Part shown: positions 1 through 64,000 of the stretch, in pieces
Layout of the letters: each line of letters starts with the position of its first letter
How positions within the stretch are numbered: the stretch's first letter is position 1
From: Neonectria sp. B-13
Lineage: Eukaryota; Ascomycota; Sordariomycetes; Hypocreales; Nectriaceae
Assembly (NCBI GenBank): GCA_002682825.1
Contig: NOKP01000023.1
Location: 248,001 to 312,000, forward strand
Length of the DNA stretch: 64,000 bases
Direction of reading: 5' to 3'
The notes under the pieces: model-generated
Seen by the model: only the letters and a program-made list of their open reading frames with translations
What the model was told of the DNA's origin: nothing
The model's database searches: none
Translations under genes and position numbers: made by a program

Positions 1-1197
1 CCACGAAGAAAGAGTGGCAATGTGTTTCTGAATGTCGGTGATGATGGATGATGGATTATGGATTATGGTATCATGGCCAGCAGGAGTATCATCTCGCAGC
101 ATCGCCATGTTGGCCAGCGGCTCTCCGGGTGACCGGATGGGTTGGCCGTCCGACAGGACACCTGCATATTCAACAACAATGAGGCGCTCAGCTCGTCAGC
201 TCGGCCCTATACAGCAGGACGAACCGAGTTCAGCTTCGCGGATCCGGCGGCTGATCATGCTCGTCCATCTCCGGCGACGGCGACCAGGCACCGACGATCG
301 GGAAGTAGAAACCTTGTCCAGGGCCACGCAATGCTTATGAAGCGGACGCACATGCTGGCTTGTGCAGTGCAGTGCAGTGCAAAACAAGAAACCGTGTTCA
401 CTTGGAGGTTCGTTTTAATGAAATAAAAGGCCTAAAGAGAACTGCTCTTGTATCGTGGCAGAGTCAACTCTCGGTTTCACTTCCATTTTCCAGCTCTCTC
501 GTCGACGTCATCGCGGCTGGTTCCCGTCGCGTCACAGCCTTCGGCATTGGGAGGTTTGACCTAGACATTAGACCTCCACTAGAAGCCGGGCTCCAGGTGA
601 TCAGCTCCGCTGTGTCTCTTACTGGGTCTCACAGGTCTCACAGTGGTCCACCGGGTCTCACAGTGGTCATTCCCCCCCACCAACACCGCACCGCGTGAGA
701 GCTAGAACCCGAACCAGCCCCGCCCCCGCCTACAGCTTCCCCCCTAAAGGTGCTCCACCCGTCGAGTTACGGACTTTTGTACAGGGATCGCGGGCGGATG
801 CTCCGGGTGCACTCCCACCTGAGAGGCTGAGAAAGCTGGGCGACGACCCTTGGATCTGGGACCCGGTCATCTAAACCAAACCAGCCTTGCCTGCCTTCCT
901 TCTTCCTGCAGCCACGAACCTACAATTTCGATCCTCCTCTTCTTTTTCCTCCTCCTCCTCCTCCTCCTCCTCCTCCTGGTTCCCTCTTTCGCTTCGCTCT
1001 CTCATCATCCCATCCCGCGACAAGACAGAGAGGCGGAAAACCCACCCTCCTGCTCTCCACGTCTCTTCTCACCACTCCCCCGTCAGCATCAGCACCAGCA
1101 TCGATATATCCGTAAACCCACCACAGCGACCGACCCTCCGGCTGACCACACACTCTCTCTTTTTTCGTCGTCGCCCGCCTCATCGGTCGTTGCAATC
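1..1197. other. Intergenic region and leader of the HVA22-family gene
   Basis: No convincing gene is seen. Open frames here are short and lack recognisable motifs. The stretch at about 600-670 repeats a 'gtctcacagtggtc' word two to three times. From about 890 to 1197 the DNA is strongly pyrimidine-rich, which is typical of a fungal promoter and 5' leader directly upstream of the start at 1198. Confidence 0.6.
947..977. repeat. TCC trinucleotide microsatellite
   Basis: About ten uninterrupted TCC units lie in the pyrimidine-rich leader about 220 bases before the ATG at 1198. It is probably untranslated leader or core promoter. Confidence 0.9.
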
Positions 1198-2383
1198 ATG
1201 TTCGACTTCTTGCCCATGCTCTTATCGTAAGCTACCCCACCGTCCGTGGTCGGTCAAAGCCACCACGAGAACCAATTCACCAAGGCCGTCCTCGCGCTGA
1301 CGCCCATACTCAAACAGCTCCCTCGTCTCCTTCCTCTTCCCCATCTTCGCCTCGTACAAGGCCCTCAAGACCTCCGATCCCGCTGAGCTGACGCCCTGGC
1401 TCATGTACTGGGTTGTCATCAGCTGCTTTCTCCTCGCTGAATCCTGGGTCTGGTTCATCATCTCCTGGATCCCCTTCTACGGCTACTTCCGCCTCCTCTT
1501 CCTCCTCTACCTCACCCTCCCCCAGACCCAAGGCGCCCGCTACCTCTACGAGGAACAGGTTCACCCCTTCCTCCGCGAAAACGAAGCCCAGATCGACGAG
1601 TTCATCACCAGCGCCCACAACCGCCTCACCGACGCCGGCATCGCCTACTTCAAGCTCGCCATCGAGGCCTTCAGGACAAAGGTACTCGGCCTCCCTCCCT
1701 CCAGGCCCAACCCGCCCCCTCCCGAGTCCGCCGGCCCCCAGAGCTACACCCAGTCCCTGCTATCCCGGTTTAGCGTCCCAGCGGCCAAATGGGGCGGCTC
1801 TGCTAATCCCGGCTCCGACTTCTACAGCTTGCTCTCCAGCGCCGTCGCCGCGGCCACCAGCTCCGGCGCCATGGCGGGCGAGTCCGGCGCGACATCCACC
1901 ATGGACTACACATCCGCAGCCGCCCGTGGTCTCTCCAACTCGAGCGCCCTCATCCCCCCTCACCTGCGCGACTCCAACGAGAAGATGGACTTCATCATCG
2001 CCCAGCGCGATCGCCTCAACATTGTGCTGTCGGCCCTCGACCGCGAGGCCCAAGGGCTGCGCACCGATGCCCAGCGTGCCCAGGAACGAGCCAGCACCCA
2101 CCGCCGCGCCCCATCCATGACCTTCGACGGCCCCGAGGGCGACGAACCTACTCAGCGGCCGCCCAGCGCCTATAGTGGCCGGAGCGGGCTTAGCAAGAGC
2201 CGGAGCGAGGCCGACTTTGAACAGATCGACTACGAGAGCAGTGCTGATGATAGCGACCCGGTCCGGCGACGTCACGCCACCGGCAGAAGCGGGACTACGC
2301 CAGGTGCTTCAGCGTCATGGGCGCCGTGGGGATGGGGGGGCACTGATACCAGGGGAGGCACCAGCTCCGGCATGGAGAGATAG
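1198..2383 (+). CDS. TB2/DP1/HVA22 (REEP/Yop1-like) ER membrane protein
   Basis: Two exons, 1198-1226 and 1318-2383, are joined over a 91-base intron (gtaagc, branch-like cgctgac, cag), giving 364 residues. The first about 110 residues hold the TB2/DP1/HVA22 core: a hydrophobic stretch with SYKAL, then TPWLMYWVV, ESWVWFIISWIPFYGYFR, a long hydrophobic run and the LPQTQGARYLYEE turn. Proteins of this family form membrane hairpins that shape tubular endoplasmic reticulum (yeast Yop1, animal REEPs). The C-terminal about 230 residues are Ser/Pro/Gly-rich and acidic near the end, a fungal extension absent from the 180-residue yeast Yop1. The start codon lies in a nine-codon first exon, so the later Met at 1403 would remove part of the first hairpin. 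Family assignment is firm; the exact paralogue is not. Confidence 0.88.
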
Positions 2384-2912
2384 CAGCCTCCCCCGCAAGA
2401 TTGGACCTCATAGGAGTTTAGGTTACGGTAGACTTGGCTGGGCAACGCCTGGGACTTCGTTGGTGCCTTGGGCTTTGCTGGTGTCTTCTGAATCGGGTTA
2501 CATCCTCTCACTTCCCTTCTGCTGAATTCTTATCGAACTATCCATACAGACGGAATCGCTTCAAGTTTTGGTAGTATAGACTGGAATTGGGTCTCTAGTC
2601 TCTCCTTCCCCAATCTAGATTTGGGGACCAAGCCAACTCCGCCGAATCCTGCAAGTCCCTGTTGGTCTTACAACGTTACACGATTTATCCAGTGCGCCGA
2701 TTATATCTGTCATAGCCGTGGTATCGCTCATTCCATCACAACAATCCCGATAACCTTCCCGAACATATCATACAATGTGGCCTACCGTTTCAGGGCCCCC
2801 TGAGCTTTTATACATACAAGTCTTATCCAGCGTCTATGCATCGGTCCATACAGCTCCCAACACATTGCAGTGTTCGCTCGCAGGCTCGATGCGTCCGAGA
2901 GCTCGTCTTCCC
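2384..2912. other. Convergent intergenic region
   Basis: This stretch separates two genes that point towards each other. It should hold the 3' untranslated regions and poly(A) sites of both. No coding or RNA gene is seen. Confidence 0.6.
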
Positions 2913-3997
2913 TTATGACAGCTTATACGGATACGGCACCTCTAGCGGGCCTTCCTTCTTGAAATACCAGCGACGCTTTTTCTTGGTCCCTGTGTGTTCA
3001 ACCCACTCACAGACGGCGTGATTCTTGTTGTACCAGCGGATAAAAAGAGGGTCCCATAGCTCCGATGCGATACCCAGGTCCTTGCAGCAGCGCATCAGGG
3101 CATTGGACTTGGCGCCCTCGACGGCCTGGGGGATCCCCTCGACGTTGAAGTAGTTGTTGACGCCTTGGGCTTGCGAGACAAAGCTAGAAAGATCGCGGAT
3201 AAGCTGTTGAAAATTTACAGAAAACAAGATCACCGGGTTTCGCTAAGGAAAACCTACCATCCGTTGACGATGAGGGCGAATTCGCGCGTGACGATGTCCT
3301 TCCCGACCACGGCCTCGCCACGAGGGACAATGCCCCATCCCATAGGCCCAAACGCCTCGTTCAGTCTCCGCCGGTATTTGATCTCAGGCAAGTAAATGAT
3401 ACCATCGGGCTTGATCTCGATATCGGGAACGTTGATCCTTTGTAGAAGGATGCGGTATTGTTCTGGAGTGACGGGACTGGTCCCTAGTCCGTAGAAGCTC
3501 GTCTCCCAATTGATATCTTGAGGTGGCGTCTGGGCTTTGGGGCCTCGAGGCGGTGGACTTGGCTCCCAGCGACAGTGGAACGGCACTTCCGATGCGCCAA
3601 TCTTCTCTTTCGAGGAAGCTGCGGGCTTCGGCTTGGAGGATGCTACGGGTGTCGGGTTGGAGGAGGTTTTCGAATCTGGTGGCGAGGAGAGGATTTCCGA
3701 AGCTTTCGAAGAAGACACGGCGGCCGCGGGGACCGGAGGGGTAGTCAAGACCTTCTTCGCGGCATATGTGGGCTTGAAAGTAACCTTGGGTTTAAAGGGA
3801 AGCTTGGGCGGAGGCTTCAAGCTCGCCGCAGGCATCACGGGAGGGGGCACCCCGGTCTTGAAAGTGGAAGCTGTCGTCGTCGGCCGGGGCGCCGGGGCCA
3901 CAGCCTCGGTGGAATAGCGAAGCACGGAGGCAATTGAGCGGCCGCTGGCGAAGCGGGACCCGGGGGTGGCCGCGAAGGCCTGGCGGGAGGCGAACAT
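2913..3997 (-). CDS. mgm101: Mitochondrial genome maintenance protein Mgm101
   Basis: Exons 3997-3258 and 3183-2913 (minus strand) are joined over a 74-base intron and encode 336 residues. Mgm101 is a Rad52-like single-strand annealing protein of the mitochondrial nucleoid needed for mtDNA repair and maintenance. The N terminus ([16 protein letters not shown]) is a basic, Ser/Ala-rich mitochondrial presequence, followed by a Pro/Lys-rich disordered linker to about residue 160. The conserved core follows: [32 protein letters not shown], then [37 protein letters not shown] and the [10 protein letters not shown] tail. The splice acceptor was chosen because only that one gives an in-frame NG-C-FVSQAQG junction. 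A longer frame upstream begins with GTG and is not used. Confidence 0.95.
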
Positions 3998-4505
3998 GGT
4001 GATGGCGGTTGGCGGTGATGGGAGTTGGGCGCGATTCACGCGATGCGAAGAGGCGGCCTTCTCACCAAACTAGGGCGGAAAAAAGACTTGACGGGGTGTC
4101 ATAGAGCGGGATGCACGGGGGTACCGGGCAATAAAAGATCCGGGGTCACAGTGTGCCTACAGTGTGTACACTGACAGTTGTCATAGATTGGCTCGAAAAG
4201 CAATTGAGATCTCTACTTGAGGAAAACGAGGATAGAGAAATACAGAAACACTTCAAGGCCGAGGTTTGTATTTTACTCACTGGGGCTGGAGGCTCTTCTT
4301 TGTTCCATTCTTGAGATCCCGCTCAGGTGCTTGTCTCCATGTCAGACAGCGGTCACCAGCGGTTGTGTTGGTATGTAGATGAAGCCCAGATTTGGGCAAT
4401 CTCAGATAAAATGATAATTGAAGTTGCGATTAATCCCGTAATACCCATTCCCTAATAATGCGTTTCCCTCTGGCTTATCTTACAATCCCCATGATTTCTC
4501 TGGAT
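3998..4505. other. Mgm101 promoter and Coa4 3' region
   Basis: Both flanking genes are on the minus strand, so this stretch carries the mgm101 promoter and the coa4 3' untranslated region. A short tandem word (cagtgtgcctacagtgtgtacactgac) lies near 4147-4173. No gene is seen. Confidence 0.6.
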
Positions 4506-5121
4506 TTACGTGTCCTTGGAGTCGGTCCGCTTGTCGTTGTCGTGAGACTTCCAGCACCGTCTGAATTCCTCCATCTACCCCACTATCAGCTCAACCGTCT
4601 GTAGACAGAACATTGCACAATCTCTTGAAGAAGCAATTGAAGAAGATTGCGAAATATGATCGCATCAGAACGAGTAGAAGAAAAATAAAGTAGAAAGGAT
4701 AAGACTTACCTCCTCGGCACAAGCCCGCCAGTCCTTCTTCTCATAGTAGCACTCCGTCATCTTGCTGTTCTCGTCTATGATGACGCCTCAGCAAATCGGC
4801 TCTCAACGTAAAGAGCATCCAACAATACCCCCCGGATACTCGCGGAACTGCTAAAGAGCGCAAATTCCCCTGTAAGTGCTCCTCGGGGGGTTTTCAGCCG
4901 CTTTTTTTCGTCCCTTGTCAACTTACCTGCACAACCGGTACTGAAAATCCGCTTCTCCCTGCAACGCAAAAAAAGGCCTCGGCTTAGTGGCTGTGACTCC
5001 CAAAAACCAGACCAAGTCCAGCGCTTTCTCACGGAGAGTCGGAGACTTACCAATCGTCCGGCTCGTCATCGTCTTCCTCCGCTGCCGCATTCTTCTGGGC
5101 GTCGCTCTCTTCCTTGGACAT
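4506..5121 (-). CDS. coa4: Cytochrome c oxidase assembly factor Coa4 (twin CX9C)
   Basis: Four very short exons on the minus strand (5121-5051, 4958-4927, 4774-4710, 4574-4506) join to 78 residues; no single open frame reveals the gene. The protein begins MSKEESDAQKN, has an acidic run (EEDDDEPDDW), then IFSTGC. Two cysteine pairs with exactly nine residues between them follow: C-ADENSKMTE-C and C-AEEMEEFRR-C. This twin CX9C pattern, preceded by the 'TGC' word, matches the Coa4/CHCHD8 (yeast Cmc3) family of intermembrane-space proteins, imported through Mia40 and needed for complex IV assembly. Every donor is GTAAGT and each acceptor is YAG. It is divergent from the biotin ligase gene with 182 bases between start codons. 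Confidence 0.9.
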
Positions 5122-5303
5122 CTTGTATTGTTGTCCTGGCGGGATTGATTTGTTGAGTGTCTTTTGTCTTGAGACGTGTCGTGTCGGTTGAGCGAGGAGA
5201 AAAAGCGTCAAGTGGTGTGAGAAGAGGGAAAATTGGCCCAGGCGGGAGCGAGATCAAGTGACAACCAAATATTCCCATCTTCGACCCCTGGAAGTCGACA
5301 ACC

Positions 5304-7527
5304 ATGGCGCCCAGCAAGCTCAACGTGCTGGTCTACACAGGTTAATACTCTCCGGCTTCTTCTTTGTGGTTCTTGCTCACGCAGCAAAAAGGCATCGGCA
5401 CAACCGTCGAGTCTGTCCGCCACTGTATCTGGACCCTGCGCCGGCTGCTCTCGCCGAACTATGCCGTCATCCCCATCACCGAAGGCATCCTGATCAAGGA
5501 GCCGTGGGCGTCAACGTGCGCTCTGCTGGTCTTCCCGGGCGGCGCCGATCTCGGCTACTGCCAGGCCCTCAACGGCGAGGGGAACCGCCGCATCAGCGAC
5601 TTTGTGCGCCGCGGCGGCGCCTACCTGGGTTTCTGCGCCGGCGGCTACTTTGGAAGCCGGAGATGTGAGTTCGAGGTCGGGAACCAGCCCCTGGAGGTCA
5701 TCGGCAGCAGGGAGCTGGGCTTCTTCCCGGGGACCTGTCGCGGGGGGGCCTTTAAGGGGTTCGAGTATCGCAGCGAGAAGGGCGCGCGCGTTGTGCGCTT
5801 GAAGGTCTCCAAGGAGGCGTTTGGTCACGATGTTCCAGCCGAGACGCTGTCGTACTACAACGGAGGCGGAATATTTGTCGACGCTGCCTCGACTAAGACG
5901 AACAAGGTCGAGGTGCTGGCCACGTACGAGGACGAGACCGCTGTCGATGGTGGAGATGGCAACGCGGCCGTTATTATCTGCAGCGTTGGCAGTGGCAAGG
6001 CGATGCTGACGGGTCCTCATCCCGAGTAAGAACTTCTTTCTCCTGTCTCGTGGCTGAATGACTGACGCTCTTCTAGGTTCGCTGCAGCCAACTTGCACCC
6101 GCAGCCAGCGGTCCCAGAATACGCCGAGTTGATCAACAAGCTGGCAGACGAAGACAAGTCCCGGGTCGACTTCCTGAAGGCCTGTCTTTCCAAACTTGGC
6201 CTCGAAGTGAGCCACAGCGATGCCGGCGTTCCGTCGCTGTCTCGGCTTCACCTCTCCTCCCTCGAAGAGACCGGAGTGTCCGAGCTCCTCGCCTCGATGG
6301 AAGACATCATCGAAAAGGAGAACGGCGAGGAATGGATCAGAGGAGAGGGCGACACGTTCCACATCCAGAACGAAGAGACCATCTGGAGCGTCGAAGGCCT
6401 CCAGCAGTCCCTAACTCGACCGGATGAGCCCGACGCCTCGTCAAACGGTCTGACTATCGACTACAGCAAGATCATCAAGAAGATCGTGCCCCACGAGAAG
6501 GGCCCTCCTCATCCCAAGCTCACGCCGCAGTTCAACCACGGTCTATACTTCTCGAGCTTGCGGCGTTACCAGAAGATGGAACCTGATGCAGAGGAGTGGG
6601 GGAACCTGCTCATGTATGGCGAGGTGTTGACCAGCACGAACACCATCTTAGAGAAGTACCTCATCAACGGAACCGCCTGTTCGTGATTTACACGCTAATA
6701 TTTCATCAGGAATCCCAAAATACTATCTAAGCTATCCACCGGCTTCACTGTCTCGGCGTCCACCCAAGTCGCCGGTAGAGGGCGTGGATCCAACGTCTGG
6801 GTGTCGCCTGCTGGATGCCTCATCTTCTCCACCGTCATCAATCATCCGGCGTATCTTGCCGCGAGCCGCCCGGTTGTCTTCATCCAGTACATCGCCGCCA
6901 TTGCCATCGTCGAGGCTGTGCAGTCGTACGACCGTGGATACGGCAACCTCCCAGTCAAGTTGAAGTGGCCCAACGACATTTGTGAGTCCTCATTCCTCAT
7001 CCTGTTGTTACTAGACTCGTGACTGATATTCGTCAGATGCCTTGGACCCAACCAAGTCGGGAGATAAGCCTCACTACGTCAAGATCGGTGGTATTCTGTC
7101 ACAATGTCTCTACTCGAACGGCTCCTACCAGATCGTCCTTGGCATCGGTCTTAACACCAACAACCCGCGTCCCACCATATCCATCTCTGACCTCCTCCCT
7201 CCCGGCGTCCCGGAGCTCCACCTTGAGGCTCTCTTGGCCCGCATCCTCACCCGCATCGAAGCTGTACACGCCCAGTTCCTCCGCGAAGGCTTCTCCCGCG
7301 ACCTCGAGGCCAGATACTACCGCCACTGGCTGCACACAGGCCAGGCCGTGACGCTTGAGGCCGAGGGCGGCGTCAAAGCAAGGGTCCTGGGAATCACTCG
7401 CGACTGGGGCATGTTACGGGCCGAGGAGGTGGACTCGAGTGGCAGGGGGACGGGGAAGATGTGGACGTTGCAGAGTGATGAGAACAGCTTTGACTATTGG
7501 AAGGGGCTTGTGAGGAAGAAGGCCTGA
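5304..7527 (+). CDS. bpl1: Biotin-protein ligase with N-terminal amidotransferase-like domain
   Basis: Five exons (5304-5340, 5392-6025, 6077-6655, 6710-6981, 7037-7527) join to 670 residues. The enzyme activates biotin to biotinyl-AMP and attaches it to carboxylases such as acetyl-CoA and pyruvate carboxylase. Residues 1 to about 270 form the BPL_N domain of the class I glutamine amidotransferase/DJ-1 type (GGADLGYCQALNGEGN, AYLGFCAGGYFGS with a nucleophile-like Cys). The catalytic ligase part begins near residue 420: GRGRGSNVW binds biotinyl-AMP, KWPND lies near residue 504, and KIGGILSQ follows. The C-terminal SH3-like domain is near the end (ARVLGITRDWGMLRAE). The architecture matches fungal Bpl1. 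The first intron is short (51 bases, donor gttaat) and is the least certain junction. Confidence 0.93.
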
Positions 7528-8016
7528 GAAAGGTGATTGATGCTCGTGGTCATTGCAGTGATGCTGCAGTGATAGAATAAATGGTTCACAAAGATTTCAT
7601 CTCCCATCATCTCACAAGCCTCTGACACACTCTTGTTCATGTTCTACAATATCTGCAAACATCGGACGAACCCAGTAACTTTTCGACACATTTTCTCAAC
7701 ACCTCCGTTAGTCTAACGTCGCCTATCGTGAATGACCCCCAGGATTACTTGTCAATGAATCAGTTCGCCATGGATAAATACTTGAGGCGGACTTCTTTCA
7801 GGCAGCTCGAGCCATTTCCTCCTTAGAGGATCGACGAGTTTTATTATTATTTTCAAACCTGATTTTCTCTGTCCAACGACCTAAGGTGTAACAAGACACC
7901 GTGGACCTGTTTGCTCCTCAACCTGATCGGTACACAACCACATTGGAACCAGCCACACCGAGCTCATCTTCTCCACGGACCCAGTCTTGAATATTTTACC
8001 ACTCTCGAACTTCAAG
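7528..8016. other. Intergenic region
   Basis: Downstream of the biotin ligase stop and upstream of the putative surface-protein gene. No coding or RNA signal is seen. Confidence 0.6.
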
Positions 8017-9199
8017 ATGTTGCTCGTCTGTTTCCTGTTCTGTTTCATGGTTGTTGGTCGAGCCCTGGCCGCGGACACGCTTCCGGCGTATTCAGTTACA
8101 GATAGCTCGCAGGACGTCTTCCCTGAAGAGAGCTCTGACATGATGTGAATCGCCGTGTTGTTGTTCACCGATATTTGCCTGGCTAATCATTCGCCATAGC
8201 TACGGGGAAACGCCGACTTGTTCCGATGTATGCATAGCCATGCGGGATGCCTGGGAGGCTCTGAACCGGAAAACTGAGAGCACCGAAGACCATACGAATC
8301 CATCGGAAGTTCCACATCTCCAGGATGTTGTTGGCAATGTCGATGCCCTCTTCGCCCGCGCAAAAATGTCGTCCAAGACTCCTCCTCTCGAGTACTTCCA
8401 TCAGGCAGACCTGGATGTTGAGTCCAGCAGTGCGAAAACCTTCTGGACCCTCAATCCTCCTTCTGACCTGGTGACTATCACAACCATCTGGACCACCATT
8501 ATTCATATTGGGACTGAAGAGCCGTCCAGCACGTCAAGTGAGCCTTCTTTTATAGACCCAGTTGACCTTCAGCACCCCTGGCAGACCATATCTCTCCTTT
8601 TGCCCACAAAAGAAACAGTCACGGTCACGATGACTTCCTCGGAGCTTTTGTCGACATCTGTTGCGCCGCCGTCGATAACACCACCGTCTGACAAGTTCTC
8701 GCTATCAACGGGCCAGACAGTGGGTGTGGTCGCGGGCGTCATCGCCTTACTTCTCATCGTCGTGATGCTCGCGCTTCTTTACCGCCGGTTCGTCACCCAT
8801 CGCCGCAATAGTCCCCCTCGGCCTCTTGACACAGAGTTAATAGGGCTCCCGTACCCAACGCCACGACTGTCACCGTCACTCTCCCCCCTCCAGCGCCGGA
8901 GAAACAGCTCAGAGCTAGTGATCAGTCCGGCCCACCAGAGTACTATGAACTCAACAAGATGTCACAGCTGTGATCACGCTGGTTCTACGGGAGTGCAACT
9001 CCCTATGGCACATAGCAACGGTGGACAAGGCTGCACTTGTGTACCTGGCGAGTCGGACGTTTCGGCGTTAGGGGCTCTAGAGGAGAGAAGTAGTCGAAGT
9101 ACAATTAGTGAAGTTTTATCAGCTTACACGTCGGGTACGTCGAGTCGGTATTCACAGGAAACGATTGATTTTGACATCCCAAAGAGGGCAATTTCTTAA
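8017..9199 (+). CDS. Single-pass cell-surface protein of unknown function
   Basis: Two exons, 8017-8144 and 8200-9199, give 375 residues; without the 55-base intron the first frame stops at once. The N terminus (MLLVCFLFCFMVVGRALAAD) is a signal peptide. The outer part is short and Ser/Thr-rich, with one compact Cys pair (PTCSDVC) and a Trp/Thr stretch (TITTIWTTIIHIG). One strong membrane span (VGVVAGVIALLLIVVMLALLY) is followed by a basic stop-transfer (RRFVTHRR). The cytoplasmic tail of about 140 residues is rich in Ser, Pro and Arg. The layout is that of fungal type I membrane proteins such as wall-stress sensors, but no WSC or mucin repeat is visible and no family was recognised. The intron donor (gtgaat) is weak, so the junction is tentative. 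Confidence 0.6.
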
Positions 9200-9960
9200 T
9201 TGACAAGTAATCATAAGGCTTCAGTTGTGATAAACTTGACGATTCGTGCCCCAAAGCGAGATGTTTAAGCTGGCTCTATTACGAGTCTAAATTTTACAAA
9301 ATTTTATCATTCACGGAAAAGGGCCGAGCTTATAGTTAGTTCTCTCGTCGTTTCAATTATTCAAGAAGAAGTTGTCTCGTCGTGTATCTCGTGCGAGCCC
9401 AGCTACCCTGCACAATAGAAACAGGGAACCTCTGGAGCCAAAATTACTACCACTTAATTAGGTAGCATGAATATTATGGAGTTGACTTCCATTAATTTCT
9501 TTCAATAATTAGACAGCGCCTTTCAATGTGTCGATGTTCGAAAACATGAAGAAAGCAGCTTGCAAAATTCCCTTCTAAATCCCAGCCTGGATCCTTCTTG
9601 GTCTTTAATATGGTACAATTGTATTAAAACATAACAAGGGTCGTCTTTTGTTTTCGTCTAGAACCAACCTCCAGCGGCTCATCGCGCCCCCAGATATCCC
9701 AAAACGCCGTGCCATGCTGCAGTCGAGTGAAGATGTACATGTATACACGGGAGAATCCCCCCTCTCCCATATAGAAGCTCCAAACTCCTCTCCCCGCGAC
9801 TTTCGTCACCATGATCCCCCATTCTGAGCCCAGAGCGCGCAAACCAGGCCTGTGCTCGTGTGGTGGTGCGATGCAATGCGGTATGGTGCCCCCGGGCTCA
9901 TATCCTACATTCCGTTTGCCTCTCCGCCAGGGTTCACCGTTGACGGGTGCGGTTTCCCGA
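9200..9960. other. AT-rich intergenic region
   Basis: Convergent spacer between the surface-protein gene and pam16. The first about 400 bases are AT-rich (near 9240-9630), unlike the coding DNA on either side. Nothing further is recognised. Confidence 0.6.
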
Positions 9961-10497
9961 CTACCTGTCCTTGTAGACCTTGGGCTTCCAGCCTTCCTTG
10001 GTTTCTGCTTCCTGTTCGACCTTCTCTCGCATCGGGCCTAGCTCACGCTCGAACCGCTCCTTCGCCCTCACGATCTTGCTCTGCAGGTAGAAGCTGCCGC
10101 CTTTCTGGGGATCGTTGGTGTCGAACAGCCGCTTGTAGCGATCGAGCACCTCCTCCATGTTGGCCACGTTGCCGCCGGCCGGAGGCTTGACGTTGAGGAT
10201 CTTGCACGCCTCGTCGAGCGTCATGCCCGAGGAGAGCGACACGCCGCCGGAAGTGTTGCCCATCTTGGCCTGGTGGCGCTGGTATTGCGAAGCGGCCTGG
10301 GCCTGCTTGTAAGCGGCCACGAAGGAGCGTCCGAGGATTCGCGAGCCCGTGAGGAAGGCGGTGATGACGAATTTGTGCGCCTGGTGCACCGAGTTAGCAT
10401 GATCATCGAAAGGGACATTTGACGGCATTCGGAGAGAGCCGGGGTGGTGGCGACGAAGGAACGGGATTGCGGAATAGACAGCAGGCGCGCGTACCAT
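9961..10497 (-). CDS. pam16: Pam16/Tim16, subunit of the mitochondrial import motor
   Basis: The coding part of the first exon is only the ATG (10497-10495). A 114-base intron (gtacgc, branch tgctaac, caccag) leads to exon 10380-9961, giving 140 residues. The protein reads MAHKFVITAFLTGSRILGRS, then an Ala/Gln-rich helix, then the J-like domain MTLDEACKILNVK, NMEEVLDRYKRLFDTNDPQKGGSFYLQSKIVRAKERFE. The J-like domain lacks the HPD motif, as expected for Pam16, which pairs with Pam18 and restrains its stimulation of mtHsp70 at the TIM23 channel. Length fits the family (about 140). The longer upstream frame is intron sequence read through and does not match the family. Confidence 0.93.
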   Translation of the reverse strand: MVRAPAVYSAIPFLRRHHPGSLRMPSNVPFDDHANSVHQAHKFVITAFLTGSRILGRSFVAAYKQAQAASQYQRHQAKMGNTSGGVSLSSGMTLDEACKILNVKPPAGGNVANMEEVLDRYKRLFDTNDPQKGGSFYLQSKIVRAKERFERELGPMREKVEQEAETKEGWKPKVYKDR

Positions 10498-11137
10498 TGT
10501 GATGGAGGAACAGGAGAGTTGGAGATAAAATCCCAAAGTGAAGTGTCCGGGAGGACAGGATCAACAGACTCTGGACGGCAACGTGGATACGTCCCTCGTT
10601 CGCGACGGCGGAAGTGATCTTGACAATGGCTGCTGGCCCCGTCGATTTTTCTAAGGTAGGTTGCCAGGGTTGGCGGATCATTCCGAGGTCGGAATTTTGC
10701 ACATCCGACCGGCCGCCTCCGGACTAGCCGATGATCAGCCGCACACCTTCGGCATTCCCTTGGATTCACCTTGGCCTCACCGAGACAGCGGCCCCACCCC
10801 ATTGAATTGAGCTCGTCTGCAGCGATGGGTTGGGTGGAGCGGTTGAGCGGTGTTTGAACTTGTCAGCTTGCCAGTTCGTGTTCCTCAATACTATTACTGT
10901 GTCCAGCTGTGATAGCGCAAATACGCCTTCTTGAAAGCCTTAGAAGGCAACATAGGGTATTCGTACATACCATAGACGTCCTGCGTCCTGCGGAGCCGTC
11001 GGCATCTAGGACTGCGCAAAGGGCCGGCCCTGACTAATACTCGTCGATAACAACTCAGTCAAGATCCGGATTGAAGAAGAGAAACCAAGCTCTAGAATCG
11101 CAAGTCTTGCAAAACCTGCCTTTGGTCACCCGAAAAC
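10498..11137. other. Divergent promoter region
   Basis: Lies between the start codons of pam16 (minus) and the armadillo-repeat gene (plus), so it should carry both promoters. Open frames in it are low in recognisable motif and are taken as chance. Confidence 0.6.
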
Positions 11138-13397
11138 ATGGCAATGAGCTCGGAGGACATCGCTGCTCTGCTCCAGCGGGAGGGGAGCGGGCTGTCTCCG
11201 GATGACTACGACGAGACAACACAGCCCGAGGGAGCTCGCCAGCAGCGAACAGAGGTGTTGGCCGGCGTGCTGGAGGCTTGTCGAAACGCCCTACAACTAG
11301 ATCCGGGGCAGTTAGAAGCCATAGCCAAGAGCCTGGGCGACGGAAGCCGAGATGGTGAGCTACATAACCCCCCCTTTCCTTTCACATGTCCTCAGGCTGC
11401 GGGCCTTATTGACTTCACATTCCATGACTTGTCACTCAATCACGACTCTTTGATTATAAGAGACTCTCACTGATTCTGAGACCAGTGGCATGGCGCCTCC
11501 CATATGGGGACTCCGGCATCCTCAACTTCTTCCTCGAGATCCTCGGGGCCGAGGGCGTGAGCCATGGCATCAACGTCCACGCCCTACGCATCGTTGGCAA
11601 CTCTTGCGCAGACACAGACGAGAACCGCAGTCGTGTAGTCGAGGGCAATCATCTAGGCTCCATCATCCACCATCTCCAGGACGAGGATCTCATCCCCTAC
11701 GCCATCCCCGTCCTGTACAACATCCTCGTCGACTACGGTAAGCGTCGCTCACAACCACGGAGATATATCACCAAGTGCTAACCCGAGTAGAACCTGCCCA
11801 GAAGCTTGCCTCGCAGTCTCGCCTCAACACTCACCTCATTGCTCTCCTCGCCTCCCCAAGCCTGCCCAACTTCGCCCCGCTCATCACATACTTCTGCAAG
11901 ATCCTCGCCCTCCTCATCAGCCAAGATGGCGAGGTGGCCGTGGCCAGCCCACTCACCGTCCCGGTCCTCCTGACGCTAGCCACAAGCCCGCCGGCGAAGA
12001 ACGACGTCGACGACTTCATCTCCCTCGTTTCCGTGGCTGCAAGCTACCTCGCCAACGAGGCTCTTCAGGCTAGCCTTGTTGCAAGCCAGCAGATGGACGT
12101 GTTCATGACGGCCTTCTTCCATGCGCACACGCACTTTGACCTGGAGCAGGTGGACGATCCGGACACGGCGAAGCACTTAAAGCAGCTCTCCACGGCTCTG
12201 CTCACAACCCTTGCGGATCTCTCTGGGCACGATTCGTTTGCTACGTACTACCCCCTCAACAGCTCCGTGCCGCAATCACTCCTGGCCTGGTTGCAGGGAG
12301 CGAATCCTCGGCTTCAGTCTGCCGCCTGCCTCACCCTCGGAAACCTTTGCCGCTCCGATGACATCTCCCTAGCTCTTGTTCAGGTTCACCAAGCCCACCG
12401 TCCTCTCATCAACCTCCTCTCCAACCCCGCCATCACCGACGCCCAGCAACTCCATTCTGCACTATCATTCCTCAAGAACCTCGCCATCCCAGTTCAGAAC
12501 AAGTCGCTGCTCGGCGATCTGCTGGAGGCCACGCGAGTCCCGCGGATATTGACCCTCGACACTCTCCCCCAGGTCCAGTTTGCGGCCGTGTCATTGACTC
12601 GCCTGCTCCTCGTCAACTGCGCGCCAAACGTCCGCCTCATCTGCGCCCCCCGGGATGCTGACTCACCTGAGCAGTTGAATGAGCACACTACCGTCCACGA
12701 TATTCTGTCCCTGTTTGACCGCACTGATGCCGAGCCAACGAAGCTGGAGGCAGCACGCTGCATTGCTTCTCTCTGTCGCGTGCTTCACACGACACCAGTC
12801 CTCCCATTGTTGCCAGAGTGGGATCCCTCGCAGGATGGTTACGTCTTCGCTCCCAAGGAGCCCCTGCCACCCAGCGTAGAGGAAAGCTCCAACGACGACA
12901 AGGAGAGCCGGATGAGAAGCCTCTTTTACGAGAAGCACGAGCTATCCAAGCCGCTCGCGTTCCTCGTCACCCAGCAGAAATGGCCCATCCTGCGGTCCGA
13001 AGCCTGGTTCGTCTTCGCCCTCATGTCCCGCTCCAAGGACGGCGCCAGCGTTGTCACCAGCACTCTTCCCATCCCAGAGGCATCCGAAGCCCTGGCCCGC
13101 GCCGTCACCGGCCAAGCTTCGGTCGCCAATAGCGATGATCAAGCTAGGCAGATCGAGACTATTGCGTCCATGGCCGGGTCTGATACTGCGGCTATTACGG
13201 AGGGCATTGGACTGGAACCTCAGCAGGTTGATCCGAAGCAGCAGGCAAACATGGCTAGAGTAGACAGGGAGAATTGCTTGGTGCTATGTACGGAGATTGT
13301 CAAGAACTCGAGCAGTTCTTTGACTCCGACTCAGCTTGGTAATTTGCAAAAGTTGATCAGACAGGGGACTGAGATGATCAGTCAGGAAAAGGCATAG
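11138..13397 (+). CDS. Armadillo-repeat protein resembling SmgGDS (Rap1-GDS1)
   Basis: Three exons (11138-11354, 11486-11737, 11791-13397) give 691 residues. The protein is a run of helical repeats. A clear armadillo-type word is HALRIVGNSCADTDENRSRVV, close to the ALR.LGN.C.DN..GR pattern of vertebrate SmgGDS, followed by IPYAIPVLYNILVDY. Later repeats include LQSAACLTLGNLCRSDD, LHSALSFLKNLAIP and LEAARCIASLCRVL. SmgGDS-type proteins chaperone and promote exchange on small GTPases; the fungal orthologues are poorly studied. Branch point gtgctaac in the second intron and all three phases fit. I am sure of the repeat fold and moderately sure of the GDS relationship. A plain armadillo scaffold is the alternative. 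Confidence 0.72.
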
Positions 13398-13743
13398 GGG
13401 AGGTAAAAGTAGCATTTCCATACGATGGAAGACACAAATCAAACCTTGCGTTAAACCCTGAAGCTTCGAAGCAGACGAGCGCATCGGGACATAGATCGAG
13501 CATCGATAGAAACCTATTCGACGTAACGCCAGTCATCAACATCACATCAATGTGCAAGGAATGCCTCCATTGACCAAACAATTACAGCGGAAAGCCGGTG
13601 ATCATGCAATAAATTTTTTGAGCTGGACCTAGAGTATCTCTCCCTCCAAACCCGCACAAGCATCAGAGCCTCGAACCGTCGTTGCTCCTCCCTTAGAGAC
13701 GCAAAGAGCAAAACCCTCAAACACCAGTTCCCTTTTTGGAAGT
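13398..13743. other. Convergent intergenic region
   Basis: Spacer between two genes that face each other. It should hold both 3' ends. No further feature is seen. Confidence 0.6.
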
Positions 13744-14672
13744 TTATTTCTTGGCAGCCTCGGCATCGGCCGCATCCCGCACACGCTTCTCCCGGGCACC
13801 CTGGTATCGGGCGTTGCTGCGGGCGACACGCAGAGTTCGGTAGGCACCAGTCTCAGCAGGCTTGGGCATATCGCTCTTCTTGATCTCCTTGAAGGCGATG
13901 TCGGTGGCGTCAATGGGGAACGCGGCGGAGAGAAGACCAGCCTTCTCGATCTTGGAGACGTCGGTCTTGGTGTCACCCTTCTTGGGGGCGTTGGATCGGC
14001 GGGGAAGGAGGATCAGGCGCTCCTGGTAGGCCTTGAGGCGGGCGACATTGGCGGCAAGGGACTCCTCAGACAGGTTCTGGCGGCGGGAGTCGACGGCGAT
14101 ACCGATAGTGGGAGCAAGGGCCTTGGGGATACCGGCCTCCTATAGTTGTTGTTAGACCCGGAAAATTCCTATCAAATCGCAAAATGCTCCCAGTTCAACT
14201 GAGAGCCAAGGGCTTGTTACGTACCTTGAGCTCAGCCAGGGTGAAACCACGGCCGGGACGGACTCGTCGGTTGTATCGGATGGTAGGGCATCGCACAACA
14301 GGTCGGAGCTTGTCGACGGGGCGAGGAGCCAGAGCGGCGGCCTTGACCTTACGGGCAGTGCGTCTCCGCGACTTAGCACCGGGCTGCACAAAACGTTAAC
14401 ATCGGATATTCAAGACGGCGCAACGAGGCCGGATCGTGTCGATTTGCTGTCGTACCTGGTCGAAGTGAGTTCGAACCCGCTGCTGCCAATCCTTGCGGAA
14501 ATCTGTTGAATGGGTCAGTCGCTATTTTGTGAAGACATCGTCGCCTCGGTGGTGGTTGCTCACGGTTGCTAATGATCTTCTGGTTGTGCTTGATCGCCTG
14601 GAGAGAGAACAGGTCAGCGTACGTCGTTTACCGCATCGCAATGCATCGCATTGCGCGTGGAGGCCATACCAT
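13744..14672 (-). CDS. rpl13: 60S ribosomal protein eL13
   Basis: Five coding exons on the minus strand (14672-14670, 14597-14564, 14502-14456, 14383-14225, 14139-13744) join to 212 residues. The product starts [20 protein letters not shown] and continues [65 protein letters not shown] and [17 protein letters not shown]. These are the defining words of eL13 (yeast Rpl13), a structural protein of the large cytosolic subunit. Only the ATG is left on the first coding exon, the second time this occurs in the window (see pam16). Introns crowd the 5' half, as is usual for fungal ribosomal protein genes. An E-box-like TCACGTGA palindrome lies 165 bases upstream. Confidence 0.96.
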
Positions 14673-14806
14673 TTTGACTGCTTGCGATCAACGGGCTCCG
14701 GTTGTCGATGGTCGGGTCGTGAGACGTTGAAATTTCGAAGGGTTGAGGCTTGTCAAATTCCTAGAAGGGTTTTCGAGCCCTACACTGGAACTTCCTTGGT
14801 GGGGGT

Positions 14807-14900
14807 TTTGCCCGTGGGCGCTAAAATTGGTGTGCGTCACGTGATTTCGCTTCGGTTGTTGGCCTTGGAGCCTGAATCGCCAGGGCTCCGGGCAGCTCAC
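14807..14900. repeat. Diverged copy of the U1 upstream block
   Basis: This stretch shares ordered words with 15455-15535: a TTGCC word, TGGGCGCT-nn-AATT, TTTCGCTTCG, GGCCTTGGAGCCTGA and a CCAG..CAG word. The copy here is longer by a block holding TCACGTGA and by a few bases after TTTCGCTTCG. It lies in the eL13 promoter. Confidence 0.75.
14837..14844. promoter_or_regulatory. TCACGTGA palindrome upstream of eL13
   Basis: A perfect 8-base palindrome containing the CACGTG core bound by basic helix-loop-helix factors (Cbf1 type in yeast). It lies 165 bases upstream of the eL13 start codon, inside the longer copy of a repeat shared with the U1 promoter. The binding factor is inferred. Confidence 0.45.
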
Positions 14901-15454
14901 CCAGAGCATGACCTCCAATGAAGACCCACCCACCAGTCCCCGTATCATGACTGCGATTCTGACTGCAATTCCGACATTACGGTGAGAGCGGAATCAGTTT
15001 ACATTATTACGAACCCCGGTGATTTGCTACTTATTAGGTATCTACGACCCTTGTTATGAGAAGCGGGAAAGTCGATAGTAAAATTCCTGTGCTAGGAAAT
15101 CGGTTGCCACCAGTGTCGCACTCTTGGATTGGGTGTGATCCTCTACATAGGTGAGAATTGGAAGTTTGAACTGGGCACATGGTTTTCTGTAACTCTGCTT
15201 GATAGCCATTTATTCTCTCTCTTAAATACTGTCAACTCCAACAAGACATTGCTCTCCAAGAGAACCCACTGGCTTATGGTTGTGCGCGTCCCATCTTGTA
15301 AGCCTTCAGTCGCTCCCTAAGCATCTCCAATCCTCTTCGACTGGTCCGTCAAATCACAAGTTTGCATAAAGCCGTGTACTCCAACTCGCAAGTGTTATGA
15401 ACAGCATAACCCAGAAAATGGGCAAAAGCCAGGAACGAAGGAATTGAGAATAGT

Positions 15455-15535
15455 GGGGTCTTGCCAAATGGGCGCTCCAATTTCGCTTCGCTGGCCTTGG
15501 AGCCTGACAACACAGGCACCAGCCCTGGCAGAAAA
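15455..15535. repeat. U1-proximal copy of the shared block
   Basis: Second copy of the block at 14807-14900, ending just before the TATA box of the U1 gene. The words TTTCGCTTCG and GGCCTTGGAGCCTGA are adjacent here (15481-15507). Its position 85-140 bases upstream of the RNA start suggests an snRNA promoter element. Confidence 0.75.
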
Positions 15536-15537
15536 GG

Positions 15538-15544
15538 TATAAAG
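15538..15544 (+). promoter_or_regulatory. TATA box of the U1 snRNA gene
   Basis: TATAAAG lies 56 bases upstream of the inferred RNA 5' end at 15594. A long pyrimidine stretch separates the two. Confidence 0.65.
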
Positions 15545-15593
15545 TGCCTCCGCACCTCTCTCTCTTTAGTCTTTTTCTTTCCTTTCCTTCTTC

Positions 15594-15750
15594 ATACTTA
15601 CCTTGGGAGGGACTCCCTCGCTCATCATTGAGGGGGTTCAGCATGGAAGACCTGCATTGCACATCGCGGCGTCCTTCTGTACTTCATTGCCCTTCGGGGT
15701 CATGGGTCCCGGAATTTTTGATTTACCACAAACCGTTTTCATTGTGAACG
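15594..15750 (+). ncRNA. U1 spliceosomal snRNA
   Basis: The RNA begins ATACTTACCT, the universal U1 5' end that pairs with 5' splice sites. The expected parts follow in order. Stem-loop I is CCCTC/GAGGG with a ten-base loop. Stem-loop II has the loop ATTGCACATC closed by GC pairs, matching the U1A-binding loop AUUGCACUCC. Stem-loop III is capped by CCC-TTCG-GGG. GTCCC then pairs back with GGGAC near the 5' end to close the long-range helix. The Sm site AATTTTTG is at 15713-15720. A final weak hairpin (CACAA/TTGTG) gives about 157 bases in all, close to human U1 (164). The exact 3' end is uncertain; a GTCGC/GCGAC hairpin follows at 15750-15764. Confidence 0.92.
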
Positions 15751-15764
15751 TCGCTTTACGCGAC

Positions 15765-16514
15765 GCCATGAAGAAGATTCTGCTTAGTAGCTGTTGTGAT
15801 CTGAATTGAATGTCACGTTGGAGGGGCGAAATGCTGCAGAGACGCGCTCGAACCACCGCGCCGTGCAGTGAATCGTGACGGAAGGTCAGAAAAGAAAGTT
15901 GCTTAGCATAGAAACATAGATGCCCTCTTTATGGCAGTCGCACCTTGAGTATCACTCTTAAAGTCCCACAAATATCCCCATCGTTTCCATCCTAGGCTGG
16001 ACGAACGATACGTTAAGAAACACTGCGTCTCCGTGAACCTCCATCTCATCGCCTCCACACGTCCTCCCTCCAGACCGGACTCTACGTTCTACCAAATCTA
16101 CCACTCCAGAAACCATCTATCGTATCCCTCCCAATCCGCCCTCCTCGCCTCCCGTAACTCCTAGCCCTTCATAGTAGCCCGTAATGCAGCTGAACCGCCC
16201 CCATTTCCGTTCCAAATCTGCGGTTCACGCCTCCACAAGGGAGTAAACCGCAGCTCCTCTCACCCGAAGCTACGCCGCACCAATCATAGGCGCGCAATTC
16301 GGCCCTCCAAACGGCTCCCTCACCACCCACCCTGCCCGGCAAAAAATCTCATGACACCACTTCCCACGCCGCCCGAACTCCCTCCCACGAAACCGCCAAA
16401 AGCCCGCCCACCGCACCCGAAACCCGAGCGCCCGCCAACCCTCAATTCATATCCTCCGCCAGACGGGGCAAAAACGACGCATCCACGCTTCCTCCCCCCC
16501 CCCTCTCCTCCGCC
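15765..16514. other. Intergenic region upstream of the COX14-domain gene
   Basis: No gene is recognised. The last about 300 bases are strongly C-rich and pyrimidine-biased and probably form the promoter and leader of the next gene. Confidence 0.6.
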
Positions 16515-17486
16515 ATGGCGTCCAGAATGGGGCCCCGCAGCGTCAAGGACGCAACCCGCTTCACGTCCACCATCCCCCACGCAACCTCAAAGTCGGCCTC
16601 GGCCGGCGGATCCGCCGCGACTCCCAAGGTGCCGCGCATCCCCGGCGAGTCGCCCGAGCAGCGCGTGCGCCGTCTACGGCACGCCCATCTCGCTGCCCAG
16701 AAGGCCCAGATCAGCAAGGCGGACAAGCTCATCGACGTCTCGCGCCGCTTCCTCGACGTTGCGCACCGGTGGACCGTGGGAGGCATTGTGATATTCACGG
16801 GTATGTTTTCTACCCCCGCCGTGGCATGTTTCCGGACAAAGCCCTTCCCTGGATAACTACACGGAGCTCGGAATTCTAACACGACTCTCATAGCCGTTGC
16901 CGGTGTCGTCAGTATCTACTCCGTATGGGACATGCTCCGATACAACCGCGCCCGCCGCGCCGAATGGGTCGTGGCCCAGAAGAAGCTCGAAGACAACGAG
17001 CTCGCCAGCGCCCGTCTAGCATACCTCAAGGGCGAGGCCACCGACGAGCAGATCCTCCTGGTTGAGGAGGCCAACCGCGATGCCAAGGAGACGGGCATCA
17101 AGCTGCCGCCGCTGCTGGCCGCACCCACAACCCGCACCCACTTCGAGGAGCACGTCAAGCCCAATTTTGATGGCAGCGCCGACTCCGCCGACTCCAACAA
17201 GAAGGGCAAGGGCGTGCTGGGCATCTTCTCCGACATGCTCGGTCGCGAGGAGCAGGGCGAGGACGTCGGCACCTCGCAGGGCCGGCTAGGCTACGAGAGC
17301 CTGTGCGAGGAGGACGATTCGACGGGCGTGCGCGAGAGCGACCTGGTCCGGTCCATCGAGACCAAGACCCGCGAGGCCTGGAACCGGGAGAAGGAGAACC
17401 AACAGAGGGGAGGCAGCCTAGATCACCTGGGCCTGGAGACAGCAAACCGGGCGTCCGACAAGAAGCCGTGGTGGAGGTTCTGGTGA
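16515..17486 (+). CDS. COX14-domain mitochondrial membrane protein
   Basis: Exons 16515-16800 and 16894-17486 give 292 residues. The N-terminal half matches the fungal COX14-type cytochrome oxidase assembly domain: MASRMGPRSVKDATRFT, RVRRLRHAHLAAQKAQIS, FLDVAHRWTVGGIVIFTGAV, then VSIYSVWDMLRYNRARRAEW. One membrane span (about residues 83-105) is followed by a charged helix with ASARLAYLKGEATDEQILLVEEAN. Yeast Cox14 is an inner-membrane factor that couples Cox1 synthesis to complex IV assembly; this fungal protein is much longer, with a hydrophilic tail ending KKPWWRFW. Family by sequence words; role in this species inferred. Confidence 0.8.
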
Positions 17487-18314
17487 GCTGCTGACGACTG
17501 AGATGAAGACGATGACGGGGACGGAGACGAGACGATGGAAACAAGATGTACGTGTTCCGGGCGAAAAGAGTGTATCATACTGTGTAGATTGGCGGTGCAT
17601 TAGACGGCGTCGGGGTACCATCTTGTATGTATCACCATGGGGAATACCAAGCCCTACTTTACCTTACCTATTAAATACCAAGCGATTGAAGCCACGGCTG
17701 CCATTAATGCCTTCATATGGCTTCATGTCTAGGGATCCATGTGTAAGGGTCCAGATCTTCACAATAGCAGCACACAGGATCAAGTTCAAAAGACGCCTCA
17801 AACGTCGACGCTTATGAGACTCGCCATTTGATTCCACCATCTATCGTTAGACGGCCTTCTAGGTCGGTCTACTCGATCCTAGGCCTTTGCCCCCAATGTC
17901 CATGTTGCTGTTATATAAGATACCCGATATTAGCAAGCGCTGTTTGCAAGAACCGCTTGCTCCGTAACATTGAACGCCCCCCAAAAAACAAAAGACAAAG
18001 AAAAGGGTAAAAGGAATTGTCCATAATAGTTCTCAAGTCAGCCCGGCAAACCATTCATGCCCGTTAAACAAACCCTGCGCCGTAGTACTCCGGTTGGCTT
18101 TCCCATGAAGCCTGCCTCGGATATCTCCATCAACTCTGCGTCTTTGCGTCTCCCATTCCCGCCAGAACTTAGCGCTGTCAATATTGGAGACTTCAAAAAG
18201 CTGGGCGCCCTTGAATATCGCCATTGCTCCAAACACTCCCTCGTTGGAAGAAAGGAAGCGGTTTCTCGTCCTGCGCCGCTTCTCTGCCCAGTTCAAGGGC
18301 CTCACTGCACTATC
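17487..18314. other. Convergent intergenic region
   Basis: Spacer between two genes facing each other. It should carry both 3' ends. No further gene is seen. Confidence 0.6.
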
Positions 18315-19379
18315 CTACAGCGTCGCATGGTCTTTCGGATCCAAAATCGTCGTCTCGCTCCCCTGGGAGACAATGATGTGGTTGAAGTGTCCCGGGACTT
18401 TCAGTCGGCATTTTTCGCAATCAACTCGGTATCCGATGCTAAAGCTCTTCTTCATGCCCGGTTGCCAAGTCCAGTTGTTGACCGTGTGTCGACTGCGTGT
18501 GTGACCTCTCCGGTTGGGAGAGGGTGTCGTCGGGTCCTCTTCTCCATCGGCGGCTGTCGGAGACTGTGCCTCGACATCCATCATGGCGTTGGGATGTTCC
18601 ATTGCATGTGGGGGGGAAGGTTGGGATGCCATATATTCGAGATCAACCGCCTGGTGGATGGGCATGCTCATGTCAAGGGCCATTCCAGGTGACGTGACGT
18701 GTTGGCTAGACATTGAGTCGTCTCCCTCGGAAATGGGGGATGGAAGGCGTCGGTTGTTTTGGACGGCCTGCCAAGGACTAGAGGCTGCCATGGTGCGGGG
18801 AACGCATTGGTCGTCGGAAAAGCCAGTCTGTTGATGGCCAAGGTTGACAACGCCGTTGAGGGCCGTCACGGTGGGACCAGGGCCGGCCCATTCGCATTGC
18901 TGGCCTCTGACCTGGGCAGCGAAACTGGGTAAAATGGGGGTGGGCATTCGGCCATTGGCGTTGTCGGATTGTGAGCTGGCGGCGTGGCGATCATGGTGCT
19001 GTTGGGCCTGGGAGGAGATGGTGTCCATCATGTCTATTTCGGCATCATGGTGGGGCTGGGAGGAGAATCCCAAAGACGAAGACCACGGGGAGAAATGGGA
19101 TCGGGGCTGCTGGTCGTCCGAGTCGGAGCTCTGAGGGGTCACTGAAGAGGAAGCCAGCCATTGCTGAGAGGCTCGTGGGGAGGTTCGGAGTGGGAGACAC
19201 TGTACTCGTTTCTATATGACGGTCAGCATTGGGTACCAGGGACCAGGCGGGAGGGCGGCACTCACGTTTCGGTGCTCGCCAAAGCTCATGGAGGCGCTGC
19301 CGAGATCCTCCTCCTCCTCGCGAGCCCGTTTTCGCTGGGCCTCGGACATGGGCTCCGGATAATGAGGCGTGACAAACAT
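18315..19379 (-). CDS. Conserved fungal protein of unknown function
   Basis: Exons 19379-19266 and 19211-18315 on the minus strand join over a 54-base intron to 336 residues. The first exon encodes MFVTPHYPEPMSEAQRKRAR, an acidic run and LGSASMSFGEHRN; the second opens KRVQCLPLRTSP. This N-terminal block reads like a conserved motif. The middle is disordered and rich in Ser, Gln, His and Met. The C terminus has ordered words: RSRHTVNNWTWQPGMKKSF, then DCEKCRLKVPGHFNHI, where CEKC could be half of a metal site. No named domain was recognised. The basic/acidic N terminus and the composition suggest a nuclear protein, which is inference only. Confidence 0.72.
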
Positions 19380-21635
19380 GTTTGTGGGCTGTTTGGGGTA
19401 CCCAGTTGCGAAGAATGAATGCAGGAAAAAAGATTGACTCAGGCCGGACAGCAGAAAGTTGGGAGTTGTCGTGGTTTGGTCCGGGTGTTAATGCGGGTGG
19501 AGCAGCGATGGAGAGACGGCCTCGTCCGTTGTCTCTCCGGGTGGTTGGATTTGGAGTGGGGAAGAGGGTCTTGGTCCGAGTGACGTGCGTGCAGCTGGCG
19601 ACGGGGGTCTGGGGGGTAATTGAGACGGATGACGGTGATGATGACGGCTATAGAGACAGGCAGAGAGTGTTTGTGCGAATGTGAATGTGAATGTGAATGT
19701 AGAAGAAGGGGACGAGAAGAGAGGAGGCAGCTGGATTGAGGGCGCAAGCGAGGGAGGTCGGTCGGTAGGCAGGTGGCCGTGGTCGGCCAGGCGGTACTAC
19801 CCTCTGCTGGAGGTACCTCTAGACTCGGGTTGGTAGAGAGGCGCCTGGTCTACTAGTGCGAGTGCGATACGCGATGGTCCGTAGTGCCGTGATAGTCCGT
19901 GTGGCAGAAGCTGCGAGGGGGCTGAGTGTGATGCAGTGCATGCAGCCAGTGCAGGGCATTCACTCCGTCGTGAGCTGTGGGACAGGGTCCCGTGAGGCGG
20001 TCTTTGTAGGGTACTGGACCTGGAGCAAGCAAGTAGGAGGCGGCGATGACGACAAAAGAAAAGAAGAAAAAAGAATGATAATCGAGGTGAGGGGCGAAAG
20101 GTAAGACAAAACACGGAGGGAGAAACAGTCCGGGGAGTGTGAGAGAACGTCGGTCGGGTAGCAAGCAGGCAAGACTTTAGCTCAAATGGAAGCTGGTGGG
20201 AAACCAAGATTAGTTAGATGGCCAAATTACTATGGTCCAAGTTGGAAGGCTTGTTGGCGAGTATTAAAAGCGTGTGTACGAAGTATTCGTAGATACGATG
20301 TGAAGGATCCGACGGAAGAAAAGGGAGCGAGAAGATGCAGCACTGCCGAAGCACTGCCTCAAGAGATGGAAACGGTGAGAAAAAAAGCCGACAAATTATT
20401 AAAGAGAATGCAAACGAGCAAGAAGCTCAGGGGAATCAAATACAATGGGAACGACCAAAGAAGAGGGCTATCAATTAGGTGTCTTGGTAAGAAAAGGGGG
20501 TGGTGTGAAGGTTGTTGTTAATGGTTGTTGTGGCGGTAGTGGTGGTGTTAGCGGAGGTCGTAGCGGACGAGGAGTGAGCGGAGGGGAGCAATCATGGTGG
20601 GCCGCCAGACCACACGCGCGCGCACATGCACACACAGTCACACACGAACGTGAACGGCGCGTCTCGATCAGGCAGTCTATTTTGTTTCTTCACCATTCTG
20701 TGGCAGGGTGCTGAACAGTTGGGTAATCCCCTGCTCTGCGAGGAGATGTATCCATAGCGCCTGTCATGATCCTCGTAAGCAACCCGAGTCTCCCGCCGCC
20801 ACGGCCATTGCCATCCGTGACAACTCCCCACCATCGTCAGGAGAGTCACGGGGGCCGCCGGCGCGGGCTCGCCGGCAAGCCAAGAACTGGCAAGGGACTC
20901 ACGGGCCATGACTACCCAAGGCCCCGGTCCTCGGTTCCGCCGTCTGGTTGCGCCCGGGAAGAGCAGCATCATCGAAGACGAGAGACGGGTCACGGATGTG
21001 CTAAGAAGTATTTCCAATACGAGCTGTCCTCGAGGTTGCCGCCCTGGGGGTTTGCCGTTCTGGGATGTGTTTCACTGGTGTTTCGCTACATCGACAGAAA
21101 GCTCTGCAAGAAGCTGTTTGAGACTGGTAACCTGACACGCGCAAACGGGGCTGTTTCTTGGGATCAATTGCCGTCGTCCATTGGCTGCGGCCACAAGTCC
21201 AAGTTCTGCCATCTTATTTCATCGGGTATGTAGGGTAGCTTTTGGAGGAATCCAGTCAAGAGGAAAGCTGAGACAGCAGGACCTCGTGGTAAATCGATGT
21301 GAGTTAAATAGGTAATTGATCATGGCGGTGTTTCTTTTTGTAGCTTTTGCATTAAGTCCGAGCGAGAGGTAGGGCGACATCAGATGTTTTGTGGTTGAGA
21401 ACACTCTCCTAAGTGAGGAGCCGACATTGTTGTTGAAGCCCTCAACGGGGCTCGGGCTCCTCCTACCGTCTTTCAGCTCCTCACAAAGAAAGTACACCAC
21501 GAGGACCAAATATACTCCACAAAAGAAAAATTTAACGGCATCGAAGTTACTATTCGCGAGTACCACCGCTATTTTTGTTCTTGTGCCACCAGCTACAGCA
21601 TCTCATGGACGAATTCGAGTGGCGATACAGTGACC
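19380..21635. other. Long gene-poor stretch
   Basis: About 2.2 kb with no supported gene. The left part is the promoter of the minus-strand gene ending at 19379 and carries short repeats (GAATGT units at 19676-19699, GT/CA-rich tracts near 20615-20650). Open frames near 20186-21233 have no recognisable motif and abnormal composition. From about 21200 on the DNA is more AT-rich. Confidence 0.55.
19676..19699. repeat. GAATGT short tandem repeat
   Basis: Four imperfect hexamer units in the upstream region of the gene at 18315-19379. Confidence 0.8.
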
Positions 21636-22783
21636 ATGGAAAATCTGCCACTCCCGAAGGCCGTTAAGCCTGCAAGCGAAAATCAGAAGAGATTCATTCA
21701 GTTTGTACCTGAAGGAATTGTTATCGCAGATGAGAACGGAAACTTCATAGATGCTTCTGTCATAAATTACGCCTCTCGACAGACTGGTATGACAAACCCA
21801 CCAGTGTATCCCACTTTACCACTGGCGCTGATGGTTCTTTCACTTCAAAATCATCCTCATGGGAAGGAGTTCTTGAGTCTCTGGGAAGCCCAGTGTGGCA
21901 CCGCCGTTGAGGATGCTATGCACGCGCCAAGGCTGCTCCAAGAGCAGACACAGAGACACTATTTTTACCGTCAGAGTAATACAATTCTGGCCCCACCAGG
22001 GCTCTTCCTCTGTGCCACCAGTATTCAGGCTCGGCGAAACTGCTGTTCGCAATCTTCTTCCGGTCTACCCCAGGGATTCGCTGTGGCTTATTCACAAATT
22101 CCTCGAAGCCGAATACCCTCAGGGAGGGCTCGTCAAATGCACAAACCCAGCCAAAGACTTCACGGGCGAATCCATCTTCTCTAAGCTGTCCATGTGAGTA
22201 AATCGCCCCGCTTCAAATCCTTGTCTAACCATGGCATAGCTTTTTACAAATGCCTCTTTATGGACAGCATCCCCGTGTTCGTGAACTCTGCTCTCTGTCC
22301 GAGCTCTCCAAACTCGAAGGGGCCAAGCTATACAAAGCGACCTCAACAATCAAGAGCGCTCTAGAAGTTTTACGAGGCCAAACGAAAGCTAGCATCTCTA
22401 GAACAACGCGCGTTACAAATCCTGCTGGTGGCCCAAAGCTCAACATATCATGCACCCATATTTGGATCAACTCTTCTGCACCTACAAACGTGATCGCTGA
22501 CATTGAGCCCCCGCAACTGCGGTATGCATCAGGTTGTCTTGAAGCCATGGGTTCAAGTAAAGGAGCTAAAAAGCTAATAATTCAAGTCCAAGACGAAAAG
22601 GATATTAATTCGAAAGACCTTGCAGAGGAGGAAGAGATGACTCAAGGAGCTGGAGACAATATGGGCGTCTATTTCATGATTGCGGTAGCTGGAAAAGCCA
22701 GAGACAATCTAGTCTCAAAGCAAATTATTAGTAAACTCCGTTGTAGCAATGTCATACGGGAAACAATGCAACTCGTTGTGTAA
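21636..22783 (+). CDS. Orphan protein, unknown function
   Basis: Three exons (21636-21975, 22022-22193, 22240-22783) can be joined to 351 residues with phase kept at both junctions. The introns are both 46 bases (gtaata...ccag and gtgagt...catag). The joined product runs smoothly: HYFYRQ-IFRLGETAVRNLL, YPRDSLWLIHKFLEAEYPQGG, then FSKLS-IFLQMPLYGQHPRVREL. It is mostly helical and hydrophilic, with no signal peptide or membrane span. No domain was recognised. Base composition is lower in GC than the housekeeping genes, and it sits in a repeat-bearing island, so it may be lineage-specific. The open frames and matching splice phases argue that it is or recently was a gene. Confidence 0.55.
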
Positions 22784-22903
22784 AATAGTCTCAACACTTG
22801 GGCTCAGTGTAAGGCTTGAGAGGGGCACTCGGACCTGAGTGTCAGCTTGGCCCTCATACTATATGACTGGAAATAGGTTCGACTTTCGCCACTGAAAACT
22901 ATA

Positions 22904-23026
22904 GCTCATTTGGTCTAATGGTAAGTTTCATCTATCAACCAATAAATAACCCTGTACTAACATCCATCAAGGTTAGGATCCACGCCTTCCAAGCGTGGGG
23001 TCGGAGTTCGATTCTCCGGATGAGCA
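22904..23026 (+). tRNA. tRNA-Gly(UCC), copy 1, with D-loop intron
   Basis: Halves 22904-22920 and 22972-23026 join to a 72-base tRNA. The acceptor stem is GCTCATT/GATGAGC, the anticodon stem CACGC/GCGTG with loop CTTCCAA (anticodon TCC), and the T stem CGGAG/CTCCG around TTCGATT. The anticodon loop is not interrupted. Instead a 51-base insert (22921-22971) splits the D-loop after TCTAATG. It starts GTAAGT, has a perfect TACTAAC at 22955-22961 and ends AG, 11 bases after the branch A. These are spliceosomal, not tRNA-type, signals. The A box is almost complete upstream of the insert and the B box is intact. Seven Ts at 23030-23036 would stop RNA polymerase III. Confidence 0.85.
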
Positions 23027-23131
23027 ATCTTTTTTTCTCACTCGTAGATTTTTGCTTCTTTTTTTATTTTAAACCAGGTGGATGGGGACATATACCTCCA
23101 ATTCCTGCGTTACTATCACTCACCAGTAAAA

Positions 23132-23257
23132 GCTCATTTGGTCTAATGGTAAGATGCACTTCTGTCTTTGATATATATCTCAGTTTATTAACACCTTGTT
23201 AGGTTAGGATCCACGCCTTCCAAGCGTGGGGTCGGAGTTCGATTCTCCGGATGAGCA
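23132..23257 (+). tRNA. tRNA-Gly(UCC), copy 2, with D-loop intron
   Basis: Halves 23132-23148 and 23203-23257 are identical to those of copy 1, base for base. The insert 23149-23202 is 54 bases, starts GTAAGA, holds ATTAAC at 23187-23192 and ends TTAG. Apart from its ends and the branch-like word it shows little likeness to the copy 1 insert. A run of five Ts follows at 23263-23267. Confidence 0.85.
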
Positions 23258-23355
23258 GTTTCTTTTTCTATTTTTACACTTTTGCTTCTTTCCCAACTAG
23301 ATGGAGGGGCCGATATATGTCCAAATATCCTTGTCCTTACTATCAACCAGTGCAA

Positions 23356-23484
23356 GCTCATTTGGTCTAATGGTAAGATGCACCGCTAGCTCGGTTAAAA
23401 ACCCTCAGTTAATTAACACCTCTCTTCAGGTTAGGATCCACGCCTTCCAAGCGTGGGGTCGGAGTTCGATTCTCCGGATGAGCA
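23356..23484 (+). tRNA. tRNA-Gly(UCC), copy 3, with D-loop intron
   Basis: Halves 23356-23372 and 23430-23484 are again identical to the other copies. The insert 23373-23429 is 57 bases, starts GTAAGATGCAC like copy 2, holds ATTAAC at 23412-23417 and ends TTCAG. A T run follows at 23489-23493. The three genes are 228 and 224 bases apart, in the same orientation. Confidence 0.85.
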
Positions 23485-23712
23485 TTTATTTTTGCCAAAT
23501 TTTCAGTTTTACTCTCTTTTACTTTTGCCGTTGCTTGGCGTTTGACTGCGTTGTCCGCATTGTTGCTCCCGTTCACATTGATAGCTTCTCTTTGCCCAAC
23601 ACAGCCTGGGTCAACAGTATAATTAAGATCCTCAGGCAGGACTTCAGGCTGTGTCACCAATGCATTGTCAGCCGATTGGGAGACCTCGTTGGCGGAGGCC
23701 GCCCGCAGTGAG

Positions 23713-24063
23713 CTAAGGAGCTCTCCAATGCTGGTAGAATGGCTCTGTTGCAATCCGCGATCGGTGTTTGGGATGAGCGGGGACTTTGGTAATTAAGCCC
23801 TCTACATTGTTTAGAAACATGAAAATGTAGCCCTTTAATATGTTTCTATAACTGGCACTTGATGGATTCTTGTTATTCACTGCGAATTTGGTGATGTAAC
23901 TAGAATAAGCTTGAAGAGCAATCAGCCTCTCCTCAAGAAGAGAGATATTGTTGATCTCTTTAGGATAACGATGCTCACATCCGATATCCATATTATTGAC
24001 TGAGCAGGACTTTAGCAGCTTCCCACGCTCGAAAGCGCCGTGGCACTGAAGGCAAAATATGAA
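23713..24063 (-). pseudogene. Relic of a Helitron-type protein (DUF6570-like segment)
   Basis: An open frame of 116 codons on the minus strand lacks a proper start and end. It reads CLQC, then NNMDIG, ISLLEERLIALQAYSSYI, ILKGYIFMFLNNVEGLITKVP. The order CxxC, NNMDxG, L..EE.LIA, and a glycine-hydrophobic stretch followed by LP-like residues is that of the segment before the helicase in fungal Helitron proteins. A TAG lies just upstream in frame. Downstream the reading continues only after a one-base shift (23753-23409, Ser/Asn-rich). No rolling-circle replication initiator or helicase motifs were found nearby, so it is a fragment. Confidence 0.45.
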
Positions 24064-27000
24064 CTAAAGTGCTGCTGTCTAAAGAAAGACACTTCTTGCA
24101 TTCCTGCAGAGCTGCTGTGGCCTCTAGTAAGGCAGGGACCAAGAAGGTTATTCACAGGATGGCAGTGAGATGGGTTGGCGCGCATTTTCGGTAGCAGAAA
24201 ATGCAGTGGCAGATGGGCATTGTCTTTTCGCCTGCGATGACCTCGTCGAACGAGTTCGAAGTCTCAATTTGAAGAGAGAGTGGGACTTTGCACCAGGATC
24301 TTGGCAGTGATGCGTCTGTCTTGGTACGAAAGTAAGACTCCCAGTATTGCAGAATCGCTTCGAGGGATTGTTGCTGGAGTTGGAAAGTCTCGTGTAATAA
24401 CCGAGGCTATTTGAAACCGGCCTGGCCCTGTAGATTGAGGAGCCGGAAGTCCACCTTCTTGTGCCCTGCATTGCTTGCGTGACGGCGGCGTCCGGGGTTG
24501 GAGTTCAATCCCGGCAGGGTCGAATGCTGTAAACGTGTATTAACACTCGTCCAGGCTTTGGCCGTTCTCTGTCCATATCGCTCAATGTACTCACAATCTC
24601 CTGATGAGGCACGGTTAAGTTCCTGTTTCGGAGCTGCAGCGTCGGGGTCTCCTGTTGAGGAACCTTATGTCTTGAACGGGCTCTCTCCTTGGCTCGCTGA
24701 CGATCTAAATTACGCAACGTACGACGAATTTCGTCAAGAGGAACTGTGGCTGATTCCCGTTGGGGGTTCGCGGAGCGCGCTTAGAGTTGCATTGTCGAAA
24801 CAGAACTCTGACTGGCTCATTTCGTGGTATTCTTTGAGCATCATCTTGACGGAACTGGTGTTCCAAATCTTTCATAGTATCACAGATCTCTCCACGCAGG
24901 TCTTTCGCTTGCTATGCTTAGGATGGAAAGGGTAGTCAAAAGGAAATGATATGGACTGGCGCATCCGGGCCGAAGACTGGATACATAATAAGGCGCCATT
25001 GTCAGCCGATATATGGGGTTGGATAGAAGAAAGAATTATGTCTTTTAAAAGAACTGTAGCTAAATCCGCAGCTGTAACCTGGCATCAGAGCAAGAGATTC
25101 TTGGAGTCAGCAACTACACTGACATGGCTCTCATGAGGATTTGGATACCTCCTGAAAGGATGTACAGATCAGCGCTGCCCGGCCTGGATATGCCGGTGGC
25201 CACTGTTTGTGACCAAAGAGGTTCAGCTGACGCCGGTGCAACACACCTGAAGAGAGTAAAAAATCCCAGTTTGGACCTGGACGGATGAGACCGACAAGTT
25301 GGTAGCATCCGTTTTAAGGTCAAGTCGCCGAGACACCTCTTCACGGCCGGGGCTGGATTCTTCACTCAGGTGGCGCCGTACCAAGCTATGCAGATCGTCA
25401 ACGAGGCAAGTGTCATCATAAACTGAACAGCAGAGGTTCATTTGTCGCCTTCGTAGCCCTAGCTTCATCATCTGAGCTTGATGGAGTGTTCGCGACCGTT
25501 GAGCTGTGCGAACAGAGGCCCTTCCCGGCGTTCTCAGGACAATGCCGAAGCTGCCTCTTGTCCGGATAGAGGCCATTTGTGTATAAGAATGAAGTGAGTA
25601 CGTCTTACGCCAAAGTCACGGGGGAACTCAATTTCATTACTTTTATCGGCATCAGTGCCTGCTCAATCAACTCTTGAATCATACGTCCTCAACGGTCGGG
25701 TCCCAAATAACCAATGGCTCGTCAGTCAGCATCGGGATGGAATTGATGTGCCGCTATCCATGCATGTGTACCCCTTCCCCCAAATGGATGAGTGGGAAAG
25801 CCAGTGGTTCTTCAAGCCAAGGGGAAACTGACTGCCCCTACCTCTAGGATCGCGATACGGCCATCTAGGCTTGGAAATGGCAGCTTCCCAACCAGGGCAC
25901 CTCGTGCCATGGAAAAGCTGCATCAATTGGATGAAGAGCTCGCCCGAAGGTGGCTTCGCATCGAGGAAGTGATTGGTGTGCTGAACCCTGCGCTATTATA
26001 GAGAGGGCGGGGCGGCCGAACCAGGGGGGTTGCAAAGCAATGCAAAGGGATGCGGCGCCAGGAATTTTCTGTTCATTTCTTCTCCGCAAGACCGAACAGC
26101 TTAATGAGTTAGCTGCCGGCCGGATACTAGTAGATCCCATGGTTGTACTTGATACATCCAAGCATTTTCTTGTCGGCTTCGCTGTGGGGTTGGACAGATG
26201 GAACCCTTTTCAAGGGCCTGGAGAGGGCCTCATGCATCCGGTGTCTTCGCACCACACCATTTGTCCCGACCCATCCATCCAGCTTCTCGACCTTTGTACT
26301 GCACGCCGACATCGCCTTGGTTGCTGAATGGACAGTAAAATCAAGTACAGTATGCACATAGTAAGCTGCAGGACGGGTGATTCAACCAAAGAGGATGTTG
26401 CATTTCCGCCTCATCAAGGGTCTTCAGTGTGCAAGCCGCCTCCGATGCGTGGAGTCTGGGGAAAGCGCTCGATGCCGAACGAGACCGGCTATGCAGCGTG
26501 ATATGTGTGTAACTTTGCAAATGGTGCCATCAGTCTCGTTTACGGGGTTAGAGGAGGACCAATCCTGGCCACCCGACGGATGGACGTAGCGACATCCGTT
26601 GAGTCTACTTATTCGAACACATGTGTGTCCAAAAGTCGTGACCAGCCGCAAGTGCTGCGTTTCTAGAAAAACCACCCAATTGAGCTCGGACCATTGCAAA
26701 TTCTTGGAGCCCTGACGTAGGATTTGGAGCAATAACCCACCGAACATCCCGGGAAGCCAGGTCTGGGCCTGCCCGGGCTCGGTCTGGGTGCCACTGTAGC
26801 GACTTGCGGTTCCGTCGACGACCCCTCGGTGGGGCCTCCTCCGAAGCAGCTCCGGTTGGTTTTGCTCGTACCTTGTACATTGCCTAAAGTACCGACCTCC
26901 GGGCTTTTTTTCTTTTGACTCACTTCAAGCTTCTGGCGGCGACTCCTTGGACAGGACCTCAAAACCTCCGCTCTCTTTCTCTTCTTCCTCAAACCAAACA

Positions 27001-27254
27001 TCTTGACCCCGTCTCTCAATCTCCCGGACTTTTTCTTGTCTCATCTTTTTTCTTGCTCTTCCGTGGTTGTTTACTTCGACTTGATCCTCCACGCACACCT
27101 TACACACCGACCCTCCGACCGTCCCTCCCCTGCCCCTCCTCCCTCTGCCAACTTTTGTGACTCCCCCTCCCCCACCAAACCCGGTCCAAACTCTCCAAAA
27201 CACCTTCAACACCACACCACATTTCCCGGTTTTGTCTTAAGACCCGGTGTCAAA
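24064..27254. other. Gene-poor island and DAHP synthase promoter
   Basis: About 3.2 kb without a supported gene. Short frames on both strands change phase often and show no recognisable domains, as expected for decayed mobile or duplicated DNA. One 61-codon plus-strand frame at 24951-25136 has a protein-like Trp-rich composition but no known motif. From about 26900 the DNA becomes pyrimidine-rich and forms the promoter and leader of the DAHP synthase gene. Confidence 0.5.
26916..26922. promoter_or_regulatory. TGACTCA, candidate CPC1/Gcn4 site
   Basis: A perfect Gcn4/CPC1 consensus lies 333 bases upstream of the DAHP synthase start codon. Genes of amino-acid synthesis are the known targets of this cross-pathway regulator, so position and gene agree. 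Binding is inferred. Confidence 0.55.
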
Positions 27255-28704
<1,450 letters not shown>

Positions 28705-29119
28705 GCTTGCGCTGGCATGTGCAAGGGGGAAAGGTGACGAGCCTGTTGTTGGGAAACCCAGATTGCTCTTTTCGCTCAGTAATGCCCTTGTCAGGGAGCT
28801 GCCCTGGCCTGATACGTGAAGAGATGTGACGGATGGATATCCTGGGAGTTTTGACTTTGAATTGGGGAAAAAGCTGGGGGCATGAAAAGTTGGCGCATCG
28901 AGGGTTGCATTCAAAAATTGGCATTATTCATTGAAATCGTTCCATGAATGGGCCATGACATTGATACTAGTGTGTGTTGTGTCTTTATGTATTTGTATGT
29001 ACCGTGCTGTTAGATGGTTTGGACAATTGCGGTTGAAACTGCCGCTCCGATGACATTTACACAACTCCCAAACTCCCCTGTATCCCGTTTAAATAGACAG
29101 CCGACCGTACCGTGACATT
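28705..29119. other. Convergent intergenic region
   Basis: Spacer holding the 3' ends of the DAHP synthase gene and the minus-strand gene at 29120. No gene is seen. Confidence 0.6.
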
Positions 29120-29738
29120 TCAACGAAAGTTGCCGGGCATCGGGGTATAGTTCGCCGTCTGGCGGCCGACCGGATTGCCCTCGCGCCACCGAACTACCCG
29201 CTTGAAGGCGGCCCAGCCCATCAGGCCGACGGTGCCGATGATGAACCCCCAGACGATGATCCTGTCCTTGTTGCTGTCGCGCTGGAAGCACATGGTTGTG
29301 ACGTCCTCCTCCTTGGCATTCTTGCAGAAGTCGATGCCCTGGCTAAGACAGAAGGCCTTGGTGCACTCGGAGCACGACTTGGACTTGGACCGCGGGGCGT
29401 GCGGCCGCGACAGCAGGGCGCCATCGTTGTCGTCGCGCGGGTGGTGGACGGTGGGCAGCTGCGGCGCCAGCTCCGGGTTGAAGACGATGGCGCGGCGCAG
29501 CAGGCGCGAGTCGTTGGATTCGGCCGGGCCCAGCGGGATGATGGTGCTGTTCTTGAAGCAGGTGCATTTGCAAAAGGTCGGCGCCGCTGGATCGCAGAGA
29601 CAGGTGTTAGCGAACGGGAGCATGTCTTAGAAAACGGGGAGGGCTGGAGGAGGGGGATTGGATGCGCGCACAGGACGCTGCGACGAGGGACGCGAAGACC
29701 CCCAGCAGGAGCATCATCAGCAGAGGTATACGAGCCAT
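29120..29738 (-). CDS. Cys-rich single-pass membrane protein with signal peptide
   Basis: Exons 29738-29672 and 29586-29120 on the minus strand join to 177 residues. The first exon is a signal peptide (MARIPLLMMLLLGVFASLVA). The second begins SAPTFCKCTCFKNSTIIPLG, then a polar middle, then a second Cys group (CSECTKAFCLSQGIDFC ... TMCF). One membrane span near the C terminus (VWGFIIGTVGLMGWAAF) and a short basic tail complete it. The paired CxC and CxxC..C..C groups suggest disulfides in the secretory pathway. No named family was recognised. The acceptor (ctaac branch, gatccag) was chosen because it joins the signal exon to the Cys-rich exon in frame. It is divergent from the mL50 gene with 296 bases between starts. 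Confidence 0.68.
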
Positions 29739-30034
29739 CGCGACTGATGAGAAGAGGACGGAAAGTTGTGTGAATGGTGAAAGAAATCAGGTCCGTCGCC
29801 GAACTGCGCACGTTCGCAGGCTATCTTGCTACCTAGTCGCAGCTGTCGATGCTGCTCCCGGCCATGAAGTGGGCCAGCCGCAGGCGGCAGAGACCCGCCT
29901 CAGCCTCGCACGTCGTCATTGGCCAGCCGCGCCACACTGGAAAAGTTCCCTTCCACTACAGCGAGCTTCAACCTCCATCATCCCGACTCTCGATCCCATC
30001 AACCGGCCGACTCCATCCCCCCACAACACACACA

Positions 30035-31226
30035 ATGCCTCGAATACCGCGGGTGCGGGGACTCTCGTCCCTGCAAGTCCGCATTGCGCCGTCCTGCACC
30101 GCCAATCGCACCGCCTTCGCCGCCCGCGCCGCCCTCTCGACGTCCGCCCGCGTGCACGGCAAGAACACCGAATGGATCCGCGGCAAGCTCTGGAAGGGCG
30201 AGGCCCCTGGGCCCGAGGACCCGTACACGCAGCGCATGGAGCCCGAGGACGTGTCCAACCTGCCCGAGGAGGCCCGCTACCGCCGCGCCGAAGCCGTCCC
30301 CCGTCCCGTCGGGCAGTCCCGCCTGGTGCTGCCCCCGCGCCGCACCGAGGCCGTGACGGAGAAGGAGCTGCAGTCGGTGGATCCGACGTACGTGCCCGCG
30401 ACCGAGCTGGAGGGCCTCGACGAGATCGAGCCTATTAAGACGTGGTGGGAGCGGCCGGGGCATTGGGGCGAGGAGAGCGAGTTCCGCGGTTTCGCCCCCA
30501 AGAAGGTCGAGGACAAGGCTGTCATCGAGCTATACCTGCGAAGGGCTGTCATTGAGACACTGGCCCTTCAGGAGGCCGGTCTGCTGAACGAATGGGTGGC
30601 CAAGAAGTGGCGTGCTGGCGAGCGGGCTGAGCTCGACCAGACCCTGGCGGTGGACATTGTGGTCCAGGACGGCAAGGCCACGCTTAAGGGCGACTTGGCG
30701 GCCGTCACCGGACGGTTGACGAGCGAGGTTGAGGAGCCCGAGCAAGCGGACAACGTATCCGCCGAGGAGGCGAAAGAGATTGTCAAGACGTGGGATGCCT
30801 CGTGGAAGGAAGTCGTTCTCAACGAGCACCTCAAGTTTGCCGTACGTCCCCCCACAACTTCATGGATTCTACCTCCATACTAACATCCCGCCTCAGATCC
30901 GCAAGCGCATCTACCAACTAACAGGCCGCCTGATCCCAGACGCCAAGCTTGGCGCCGCGAGCACGGCGCAGCACCTCCTGACGCTGACCGTCAGCCCGGC
31001 CAAGCGCGGCAAGAAGCTGGCCGAGATCCTGGAGATGAAGGGCGACCTGCCGGCGCTGTCCAACGTGACGGTGCACAACCGCAAGGTCGGCCCCATCGAC
31101 AAGGAGATCGCCGTGGGTCGATGGAAGCTCATCGAGGAGGAACTGACGAAGCGTGGCTTGCCTGTGACGGGCACGGCGGGCCTGGGGAAGAACAAGGAGC
31201 GAGACTGGCTGTCGGGCAAGATCTAG
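30035..31226 (+). CDS. Mitochondrial large-subunit ribosomal protein mL50
   Basis: Exons 30035-30841 and 30897-31226 give 378 residues. The N terminus (MPRIPRVRGLSSLQVR ... LSTSARVHGKN) is a mitochondrial presequence with a typical cleavage region. The conserved part runs from IKTWWERPGHWGEESEFRGF through VIELYLRRAVIETLALQEAG and the C-terminal RKRIYQLTGRLIPDAKL, LLTLTVSPAKRGKKL and NVTVHNRKVGPIDKE. The order fits the Ribosomal_L50 family (yeast Mrpl13, mammalian MRPL50), a protein of the mitoribosomal large subunit. The family call rests on recognised words, without an alignment. Confidence 0.68.
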
Positions 31227-31745
31227 GGAGAGATCAAACGAGGCCGATGGAAACGAAAGCGGTGTACAACGTTGTAAATTTGTACATGTATAACATAAAC
31301 ACATCAAGAGATGGTTTGCCTATTCATGAAGCTGGCGCGAGTTGTCTTGGTGGTGATGTTTTATTCCTCAACGTGGCTGGCTAACTGCTGACTATACGTT
31401 GCTCGTCTATGTTGCTAGATTTCTGCCGATCTTGGTTGATTCATGTAGTCTCTATTCAAGCGTTTGACCTTATTGCCACTGGCTTTGGAAATCATCAATA
31501 TGTGACAACTTTGGATCTATATCCTGTTGCTCAACATCTGGGTATATCGTAACTGACGTAACTCAGCGTCCGTCGGAATGGCAGAAGTCTGCGTCGGACT
31601 CGACCAACAGCCTATCCCTGGTGATGATCACATCACTGCAAGCACAAAGCATCTGTTTTTTACTCTTGTTTAACAGGATGGAGCACTAGCATGCTCTATT
31701 TTACTTCTTCTCTAACATCTATGCCAATTCTGTGGCATGATCCGT
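31227..31745. other. Convergent intergenic region
   Basis: Spacer between mL50 and the aminopeptidase 3' ends. No gene is seen. Confidence 0.6.
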
Positions 31746-34700
31746 TTATAGGTACTTGTTTTGGACGAGCCATTGCTCTACGTCCTTCTTGTCCCTTGCC
31801 AGCCAGTTTTGCTTCGCCTTGATGCTGTCGAGGCTCTGTGCAAGCTCGAGGTCGAAGCCCTTGGTGCCCTTCTCGGCGAAGAAGCGCTGCACATCGGCGA
31901 CTTGCTCATCCTGAGTGAAGGAGCTTGTGGACATGGCCACGACGTCACCCAACAGAGACATACCAGGTGGTAGCCTCTTCGTGAGAACGTCCCAGTTCTC
32001 CTTGACCCAAGCCCAGAGCGCCACAATACCCTCCTTGTGACCTCGGAGCCCGCTAAGGGGCAAATATAGATCCTGAGTCTTGACATCCTTGCTGAGCGCG
32101 TAGGCGAGCGACCGCTTGATGAGCTTCGGGTCCTCAGCAAAACCGAGGGATCGGAGAGCCGTGTTCCGCTCGCTACTCTGCTTGGCCGTCTCATACTCCT
32201 TGACTATGGCATTGTACTCGGCCTCTCCTCCATAAACTAGCGCAACTGCGAAAACACTACCTCGCAAATTGGGCTGGAGTGCGTCTCTGTCGCCACTGAT
32301 GAATTTCTCGAACATCTCAAGGGCAGCGGCCTTAGCCTTCTCGTCGCCAGAAATAGCAGCTTTGCCGAACATGAGGGCCTTGAATCGCTGTGTCATGTGA
32401 TCGTCCTCGTCTGTGAACTCCCAGCCGAGTTCATTGGCCTTCTTGCTGACTAGGTCTAGCTGGAAAGCCTTGAGGGCCTTCGTAGTCTTGTCATCCTGGA
32501 AGATCCACGCGTCCCGAAGGGTACCGATGCGGAGACTCAACTCATCCCAGACGATGAACTCGTTCTCAGAGTCGAAGCCTTGGATAAGGGACAGTAGGCC
32601 GGAAGTCTTCTGATAGCCGGCGGCCGCGAGGGCACCTGCATCAGAAATCATGCCGGCTCGGTCTTCAACACCGAGAAGGCCTGCCTTTGCGTTCTGGCCA
32701 AGTGTTTGGAGTCGCTTCGTGGTATAGGAAGTGCGGTAAATGCCAGAGTGGCCCGAGTTGATCTTGAAGAAGTCAAAGTCTGGCACATTGAAATCGGCCT
32801 CGCGTGTGTTGAGAGTGAGATCCTTCTGGAGGCCGTCCTTAGTTCGGAGGCTAAGAAAGACGGGGTAAAGAACCTCGTCCTCCTCTGGCTTGACATCAGC
32901 CGTTCTCAGGAAACGGTTCTGCTTGACGTGGATAGTGCCATCTGACTCGTTTTCCGTGACGGCCACGACGGGGAAGCCGACTTTCTTGGTCCAGATATCT
33001 GCCACTCGCTCAACGTCTTTGCCACTGGCTTCACTGAGAGCCGCCCAGAGGTCCGTCGTCTCTGTGTTTCCGTAGGCATGCTTGTTGAGGTATCGTCGGA
33101 TACCCTCAAGGAAGACATCCTCCCCAAGATAAATAGAAATCATTCGGAGCACGCAAGAGCCCTTCTCGTATGAGATAGCATCGAAGATTTGGTTGACCTC
33201 ATCTGCGCGCTTGACGGGCACCTCAATTGGGTGAGAGCTGCGCAGCGAGTCAAGGCTGAGCGCAGAGCGAAGGTCGTCAATGACATAGCCATCCCACACC
33301 CTCCACTCGGGGTAGAAGGCGTTGGAGGAATACCATGACATCCATGTGGCAAACCCCTCCTTGAGCCAGAGACCATCCCAAAAGTCCATAGTGACCAGGT
33401 TGCCAAACCACTGATGTGCCAGCTCGTGCTGCACAACCTCAGCCACGCGCTTCTTGGTCGTCGCACTGCTCGTCTTCTCGTCCAAAAGGAGGTCTACGAC
33501 TCGGTAAGTGATCAAGCCCCAATTCTCCATGGCTCCGGCAGCGAAGTCGGGCACCGCCACCATGTCCATCTTGGGTAAAGGGTATTGGCTACCGAACTGC
33601 TTCTCGTAGAACTCGAGGGTTCGTGCACCAAGTTCGGCCGAGAAAACAGCATGGTCGATGTTCTGATCAGGGGTGCAATAAACCCTGACGGGGATGCGGA
33701 AGTTATTCGTCTCGTAGACCTGGAGGTTGCCAATGACGAAAGCGAGGAGATAGGTGGACATGATGGGAGTCTTGTTGTAGGTAACGGCCTTGCGCTTCTT
33801 GCCAGCGATCTTGGAGTCGACGTCCTTTTCGGAGGCAACATCCATGTTGCTCAAGCAGACCAGATCGTGGTCTGCGATTAGGGTCACGGTGAAGGTCGCC
33901 TTGAGAGCCGGCTCGTCGAGACAGGGGAACGCACGGCGGGCATCGGTGGCCTCCATCTGGGTCGTGGCGATATACTTGTCGTTACCATGCTCGTCTTTGT
34001 AGGAGGAGCGGTAAAACCCAGCCATTTCATCGTTGAGAGTGCCGGTGAAGCGCTGCGTCAATCGAACCCTCTGCCCCGCGGATATTGTCTGATCGAAGGT
34101 AACGGTGGTGGTTTGACTATCCTTGTTGTAGCTGAGGGCCGGGGAGGAGCTGATGGTGGCGCCACCAGACTCGACGATGGTCTCATGGATATCGATATCT
34201 ACAGTGTTGAGAGAGATGGAGGTGGAGTCTTCGACGACGTCGAAGTCGATGACGACAGTGCCCTCGTACTTGAACGTCTCGAAGTTGGGCTCGAGGGTGA
34301 GATCATAATGCTGCGGCTTGACGTTCTTGGGGAGGACCTGGCGGCCATGGCTGATGTCGTGGCTGGCACTGGCGGCGTCGGATCCGTTGCGATACATGGC
34401 TCGCCGGTAGGAGCAGTGACGCTGCTGTTGGTCAGAGGGTGAGCTGCGAGACCGCAAAAGTGGACGGGATGTGGAGCTGAAGGCGGAGCTGGTAGAAGAT
34501 CGAGAGGAGGCTGATTGCGGTGATCGCGGTGTTGGTTGAGGTGTGTTGCCAGACGGTGACCAGGGAGCTGACGGAGGGGTAGCTTTGCGGGGGAGGGGTA
34601 GTCCAAAGTGGAAGGCACGGATTATTGGCGGTGCGACGCCGAGGCGGGAGGCACTGCAAGTGCCGCGTCCAACGGCGTGTCTCACGGAAGGCACGAGTGC

Positions 34701-34766
34701 GGCCCGAGACGGTACCTGCCGAAGCAGAGCTCGCCAGAGGCCCCCGGGAACTGATGTTGTCGTCAT
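31746..34766 (-). CDS. M1-family zinc aminopeptidase (Ape2/Aap1 type)
   Basis: One uninterrupted frame of 1006 codons on the minus strand, the only large intronless gene here. Peptidase family M1 motifs are present: the exopeptidase signature GAMEN at residues 411-415 and the zinc site HELAHQW from residue 447, followed by LWLKEGFATW. The C-terminal helical ERAP1-like domain completes the usual length. Such enzymes trim N-terminal residues from peptides. The first 123 residues are basic and Ser/Pro-rich, with RAALVPSVRHAVGRG and RAFHFGLPLPRK, like a mitochondrial presequence. A second Met (residue 124, position 34397) opens MYRNGSDAASAS before the conserved start at LPKNVKPQHYDL. Two start sites could therefore give mitochondrial and cytosolic forms, as in some yeast relatives. 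Confidence 0.93.
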   Translation of the reverse strand: MTTTSVPGGLWRALLRQVPSRAALVPSVRHAVGRGTCSASRLGVAPPIIRAFHFGLPLPRKATPPSAPWSPSGNTPQPTPRSPQSASSRSSTSSAFSSTSRPLLRSRSSPSDQQQRHCSYRRAMYRNGSDAASASHDISHGRQVLPKNVKPQHYDLTLEPNFETFKYEGTVVIDFDVVEDSTSISLNTVDIDIHETIVESGGATISSSPALSYNKDSQTTTVTFDQTISAGQRVRLTQRFTGTLNDEMAGFYRSSYKDEHGNDKYIATTQMEATDARRAFPCLDEPALKATFTVTLIADHDLVCLSNMDVASEKDVDSKIAGKKRKAVTYNKTPIMSTYLLAFVIGNLQVYETNNFRIPVRVYCTPDQNIDHAVFSAELGARTLEFYEKQFGSQYPLPKMDMVAVPDFAAGAMENWGLITYRVVDLLLDEKTSSATTKKRVAEVVQHELAHQWFGNLVTMDFWDGLWLKEGFATWMSWYSSNAFYPEWRVWDGYVIDDLRSALSLDSLRSSHPIEVPVKRADEVNQIFDAISYEKGSCVLRMISIYLGEDVFLEGIRRYLNKHAYGNTETTDLWAALSEASGKDVERVADIWTKKVGFPVVAVTENESDGTIHVKQNRFLRTADVKPEEDEVLYPVFLSLRTKDGLQKDLTLNTREADFNVPDFDFFKINSGHSGIYRTSYTTKRLQTLGQNAKAGLLGVEDRAGMISDAGALAAAGYQKTSGLLSLIQGFDSENEFIVWDELSLRIGTLRDAWIFQDDKTTKALKAFQLDLVSKKANELGWEFTDEDDHMTQRFKALMFGKAAISGDEKAKAAALEMFEKFISGDRDALQPNLRGSVFAVALVYGGEAEYNAIVKEYETAKQSSERNTALRSLGFAEDPKLIKRSLAYALSKDVKTQDLYLPLSGLRGHKEGIVALWAWVKENWDVLTKRLPPGMSLLGDVVAMSTSSFTQDEQVADVQRFFAEKGTKGFDLELAQSLDSIKAKQNWLARDKKDVEQWLVQNKYL

Positions 34767-35876
34767 ACTAGTCGGTCTCGCTATTATACCATGGTTCAGG
34801 GGGGTTTGGCTGTTGTCTCACTGGGTCGAGATCTATTTCGTGCCTCAATGCCGCTATGTTGGCCGTTGGTCCTTCCAATGCGCTGCAAAGGCATGAATCG
34901 AGCGTGTTTCGAAACGGGAAAACTGATTGCCTGAAGAGCTTGGGCCACTCAAGCTCCAGAAGGTTGCAGAAGGCTCAAACTTGAGCAATGCAATCAACCA
35001 ACCAAGGTGGCATTGGCCGTCAATATCCGCGTTCCATTGAGGCCCGTGGCTTACCTAAGGAAATTATGCCGAGATCACCTCAGGTACTTCTACTAGTGCT
35101 ACCGCAAGGTGACCACAAGCGACCCCTGCCTAAGACCAATCAGGCAACTCCAGCGAAAGCTCAACTTCATTTACTAAAGGCTAACGTTAAAGCTGCGGTG
35201 GCCGAGTTCCGTAGAGCTGGAAGACGTCCATGCACCCGCAATATCGGCCACGTTTCCTTGCTGGGTGGAACTCCTGTTCGAGGAAGCTTCTCCCAGCGGA
35301 TAGACGGCGTGTTTGATCTGGGCGGGGAACCCCAGACTCGCGGTACCATGCTCTGATGCTGCACGATCCGTGTGCTGACGTTGTGCGACTTGGGTGTTGG
35401 TTGCCCTGGCCAATCATCAATGAAGCAGCCGGCAACGACTTTTTGTTCCGCCGCAATGCACCTTGGACGTGTCGGGATTCAGCCTCATCCTCTGCTGCAC
35501 ATCGTATGCCAGGGCAACCAACATTGTATGTACAATAGACGACCCATAGGACCCATTCCACCGGTATGCAGCATGCAACCAACGTACGTGTCCAAATTAT
35601 GCACCTTTTTCGAGTTGTGCCTGGATCATTTGGAATTCTGCATCTGTGAAGCGGCACAGCACATCGCATGTAACCCTGCGCAACCAACACAGGCACATGT
35701 CTACCACCTTGATACGACATTGAGTACCAGTCTCGTGACTCGATGGACACCTGGAAATGACGACCTTGAAAAAGATGCAGATCGTGTATGTACTGTAATT
35801 TCATGCGACGTCCAAAGAATGCTATCGCCTACCCTAACAAGAAAACAGACATGCATACCCCCTTTATGGCACAACC
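34767..35876. other. Intergenic region between housekeeping block and PKS cluster
   Basis: About 1.1 kb with no supported gene. The right half holds an inverted repeat (35397-35521) and partly repeated words. A 205-codon minus-strand frame across it has abnormal Cys/Arg content and no motif, so it is not called. Confidence 0.55.
35397..35521. repeat. Perfect 14-base inverted repeat around a 97-base core
   Basis: TTGGTTGCCCTGGC at 35397-35410 is the exact reverse complement of 35508-35521. A related word (cagcacatcgcatg ... gcgcaaccaacaca) recurs near 35653-35690. The size fits a small MITE-like element, but no target-site duplication was established. Confidence 0.5.
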
Positions 35877-36841
35877 CTAAAACCTCTTCTTACCCAAATG
35901 TTGCATCAAAAAATTAATCTGCGCCTCCATGACGTAAGGAAACTCTTCTCCTGCCAGGAAATCCATATGGCCCTTGTTCGGCACCGAGTAAAACGTCTTG
36001 GGCTCCCTGAAGGTTTCAAATAGCTTCTTCTCCTCCTCCAGCAGACACATGCCGTCCTCCTCGGCTACGCAGAGCATGACCGGCGTGGGACTGACAAGGG
36101 GCATGAGCTTCAAGGGTTCCCACATAGCGATGTGGTAGTAGGACTGCATCGACGTCGTGATGTTGACCGTTGGTCCGTATGCCTGCGCCTGCCGAATGAG
36201 GTCGTGGTCACTGTCGGAGATGGGCACGGCAATCTTGTAGAGTGTGTTCCCTTTCTTGTCGAACAGAGGCACTTGACAGGGAGGATTGCCCGAGACAACC
36301 GACTCGCGGTCCTTTTGTACACGGGCGAGAATCTTCGGTAGTTTCTGCGGAGGGAACCCAACGTCGGTTGGAGGCGCACATGCAATGACAGCAGCAACGC
36401 GAGTGTCGAGTGCCGTCGCCGACAATGCCACCGTGGCCGAGAGCGAGTATCCCCAAAGTGCAATCTGAGCGGGATCGACCAAGGAATGGGCTCGCATGAA
36501 GGTCACGGCATCATGGTAGTCTCCGATCTGCTTGGGAGGATTGATGTCATTGCGAGGAATGCCATCACTCGCGCCGATCGATCTGGTATCATAAACCAGT
36601 GCCGTGATGCCAGCAGCCTGAAACACAGTGGCAACCTCCGGCAGGAGCATCTCCTTGACGCAGTTGAACTACATCGTCACTGTCAGTCTCGGGCAGACGG
36701 GATACTCGGGGAAACATGACGGCTCACCCCAGGGCTCATTATGATGGCGGGGCCGCGCTGAGCGGCTGGGAATAACCAGCCCCGAAGGGTCACCCCATCA
36801 AGGGTCTGGAACTCCACGTCTTCCCGGTGCCGGATGATCAT
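35877..36841 (-). CDS. Alpha/beta hydrolase, polyketide transferase (af380-like) type
   Basis: Exons 36841-36728 and 36668-35877 on the minus strand give 301 residues. The protein opens [20 protein letters not shown], has the oxyanion region MSPGFNCVKEM, then [21 protein letters not shown], the nucleophile elbow GYSLSA, a late acid region ([11 protein letters not shown]) and a C-terminal [10 protein letters not shown] with the likely catalytic His. The word YDTRxxGASDGxPR and the length of about 300 are typical of the af380-type polyketide transferases and thiohydrolases that accompany fungal HR-PKSs and release or transfer the finished acyl chain from ACP. It is the nearest intact gene upstream of the PKS. 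A general serine hydrolase is the alternative. Confidence 0.8.
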
Positions 36842-39666
36842 GATGAGAGACAAATGGAAGCTTCAATCAATGTCTTAAGATCAGGCCGAGGAAGAAGAAA
36901 GAAAAACTGGAATGGGGGAGTCGAGGGTATCCGTCGACTTACGTACGCCCCACTAGTCCGGGACGGCTCTCTGGTATCTCGACAAGGGATGGAATGTTGG
37001 CAGCAGTCCTAGTATGTAGGGGAAACAGGTTGCAGGACAAAGATGAGGCAGGGGCGTTAGACCTAATACGAGTAGCACGGCTTATCGTGGTTCTGCAAGG
37101 CCGGGAGAGAGATATAATGATATGCAACGATTCGGTAGTACGGTTGAAGCCATGTGCCTATCAGTCTGCAGAGCTGGCCGTGATTCTGAGGGCCAGCGCA
37201 ACGAAGCGTCGGGACTAGATGCAGGAGCCACAACTTGATGTGACCGAGTCTAAGGCAATGTAGGTACCGAGAGTGAGGGCCGAGGGATAGAGAGATAGAG
37301 GGGACAAATGGGGACATCATGCGCTTCCAAGGGACGACCCAGACGGCCAGACACGACCCAGACAGCCGACAGGCACGGGTATAATTAGGAGCATTTTTGG
37401 GGAGTATTCCCAAGCTCATCCTTCTACCCATGACCTGACAAGTGCAGGTCTAGGAGGACGCTACTCCGTAGGTGGGACGGGCGGGCCCCTGAAGCCCCCG
37501 CCAGCGTTGCGTTGAAGACTGATGAACCCATGAATGAGCCCCTGACCCAACACAACCAAGCAGGAAGTAACATGCAGACCGACGAAACATGGCCGGAGAG
37601 ACAGACAGTAGCTCTCAGGGAGTCGTCAATCAGGGGGGCTCGGCGGACCCGGCCCACGAGGCCTCTTTTTGTGGCCTCGATAGTCAAGAAGGTGGGTTGT
37701 TCCCACTTGTTGTGCTCTGCCGAGAGAATCCCTCGGACCTCAATCCCCTCATCACGACCGCGCCCCCGGGACCGGCGACCGGGCAAAGGCGGGATCCCGT
37801 GGTTTCAACGGCCGACTGTCGGTGGTCTGAAGGCCGGAGAAGCCGCTGCCGCCCCCTCCGCACGCCACCTTCGATATACGACCAACGACGGACTGGGGAT
37901 TCGCCCACGATATACATAGGCAGTAATTAGTACATGATGGGTGGGCAGGTCGATCAAACAAGCTCCAGCCCAACCGAGACGGCACATGAACTATGGCCGA
38001 GCGGATGTCCGTGGACGACGGGCCGCCCCCGTCCATCTGCACATCTGCGCCAAACCCACGCCATCGACCAGGTTCCTGACTTGCCCAGGTCCTCTTGGTG
38101 CTCGCGGTGGCTCCAACGGGTGCGCTAAGAGGCGTGGCAACTGCAGGCCTCCATGCGGCGCCGCCCGTTCCCTAAGCTCGCAAGCTCCAATGGGAAAACA
38201 ACGGGGCGCCGGCCGGGGAGGATGCCGGGGGTGCGGACCGGGGACAGAGAGGCCGGGGGAGGCCGGGGTCCGGCCAGATGGGCCATGGCTCCCTAAAACG
38301 CCAAAGTCCTTGAACTGCAACCCCATCCACACCGGGGATTCCACACTCAGTCACCAATTGTATTCGTACTACGCATGGAGTGTTGTTGGCAGTGAAGAGT
38401 CTGTGCCTCAATGCCTGTATATTCCTACGGTAGGATGGGGTGGGGTTGATAGCGCGGACTGGGGTGTTTCTCTTGGCTGTCTACCATCTGTCTCCCACTC
38501 TCCCACTCTTCCTCTGTCGTGCAGCATCCTAACGGCGACCAATTCCAGCAACAACGAAGCCAACGACGCCACCCGGGCAGGGCCGCTGCAGGCCTGGCAA
38601 CCTGCAGACTATTATAGCGACTGCGGACCTGCACTAACTATTAACGTGGGACGCGACATGACGGCGTGGAACCTTGGCCCTTAGTCCTTGGCCCTGACTT
38701 GACTCCCAGGCCCTTGACCTTGACCCTCCGTGGAGGAGCCCACACGGCGTGTCTCGCAGCTGCAATCGCAGTCCCTCAAACGTCCAAGTCCAGGCCCTTG
38801 ATGAGCTCGCGATCGACATGCCCCTCGTCGTTCTGTCGTGTGGTTGGGAATCGAAACCGGTCGACCCGTTCGCCATTCTGTCGCAACCAACAACACGCTC
38901 CACAATGCCCGCGATAGACCATGATGGACCACTCCAAGACCCCTCCAAGACCCCTCCAAGTCGCCCTCGAAAGCTGGTTCCGCCTCGTATGTGGTAGTCA
39001 TCTCCGGCGGGCACGCCCCACGTCCTCCCGTTCCGCTGACGATTCTGTCTCTCCTCTACCCATGTTGATTGTCTCATTGGGGTCGTCGTCCAACGCCCAC
39101 CTTGGCTGACTCGCCGCTGCAAGCTCGTCCTAAGCTGCGTTGGGCTGGGGCTCTGTTGTCTCGGCCCCCGCATAATCGAAGCATTCCGTGGAGCAAGTCA
39201 AACGCTCTGGTCCAAAGAGGCCCCCTGCGGCTCCGGTGGGCTTGGCATTGATGGGAGCGCAGGATCGAGAGACAGACCTGAAGCAATGGCACGTACGTAC
39301 GAAGTGCAAACATACCTAACTACCGCTGCTGCCGATCCAAGGGTCCTCCCGTCGTGGGTTATCGGAGCATCCAATCCCCATTCCACTACGTACCACGTCC
39401 TGCTACTACGTAGTACTCGTAGTCTGTACCTTTAAACCCTTGGCCTGGCACCTTCGGACCCGGGCGGTAGCCATGAATCCCTGTTGACCATTTCTGGGCC
39501 CTCTCGCTTAAGGACCGGCTCATTGTGCCATATCTTGCTCCATGTCTTGCTGTCTATCAGACCATTGCTTCTCCACGATCTGCTCTTGAACTTCCTTGAA
39601 AACGGTTCCTCCCACCGTGATCAAAACCCCAACTTCCTCCTCGAGTCCCAAGACATATTCACAGAC
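36842..39666. other. Long intergenic region upstream of the HR-PKS
   Basis: About 2.8 kb between divergently transcribed hydrolase and PKS genes. Frames on both strands are Arg/Pro/Ser-rich, overlap one another and carry no motifs, so none is called. A direct short repeat (gacccctccaa units) lies at about 38938-38960. Near 39385-39430 there are nested palindromes built on CTACGTA and GTACTCGTAG. This region presumably contains both promoters. Confidence 0.55.
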
Positions 39667-42600
39667 ATGACCATGGACTCGAGTCCCAACGCTACCGGTG
39701 CCACTGCACCGCCAACACATAATGGAAATGGAACCAGCGGCCATACCGGCCAAGAGCCCATTGCCATTGTCTCCGTGGCTTGTCGACTCCCGGGCCACTG
39801 CATGAACCCCCAACAACTATGGGAGTTTCTCATCAATGGAGGTGTAGCTACCTCCAATTCCCCTCCCGAGTCGAGGTTCAACATCAAGGGCCACTTCGAT
39901 GGCTCACGCAAGACTCACACCATGGTCTCGCCTGGAGGCATGTTCATCGAGGACATCGACCTGCAGGCCTTTGACGCCCAGTTCTTCAACGTCAACAGAG
40001 CAGACACAATTGCCATGGAGCCCCAACAACGTCAGATTCTCGAAGTGGTGTATGAGTGTCTCGAGAACGGAGGCGTTACCCTCGAGAGTCTGACTGGAAA
40101 AGAGGTTGGATGCTTTGCGGCGAGTTACGCAGTTGGTCAGTACTCCCCCGAAACGCCGCTCCCGCCCAGAAAAAGCAAGTTTTGCTGATCCATGCCGCCA
40201 TGTTGTAGATTTTGGTGACCTTCAGGCCAGGGATCCCGAGGATAGAGCCGGGGGTATCTCGATGGGCATTGGCCGTTCTATTTTGAGTAACAGAATCAGC
40301 CACTTTTTGAACATCAAAGGTCCCAGGTGAGTGCAGCAAAAGAGCCTTTTGCGACTATGACGCTGATCAATTTCTCACAGTATGACCATTGACACGGCCT
40401 GCTCTGGCGGCCTGGTGTCCCTCGATGTTGCTTGCAAATACCTACAGGCAGGGTTGATGGATGGAGCGATCGTGGCAAGCGCCAACATCAATCTGGATCC
40501 TGAACACACAATAGAGTCAGGATCCTTACGAGGAACAATCTCGGAGTCTGGAAAGTGCCACACGTTCGATAACAAGGCGGACGGCTACGTCAAGTCCGAG
40601 GCCGTAAACTGCGTCTATGTCAAGAGATTGCGAGACGCAATACGCGATGGAGACCCCATCAGAGCCATTATCCGCGCGACCTCGTCTAACAGCGATGGCC
40701 GCACTCCTGGCATCGCCAGTCCCAGCTCCGAAGCACAGGCAGCTGCTGCTATGGCTGCATACGAGCGCGCCGGGATCTCAGATCTCAGCAGGACGGGATA
40801 TCTCGAGTGCCATGGTACAGGCACCCCTGCTGGCGATCCCATCGAGGTGAATGGAGCCAGCATGGTCTTTAAGGCCTCGCACCCTGCCGACGACCCTCTT
40901 ATTGTCGGATCTATCAAGAGCAACATTGGCCACTCGGAGAACGCGGCCGGAATTTCCTCGCTTCTCAAGGCCACCCTTGCCGTGGAGAGCGGTCTCATCC
41001 CTGGAAACCCAACTTTCATCACCCCTAATCCCAAGATCGACTTTGCGAAGCTGCATCTACGCCCTTCACGGGTAGCCGTTAACTGGCCCAAGAGCAAGAA
41101 TGACTACCGCCGAGCCAGTGTCAACTCCTTTGGCTTTGGCGGCACCAACGCCCACGCAATCGTTGAGTCCTCAGAGCACTTCCTTCGAGAACAGAATATC
41201 CAGCCTCACGTTCAATACCTCAGCTCCTACTCAGAAGAGAGCGACGACTTCTTTGACGATGACGACGAAGAAGTTGACGAGTCTGCTGGCGGTGCAGCAA
41301 GACCGCAAGTCGTGGTTTTCTCCGCCAACAACCTCGACTCACTTAAGGCATACCTGAAGAAGTTGCGGGCGCACTTCCTCAACCCTCGAGTTAGCATCAA
41401 GCTCTCGGACTTGACATATACACTTTCAGAGCGGCGAACCCGCCTCTATCACCGTGGCTTTGCTGTTATTACAAAGGGCCCGGATGCTAAGATCGACGAC
41501 ATCTCCGCCGATGCTGTCATCTTTGGCAAGCAAGCAGCAGACCCGCCAAAGATTGGCTTCGTTTTCACCGGCCAGGGAGCACAGTGGCCGCAGATGGGAC
41601 GTGATCTACTATCCGCTTTCCCCGAAACTGCGGGCTCTATTATTAAACGACTCGATCGCGCCCTGCAGGACCTTTCACCGGAAGTCAGACCAACCTGGTC
41701 CATTTATTCCGAGCTTACTGAGTCGCGGTCCTCAGAGCACATGCGTCTGCCAGAGTTCTCTCAGCCCTTGGTTACAGCACTTCAGCTTGCTCTTGCTGAG
41801 GTGTTGAAGCTATGGGGTGTTGCCCCCCGGGCAGTCGTTGGTCACTCGTCGGGTGAGATTGCTGCCGCCTGCACGGCTGGTCTTCTTACCCCCGAGCAAG
41901 CCATCAAGATCGCCTACCTGCGTGGCTTTGCTGGAAAGGAAGCTACACCATCTGAGCCCCTGAGCATGATGGCTGTCGGTATGGGACCTGAAAAGGTCCA
42001 GCCTTACCTTGACACCATTAACCCGAGCGGAGAGAAGCCCGCAGTTGAAATTGCTTGTTACAACAGTCCTTCCAGTATTACTCTTGCTGGCACTGTTGAT
42101 GCACTTAAAGCTGTCGGCGATGCTATACAAGCTGATGGCCACTTCGCCCGCTTGCTGCAAGTGAACCTGGCTTATCACTCACGATATATGGGACCTATCA
42201 GTGAGGCCTACGAGAAACTGCTGGTTGATAACAAGTGTCTCGAGGGCTCTCCCCAGTCTTCTGGATCTGTCAAGATGTTCTCGTCCGTTCTTCAAGAGAA
42301 GCTTGCTCCCGAAGCAGAGACCGGAGTCGATTACTGGAAGGCCAACATGGTTTCTCCTGTTCGATTTGCTGATGCCTGTCTGGAGTTGGTGAAAGACCAG
42401 GAGGATGGAGCCGACTTTTTGATTGAACTCGGCCCAAGCAACGCTCTCGCTGGTCCCGTTGGGCAAATCAAGAAGACTCTGCCCAACGATGGTGCCAACA
42501 TCACATACGCCTCTGCCACCAAGCGTGGAGCTGACACTCTCCAGGCACTGTACTCAGTTGCTGGTCACTTGTTCATTGCTGGCGCGGACATCCCACTCAC

Positions 42601-45600
42601 AAAGGTGAACAGTGGCGAGGGCGTTACTTCAACCAAGCCCTCCGTCCTGATTGATCTTCCCAACTATTCTTGGAATCACACGACCAAGTACTGGCACGAA
42701 AGCGAAGCCAGCAAGGAATGGCGTTTCCGCCGGTTCGTGCACCACGACCTTCTCGGAAGCAAGATCCTGGGAACCTCCTGGAACGCACCCTCTTGGAAGA
42801 AGCCCCTCAAGCTGTCCGACTTCCCTTGGCTCAGCGACCATAAGATGGGCACGGATGTCGTTTTCCCTGGAGCGGGCTACATCGCCATGGCCATTGAAGC
42901 TGTCTACCAGACGACGTTTTCTGTCGCAACGGACGACGAGGCAAAGGAATTGGAAGCCGAGTCTTACCACTACCAGCTTCGAGACGTCAAGTTCTCCAAG
43001 GCCCTTGTCCTGGACGAGGCAACCGATTCTGCTGTCATGCTGAACCTGACTCCTACCCAGGGCCTTAAGTCAAAGTGGTACAAGTTCGAAGTCATCTCGA
43101 CGGTTGGTGGCGAAGCCCTTACCACCACTAGCCACAGCACTGGCTTCGTTCGACTCAACAAGGGTCTATTCAAGAACCCTCCTTCAGACCCAGAGTCTCT
43201 GAAGCTTCCCCTGAAGCACACCGCCCCCGCCAAGTTGTGGTACGGTTCTATGGCAGATGCTGGCTACGGATTTGGCCCGTCTTTTCAGAAGCAGTTGGAA
43301 GTGGAAGTCACTCTGGGTGAGCCCAAGAGCCGTTCCTTGGTCAACTTGACCTCGCCCCCATCTAAGTGGAAGCAGTCCTATTACCCTCTGCACCCAGTAG
43401 TTATGGATGGCTGCTTCCAAACGGTCTCTCCGTCTCTGTGGCATGGAGATCGTAGTGCTGTTGACTCTCTTCTGATCCCAGCAAGCTTGGACAGCCTGAC
43501 CATCTCTGCATTCCCTCAGGGTCAACTGCCCGAGGTTGGTCTCTCCGTATCATCCGCCAAGTACCTTGGCCGAGGACGCTTGGAAGACAAGATCCACTAC
43601 TCTTCTTACGCCTCCGTCTACAATCCCGAGACTGGTAATGCCATCTTCGATATGAAGGGACTACGGTACCACCGTCTTGAGACCCAGAATACGTCCTCGG
43701 AGCCGTACCCATACACCCGCCTGGAATGGAAGCCCGACTTCAGTCAGCTGCGTGAAACCGGCAAGCTCCAAGCTGCCCTTGAAAGCAGCAAAAATAAACA
43801 GGCATCTTCTGTCCATAACGTCATTGATTTTGCTGCCCACAAGCAGCCTCATCTTGCCGTGTTGGAGATCAACCTGACCCCCAACGACACATCCAGCTTG
43901 TGGCTCGAGAAGCCCGGAGCCAAGCACGCGACTCGCGCGGCTTGCCGGGCTTATCAACTGATCAGCAAATTCCCTGATGCTGTTCTCGAGGCCGAGAATC
44001 GCTACGCCGGGTCTGCTAATGCCAAGTTCACTCTCCTCGACCCCACATTGGCGGACTTTGAGCCGTCTCCCGAGTTGTATGATCTTGTTATCGTGAAGCT
44101 CGCTCCCACATCCAGTGCGCAGACTGAAATTCTAAGCACCAATATTGAGAAGCTTGTCGCGGAGAATGGAAATGTGCTGTTTGTACAAGGGCCAGAAAAG
44201 ATTGAGCACCAGACCAATGGCGTGGTCAACGGCGAGGTCAAGGAACTCACAAATGGTGAGGCCGTCGAGGATAGCGCACCTACCAACGGAGAGACGAACG
44301 GAGAGATCAACGGAGAGACCAACGGAGAAGCCAATGGAGAGAGCAATGGGGAAACGAACGGAGAGGTCAGTGGAAAGCTCGCCGAGGAAACTGGCGATAT
44401 TTCTGCTTCTCTTGCAAAGTCCGGCTTCAACAGCATTCAGGCTCTTACCAGCGATGCTCAGGATATCATGTTTGTTGCTTCAAAGGCTTCATCAAAGGAT
44501 GCTCAGCGTGGTGAAATTGCTCTTGTTCGCCTTGCCGAAACCTCGGAGATCTCCTCCCTTGCTGCCAAGTCTCTAGGCGAGCTTGGCTGGTCCCTTACTG
44601 AGCACGTCTCCTCCGTTGAGGCTGTCCCGCCGAAGAGCACCGTGCTCGTCATTGATGAGCTTGCGCAGCCTCTTCTGACGACCGTCACAGATGCCCAATG
44701 GACGGAGGTGAAGGAACTCGTCAGGAAGGAGTGCAACATTCTTTGGGTCACTCAAGGCGCACAAATGGTTGTCAAGAACCCTCACGCCTCTATCGCCCAA
44801 GGCGTGTTCCGCAGCGTCCGGTCCGAGGAGCCTCTCCTCAACATCATCACTCTTGACGTAGAGTCCAGTGATGCCGAAGCGCTTCCCAACACTGTTGCAG
44901 CGGTCGACTCTCTCCTTCAACTAGCCCAGAACAAGCCTACCCAGGACAGCAACGATTTCGAATTCGTTGAGCGTGGTGGTATTCTCTACATTCCCCGAAT
45001 TCTGCCAGATGAGGGTCTCCGCTCAGCACAGGTTGAAGGCCAGGGAACCGCTCGCACCGTTGACCTTCACGCTTCAAAGTCCACTATTCGCCTCATCACT
45101 GGGAAGCGTGGCGACATTGACTCTTTGCACTGGACTGAGATAGGCTCTAGTGAGGTTGCAGAGCTGGAGACTGGCTACCTGGAGGTGGAGATCTATGCGT
45201 CCAGTCTCAACTTCAAGGATGTTATCGTGGCCATGGGCATCATCCCCGAGAACGAACATCTGCTTGGTCTTGATGGTGCCGGTATCGTCACCCGAGTTGG
45301 TCCTGGTGTCACCGATAGACATGTCGGCCAGCGCGTTGCCGTCCTGGAGAGGGGCACGCTTGCAAACCGTGTCATCACCCCTCGAGAGTACACCATGACT
45401 ATCCCAGACAGCATGTCTTTCGAGGAAGGCGCCACAATGCCTCTGGTCTTTGTCACCAGCATGGAGTCTCTCTTTGGTCTTGCAAACCTCCGACGTGGAC
45501 AAAAGGTCCTCATCCATTCTGCTGCTGGTGGAATTGGTATCTCGAGTATTCAGCTGTGCAAGTACAAGGAGTGTGAGGTAAGTACATCGCGAAACCCCTC

Positions 45601-47510
45601 CACAGCAAGGGCCTTGGATTTTGCAATAAAATTGCTAACATTTGTTACCTAGGTTTTCGCAACTGTTGGATCTGACGACAAGCGCCAATTCCTTAAGGAC
45701 TCCTTCGGGATCCCCGATGATCACATCTTCTCATCGCGAAGCACAAAGTTCGCCAGGCAGATACTCGACGCCACCAATGGCTACGGTGTGGACGTTATCC
45801 TCAACTCCCTCACTGGCGAGCTGCTGGAGGAGAGCTGGCGCATCATCGCAACCGCTGGCACCATGGTTGAAATCGGCAAGCAGGACATTCTCGAGCGCCG
45901 TTCCCTGCCAATGGAGCCTTTTGGACGAAACGCCTCGTTCCGCGCTCTGGATCTCTCTCTGAGAGAATTCCCCAGGAACACTGTGGGAAAGTAAGTGTCG
46001 AGTGCATTGAACCCACGCCTACATCAAGTTCTAACATCAAGTTAGGCACCTGGATCTTCTGTCCGAGCTCGTCGAGCAAGGCCACATGAAGCCTATTAAT
46101 CCCATCAAGGGCTTCTCGTTTGAGGAGATTGAAGATGCATTCCGGTTCCTTGGCAGTGGAAAGCACATTGGAAAGCTGATCATTTCGAATGGGGACAAGG
46201 AGACGGCCCAAGTCAAGGTAGGTTATGCCTGAACTGGATCCTGCGGGTGAACATGCTAACAGTCTTCCTCAGGTCCAACCGCCCAAGCGGAGTCTCGAGA
46301 GGGCGTTGAACCCTGAGCACTCGTACCTCGTCGTGGGAGGTCTAAAGGGTCTTTGTGGAAGCCTGGCGATCTGGCTCGCGAAGAATGGAGCCAAGCACCT
46401 GGCGATCATGTCTCGAAGTGGCTCCGCTGATGAGAAATCCCGTGGAGTCATCAAGGATATCGAGGCGCAGGGGTGCTCTGTTGAACTCCTCAAGGGAGAT
46501 GTCGCGGATGTTGACGACGTGCGCCGTTGCTTGAAGTCGACGTCGGTGCCAATTGGCGGTATCGTTCAGGGAGCCATGGTTCTTCGGGTGAGTCTCACGA
46601 TAGCTTACATGGACGCTGTCAACAATCACTAACCTGCAAACAGGACCGCATGTTCGACTCCATGACCCACCAGGAATACCACGAGGCAATTGCCTGCAAG
46701 GTCCAGGGAACTTGGAATCTTCACACCGTGTCCCAGGAGCTCAAGCTTCCCCTTTCTTTCTTTACCATGCTGTCGTCCATCTCCGGCATTATCGGACAGA
46801 AGGGCCAAGCCAACTACTCTGGCGGGAACACGTTCCTCGACTCGCTGGCAGCCTACCGCCGCGACACCCTGGGACTACCCGCAACCACCGTCAACTTGGG
46901 TATCATCGAGGGCATTGGGTATTTGGCTGATCACGACGACGTGCACAAGCAGCTTACTCGCAACTTGGACACTTGGGCGCCCATCAACGAAGCCAAGCTC
47001 CGTCGCATCTTCGAGTTCTCAGTGTACCAGCAACATCAGGATCTCGCCCGCCAGCCAAGCCCGGCCAGTGTCACTCAGATGATCACCGGCATGCAGATCC
47101 CCCTGCCTGGCGACACCGATCTCTTCCGCGATGCCCGCTTCACTGGCCTCCACATCACCACCGGAAAGGAGGGCGATGGCGCCAAGGCCGGCGACCGCGA
47201 CGACAAGGAGCTGCAGACATTCCTCCTCCTGATAAAGACCAAGGGAACCGATCCCAACGCTCTCCTCACGGCCGCCGTGGAGCTCGCCAACAGCAAGTTC
47301 ACCAAGCTCCTGCGTCTCGCTGAGCCCATGGAGCCGAGCCGCCCGATGAGCATCTACGGTCTTGACTCGCTGGTGGCCGTCGAGTTCCGCAACTGGGCCC
47401 GTACCACGTTGAGTGTTGAGTTTTCGACGCTGGAGATTACCAATGCGCAGAGCTTGATTGTGCTGTGTGAGAAGATTGTGTCCAAGGCTGCGGCTGCTTT
47501 GGCTGCTTGA
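39667..47510 (+). CDS. Highly reducing polyketide synthase (HR-PKS)
   Basis: Seven exons (39667-40135, 40209-40326, 40381-45577, 45653-45990, 46046-46217, 46273-46587, 46644-47510) join in phase to 2491 residues. The order is KS from about residue 31 (DTACSGG with Cys203; His340 in [11 protein letters not shown]; His380 in [10 protein letters not shown]); AT (GHSSGE, Ser685); DH (His1016 in DHKMG, Asp1205 in MDGCFQ); a methyltransferase-position region without a SAM site; ER (HSAAGGIG near 1908); KR ([10 protein letters not shown] near 2116, Tyr2261 in ANYSGGN); and ACP (YGLDSL, Ser2445). It would extend an acyl chain with malonyl-CoA and can reduce it fully. No thioesterase follows, so release needs a partner such as the hydrolase at 35877-36841. 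Start chosen at MTMDSSPN; the upstream frame is leader. Confidence 0.96.
44212..44370 (+). repeat. Asn-Gly-Glu repeat inside the PKS
   Basis: Residues about 1473-1526 contain roughly ten TNGE/NGE-type units encoded by imperfect 12-base repeats (for example aacggagagacc, aacggagaagcc). It lies between the degenerate methyltransferase region and the ER domain and is probably a flexible linker. Confidence 0.9.
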
Positions 47511-47784
47511 GATGTATGACTTATGAAACCGTGCTATTGTTTGGGAGGAGCTTCAATTTTTAGCGTCGTTGCTTCTTGTTATAGATGTGCATATTGAACA
47601 TATTTAGACGAAATGTCTTGACTCATGGTGATTTTATGTTCTCTTCTGTGATGACCCTAGAGAGTCAGTGAGTGATAGCGACTGTCCCAAGACCTAGAGT
47701 GCACCTTGAGTTTCCAAGAAATAGGCTGAATCTGGCCGCGTAGCCTTCCTCATTCCCATCGAGCGAATTTACGCTTGCGCCGTG

Positions 47785-48308
47785 TTATAGCAACAGCCTG
47801 GTCGAGTCTTTGAGCTCTGGGAGGTGACCGATTGACAGGTTTCGTAGGTCTATGAATGGGATACCATAAATTTGGGCCAGGACGTGCTCGGCAGTTGCAT
47901 AAATAAGCCTCGGCAGGTGGTTTTTAGATTGACGTTCTTTTCGAGAAGCCAAGTGATGATTTCGCAGTGATTGTATTTTATCGCAAGATATAACGCCGAA
48001 GCGAAAACCCATGGATCGGAAGGAAATGGCACCCACGAGGGGTAGTCTTCGTCCTTTATCCCGTTATTGCTGAGATCAGCACCATCCATGAGCTACAGTC
48101 ATCTTCAGCGTGTCCAGTCGACCATATCGAGCCGCCCAAATGATGCAGGAATGAATGGGGTTATCATCAAATGTATTGTGCCGGTAGATGATGGGCTTGA
48201 AGATGCCGTGAGGCGATGATTGACTCGAGCGAGTGCGTACTGCTCCGAGGGGCCGCATAATTCGCTAATGATATCAAGGAGCTCTAAGGGAAAGGAGAGA
48301 AGTGGCAT
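47785..48308 (-). pseudogene. F-box/ankyrin-type gene broken by frameshifts
   Basis: The minus-strand start reads MPLLSFPLELLDIISELCG then ALARVNHRL, a typical fungal F-box opening. The expected continuation HGIFKPIIYRHN, IIWAARYGRLDTL (ankyrin-like) is in another frame. A second shift lies at a CATGGATGGTGCTGAT spot, where one ATGG looks duplicated; dropping it gives the HGADL word typical of ankyrin repeats. A third shift follows after LEKNVNLKTTCRGL and leads to IYATAEHVLAQIYGIPF and a stop near 47785. None of the three spots has plausible splice sites. The gene starts from the side of the DUF1304 gene and ends 275 bases past the PKS stop. Confidence 0.75.
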
Positions 48309-48611
48309 CTTGATGATGATTTTGTTGTTGCCTAGAAGATCGAAACATAGAGTGATGCAGCTAACAAGTTGCTGCGCAACGAACAACAGAAAAGGAACCG
48401 ATCAACCCTGCTGCTAGAATTGTGAAGAGCTAGACTTTGAGTTAAAATACGCGGGCGACCTGATCATGAGAAGATAGTATTCGTTTATTGTAAGCTTCTT
48501 CATAGACAGTAGTTTCCCCTGCTCCGTCTCCTTCATCAATGGCCGTTTTACCACGGCAAACCCGCTCAGAACTCGATTCTCTCACATAATAACAAAAAAT
48601 CGGCCAAACAT
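48309..48611. other. Intergenic spacer
   Basis: About 300 bases between the pseudogene start and the DUF1304 stop. No feature is seen. Confidence 0.6.
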
Positions 48612-48977
48612 TTAGAGACCCAGAAGAACGAGACCAGCCGAGATGGCGGCTGGGACGGTTTGGATGAGCATGAGGCGAGGGCCAACCGTCCAGCCGCCGT
48701 AAGCACCAGCCACGCCGACGCATCCAAGAAAGAAGAGCTTGATTTGGGCCCCAAAGACGGGGTCAGGGTGCACGAGGCCCCAGAAGAGGCCTGCAGATAG
48801 GAAGCCGTTGTATAGGCCCTGGTTGGCGGCCAGCGTCCTGGTTTGCTCGGCGAATTCGGGCGTCAGCTTGAACGCTTTGCGGCCTCGAGGCGTAGTCCAG
48901 AGAAACATCTCGAGCACGAGGATGTAGCCGTGAAGGGCACCGACCAAGCCGGTGGTCACTTGTCCGAGGGAGGCCAT
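48612..48977 (-). CDS. DUF1304 small membrane protein
   Basis: A single exon of 121 residues on the minus strand. It contains LVGALHGYILVLEMFLWTTP, the strongly conserved RGRKAFKLTPEFAEQT and AANQGLYNGFLSAGLFWG, then hydrophobic segments LFFLGCVGVAGAYGGW and an Ala/Leu-rich C terminus. These are the signature words of DUF1304, a four-helix membrane family found in bacteria and fungi with no known biochemical role. It sits inside the candidate PKS cluster, on the strand opposite the PKS, but similar genes occur outside clusters, so membership is unproven. Confidence 0.88.
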   Translation of the reverse strand: MASLGQVTTGLVGALHGYILVLEMFLWTTPRGRKAFKLTPEFAEQTRTLAANQGLYNGFLSAGLFWGLVHPDPVFGAQIKLFFLGCVGVAGAYGGWTVGPRLMLIQTVPAAISAGLVLLGL

Positions 48978-49603
48978 GATGGATTCGGAGATGGATGATG
49001 GTGTTGAGAGATTGAGGTCGAGCGGTAACGTAGGTATGCAGAAAGAGGAGTGGGGGTTGAGATTAATGGGTGAGACCTTTCGAAACAGATGGGCTAAATC
49101 ACAAGCAAGCCGGAGCTCACGAACCTAGGCTAATGAGGACAACAGTCCTTCGCTTCATTCAGGATTGTGCGGATGAACGATGATGCGAAAATATGAGAGA
49201 GAACAGGCCAAAAGCTAGTCTGTTTTCAACGCCTTTCCAGGATGAAATGACCCTGAATAGTTTGGGCCGTCGGGCTGCCCGAGAATTGCGGTTCTGCCAA
49301 CTGGCTTGTTTCCCATTTCTTCGGGAGTCTCGCCGCTTCCAGTTTTGAGACAACAGGGGTGGATTGAGCCGAAAGCCCTAAAACTGTGAAACTTTCAGCA
49401 CTTCAACCCCCTGTAAATAATGCTCTACAGTGGGCCCCGGGAGGCTGATTTTGTGTCATATCTCTCCGCAGAGCACAGCTCCCATTAACTAGAGGACTCT
49501 TTCTTTCTTGATTGGTGTAGTCAAAAATACAGAACAAGAAGAAGTTGCCTTTTTCAATCTCATCAAGCAAAAAGAATCACGGCGGAAGCCAAAAAAAACA
49601 AGT
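48978..49603. other. Intergenic region
   Basis: Contains the DUF1304 promoter. No coding gene is recognised before the tRNA gene. Confidence 0.55.
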
Positions 49604-49714
49604 CGACACAGACAGGATTCGAACCTGCGCCTCCGAGGAGACATCCTTACAAGTTGTAACTTGTGGAGTAGCAATTATAGCAGGGATGCGCGTTAACCAC
49701 TCCGCCACTGTGTC
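49604..49714 (-). tRNA. tRNA-Ser(GCU) with canonical intron
   Basis: Minus-strand tRNA with acceptor stem GACACAG/CTGTGTC, discriminator G, D-arm GGCGGAGTGGTTAACGC, and anticodon stem CATCC/GGATG with anticodon GCT at 49681-49679. A 30-base intron (49677-49648) sits between positions 37 and 38, the normal eukaryotic place. A long variable arm (about TCTCCTCGGAGGC) and the T arm CAGG-TTCGAAT-CCTG follow. A run of eight Ts downstream (TTTTTTTT near 49592-49599) would end transcription. It is a useful in-window control for the unusual tRNA-Gly genes. Confidence 0.93.
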
Positions 49715-50332
49715 TCAGTGACTGCGCTGGTGTTGGAAACTGGTCAGTAATGTCTACCTATATTACAACTGTGCTGATCCCCTACCATGAACCTCAAGGC
49801 CAACATTCGCTCGCAACTGATACACCGATTTTCAGTAATGAGGGTTGCTTCATCCAAAGGTTTATACTTTGTATGGACTGGTATATACATGATTTTGAGA
49901 CAAGTTTACGTAGACATTGACGGTGACGATGGGTAAACCACTCGGTGAGTAGTAGATAATGAACTTTATGCCCTATGAGGGACCGCGGAGTTTCTGCTTT
50001 TCAATGCCATGAACTAGACTTGCAATGCTAAAATATTTACAAGTGCCTCATGTGACGATTTATGGCATTCATGATACTGTTCTTTTGTTTGTTTGGACTT
50101 GTAATAGACAAATGCTCATATTCACATTGCATTCATTGTGCACACATGTTTCTTGGGCAAACTGGGAGCATAGATATAATGAGGTCCATCCACGGAGTAT
50201 ATACGATTTGTGAGGCACTCCTAGGAACAGCGGAGATTGAGGGCATATGAAGGTGAAAATGGCTACTGAGAAGAAAACAGTGTGCGCTTAACAAGCCCAC
50301 GAATTAGCAGACGGGGGACGGTTGTCCTCTGC
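49715..50332. other. AT-rich intergenic region
   Basis: No gene seen. The DNA is AT-rich and lies between the tRNA-Ser 5' flank and the 3' end of the transporter gene. Confidence 0.55.
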
Positions 50333-52314
50333 TTAGTACGCAAACCGAAAGTCAAGTCGCTTGTTGCCATCCTGCTCTCGAGCCACCTTGTCGGTCTGAT
50401 ACTCGACCTTCTCCTCGGGAGTCAACTTGGCCCATTCCTCTTCCTTCTTCTTGTTCAGGGAAATGATCCATTGGCGCTGGCCAAGGAAGACAACAATAGC
50501 AAGCGCGAGGATCGAGACGCACACCTTGTTGCCTGTCTTGTAATACGGGGCGTCCCACTTTCGGTAGATCTGGTTGCCAACCACACTTCCACTGTTCACC
50601 GAGTTAGCAAAGAACACACAGGGGACTGGGGTAAATAATTGCCGCGTACATTTGGACAATGACGTTGTAAGTCGCGGCTGCGATGGCCCTCTTCTTGACG
50701 TCGAAGGAATTTTCGGAGATCCACGAACTGACCAGTGGGTGGAAGTATGGGTAACCAGAGATGAGGGTAATGATGGAAAACCTCCCCCATTCGCGGCCTT
50801 CATTGGGGAGCGTGAGCAACGCTGTGAACAGAGGAATTGACCAGATCTCCCCAAAGAGACAGTGGAAAGACCGCTCGTTAAAGTACTCGGAGCTGTAAGC
50901 CAGAGTCAACATGGTAATGATTTGAAGTGCTGCGGATGGTGCCGTGAGCAGATTGCTTGCGAGAGTGCTGAAGTTTCCGACTCGCTTGAGAGTGAGAGTC
51001 AAATAGGCCGTCACAGGTGTAGCAGGAATGTAGGCAACGAGACCAATCAAGTACAAGCCCCACAGAGAAGGATCAGTCCAGGCGCCCTTGACATCCTCCC
51101 AGGTGGCAGGCTCCTTGAGCGCGGTGAGGCCCTTGGCAGGGTCGTCGCGGAGGATGCGGTTGACCATGATGACCTCCTCTCGCTCGGTGAACCAGGACTT
51201 GCGCCAGATCAAAGACGTGGTCGCAGTCGGCGAGCTGGGTAGGTATGCCAGTGACAGAAGGCCGATTACCAGGGTCAGAAGACCTTCCAGGAGGAGAAGC
51301 CAGAACCATCCGGAGTGACCGCCGACGCCTCGCATCTCCAAAAAGCCTGCGGCCAGCAAGGCCGAGATGACTCCTGTTGAAGGTGTGAGCAATGAGTTAT
51401 TCTCCGAATTTGCATGAGAGAATTCCACCTACTGGCAATGTTCAGGGTGGACCAGAACGCAGCTAGGCGAATGGAGAGCTCCTTGGAGGTATAGAAGTAG
51501 GTTGCCATGAGAATGACACCGGGGATGAAACCGCCCTCGAAGAGACCAATGAAGGCGCGAGTGATGTAAAATGATGTTCTGCCTGTCATGAAGGCCTGGA
51601 AAGTGGCTACGCGGGTTTATAGTCAGCATTATCCCGGCTCCCGAGGTTCTATCGGCGTCGCTTACAGACAAGACCCCAGCCGCACATGAGCTGTTGGATA
51701 CAATAATTAGCCATAGTTCGATTGTAAAATGAGGAGCCAAGTTTTGACACATACTATAGGCAAGACATTCTTGAATCCATATCTTTTGGTAAGGAACTGG
51801 ACAGGGAATTCAGCCGCTAGGAAGCAGAGCAGTTGAATCGTGGTTCCCTGCAAAATAAGTTAGGAGCTGCAAAAGGTATTCTGAGTCACATTTTCCTCGA
51901 CTCACGTTGTTGTAATCATCGGTGGTCAACTTGAGCTCGTCCAGCAAATTGTCCGCCAGAGCGTTGCTGAGATTGCCTCGGTCGAGTTGTAGTCCGAAGA
52001 ACTGTCGATGCCCTTGTTAGTGCAAGTGATCGATTGCGGGGAATGCACCAGACGGCGGGGTCGTGCATAAGAGTGCATACCATCAGGCAGAGCCAGGTAA
52101 GGAGACGGATATCCGTCTTTCGAACAACCTTCCTCTCTTCCTCGGGAGTCCATTCGGCAGAAGGGTCGAATCGATGAGCGCCTTCGTATGTGGCGTGTGG
52201 CGGCAGCGCCGAGTGAAGTTGTTGACGACCAACTCCAACCTGCGTCTTGGTGACATCCGCCGAGGACGAGCGTACCAAGGTCGCCGGGCTGGCTTCGATA
52301 TCCACACTGCCCAT
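50333..52314 (-). CDS. MFS transporter, Dal5/anion:cation symporter family
   Basis: Seven exons on the minus strand (52314-52081, 52001-51906, 51847-51755, 51690-51666, 51606-51433, 51373-50650, 50591-50333) join to 534 residues. The cytosolic N terminus is followed by TDIRLLTWLCLMFFGLQLDRGNLSNALADNL, the typical first loop of the allantoate permease (Dal5/Tna1/Vht1) group. Then come FLAAEFPVQFLTKRYG, LMCGWGLVSTFQAF, FYITRAFIGLFEGGFIPGVI and ARVISALLAAGFLEMRG, about twelve spans in all, ending IYRKWDAPYYKTGN and a charged tail. Members carry small organic anions such as vitamins, allantoate, nicotinate or sulfonates. It is divergent from the TauD-type gene across 867 bases, which suggests uptake of a sulfonate-like or carboxylate substrate, or product export. 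Confidence 0.9.
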
Positions 52315-52413
52315 TGTAGCTGTGTAAAACAATCAACACTTGCGGTGCCTTTTGGGTTTAAGCAATGGAGAACTGAAAAAGTAGATGAGCCTGAGATAGA
52401 CACGATGCTAAAC

Positions 52414-52425
52414 TCGGGGAGTTCA
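52414..52425. promoter_or_regulatory. Candidate cluster motif, MFS-proximal copy
   Basis: TCGGGGAGTTCA lies 100 bases upstream of the MFS start codon. The same 12 bases occur upstream of the Zn2Cys6 gene at 54891-54902. Confidence 0.4.
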
Positions 52426-52875
52426 TGTCAAGATATATAGTCCATGGCCCGCGCGTAGTAGTCGCTGCTCGACGTTCCGGGGAGAAGCTCCGTCTCGCCC
52501 TGCCGGCAAGCCGGTAAACGGGTGTGGCACGACCAAGCACACCATGGAAGGACATGAACCCCAATTCGGGCCATGGCTCGAGACTGGGCTGAGGGGTGTG
52601 TCCGGATCTCCCCCAAAGCAGTTACGAAGAGGTAGACAAAGGCCCAGCTCCAAGATTGAATGAATCAGAGACTTCCGGCTGGGCGTCCGCGCCGAGTAAG
52701 CTCTTGGAACGAGCGCCCACTGGCCTGGCAGATCCTGGGCGAATACTACCAGCCCCGGCTCGATGATTTCCAGATGAGGAGCTCGCATTGGTCCTCAAGC
52801 GTGCAGAATGCCCGTCTAGTGGAACGCGACCTGCCGGCTTGGGACTGTGGGGATGGCGTCGTCTGGCGTCACGTC

Positions 52876-52891
52876 TCCGAGAATTTCTCCG
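52876..52891. promoter_or_regulatory. Candidate cluster motif, TauD-side copy
   Basis: TCCGAGAATTTCTCCG, with a GAA-n-TTC-like centre flanked by CCG triplets. It differs at one base from the copy upstream of the aldo-keto reductase gene. Confidence 0.4.
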
Positions 52892-53181
52892 CATGTCCCC
52901 GGCGTCACGCATGCCATATTTAGTCCCGATGTCGCCTTTGCTGAGCACCGTGATTCGACGTCGCTCGACACATTTAACGTTCCACGGTGCCCTCCGGGAA
53001 TAGCCTGATCTTGAAGTGTCGCCCGTTGTACCTATTATACCAGCATCTCTAGGCCCTTTTCGCCGAATAATTGAGACAGATCCGTCCACCGCACAGAGCC
53101 TCACAGACGTCTAAGAGACGTTATTTTACGCTTCTGTTAATTGAAACCATTCTACTCTGATTATTTTTCTGTATAGCCAAG

Positions 53182-54379
53182 ATGCCATCTGTCGCATCCG
53201 ACCGCCAGGAGGCCATTGTCGCCGACAACAACATCGTTGGAGGCCACCCTGAAAGCCGCCCCCGCATCTCGCAGCCGTTGACTTACACGGGCAGCCTTGA
53301 TGACATCACGCAGTCCGACGTGACCCCCGTTATTGGGCGTGAATTCACCGGTCTTCAGATCCGGGACCTGTTGCGATGGGACGAGAGTCTCATTCGAGAC
53401 CTAGCTGTCACCATCTCGGAGCGCGGCGTCGTCTTCCTCAAGGACCAGGACGTCACCCCTGTGGAGATGAAAGACTTTATGCTACGGCTCACCGAGCTGG
53501 GCGGTTGTCCCGCCAGCTCGGGCCTGCATGTGCATCCTCTGACCGAGGAGGGCAGCGAGCTTGGCGACCAGGTCAGCGTCATCTCGAGCGAGAAGCAAAA
53601 GAAGGGCGGCGGCTTGACTCATCAATTGAGCGATGTTAGCCGCTTTGCCTCTGCTGGCTGGCACAGTGATATGTATGAGTCCTGCTGCATCCCTGTCGAG
53701 TTGAAATCGGGCTGATAGGAGATATACAGCACCTTTGAGAAGGTTCCCTCTGATTACGCCATGCTCAAGATCCACACCTTGCCGGCTACTGGCGGAGATA
53801 CTGTAAGTCCTGTTGATGCTCAGACTTGTCTTTGAAGACATGGAATAGTTAATATTTCGAATCATACAGCTCTGGGCTTCTGGCTACGAGGTCTACGACC
53901 GCCTATCGCCGCCGATGAAGCAGTTCTTCGAAGGCTTGACTGCAACTCACGACGCCTCCTTTTTCCACGACGAGGCCGCCCGCCTCGGAAACCCTCTCCG
54001 CAAAGGCGTCCGTGGCTCGCCGCTGAACCAGGGCGGAATCCTCACAGCCATCCACCCCATCATCAGGACCAACCCCGTGACTGGGTGGAAGTCGGTGTAT
54101 GTCAACAAGGGCTTCACAAAGCGCATCAACGGCGTCTCCAAGGACGAGAGCGATGTGCTCCTCAGCTACCTCTTCAACCTGGTGACGCAGAACCACGATG
54201 CCCAGGTGAGGTATCGCTGGAGCAAGAACGACTGCGCCATCTGGGACAACCGGTCGACGTACCACTGCGCTACTTACGACTATGAGGCTGCCCGAGCTGG
54301 TGATCGGGTATGCAGCTTGGGCGAGGCGCCGTATCTCGACATCGAGAGCAAGGGTCGCCGGGAGGCCTTGGGTCTTTGA
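53182..54379 (+). CDS. TauD/TfdA-type Fe(II)/2-oxoglutarate dioxygenase
   Basis: Exons 53182-53672, 53730-53802 and 53870-54379 give 357 residues. The conserved order is EFTGLQIRDLLRWD, ERGVVFLKDQDV, GLHVHPLT, then the iron site WHSD (His and Asp), ITFEKVPSDYAMLKIHTLP, GGDTLWASGYEVYDRLSP, the AIHPIIRTNPVTGWKSVYVN stretch that binds 2-oxoglutarate, and IWDNRSTYHCATYDY with the distal His. These enzymes hydroxylate small acids such as taurine or aryloxyacetates. A TGA and TAG right after the first exon are inside the 57-base intron; only the tacag acceptor restores the family sequence SDITF. The gene is divergent from the transporter and may tailor the polyketide or handle a sulfonate. Confidence 0.9.
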
Positions 54380-55138
54380 TGGAGCCAGATGCAAGGGATG
54401 CAAAACGACGTGAGATGATGGAATGAAAATAAAGCGTAAAATTATGGAATTGATATCGACTTGGCTCACTCTGCTTGTTCTACGTCGAATGCATTAGTAC
54501 ACCTGTCTTCCCTCGTCCCATCCAGGTCACTTCGGAGAGTACGCCCGAGGGAGGAGGTAAGATCCACTGAACTCCGGAGTGGGTGACAATCGTGACTTGC
54601 TGCGATGTGGAGACTGAAGTTCCCTCGGTGAAATTCTTGATAGCTTGAAATTGTACGATTTCTTTCCTGTAGATTCCGGGGGTTTATTCATTAGAAGTCG
54701 GGCAGTCGTATCCGAGCAAAGTTCCATCCGCGTGGCGGGCGGAGTGTAGTGTAAAGTTGGCCGGGGTGCCTTAAACGGGGACCCAACCCCGCTGAACCCC
54801 CTGGAGCTGCAGTGACTGGTTCAGTGGAAGAAGAAATCCATGGGCAGCCTCCACTGGAAAAAGCTTAGTGAGTGTCCGCGGTGGGGAACTTCGGGGAGTT
54901 CAATCGTCTTTTACGGGGTAATTACAGCGCGGTGATCGTGAAATCGTCACCTCTAATCACGCCATCGCCACCAATGCAGAAGATGATACCGACCGACTGG
55001 GCAGAGGGTCAGTATGGGTCTTGTTGTCTGACTCTTTTGCTTCGAGAAGCTGACTGTCTCATTCCGGGTTGAGACTGGGACGCGCCCTTCTCTAATCTTT
55101 GCGCGGCTATTGACCTTGCTACGAGTCCCTCCGAGGCC
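54380..55138. other. Intergenic region upstream of the Zn2Cys6 gene
   Basis: Holds the 3' end of the dioxygenase gene and the promoter of the regulator gene. A candidate cluster motif is at 54891-54902. No further gene is seen. Confidence 0.55.
54891..54902. promoter_or_regulatory. Candidate cluster motif upstream of the regulator
   Basis: TCGGGGAGTTCA, identical to 52414-52425 in the MFS promoter, 237 bases upstream of the regulator start codon. This could allow self-regulation. Confidence 0.4.
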
Positions 55139-56944
55139 ATGGCCCAATCTCCTCCTCAGCCCGAGCAGCCTCCACCTCCGCCTTCCAGTGCGAATGGAAG
55201 CGCCGCGGGAGCTCGCTCGAGGTTGGCACGGCGAGCCTGCGACTCGTGCAAGGTTCGCAAGATCCGCTGCTCAGAGATCCCTCCTTGCAACGGATGCGTT
55301 GCCTCGGGCATCGAGTGCACATTTAACCGCCTCCAGGCCACGCGGGGTCCCCGCGGACTCCGACCCAGGACTATCGACAAGATCCAGAGGAAGCGCCAGG
55401 GGGATGCGTTGGGTAGTACGAATAGCAGAGGTCCATCCAGAGACCAGGACAAGGGCGTGGCAACTCCATTGGTCGAGGGGCTGCCCCATCTGATCAGCAT
55501 CCTCGACACATATGCTGAAAGACTGTTTCCCATTTGGCCCGTCGTCGATGCCGCTGACTTGAAGCGGAAACTACTGGAAACTCCCACTCAGGTCAATGCT
55601 GCACGACATCTTGCAAATGCCGTGGCCCTGGCTGCTGTCGCTCAGCTCAGGCTGGAGACGCCGTGGCAGCCCAGTGTCGAGCAGGCCGAGGCGAGCGGGT
55701 TGGGTGAGAGGCTTAATCTTCTCGATGCCCTGCGTATATCCTTCTTCCTCCACATATATCATGAGAATGCCGCTCCCGGTGGTACCAAGTCCCTCGTGTA
55801 TCTACGAGAGGCCATCACCCAGGCCCAGATCCTACGTCTCGACCGTGAATCGACATACGCCACGCTTTCTGAAGCAGACCAGCAGGTGTCTCGACGGGTC
55901 CTCTGGTTACTCTTCGTTACTGAACGGTCTGTGGGAGCTACCACTTTGAGTCTTCATAACTGACAAATATGTTCCAGGGGCGTAGCACTATTACACAAAC
56001 TACCCATCGTCTTGAAGCCCAATATCCTTTTCCCGTGGTTTGGCGGAGTCGATGATCAAGCCCAGGTTCTACCAGCGTTCCTCAAGCTCGTCCACCTCTT
56101 CTGGGTCTTTGATCAGTCTGGTATCTTTGAGATCTTACGCAATGCCGACTCCGATGTGCCGAATATGGCCTCTGTCGCACAAAGCTGCCTTGAACTCCTG
56201 CAGCAGAAATTACTCGACTCAGTTGGCGACGATGACTGGGGTCCAATCAACGATGTCCAGCGAGCGGACATGTTTGTCACCCGTCAGTGGATGCGAGCTG
56301 TTCTATGGCGCGCTGCATTGCGCTTCGGCATTGTGATTCCTGCCATGAACCCGGTGACTATTGCTAAAGATTTTCTGGCCCTCGTCTCACAGCTTCCAGC
56401 CACAGCTCTCGAATCCCACGGTCCTACTCTGGCAAGTTGTCACATACACCATACCGGTTCGATGTTACTAACATGTATTCAGGAGTTCAAAACCTTTGAG
56501 ATTGCCACGGCAGTGATCGATGCAATTGCAAGCAATCATCCGGCAGCCGCGACTGACCAGCCTGGCTCAATCCTGCGCCGCTTACGGGACATCCTCTCTT
56601 CATCCCGGGGTGGCAACAGGACTCTGCTCTCACTTTTAACCATGAAAATGGAAGCTGCTTCTGAATCAGGCCTCATGTCAGAGGCTGCCAATGAGGACAT
56701 GTCAAGCAACGGCCTCGTCTTCCATGTCGACCAACAAGCAAACTGGCAAAGTGTTGACGTGCTCACGGCGTCGACTGACATAACCATGCCAACATACCAA
56801 TTTATGGAGGAGCAGGCCTCACAGATATCCTGGGCACCTCTCGATTTGGGATATCTCATCCGGTCTCCATCTCCGCTAACTCGCATGTTGCTCGAGTCGA
56901 TACCTCGGGATGGAACAGAAAAGGACCAACCCGTTGTATGCTGA
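55139..56944 (+). CDS. Zn2Cys6 fungal transcription factor
   Basis: Exons 55139-55926 and 55978-56944 encode 584 residues. An additional in-frame 51-base segment at 56432-56482 (gcaagt ... ttactaac ... ttcag) looks like a GC-AG intron, which would shorten the protein to 567. After a Pro-rich N terminus the binuclear cluster is CDSCKVRKIRC, then CNGC and C six residues on (spacing C2C6C5C2C6C), followed by basic residues. The rest is the helical fungal regulatory region (HLISILDTYAERLFPIWPVV, ALRISFFLHIYHEN, SRRVLWLLFVTERG). The dioxygenase and reductase genes on either side and a shared promoter motif make it the likely regulator of the cluster. Confidence 0.92.
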
Positions 56945-57095
56945 TGCGGAGCACTAGTTTCGACCCCGACCGGCCGGTCAACGCTTATCCATGTTAATGA
57001 CAATATTTGGTGTCATTCTTGCGCCATCGGACAATATCCACACCGATGACTCCTCCGGCGTAGTTACATGCGTACCCCACGTTTGCTCGTGGACC

Positions 57096-57111
57096 TCCGA
57101 GAATTTCCCCG
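57096..57111. promoter_or_regulatory. Candidate cluster motif upstream of the reductase
   Basis: TCCGAGAATTTCCCCG differs by one base from 52876-52891. It lies 122 bases upstream of the reductase start codon. Confidence 0.4.
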
Positions 57112-57232
57112 AGAGACAGCCCCGCGATTGAGACTAACATGTTCACGACTTCTTACCTGGGTCGAACAAAAAGTCTTGGAAATCTACACAATCCCAGCGA
57201 CACACTTTCTTCTGTCGTCAACATCCTGCATA

Positions 57233-58397
57233 ATGGCGTACCCTGAACCTCGGAATACTGGCATGATCTACCGCCGGCTTGGCCGGTCTGGTCTACATGT
57301 CTCTGCCATCAGCCTCGGCAGCTGGATGACGTATGGTGGCTACGCTCAGGATGAGGAGGCCTTTGCTTGCATGAAGAAGGCATACGATCTGGGCATCAAT
57401 TTCTTCGATACTGCAGAGAACTACACCGCTGGCCAAGCAGAGATTGTCATGGGCAAGGCGCTCAAGCACTTTGGATGGAAACGAAGCGACCTAGTCATTA
57501 GCACCAGTAAGCTCTCCCTCCTTCTACGTTGATTCGAGGACTAAAATGAAACCAGAGATCAACTGGGGGGCCGTGAATGGCGAAATCCTGGTCAACAACC
57601 ACGGCTTATCACGGAAACACATCATCGAGGGACTGGAGGCTTCATTGGAGCGTCTCCAGCTCAAGTATGTCGATGTTGTCTACGCCCATCGCCCGGACAG
57701 ATTGACCCCCATGGAGGAAACTGTGCGAGCGTTCAACTATGTCATTGACCAAGGCATGGCTCTTTACTGGGGCACATCGGAGTGGAGCGCCGACGAGATT
57801 GCAGAAGCTGTAAGTCTAACCTCCTAGGCTCTGGAGAGGTGCAGTGGACTAATACACTATCCACAGGTTGGCATTGCCCGCGATTTGAGAATGATTGCTC
57901 CGATCGTGGAGCAGCCTCAGTACAACATGCTGGTCCGCGACAAGGTCGAAGGCCAGTTCCAGCGCCTGTACGAACGCACTGGCCTGGGCCTCACCACCTT
58001 CAGCCCCATCAAGATGGGACTTCTTTCTGGCAAGTACAACGACGTGGTCGACGGCCAACCGCCCAAAGACTCGCGTTTTGGAGCCAGCAAGGATGGCTTT
58101 GCCGACTTCATGCGAGGCCGCATAGGTACCGACAGCTGGGAGGAAGAGATCGAACAGGTGCGCCAGCTTAAGCCCATCGCAGACCGCCTGGGCGTCAGCC
58201 AGAGCCAGCTCGCTGTTGCGTGGTGCTTGAAAAACCCCCACGTCAGCAGCGTCATTACCGGTGCCAGTCGCCCGGAACAGTTGGAGGAGACTGTTGGTGC
58301 ACTGAAGATTCTCGACAAGTTGACTCCCGAGGTGATGGCTGAGATTGATGTCATCACGAAGAACAAGGTTGAGCTGGATCCTGCGAGGCAGGGCTGA
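57233..58397 (+). CDS. Aldo-keto reductase, Kv-beta-like (AKR6 type)
   Basis: Exons 57233-57506, 57556-57809 and 57867-58397 give 352 residues. The catalytic tetrad can be placed: Asp and Tyr in [16 protein letters not shown], Lys in VISTKINWG and His in VYAHRPDRL. Further words are [77 protein letters not shown] and [16 protein letters not shown], which match fungal relatives of the potassium-channel beta subunit. Such proteins are NADPH-dependent carbonyl reductases and are frequent in metabolite clusters. Start chosen at MAYPEPRN because the conserved fold begins 11 residues later; a longer in-frame upstream Met exists at 57068. Confidence 0.93.
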
Positions 58398-58611
58398 AGA
58401 AAATCGGAGTCTATTCGAAACTACTCAAAACAACGAGATTTTGATCCGTCACAATGAAGCCTCGTGACCTTCGCGTATTCCAGACTATTATCGTTTTGAC
58501 CGGGTTGTCGTCGTAAATCGTTATAGCCGTGTTTCACTGTGCGAACCAAAAGAACCTTTTCAACCCTTATTGGCTGCAGTCCTCTGTTTCCCCTCCCTTC
58601 CCCTTTGCTGA

Positions 58612-59312
58612 ATGAAAACCACCATGGAGACGCCTGTCGACGCCCCAAGCAGCTCAGCACTACAGCCCGCAGAAGTGACAGGACCAATCCGGATACTAGT
58701 TCAAACAATAACGCATCTCGTACCGGGTAATTTTTATCCAGAGAGACTCAGCCTAATGCGAAACATTATCTGTCAGCACCACCGGAACCGCGACTACGAT
58801 CACCAGCAAGACCGTTGCTATGTGGAAAGTGCTGATTTTGGTTATGACAACCGTGTGTGTTATTTCCTAATTGACAGTGGCATCAACCTGCCTGCTATTG
58901 AGAACCCGCCAATTTTATGGTATCGATGGACGGGAGAGTCCCTGTCAGAGATTCCCCTTGTATCTTGTTAATAGTATGTTCTTTCGCTAACACCAGTCAT
59001 AGCATTTCTATTCAACGAACCTTGCCAACGCAGATCCTGACTAGATTAAAGAAGTATCCATTTACAAAGCAACCATCCAAGCACAATGTGCCAAGAAAGA
59101 GGTTGATAATCTATGATAAGGTTGATGAGTGTCGAACCATCAAAGCGCAAATGGCTTGTAACATGCCGATCGCGCAGACTACTATTCAGTACTTGAGAGA
59201 AAACCCTGACCAAGCGAGGAAGCTGAGGGAAGATCTTGAACCCAGATTTTGGTCAAAACTCGAGGCATTTGCAAACTCTAGCGAGGGTGGTTGTCGCCCG
59301 ATTTTAGAATGA
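58612..59312 (+). CDS. Hypothetical protein
   Basis: Two frames can be joined as exons 58612-58943 and 59003-59312 (59-base intron, gtcaga ... cgctaaca ... catag), giving 213 residues in phase. The product includes PIRILVQTITHLVPGNFYP, HHRNRDYDHQQD, CYFLIDSGINLPAIENPP, then RLKKYPFTKQPSKHN and a charged helical C terminus. No domain was recognised. Lower GC content and an unclear donor make this a tentative model; a second Met at 58624 could be the start. Confidence 0.45.
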
Positions 59313-60339
59313 CAGCCATATGCAGTTGGGTGGATACAGTAGCTTACGGGTTGGAATATGTTGAGCGGTATGGAATGTTTCTTACCAGTATGAAATACAA
59401 TAAGGGAGCAACAAACTTGAGACTTTGAAGTAAGATGCGAGATTGAGAGTGAGGCCTACTGGCTTTTAGTTAGGTTAGAGGAAGGATTCTTTTATTTCAT
59501 TCTTTTATTCGAGTTTTTCCGCTCACCGAAGGAGACATCATTCAGCCCGCGTTCTCTACAGAGACCAGCCACCAGGCAGTGAACATCACCTGCCTGTCAT
59601 TTTCTAACCTGCTCACAAGGAGACATCTCTCTCGAGGAGTGGGCAGAGATATCTTCGCTGATTCAGTCGCTGCCGCTGCACCTATTTTCTTCGGGCACAA
59701 GCAGAGAAGTCCGCCCTGAACTGCCTCAGCCAAGTCCAATTATCGAGATAAGCCTATCACCCTCGAAGACGTGGGAAATAAAGGCCCCCACATTGTCCGA
59801 ACAGGCCTGGAAGGACTGGCAAAGGTCCTCATATGAACCAGCAGCTCCATCGCAATCCGGACAGTTTGGGATTCTACCGCAGTTACATGCAATTGTCCCC
59901 AATTCCTAGGTTTACTTGTTATAGGTTCGATAGGAGACCGTAAGACCTCAGATCCCTCAGGGCCGAAAGATCTTAGAGATTAGGGGCATCCCATGGCGTT
60001 GGGCATAGTTAAAGTTCCATTTTCCATTCAGAAGCAGCGCTGTATCTGGGATATGATAAGAACGTGAAGGAGGCCTACGGTTGCAATGTTAGCTCAATGA
60101 CGCGTCTACGTACTTCTATTTTTGAACTCATCAGACAATCAAACAGGACTTGTGAGGCTAGTATTAGCTGGGTGATTTTGCTTCTCCCAGGTTTAAAATT
60201 GTCTCTCACCACAAAGCACAACCTAGCACAAGCATGTGACTGTCGAGCACTTTTTATAGGTAGTCACAGGCACAGAGGGGGTGCGTAAGAAGGACCATGT
60301 ATTAGACTTGGGTCCAAACCTAACTACCTAACTGGTAGC
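59313..60339. other. Gene-poor stretch
   Basis: About 1 kb with no called gene. A short minus-strand Cys-rich frame (59893-59726) lacks a start and is described as a finding. The rest has no coding character. Confidence 0.5.
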
Positions 60340-62241
60340 TTAGGTACCATTTGCCGGCTGAAGATAAACCTTGCCGTCCACATTCGTAGTGAGAGTTCCA
60401 TTCGCATTGAAGATATTCTGCAAAACGTCAATGGCCAGCTGGAACCCCCCGGAACTAGTCTTCTTCGTGTTCACAACTTTACCGACTGTCTGGACAAGAT
60501 TCGAACGCCAGTCAATTAACGTCTTTGTCAGGGAGCTTGCGCTGCTCTTGACGCTCTCAGTCCCGTTAAGAACAAACTTTCCATCGTTTGAAAACTTGAA
60601 GTACTCAATGCTGACGCTGTTGATTGCTCCAGTAATTGAGTCTTCCTGAATCTGGACTTGGGCGTAACCGCTCTTTTTTCCTCGGAGCGTGTAGTTACCG
60701 GCAGGGGGCTCTGGGCGAGCCACAGCTTTGCTGCCGAGAACATACGGGGTTCCCCAAGGGACGACATCCGATACAGTCTTCACCTTTATGGGTGCGTACG
60801 GCTTGCGGCTTGGGAGTGTCGCCACAACCACACGTTGAGCTCTGCCTCCGGGCTGCTTTGATGGATAACACGGAAGAGGGTTTTGGCCGCCACATGCCGG
60901 AGAGAGCGTAATTTCATCCCACCAAACGATCTGAGTGCCATCAGGAGACCATCGAGGATCAGCTCTGGCGTTCCACTCGGGGTCGTTATAGTCGCCACTA
61001 CCAGCAACACCGGATCCTTGATCATTGAGCCTCTGGCCGTAGTAGTTCCCACGATCACCATATTTGTCGATCAAATACGGCCGGAAAAATCTTCTTCGGC
61101 CATTGTTGCGGGTGGCAGAGGTCACCGATGTGCTGATCAGATCGGTAATCGGGGGAATATTACGCATGCCAGACAGCCACATCTGCCGATCAGTTCCGCG
61201 CGTATCCATAGCGACGAACCACTGACTATCGGGCGAAAAGTCTAGAGGATCGATGTATTCGGGGTGGCGCGTGAGTCGACGAACAGCTCCAGTAGTCAAG
61301 TCGACAGCAAAGGCGTCGATGTTTGACGACTCAATCGGATAGCCCACGTAGGTGATCTCTTTTCCATCACCAGTAAACCCTCTGAGCTCTCCCACCGCAA
61401 TAGCCTCAGGTGTTATGACCAACTCATCGCTATTGACTTCAACTGGCTGCGTGTCCTCTTGATTGAAGAGTAGAGTAACGTTGAGGAGGTCATACCGAGG
61501 ACCGAGCGGGAGGCCAGTTTGGGGAGACGGGTTGAAGCTGAGCTTGGAAAAGTAGGAGATTTGGCCAAGCTTGCCGTTGATTTGGGTAAAAGAGTTAAAG
61601 CCCAAATGCAAGTTATCCGGGTGAAGACGGAGCTCTCTAATCGCACCACCAACACCGGAGCCGTCAGGACTGGTGTTCCAGCGAATAGAATACCACTTCG
61701 CAACCTCGGGCGTGCATTTGGATCCAACCAGGTCATAGTTGCCACAGTCAAGGATGGAAGAGCCAGCAAGTGCGCGTTTCCCATCACGGAATGCCTGGGG
61801 ATAGTCGAGTTCCTCGATCCCTTCTCGGGCGACACCACAGCTAAGGCATTTCCAGGGATCGCCGTTGGGGAATTTATTCCCGTCGGTCTTAACCGCAATG
61901 ATTTGGGTTCCGTTATAGATGCTGGCCTTGTTTGGTGCGGCGGGCGCGCCCACGAAAGTCACCTGGACAAGGACGTGTTTTCCGTCAGGCAAGAATGAGC
62001 CCGACCCAAGCTGCTTCGTTTTCCCGGTACAGCCTGTTCCTCTAGGGTTGGCGTTCGAGTCACAGGCCCCTGGACCTGCGTCATCCGCTATGGCCGGCGG
62101 AAGAGGCAATGTCTGGAGCTTGATGGACTCAGGCTTAGGAGGAGCGGGAACTGCCTTCTCGGAAGCCTGCTGAGACCCAGCTGGGAGTGAGGAAGCTCCT
62201 CGGGAGAGGAGAAATAGGAGAGTTGGTAAATGAGACCGCAT
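60340..62241 (-). CDS. Secreted TolB-like beta-propeller protein, saponin-hydrolase-like
   Basis: A single exon of 633 residues on the minus strand, with a signal peptide (MRSHLPTLLFLLSRGASSLP) and a Pro/Lys-rich spacer. The mature part has ACDSNANPRGTGCTGKT, GSGSFLPDGKHVLVQVTFVG, GDPWKCLSCGV and several TolB/PD40-type blades: EITYVGYP, DPLDFSPDSQWFVAMDTRG, ADPRWSPDGTQIVWWDE, FKFSNDGKFVLNG. Cys pairs suggest disulfides. The pattern resembles the secreted fungal saponin hydrolase group, which cleaves plant triterpenoid saponins; that function is inferred. The frame extends further upstream only by a TTG codon, so the start is at 62241. Confidence 0.75.
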   Translation of the reverse strand: MRSHLPTLLFLLSRGASSLPAGSQQASEKAVPAPPKPESIKLQTLPLPPAIADDAGPGACDSNANPRGTGCTGKTKQLGSGSFLPDGKHVLVQVTFVGAPAAPNKASIYNGTQIIAVKTDGNKFPNGDPWKCLSCGVAREGIEELDYPQAFRDGKRALAGSSILDCGNYDLVGSKCTPEVAKWYSIRWNTSPDGSGVGGAIRELRLHPDNLHLGFNSFTQINGKLGQISYFSKLSFNPSPQTGLPLGPRYDLLNVTLLFNQEDTQPVEVNSDELVITPEAIAVGELRGFTGDGKEITYVGYPIESSNIDAFAVDLTTGAVRRLTRHPEYIDPLDFSPDSQWFVAMDTRGTDRQMWLSGMRNIPPITDLISTSVTSATRNNGRRRFFRPYLIDKYGDRGNYYGQRLNDQGSGVAGSGDYNDPEWNARADPRWSPDGTQIVWWDEITLSPACGGQNPLPCYPSKQPGGRAQRVVVATLPSRKPYAPIKVKTVSDVVPWGTPYVLGSKAVARPEPPAGNYTLRGKKSGYAQVQIQEDSITGAINSVSIEYFKFSNDGKFVLNGTESVKSSASSLTKTLIDWRSNLVQTVGKVVNTKKTSSGGFQLAIDVLQNIFNANGTLTTNVDGKVYLQPANGT

Positions 62242-63453
62242 TTCGAGCCACAACTGATTGAGGGAAAAAGTGTTGTTTCAATCAAAAAGTGGAATCGGGA
62301 TGATCCAAGGGACCAACTTTTATATATGCAATGAGACGGGAAATCTACACATTTCTTCACTGGGATGGCAACTGTGTCAGCTCATCTTTCATCTTTGCAT
62401 AAATGACAAACTTGACCATACAAAAGGCCTTGGCTTGGGCTATCCACATTTCTAGCTAAGAAGCGATCATACCATACGCGTACATTCTCGACACATCGTG
62501 TATTATATACGCGTATAGTAATCCACATGACATTATGCAAACATCTCCTGTGCAGTAGCTGGCTTCGCAAACTTGTTTATTTTTGTCATGTAGAGCGGTC
62601 ATCTATCTCCATATTGCCCATTCACGTGTAAACCCATTGCAGGCTGAATGAACATCGGATGAGCCGAGGAATTAGGCAATATTGCGTCGTATTCTTCCTG
62701 TCAGCAAGTGTCTTCATTCAACGATCCGTTCAATTACCCCACAGGCTACTAGTTTTCCGCCTTGTTGTCCGCCGCCTCCCCATTACCCAGACCTATAGCT
62801 AAAGAAACTACCCCAGATGCTCCCTAGACCGCTTCACCCCGAAGGCGGGGTTAAGGTACCAAAAGCTGGTACGATGATCCGTTTTGTTTCTAGGCATGTC
62901 TCTAAAAGATGTGGCGTCTGTTAGTAAGAATGACTAGCAATTCGGTCTTCTCGCCGGGCGGCTGCTGTAAGCAGGGTTCCCCAACAACTCGAGGAGATAA
63001 ATACAGGGATCGGACAGGCTTCACTGGCGATCAGACATCAAAACGCCCATGGAGTTTCTACTGCACCGGCCAAGTGGGGGGGATTAGATGTCGCGTAGTG
63101 TGGATGTAAGGAACAGCTGATCGTATGAAGAACGGGCTGTGGATGCGGTGTTAGGGGACAGCGTAACATCTGTGCTGCTCCTAGGTAATTAACAAGCGCT
63201 TCAGTGGTTGTTTGAAGAGAGCGATGGGTACTGTATTTACGCACGAAGTTTGAATGGGGCAGCCCGTCTATAAACTGCCAAGGCGAACCGGTTCCGGCTC
63301 AAGAGGAGGCCGAAACCATGTTCACAAAATACGTCAACCAAGCTATACTCTCAACACGTTCCTCCTCAGGTCCTTCTACCAATGGATTTCTTTAACGGTA
63401 GCCTAGCCAGGATTTCATTCACTTCTTTGCCACAAAACGGCATTCTCAAACAA
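62242..63453. other. Intergenic region
   Basis: About 1.2 kb between the propeller gene start and the stop of the last gene. It contains the palindrome-like pair acgcgta near 62477 and 62510. No gene is seen. Confidence 0.55.
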
Positions 63454-63999
63454 CTATTCTTCCTTCGCAATTTGCTTTGTCTCAAGTGAGTACACTGTAA
63501 CTTCAGCGATGAAAGTACGCCCAGGTATCGAGATGGGAATGTATCCACCAAGGTCGGGTTTCTCGTTGGGCATGATGGCCCATTTCCCGCTACGCGTCTC
63601 ATCGCCATTCAGCTTTCTCTCGGTCCGCAAGCTGGCGTTGTCGTGGATAACACTCTTCTCCTCAAATCGCAAAATGCCCGTGAATGCCGAAGAGGCTGAG
63701 GTCGACTTGAACTCGACCTGGTACCCCTTTCCAATCAACAAGAATCGGGCAGGCTCTAACTCGATAATGATGCCAAATCCGGGACCCGGCCGACCGAAGA
63801 CAAACGCCCTACTGATGAGTAGCTCGTAGGATCCGAACCGTCTCTTTATCTGCGGGCTAGGGTCGGCCCCACTAGTGTCAAGCTCGTCAAAGAAGAATCC
63901 CGTGATGGAATCAGGTTTCAGCCGCGCCTTGAGAATGTGACTCGCCACAGATCCCAGCAGCTTGTAGTGCTTGGTGAGGTCTGCCGTCTCCGCTTCCAA
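63454..63999 (-). CDS. C-terminal part of a DUF5597 beta-galactosidase-like protein (cut by window edge)
   Basis: The last 181 residues of a minus-strand gene whose start lies beyond position 64000. It contains ITGFFFDELD, RRFGSYELLISRAFVFGRPGPGFGIII, ARFLLIGKGYQVEFKS, FTGILRFEEKSV, ERKLNGDET, AIMPNEKPDLGG and ISIPGRTFIAEVTVYSL. These are words of the DUF5597 beta-sandwich that follows the GH35-type catalytic domain in fungal beta-galactosidase-like proteins. The catalytic half is not in the window, so activity cannot be judged. Confidence 0.82.
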   Translation of the reverse strand: MEAETADLTKHYKLLGSVASHILKARLKPDSITGFFFDELDTSGADPSPQIKRRFGSYELLISRAFVFGRPGPGFGIIIELEPARFLLIGKGYQVEFKSTSASSAFTGILRFEEKSVIHDNASLRTERKLNGDETRSGKWAIMPNEKPDLGGYIPISIPGRTFIAEVTVYSLETKQIAKEE

Positions 64000-64000
64000 C

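Follow-up and report, generated by a model that had tools for sequence, protein, structure and literature searches.

Tandem tRNA-Gly(UCC) genes with putative spliceosomal introns in the D-loop in a Neonectria genome

Three tRNA-Gly(UCC) genes lie in tandem and in the same orientation at positions 22904-23484 of the window (the whole 64,000-nucleotide stretch of Neonectria sp. B-13 DNA analysed here), each interrupted within the D-loop by an insert that carries the signals of an mRNA-type intron. The best explanation is probably that these are functional genes, the only Gly(UCC) genes detected, and that their RNA polymerase III (Pol III) pre-tRNA is spliced by the spliceosome. Spliceosomal maturation, or else a new route, had been suggested by a first-pass annotation of the same DNA. 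The former is favoured by the gene structure, an identical joined tRNA, exons and splice signals (GT-AG included) that appear to have been kept by selection, the absence of a bulge-helix-bulge (BHB) motif and the failure of our searches to find an uninterrupted copy, whereas the spliceosomal step itself is what we infer from them.

The existence of the three genes is confirmed, and the 51-, 54- and 57-base D-loop inserts of the first-pass annotation were recovered with exactly the same coordinates and lengths (Table 1). Each copy consists of 17 bases, the insert and a further 55 bases, and the trio spans fewer than 590 bases with start-to-start spacings of 228 and 224 bases. The assembly comprises 60.9 Mb in 123 contigs; the window sits in contig C43, and the Gly(UCC) locus is single there. 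For an aminopeptidase encoded in the window, identity is 93% with the Neonectria ditissima protein, 92% with the Cylindrodendrum hubeiense protein (across 88% of the aminopeptidase) and 85% with the Ilyonectria robusta protein, so that the organism is probably a member of the Nectriaceae close to Neonectria. The window also contains, on the plus strand at 39484-47510, a large polyketide synthase gene of the reducing type that is divided among several open reading frames (ORFs), recognized by the Pfam domains in the ORF at 40382-45649.

Table 1. Features of the tRNA-Gly(UCC) locus, in window coordinates
Feature	Positions	Strand	Details and basis
tRNA-Gly(UCC) copy 1	22904-23026	+	exon 1 22904-22920, exon 2 22972-23026; exact exon match, ARAGORN on the joined 72-mer
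D-loop intron, copy 1	22921-22971	+	51 bases, GTAAGT...TACTAAC (22955-22961)...AAG
7-T run, likely Pol III terminator of copy 1	23030-23036	+	sequence; role inferred
tRNA-Gly(UCC) copy 2	23132-23257	+	exon 1 23132-23148, exon 2 23203-23257; exon match, ARAGORN
D-loop intron, copy 2	23149-23202	+	54 bases, GTAAGA...ATTAAC (23187-23192)...TAG
5-T run, likely Pol III terminator of copy 2	23263-23267	+	sequence; role inferred
tRNA-Gly(UCC) copy 3	23356-23484	+	exon 1 23356-23372, exon 2 23430-23484; exon match, ARAGORN
D-loop intron, copy 3	23373-23429	+	57 bases, GTAAGA...ATTAAC (23412-23417)...CAG
5-T run, likely Pol III terminator of copy 3	23489-23493	+	sequence; role inferred

Once the insert is removed, a complete UCC cloverleaf is obtained from every copy: the joined 72-mer is identical in all three and is called by ARAGORN as tRNA-Gly(tcc), with all four arms and a standard cloverleaf. 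In the numbering assigned in this analysis, the insert separates G18 from G19 and should thereby disrupt the contact between D-loop and T-loop. The anticodon loop CTTCCAA is uninterrupted, and the inserts are thus not at the canonical 37/38 position. By standard decoding rules, the anticodon UCC reads GGA, which accounts for 65 of the 267 glycine codons in four mechanically defined ORFs of the window.

All three inserts start with GTAAG and end with AG, i.e., they have the form of GT-AG introns with a consensus-like 5' site, and each contains a branch-like word (TACTAAC, ATTAAC and ATTAAC in copies 1-3, respectively), so that every signal named in the first-pass annotation is present in every copy; the presumed branch A precedes the 3' end by 11, 11 and 13 bases. 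The exon-intron junction can slide over four registers, and in all three copies only register 0 gives GT-AG. In random sequence matched in length and composition, a 5' site, a terminal AG and a YTRAC word would occur together at a rate of about 6e-7 to 4e-6 per insert (the product of two simulated rates), and these rates must not be multiplied across the copies because the copies share ancestry and are not independent. The GTAAG pattern was found in tRNA-like D-loops at 56 sites genome-wide against 70 in the reversed control, showing no excess. Three of the 56 are the present genes and four read TGGCCCAGTGGTAAG, three of these four being intronless Thr(CGT) genes, in which GTAAG is a natural part of the D-loop; the 5' site alone is therefore little proof.

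The inserts were also compared with candidate introns of this genome; the first-pass annotation had described the branch words as resembling those of introns in protein-coding genes of the window. In 208 kb of nonredundant sequence, GTAAGT was followed by CTRAC and YAG at 13 of 66 sites, compared with 1-3% for four decoy words. The distance from the branch A to the intron end was 9-15 bases in 33 of the 45 candidate introns of the genome sample, and the 11-13 bases of the Gly(UCC) inserts fall in this common range. At the branch position, the pentamer with the strongest enrichment is the CTAAC of copy 1 (21 against 5.1 expected); TTAAC of copies 2 and 3 differs from it by one base and is not enriched there in the genome sample (3 against 3.8 expected). 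The latter word and the 3' end of the copy 1 intron, which is AAG rather than YAG, are the weak points of the spliceosomal reading.

Several possible sources of the inserts were considered. Derivation by partial duplication of the 5' part of the tRNA itself, as might be proposed from the similarity of GTAAGATGCAC to GTTAGGATCCAC of exon 2, was rejected because local alignments scored no better than those of shuffled introns (P 0.82-0.96). Among nine comparisons of introns with upstream flanks, one (the intron of copy 1 with the region upstream of gene 3) gave P 0.014 and the others at least 0.17, and the single low value was treated as chance. With regard to introner-like elements, the 621-base locus matched only itself in a whole-locus search of the kind that skips common words.

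Based on these features, a maturation pathway may be proposed. Pol III would transcribe each copy from internal A and B boxes, the final G of the A box presumably being supplied by the first base of the intron (by the general box consensus), and the transcript would end at the nearby run of T, 5-7 T long and beginning no more than 10 bases past the end of every copy. U1 would then read GUAAG and U2 the (C/U)UAAC word. Removal of a U2-type intron from between G18 and G19 by the spliceosome would leave a 72-base tRNA that would be trimmed and would then decode GGA (and GGG). Splicing would likely occur before or alongside end processing, because a precursor in which G18 and G19 are parted is probably without the contact between D-loop and T-loop.

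A different possibility is that the inserts are ectopic tRNA introns cut by the tRNA endonuclease or by another protein route, the GT-AG appearance being coincidental. Nuclear tRNA introns have been described as protein-spliced and mostly located at 37/38 across eukaryotes (PMC4090602, PMC3978253). The first-pass annotation had taken the 37/38 position as a rule, which is true of most eukaryotes but not of the red alga Cyanidioschyzon merolae and the Guillardia theta nucleomorph, where tRNA introns outside 37/38, including D-arm introns, have been reported (PMC9602550, PMC3978253). The Gly(UCC) inserts share this unusual type of location, and such introns lend some credit to a protein route here. 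According to the same sources, the ectopic introns of C. merolae form BHB-type motifs for the tRNA endonuclease, whereas the Gly(UCC) inserts form none and carry GT-AG and branch signals instead: none of the 12 combinations of copy and register reached four of four central pairs, and the best attempt (register 0) had three of four central and none of three outer pairs, leaving an endonuclease reading unsupported in all four registers of all three copies. The absence of a BHB is not decisive by itself, because many ectopic tRNA introns of the Guillardia nucleomorph are described as having no defined BHB (PMC3978253). However, a protein route would leave the invariance of GTAAG, TAAC and AG within the introns unexplained, and we consider it unlikely.

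Ordinary tRNA introns are in use in this genome, which also speaks for the availability of a protein route. The tRNA-Ser at 49604-49714 on the minus strand matches the Rfam tRNA model over its full length and has additional bases in its anticodon arm, in agreement with its earlier annotation as a gene with an ordinary nuclear tRNA intron, and anticodon-loop introns were found in several other tRNAs of the assembly. For Gly(GCC), 13 of the 28 rows obtained with a wider pattern belong to one gene family (two rows being mirror copies), and the four members examined are 82 bases long; on inspection, A37 is followed in them by about 11 extra bases, an ordinary anticodon-loop intron. Simpler searches were less informative: the first Gly(GCC) pattern gave 14 sites against 11 in the control, and neither of the two sites examined was called as a tRNA; a Gly(GCC) probe had no match in the assembly in a search that skips common words; and a D-arm pattern gave two sites. 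Canonical 37/38 introns (tRNA-Ser, Gly(GCC)) are therefore present in the same genome as the Gly(UCC) inserts, which differ from them in lying elsewhere in the tRNA, in being longer than the roughly 11-base Gly(GCC) intron and in having mRNA-type signals. It follows that the two glycine isoacceptors use different intron types, in the anticodon loop for Gly(GCC) and of mRNA type in the D-loop for Gly(UCC).

It is also conceivable that the spliceosome acts on a Pol II transcript that spans the cluster, from which RNase P and tRNase Z free the tRNAs. The splice signals would then be those of an ordinary Pol II substrate, and three genes in one orientation within 590 bases could be accommodated in a single transcript. 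On the other hand, a separate T-run lies behind each copy, and each has kept internal A- and B-box-like sequence (judged against the general consensus), features that argue for separate Pol III transcription and make a shared Pol II precursor improbable. A point against the Pol III reading is that splicing of such transcripts was not seen elsewhere in this genome, the U6 gene being uninterrupted and full length (80.6 bits). A second U6-like sequence at C1:5177376-5177481 is weaker (60.6 against 80.6 bits) and may be a variant or a pseudogene.

Comparison of the three copies suggests that the exons have been maintained. The exons show 0 differences in 72 positions, whereas the introns differ at 27/51, 20/51 and 15/54 positions in the three comparisons (28-53%; Fisher P 2e-13, 1.5e-9 and 8e-7). 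In their upstream flanks, copies 2 and 3 differ at 35 of 93 positions (P 1e-10). The exons thus appear to be under selection, since they are identical while introns and flanks have diverged, and the divergence of introns and flanks also implies that the duplications are old. Simple gene conversion is an unlikely source of the exon identity, because the introns between the exons would have been evened out as well. Within the introns, the columns of GTAAG, TAAC and AG, which were picked after the alignment had been seen, are invariant (11 of 11) compared with 11 of the 40 other gap-free columns (P 1.5e-5). Taken together, the genes look functional, with selection apparently acting on both exons and splice signals.

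Neither BLAST nor two pattern searches turned up an uninterrupted Gly(UCC) gene in the 61 Mb assembly. BLAST with the joined tRNA returned only these three genes. The two patterns, which combined U33-UCC-A37 with a T-loop, gave 88 and 44 sites, and their reversed controls 54 and 50. For the first pattern, 30 rows were examined with their loci and then 20 more; beyond the 30, and with the present genes and mirror copies removed, there were 42 distinct rows, 10 of them with G53, and all 10 were examined, G53 being required to pair with C61. For the second pattern, all 36 rows left after removal of eight mirror rows were examined. Among 83 distinct UCC-type sites in the examined loci, a single core, common to the trio, had both the anticodon stem and the T stem, and 12 had one stem. 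As a control of this filter, 19 of 26 distinct ARAGORN tRNAs in these loci passed (one of the 19 being the copy 2 artefact described below), and the seven failures had G37 or an anticodon-loop intron by inspection. In viral and prokaryotic genome collections, where fungi are not expected, exact exon patterns had no match; the nine loci matched by a looser pattern lie on viral contigs and hold tRNA-Gly(UCC)-like genes distinct from that of Neonectria.

These patterns would miss genes with anticodon-loop introns, since Gly(GCC) genes with such introns had escaped the simple patterns. When the Gly(UCC) pattern was relaxed to allow for such an intron, there were 159 sites, compared with 137 in the control (matches without flanks, of which the first part was read), and a gene of this kind may exist elsewhere in the assembly. 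This has a bearing on whether the three loci could be pseudogenes or idle copies, another Gly(UCC) gene having been missed or being absent from the assembly; the first-pass annotation had itself named an intact Gly(UCC) set elsewhere, together with no joined RNA from these loci, as evidence against spliceosomal maturation, and no such set was found by BLAST or by the two U33-UCC-A37 patterns. Besides the possible presence of a gene with an anticodon-loop intron and the use of such introns by Gly(GCC), this alternative could appeal to the quality of the assembly, which has fold-back contigs and may lack sequence. Both the BLAST result and the retention of 72 identical exon bases amid diverged introns and flanks argue against it, and it appears very unlikely.

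As to the assembly itself, the whole of contigs C114, C59, C36 and C27 and parts of C50 and C105 gave matches at mirrored coordinates on opposite strands, the mirrored coordinates summing to full length + 1 in C114, C59, C36 and C27. Because of these mirrored matches, the contigs look like end-to-end reverse-complement palindromes, which probably arose as fold-back artefacts during assembly and make the 61 Mb an overestimate.

Gene finders handle the unspliced genes poorly. ARAGORN reported no tRNA in unspliced copies 1 and 3, and in copy 2 it called a 75-base Gly(tcc) whose first base, 23183, lies within the insert; with no equivalent in the other copies, this call was taken as an artefact. 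Rfam gave a partial, weak match for copy 1 (29.6 bits against a cut-off of 29) and nothing at threshold for unspliced copies 2 and 3. That the real tRNA begins within the insert, as in the 75-base call, or retains the insert when mature is hardly credible, given that ARAGORN makes no comparable call in copies 1 and 3, that the acceptor stem of the call contains three G-U pairs and that exon 1, which would be useless on this assumption, is the same in all three copies. Finders that make no provision for such introns thus miss or misread genes of this kind, as ARAGORN and Rfam did, and other genomes may therefore hide similar genes with mRNA-type introns in the D-loop. The non-canonical intron search of tRNAscan-SE 2.0 is described for archaea (PMC8450103).

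Spliceosomal introns outside mRNA have precedents. U6 of fission yeast, transcribed by Pol III and interrupted by an mRNA-type intron thought to have arisen by reverse splicing (PMC10484740), had already been cited in the first-pass annotation and stands as a parallel to the predicted Pol III transcripts here, although the host in the present case is a tRNA and not a part of the spliceosome, and the U6 gene of this genome is uninterrupted. A second precedent is the 18S rDNA of ascomycetes, which is reported to carry spliceosomal introns (PMC11889510, PMC11782384); it too is a fungal non-mRNA gene with mRNA-type introns that is not transcribed by Pol II, but its product is an rRNA rather than a tRNA. 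A spliceosomal intron in a nuclear tRNA gene was not recognized in any description among open-licence PMC papers, the literature covered by our search (most subscription papers lie outside it), in line with the earlier statement that none was known. The available text of the tRNA-intron review PMC4090602 contains no word beginning with 'spliceosom', and that of PMC9858662 does not mention Gly, TCC or UCC. One apparent literature match proved to be the words 'non-spliceosomal splicing of tRNAs' in the title of a cited reference. The spliceosomal reading joins two known phenomena, spliceosomal introns in non-mRNA genes and ectopic introns in tRNA genes, in a combination for which no description was found.

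It may well be that, in this free-living eukaryote, an essential tRNA isoacceptor has no genes other than ones with spliceosomal introns, so that decoding of GGA would depend on the spliceosome, with the precursor handed over to U1 and U2 before it folds and matured by a route independent of the Sen endonuclease. If so, this would represent a second, Sen-independent tRNA splicing route, and an uncapped Pol III RNA other than U6 would reach the spliceosome productively. Moreover, the decoding of one codon would be tied to splicing, and translation would thereby be linked directly to splicing capacity.
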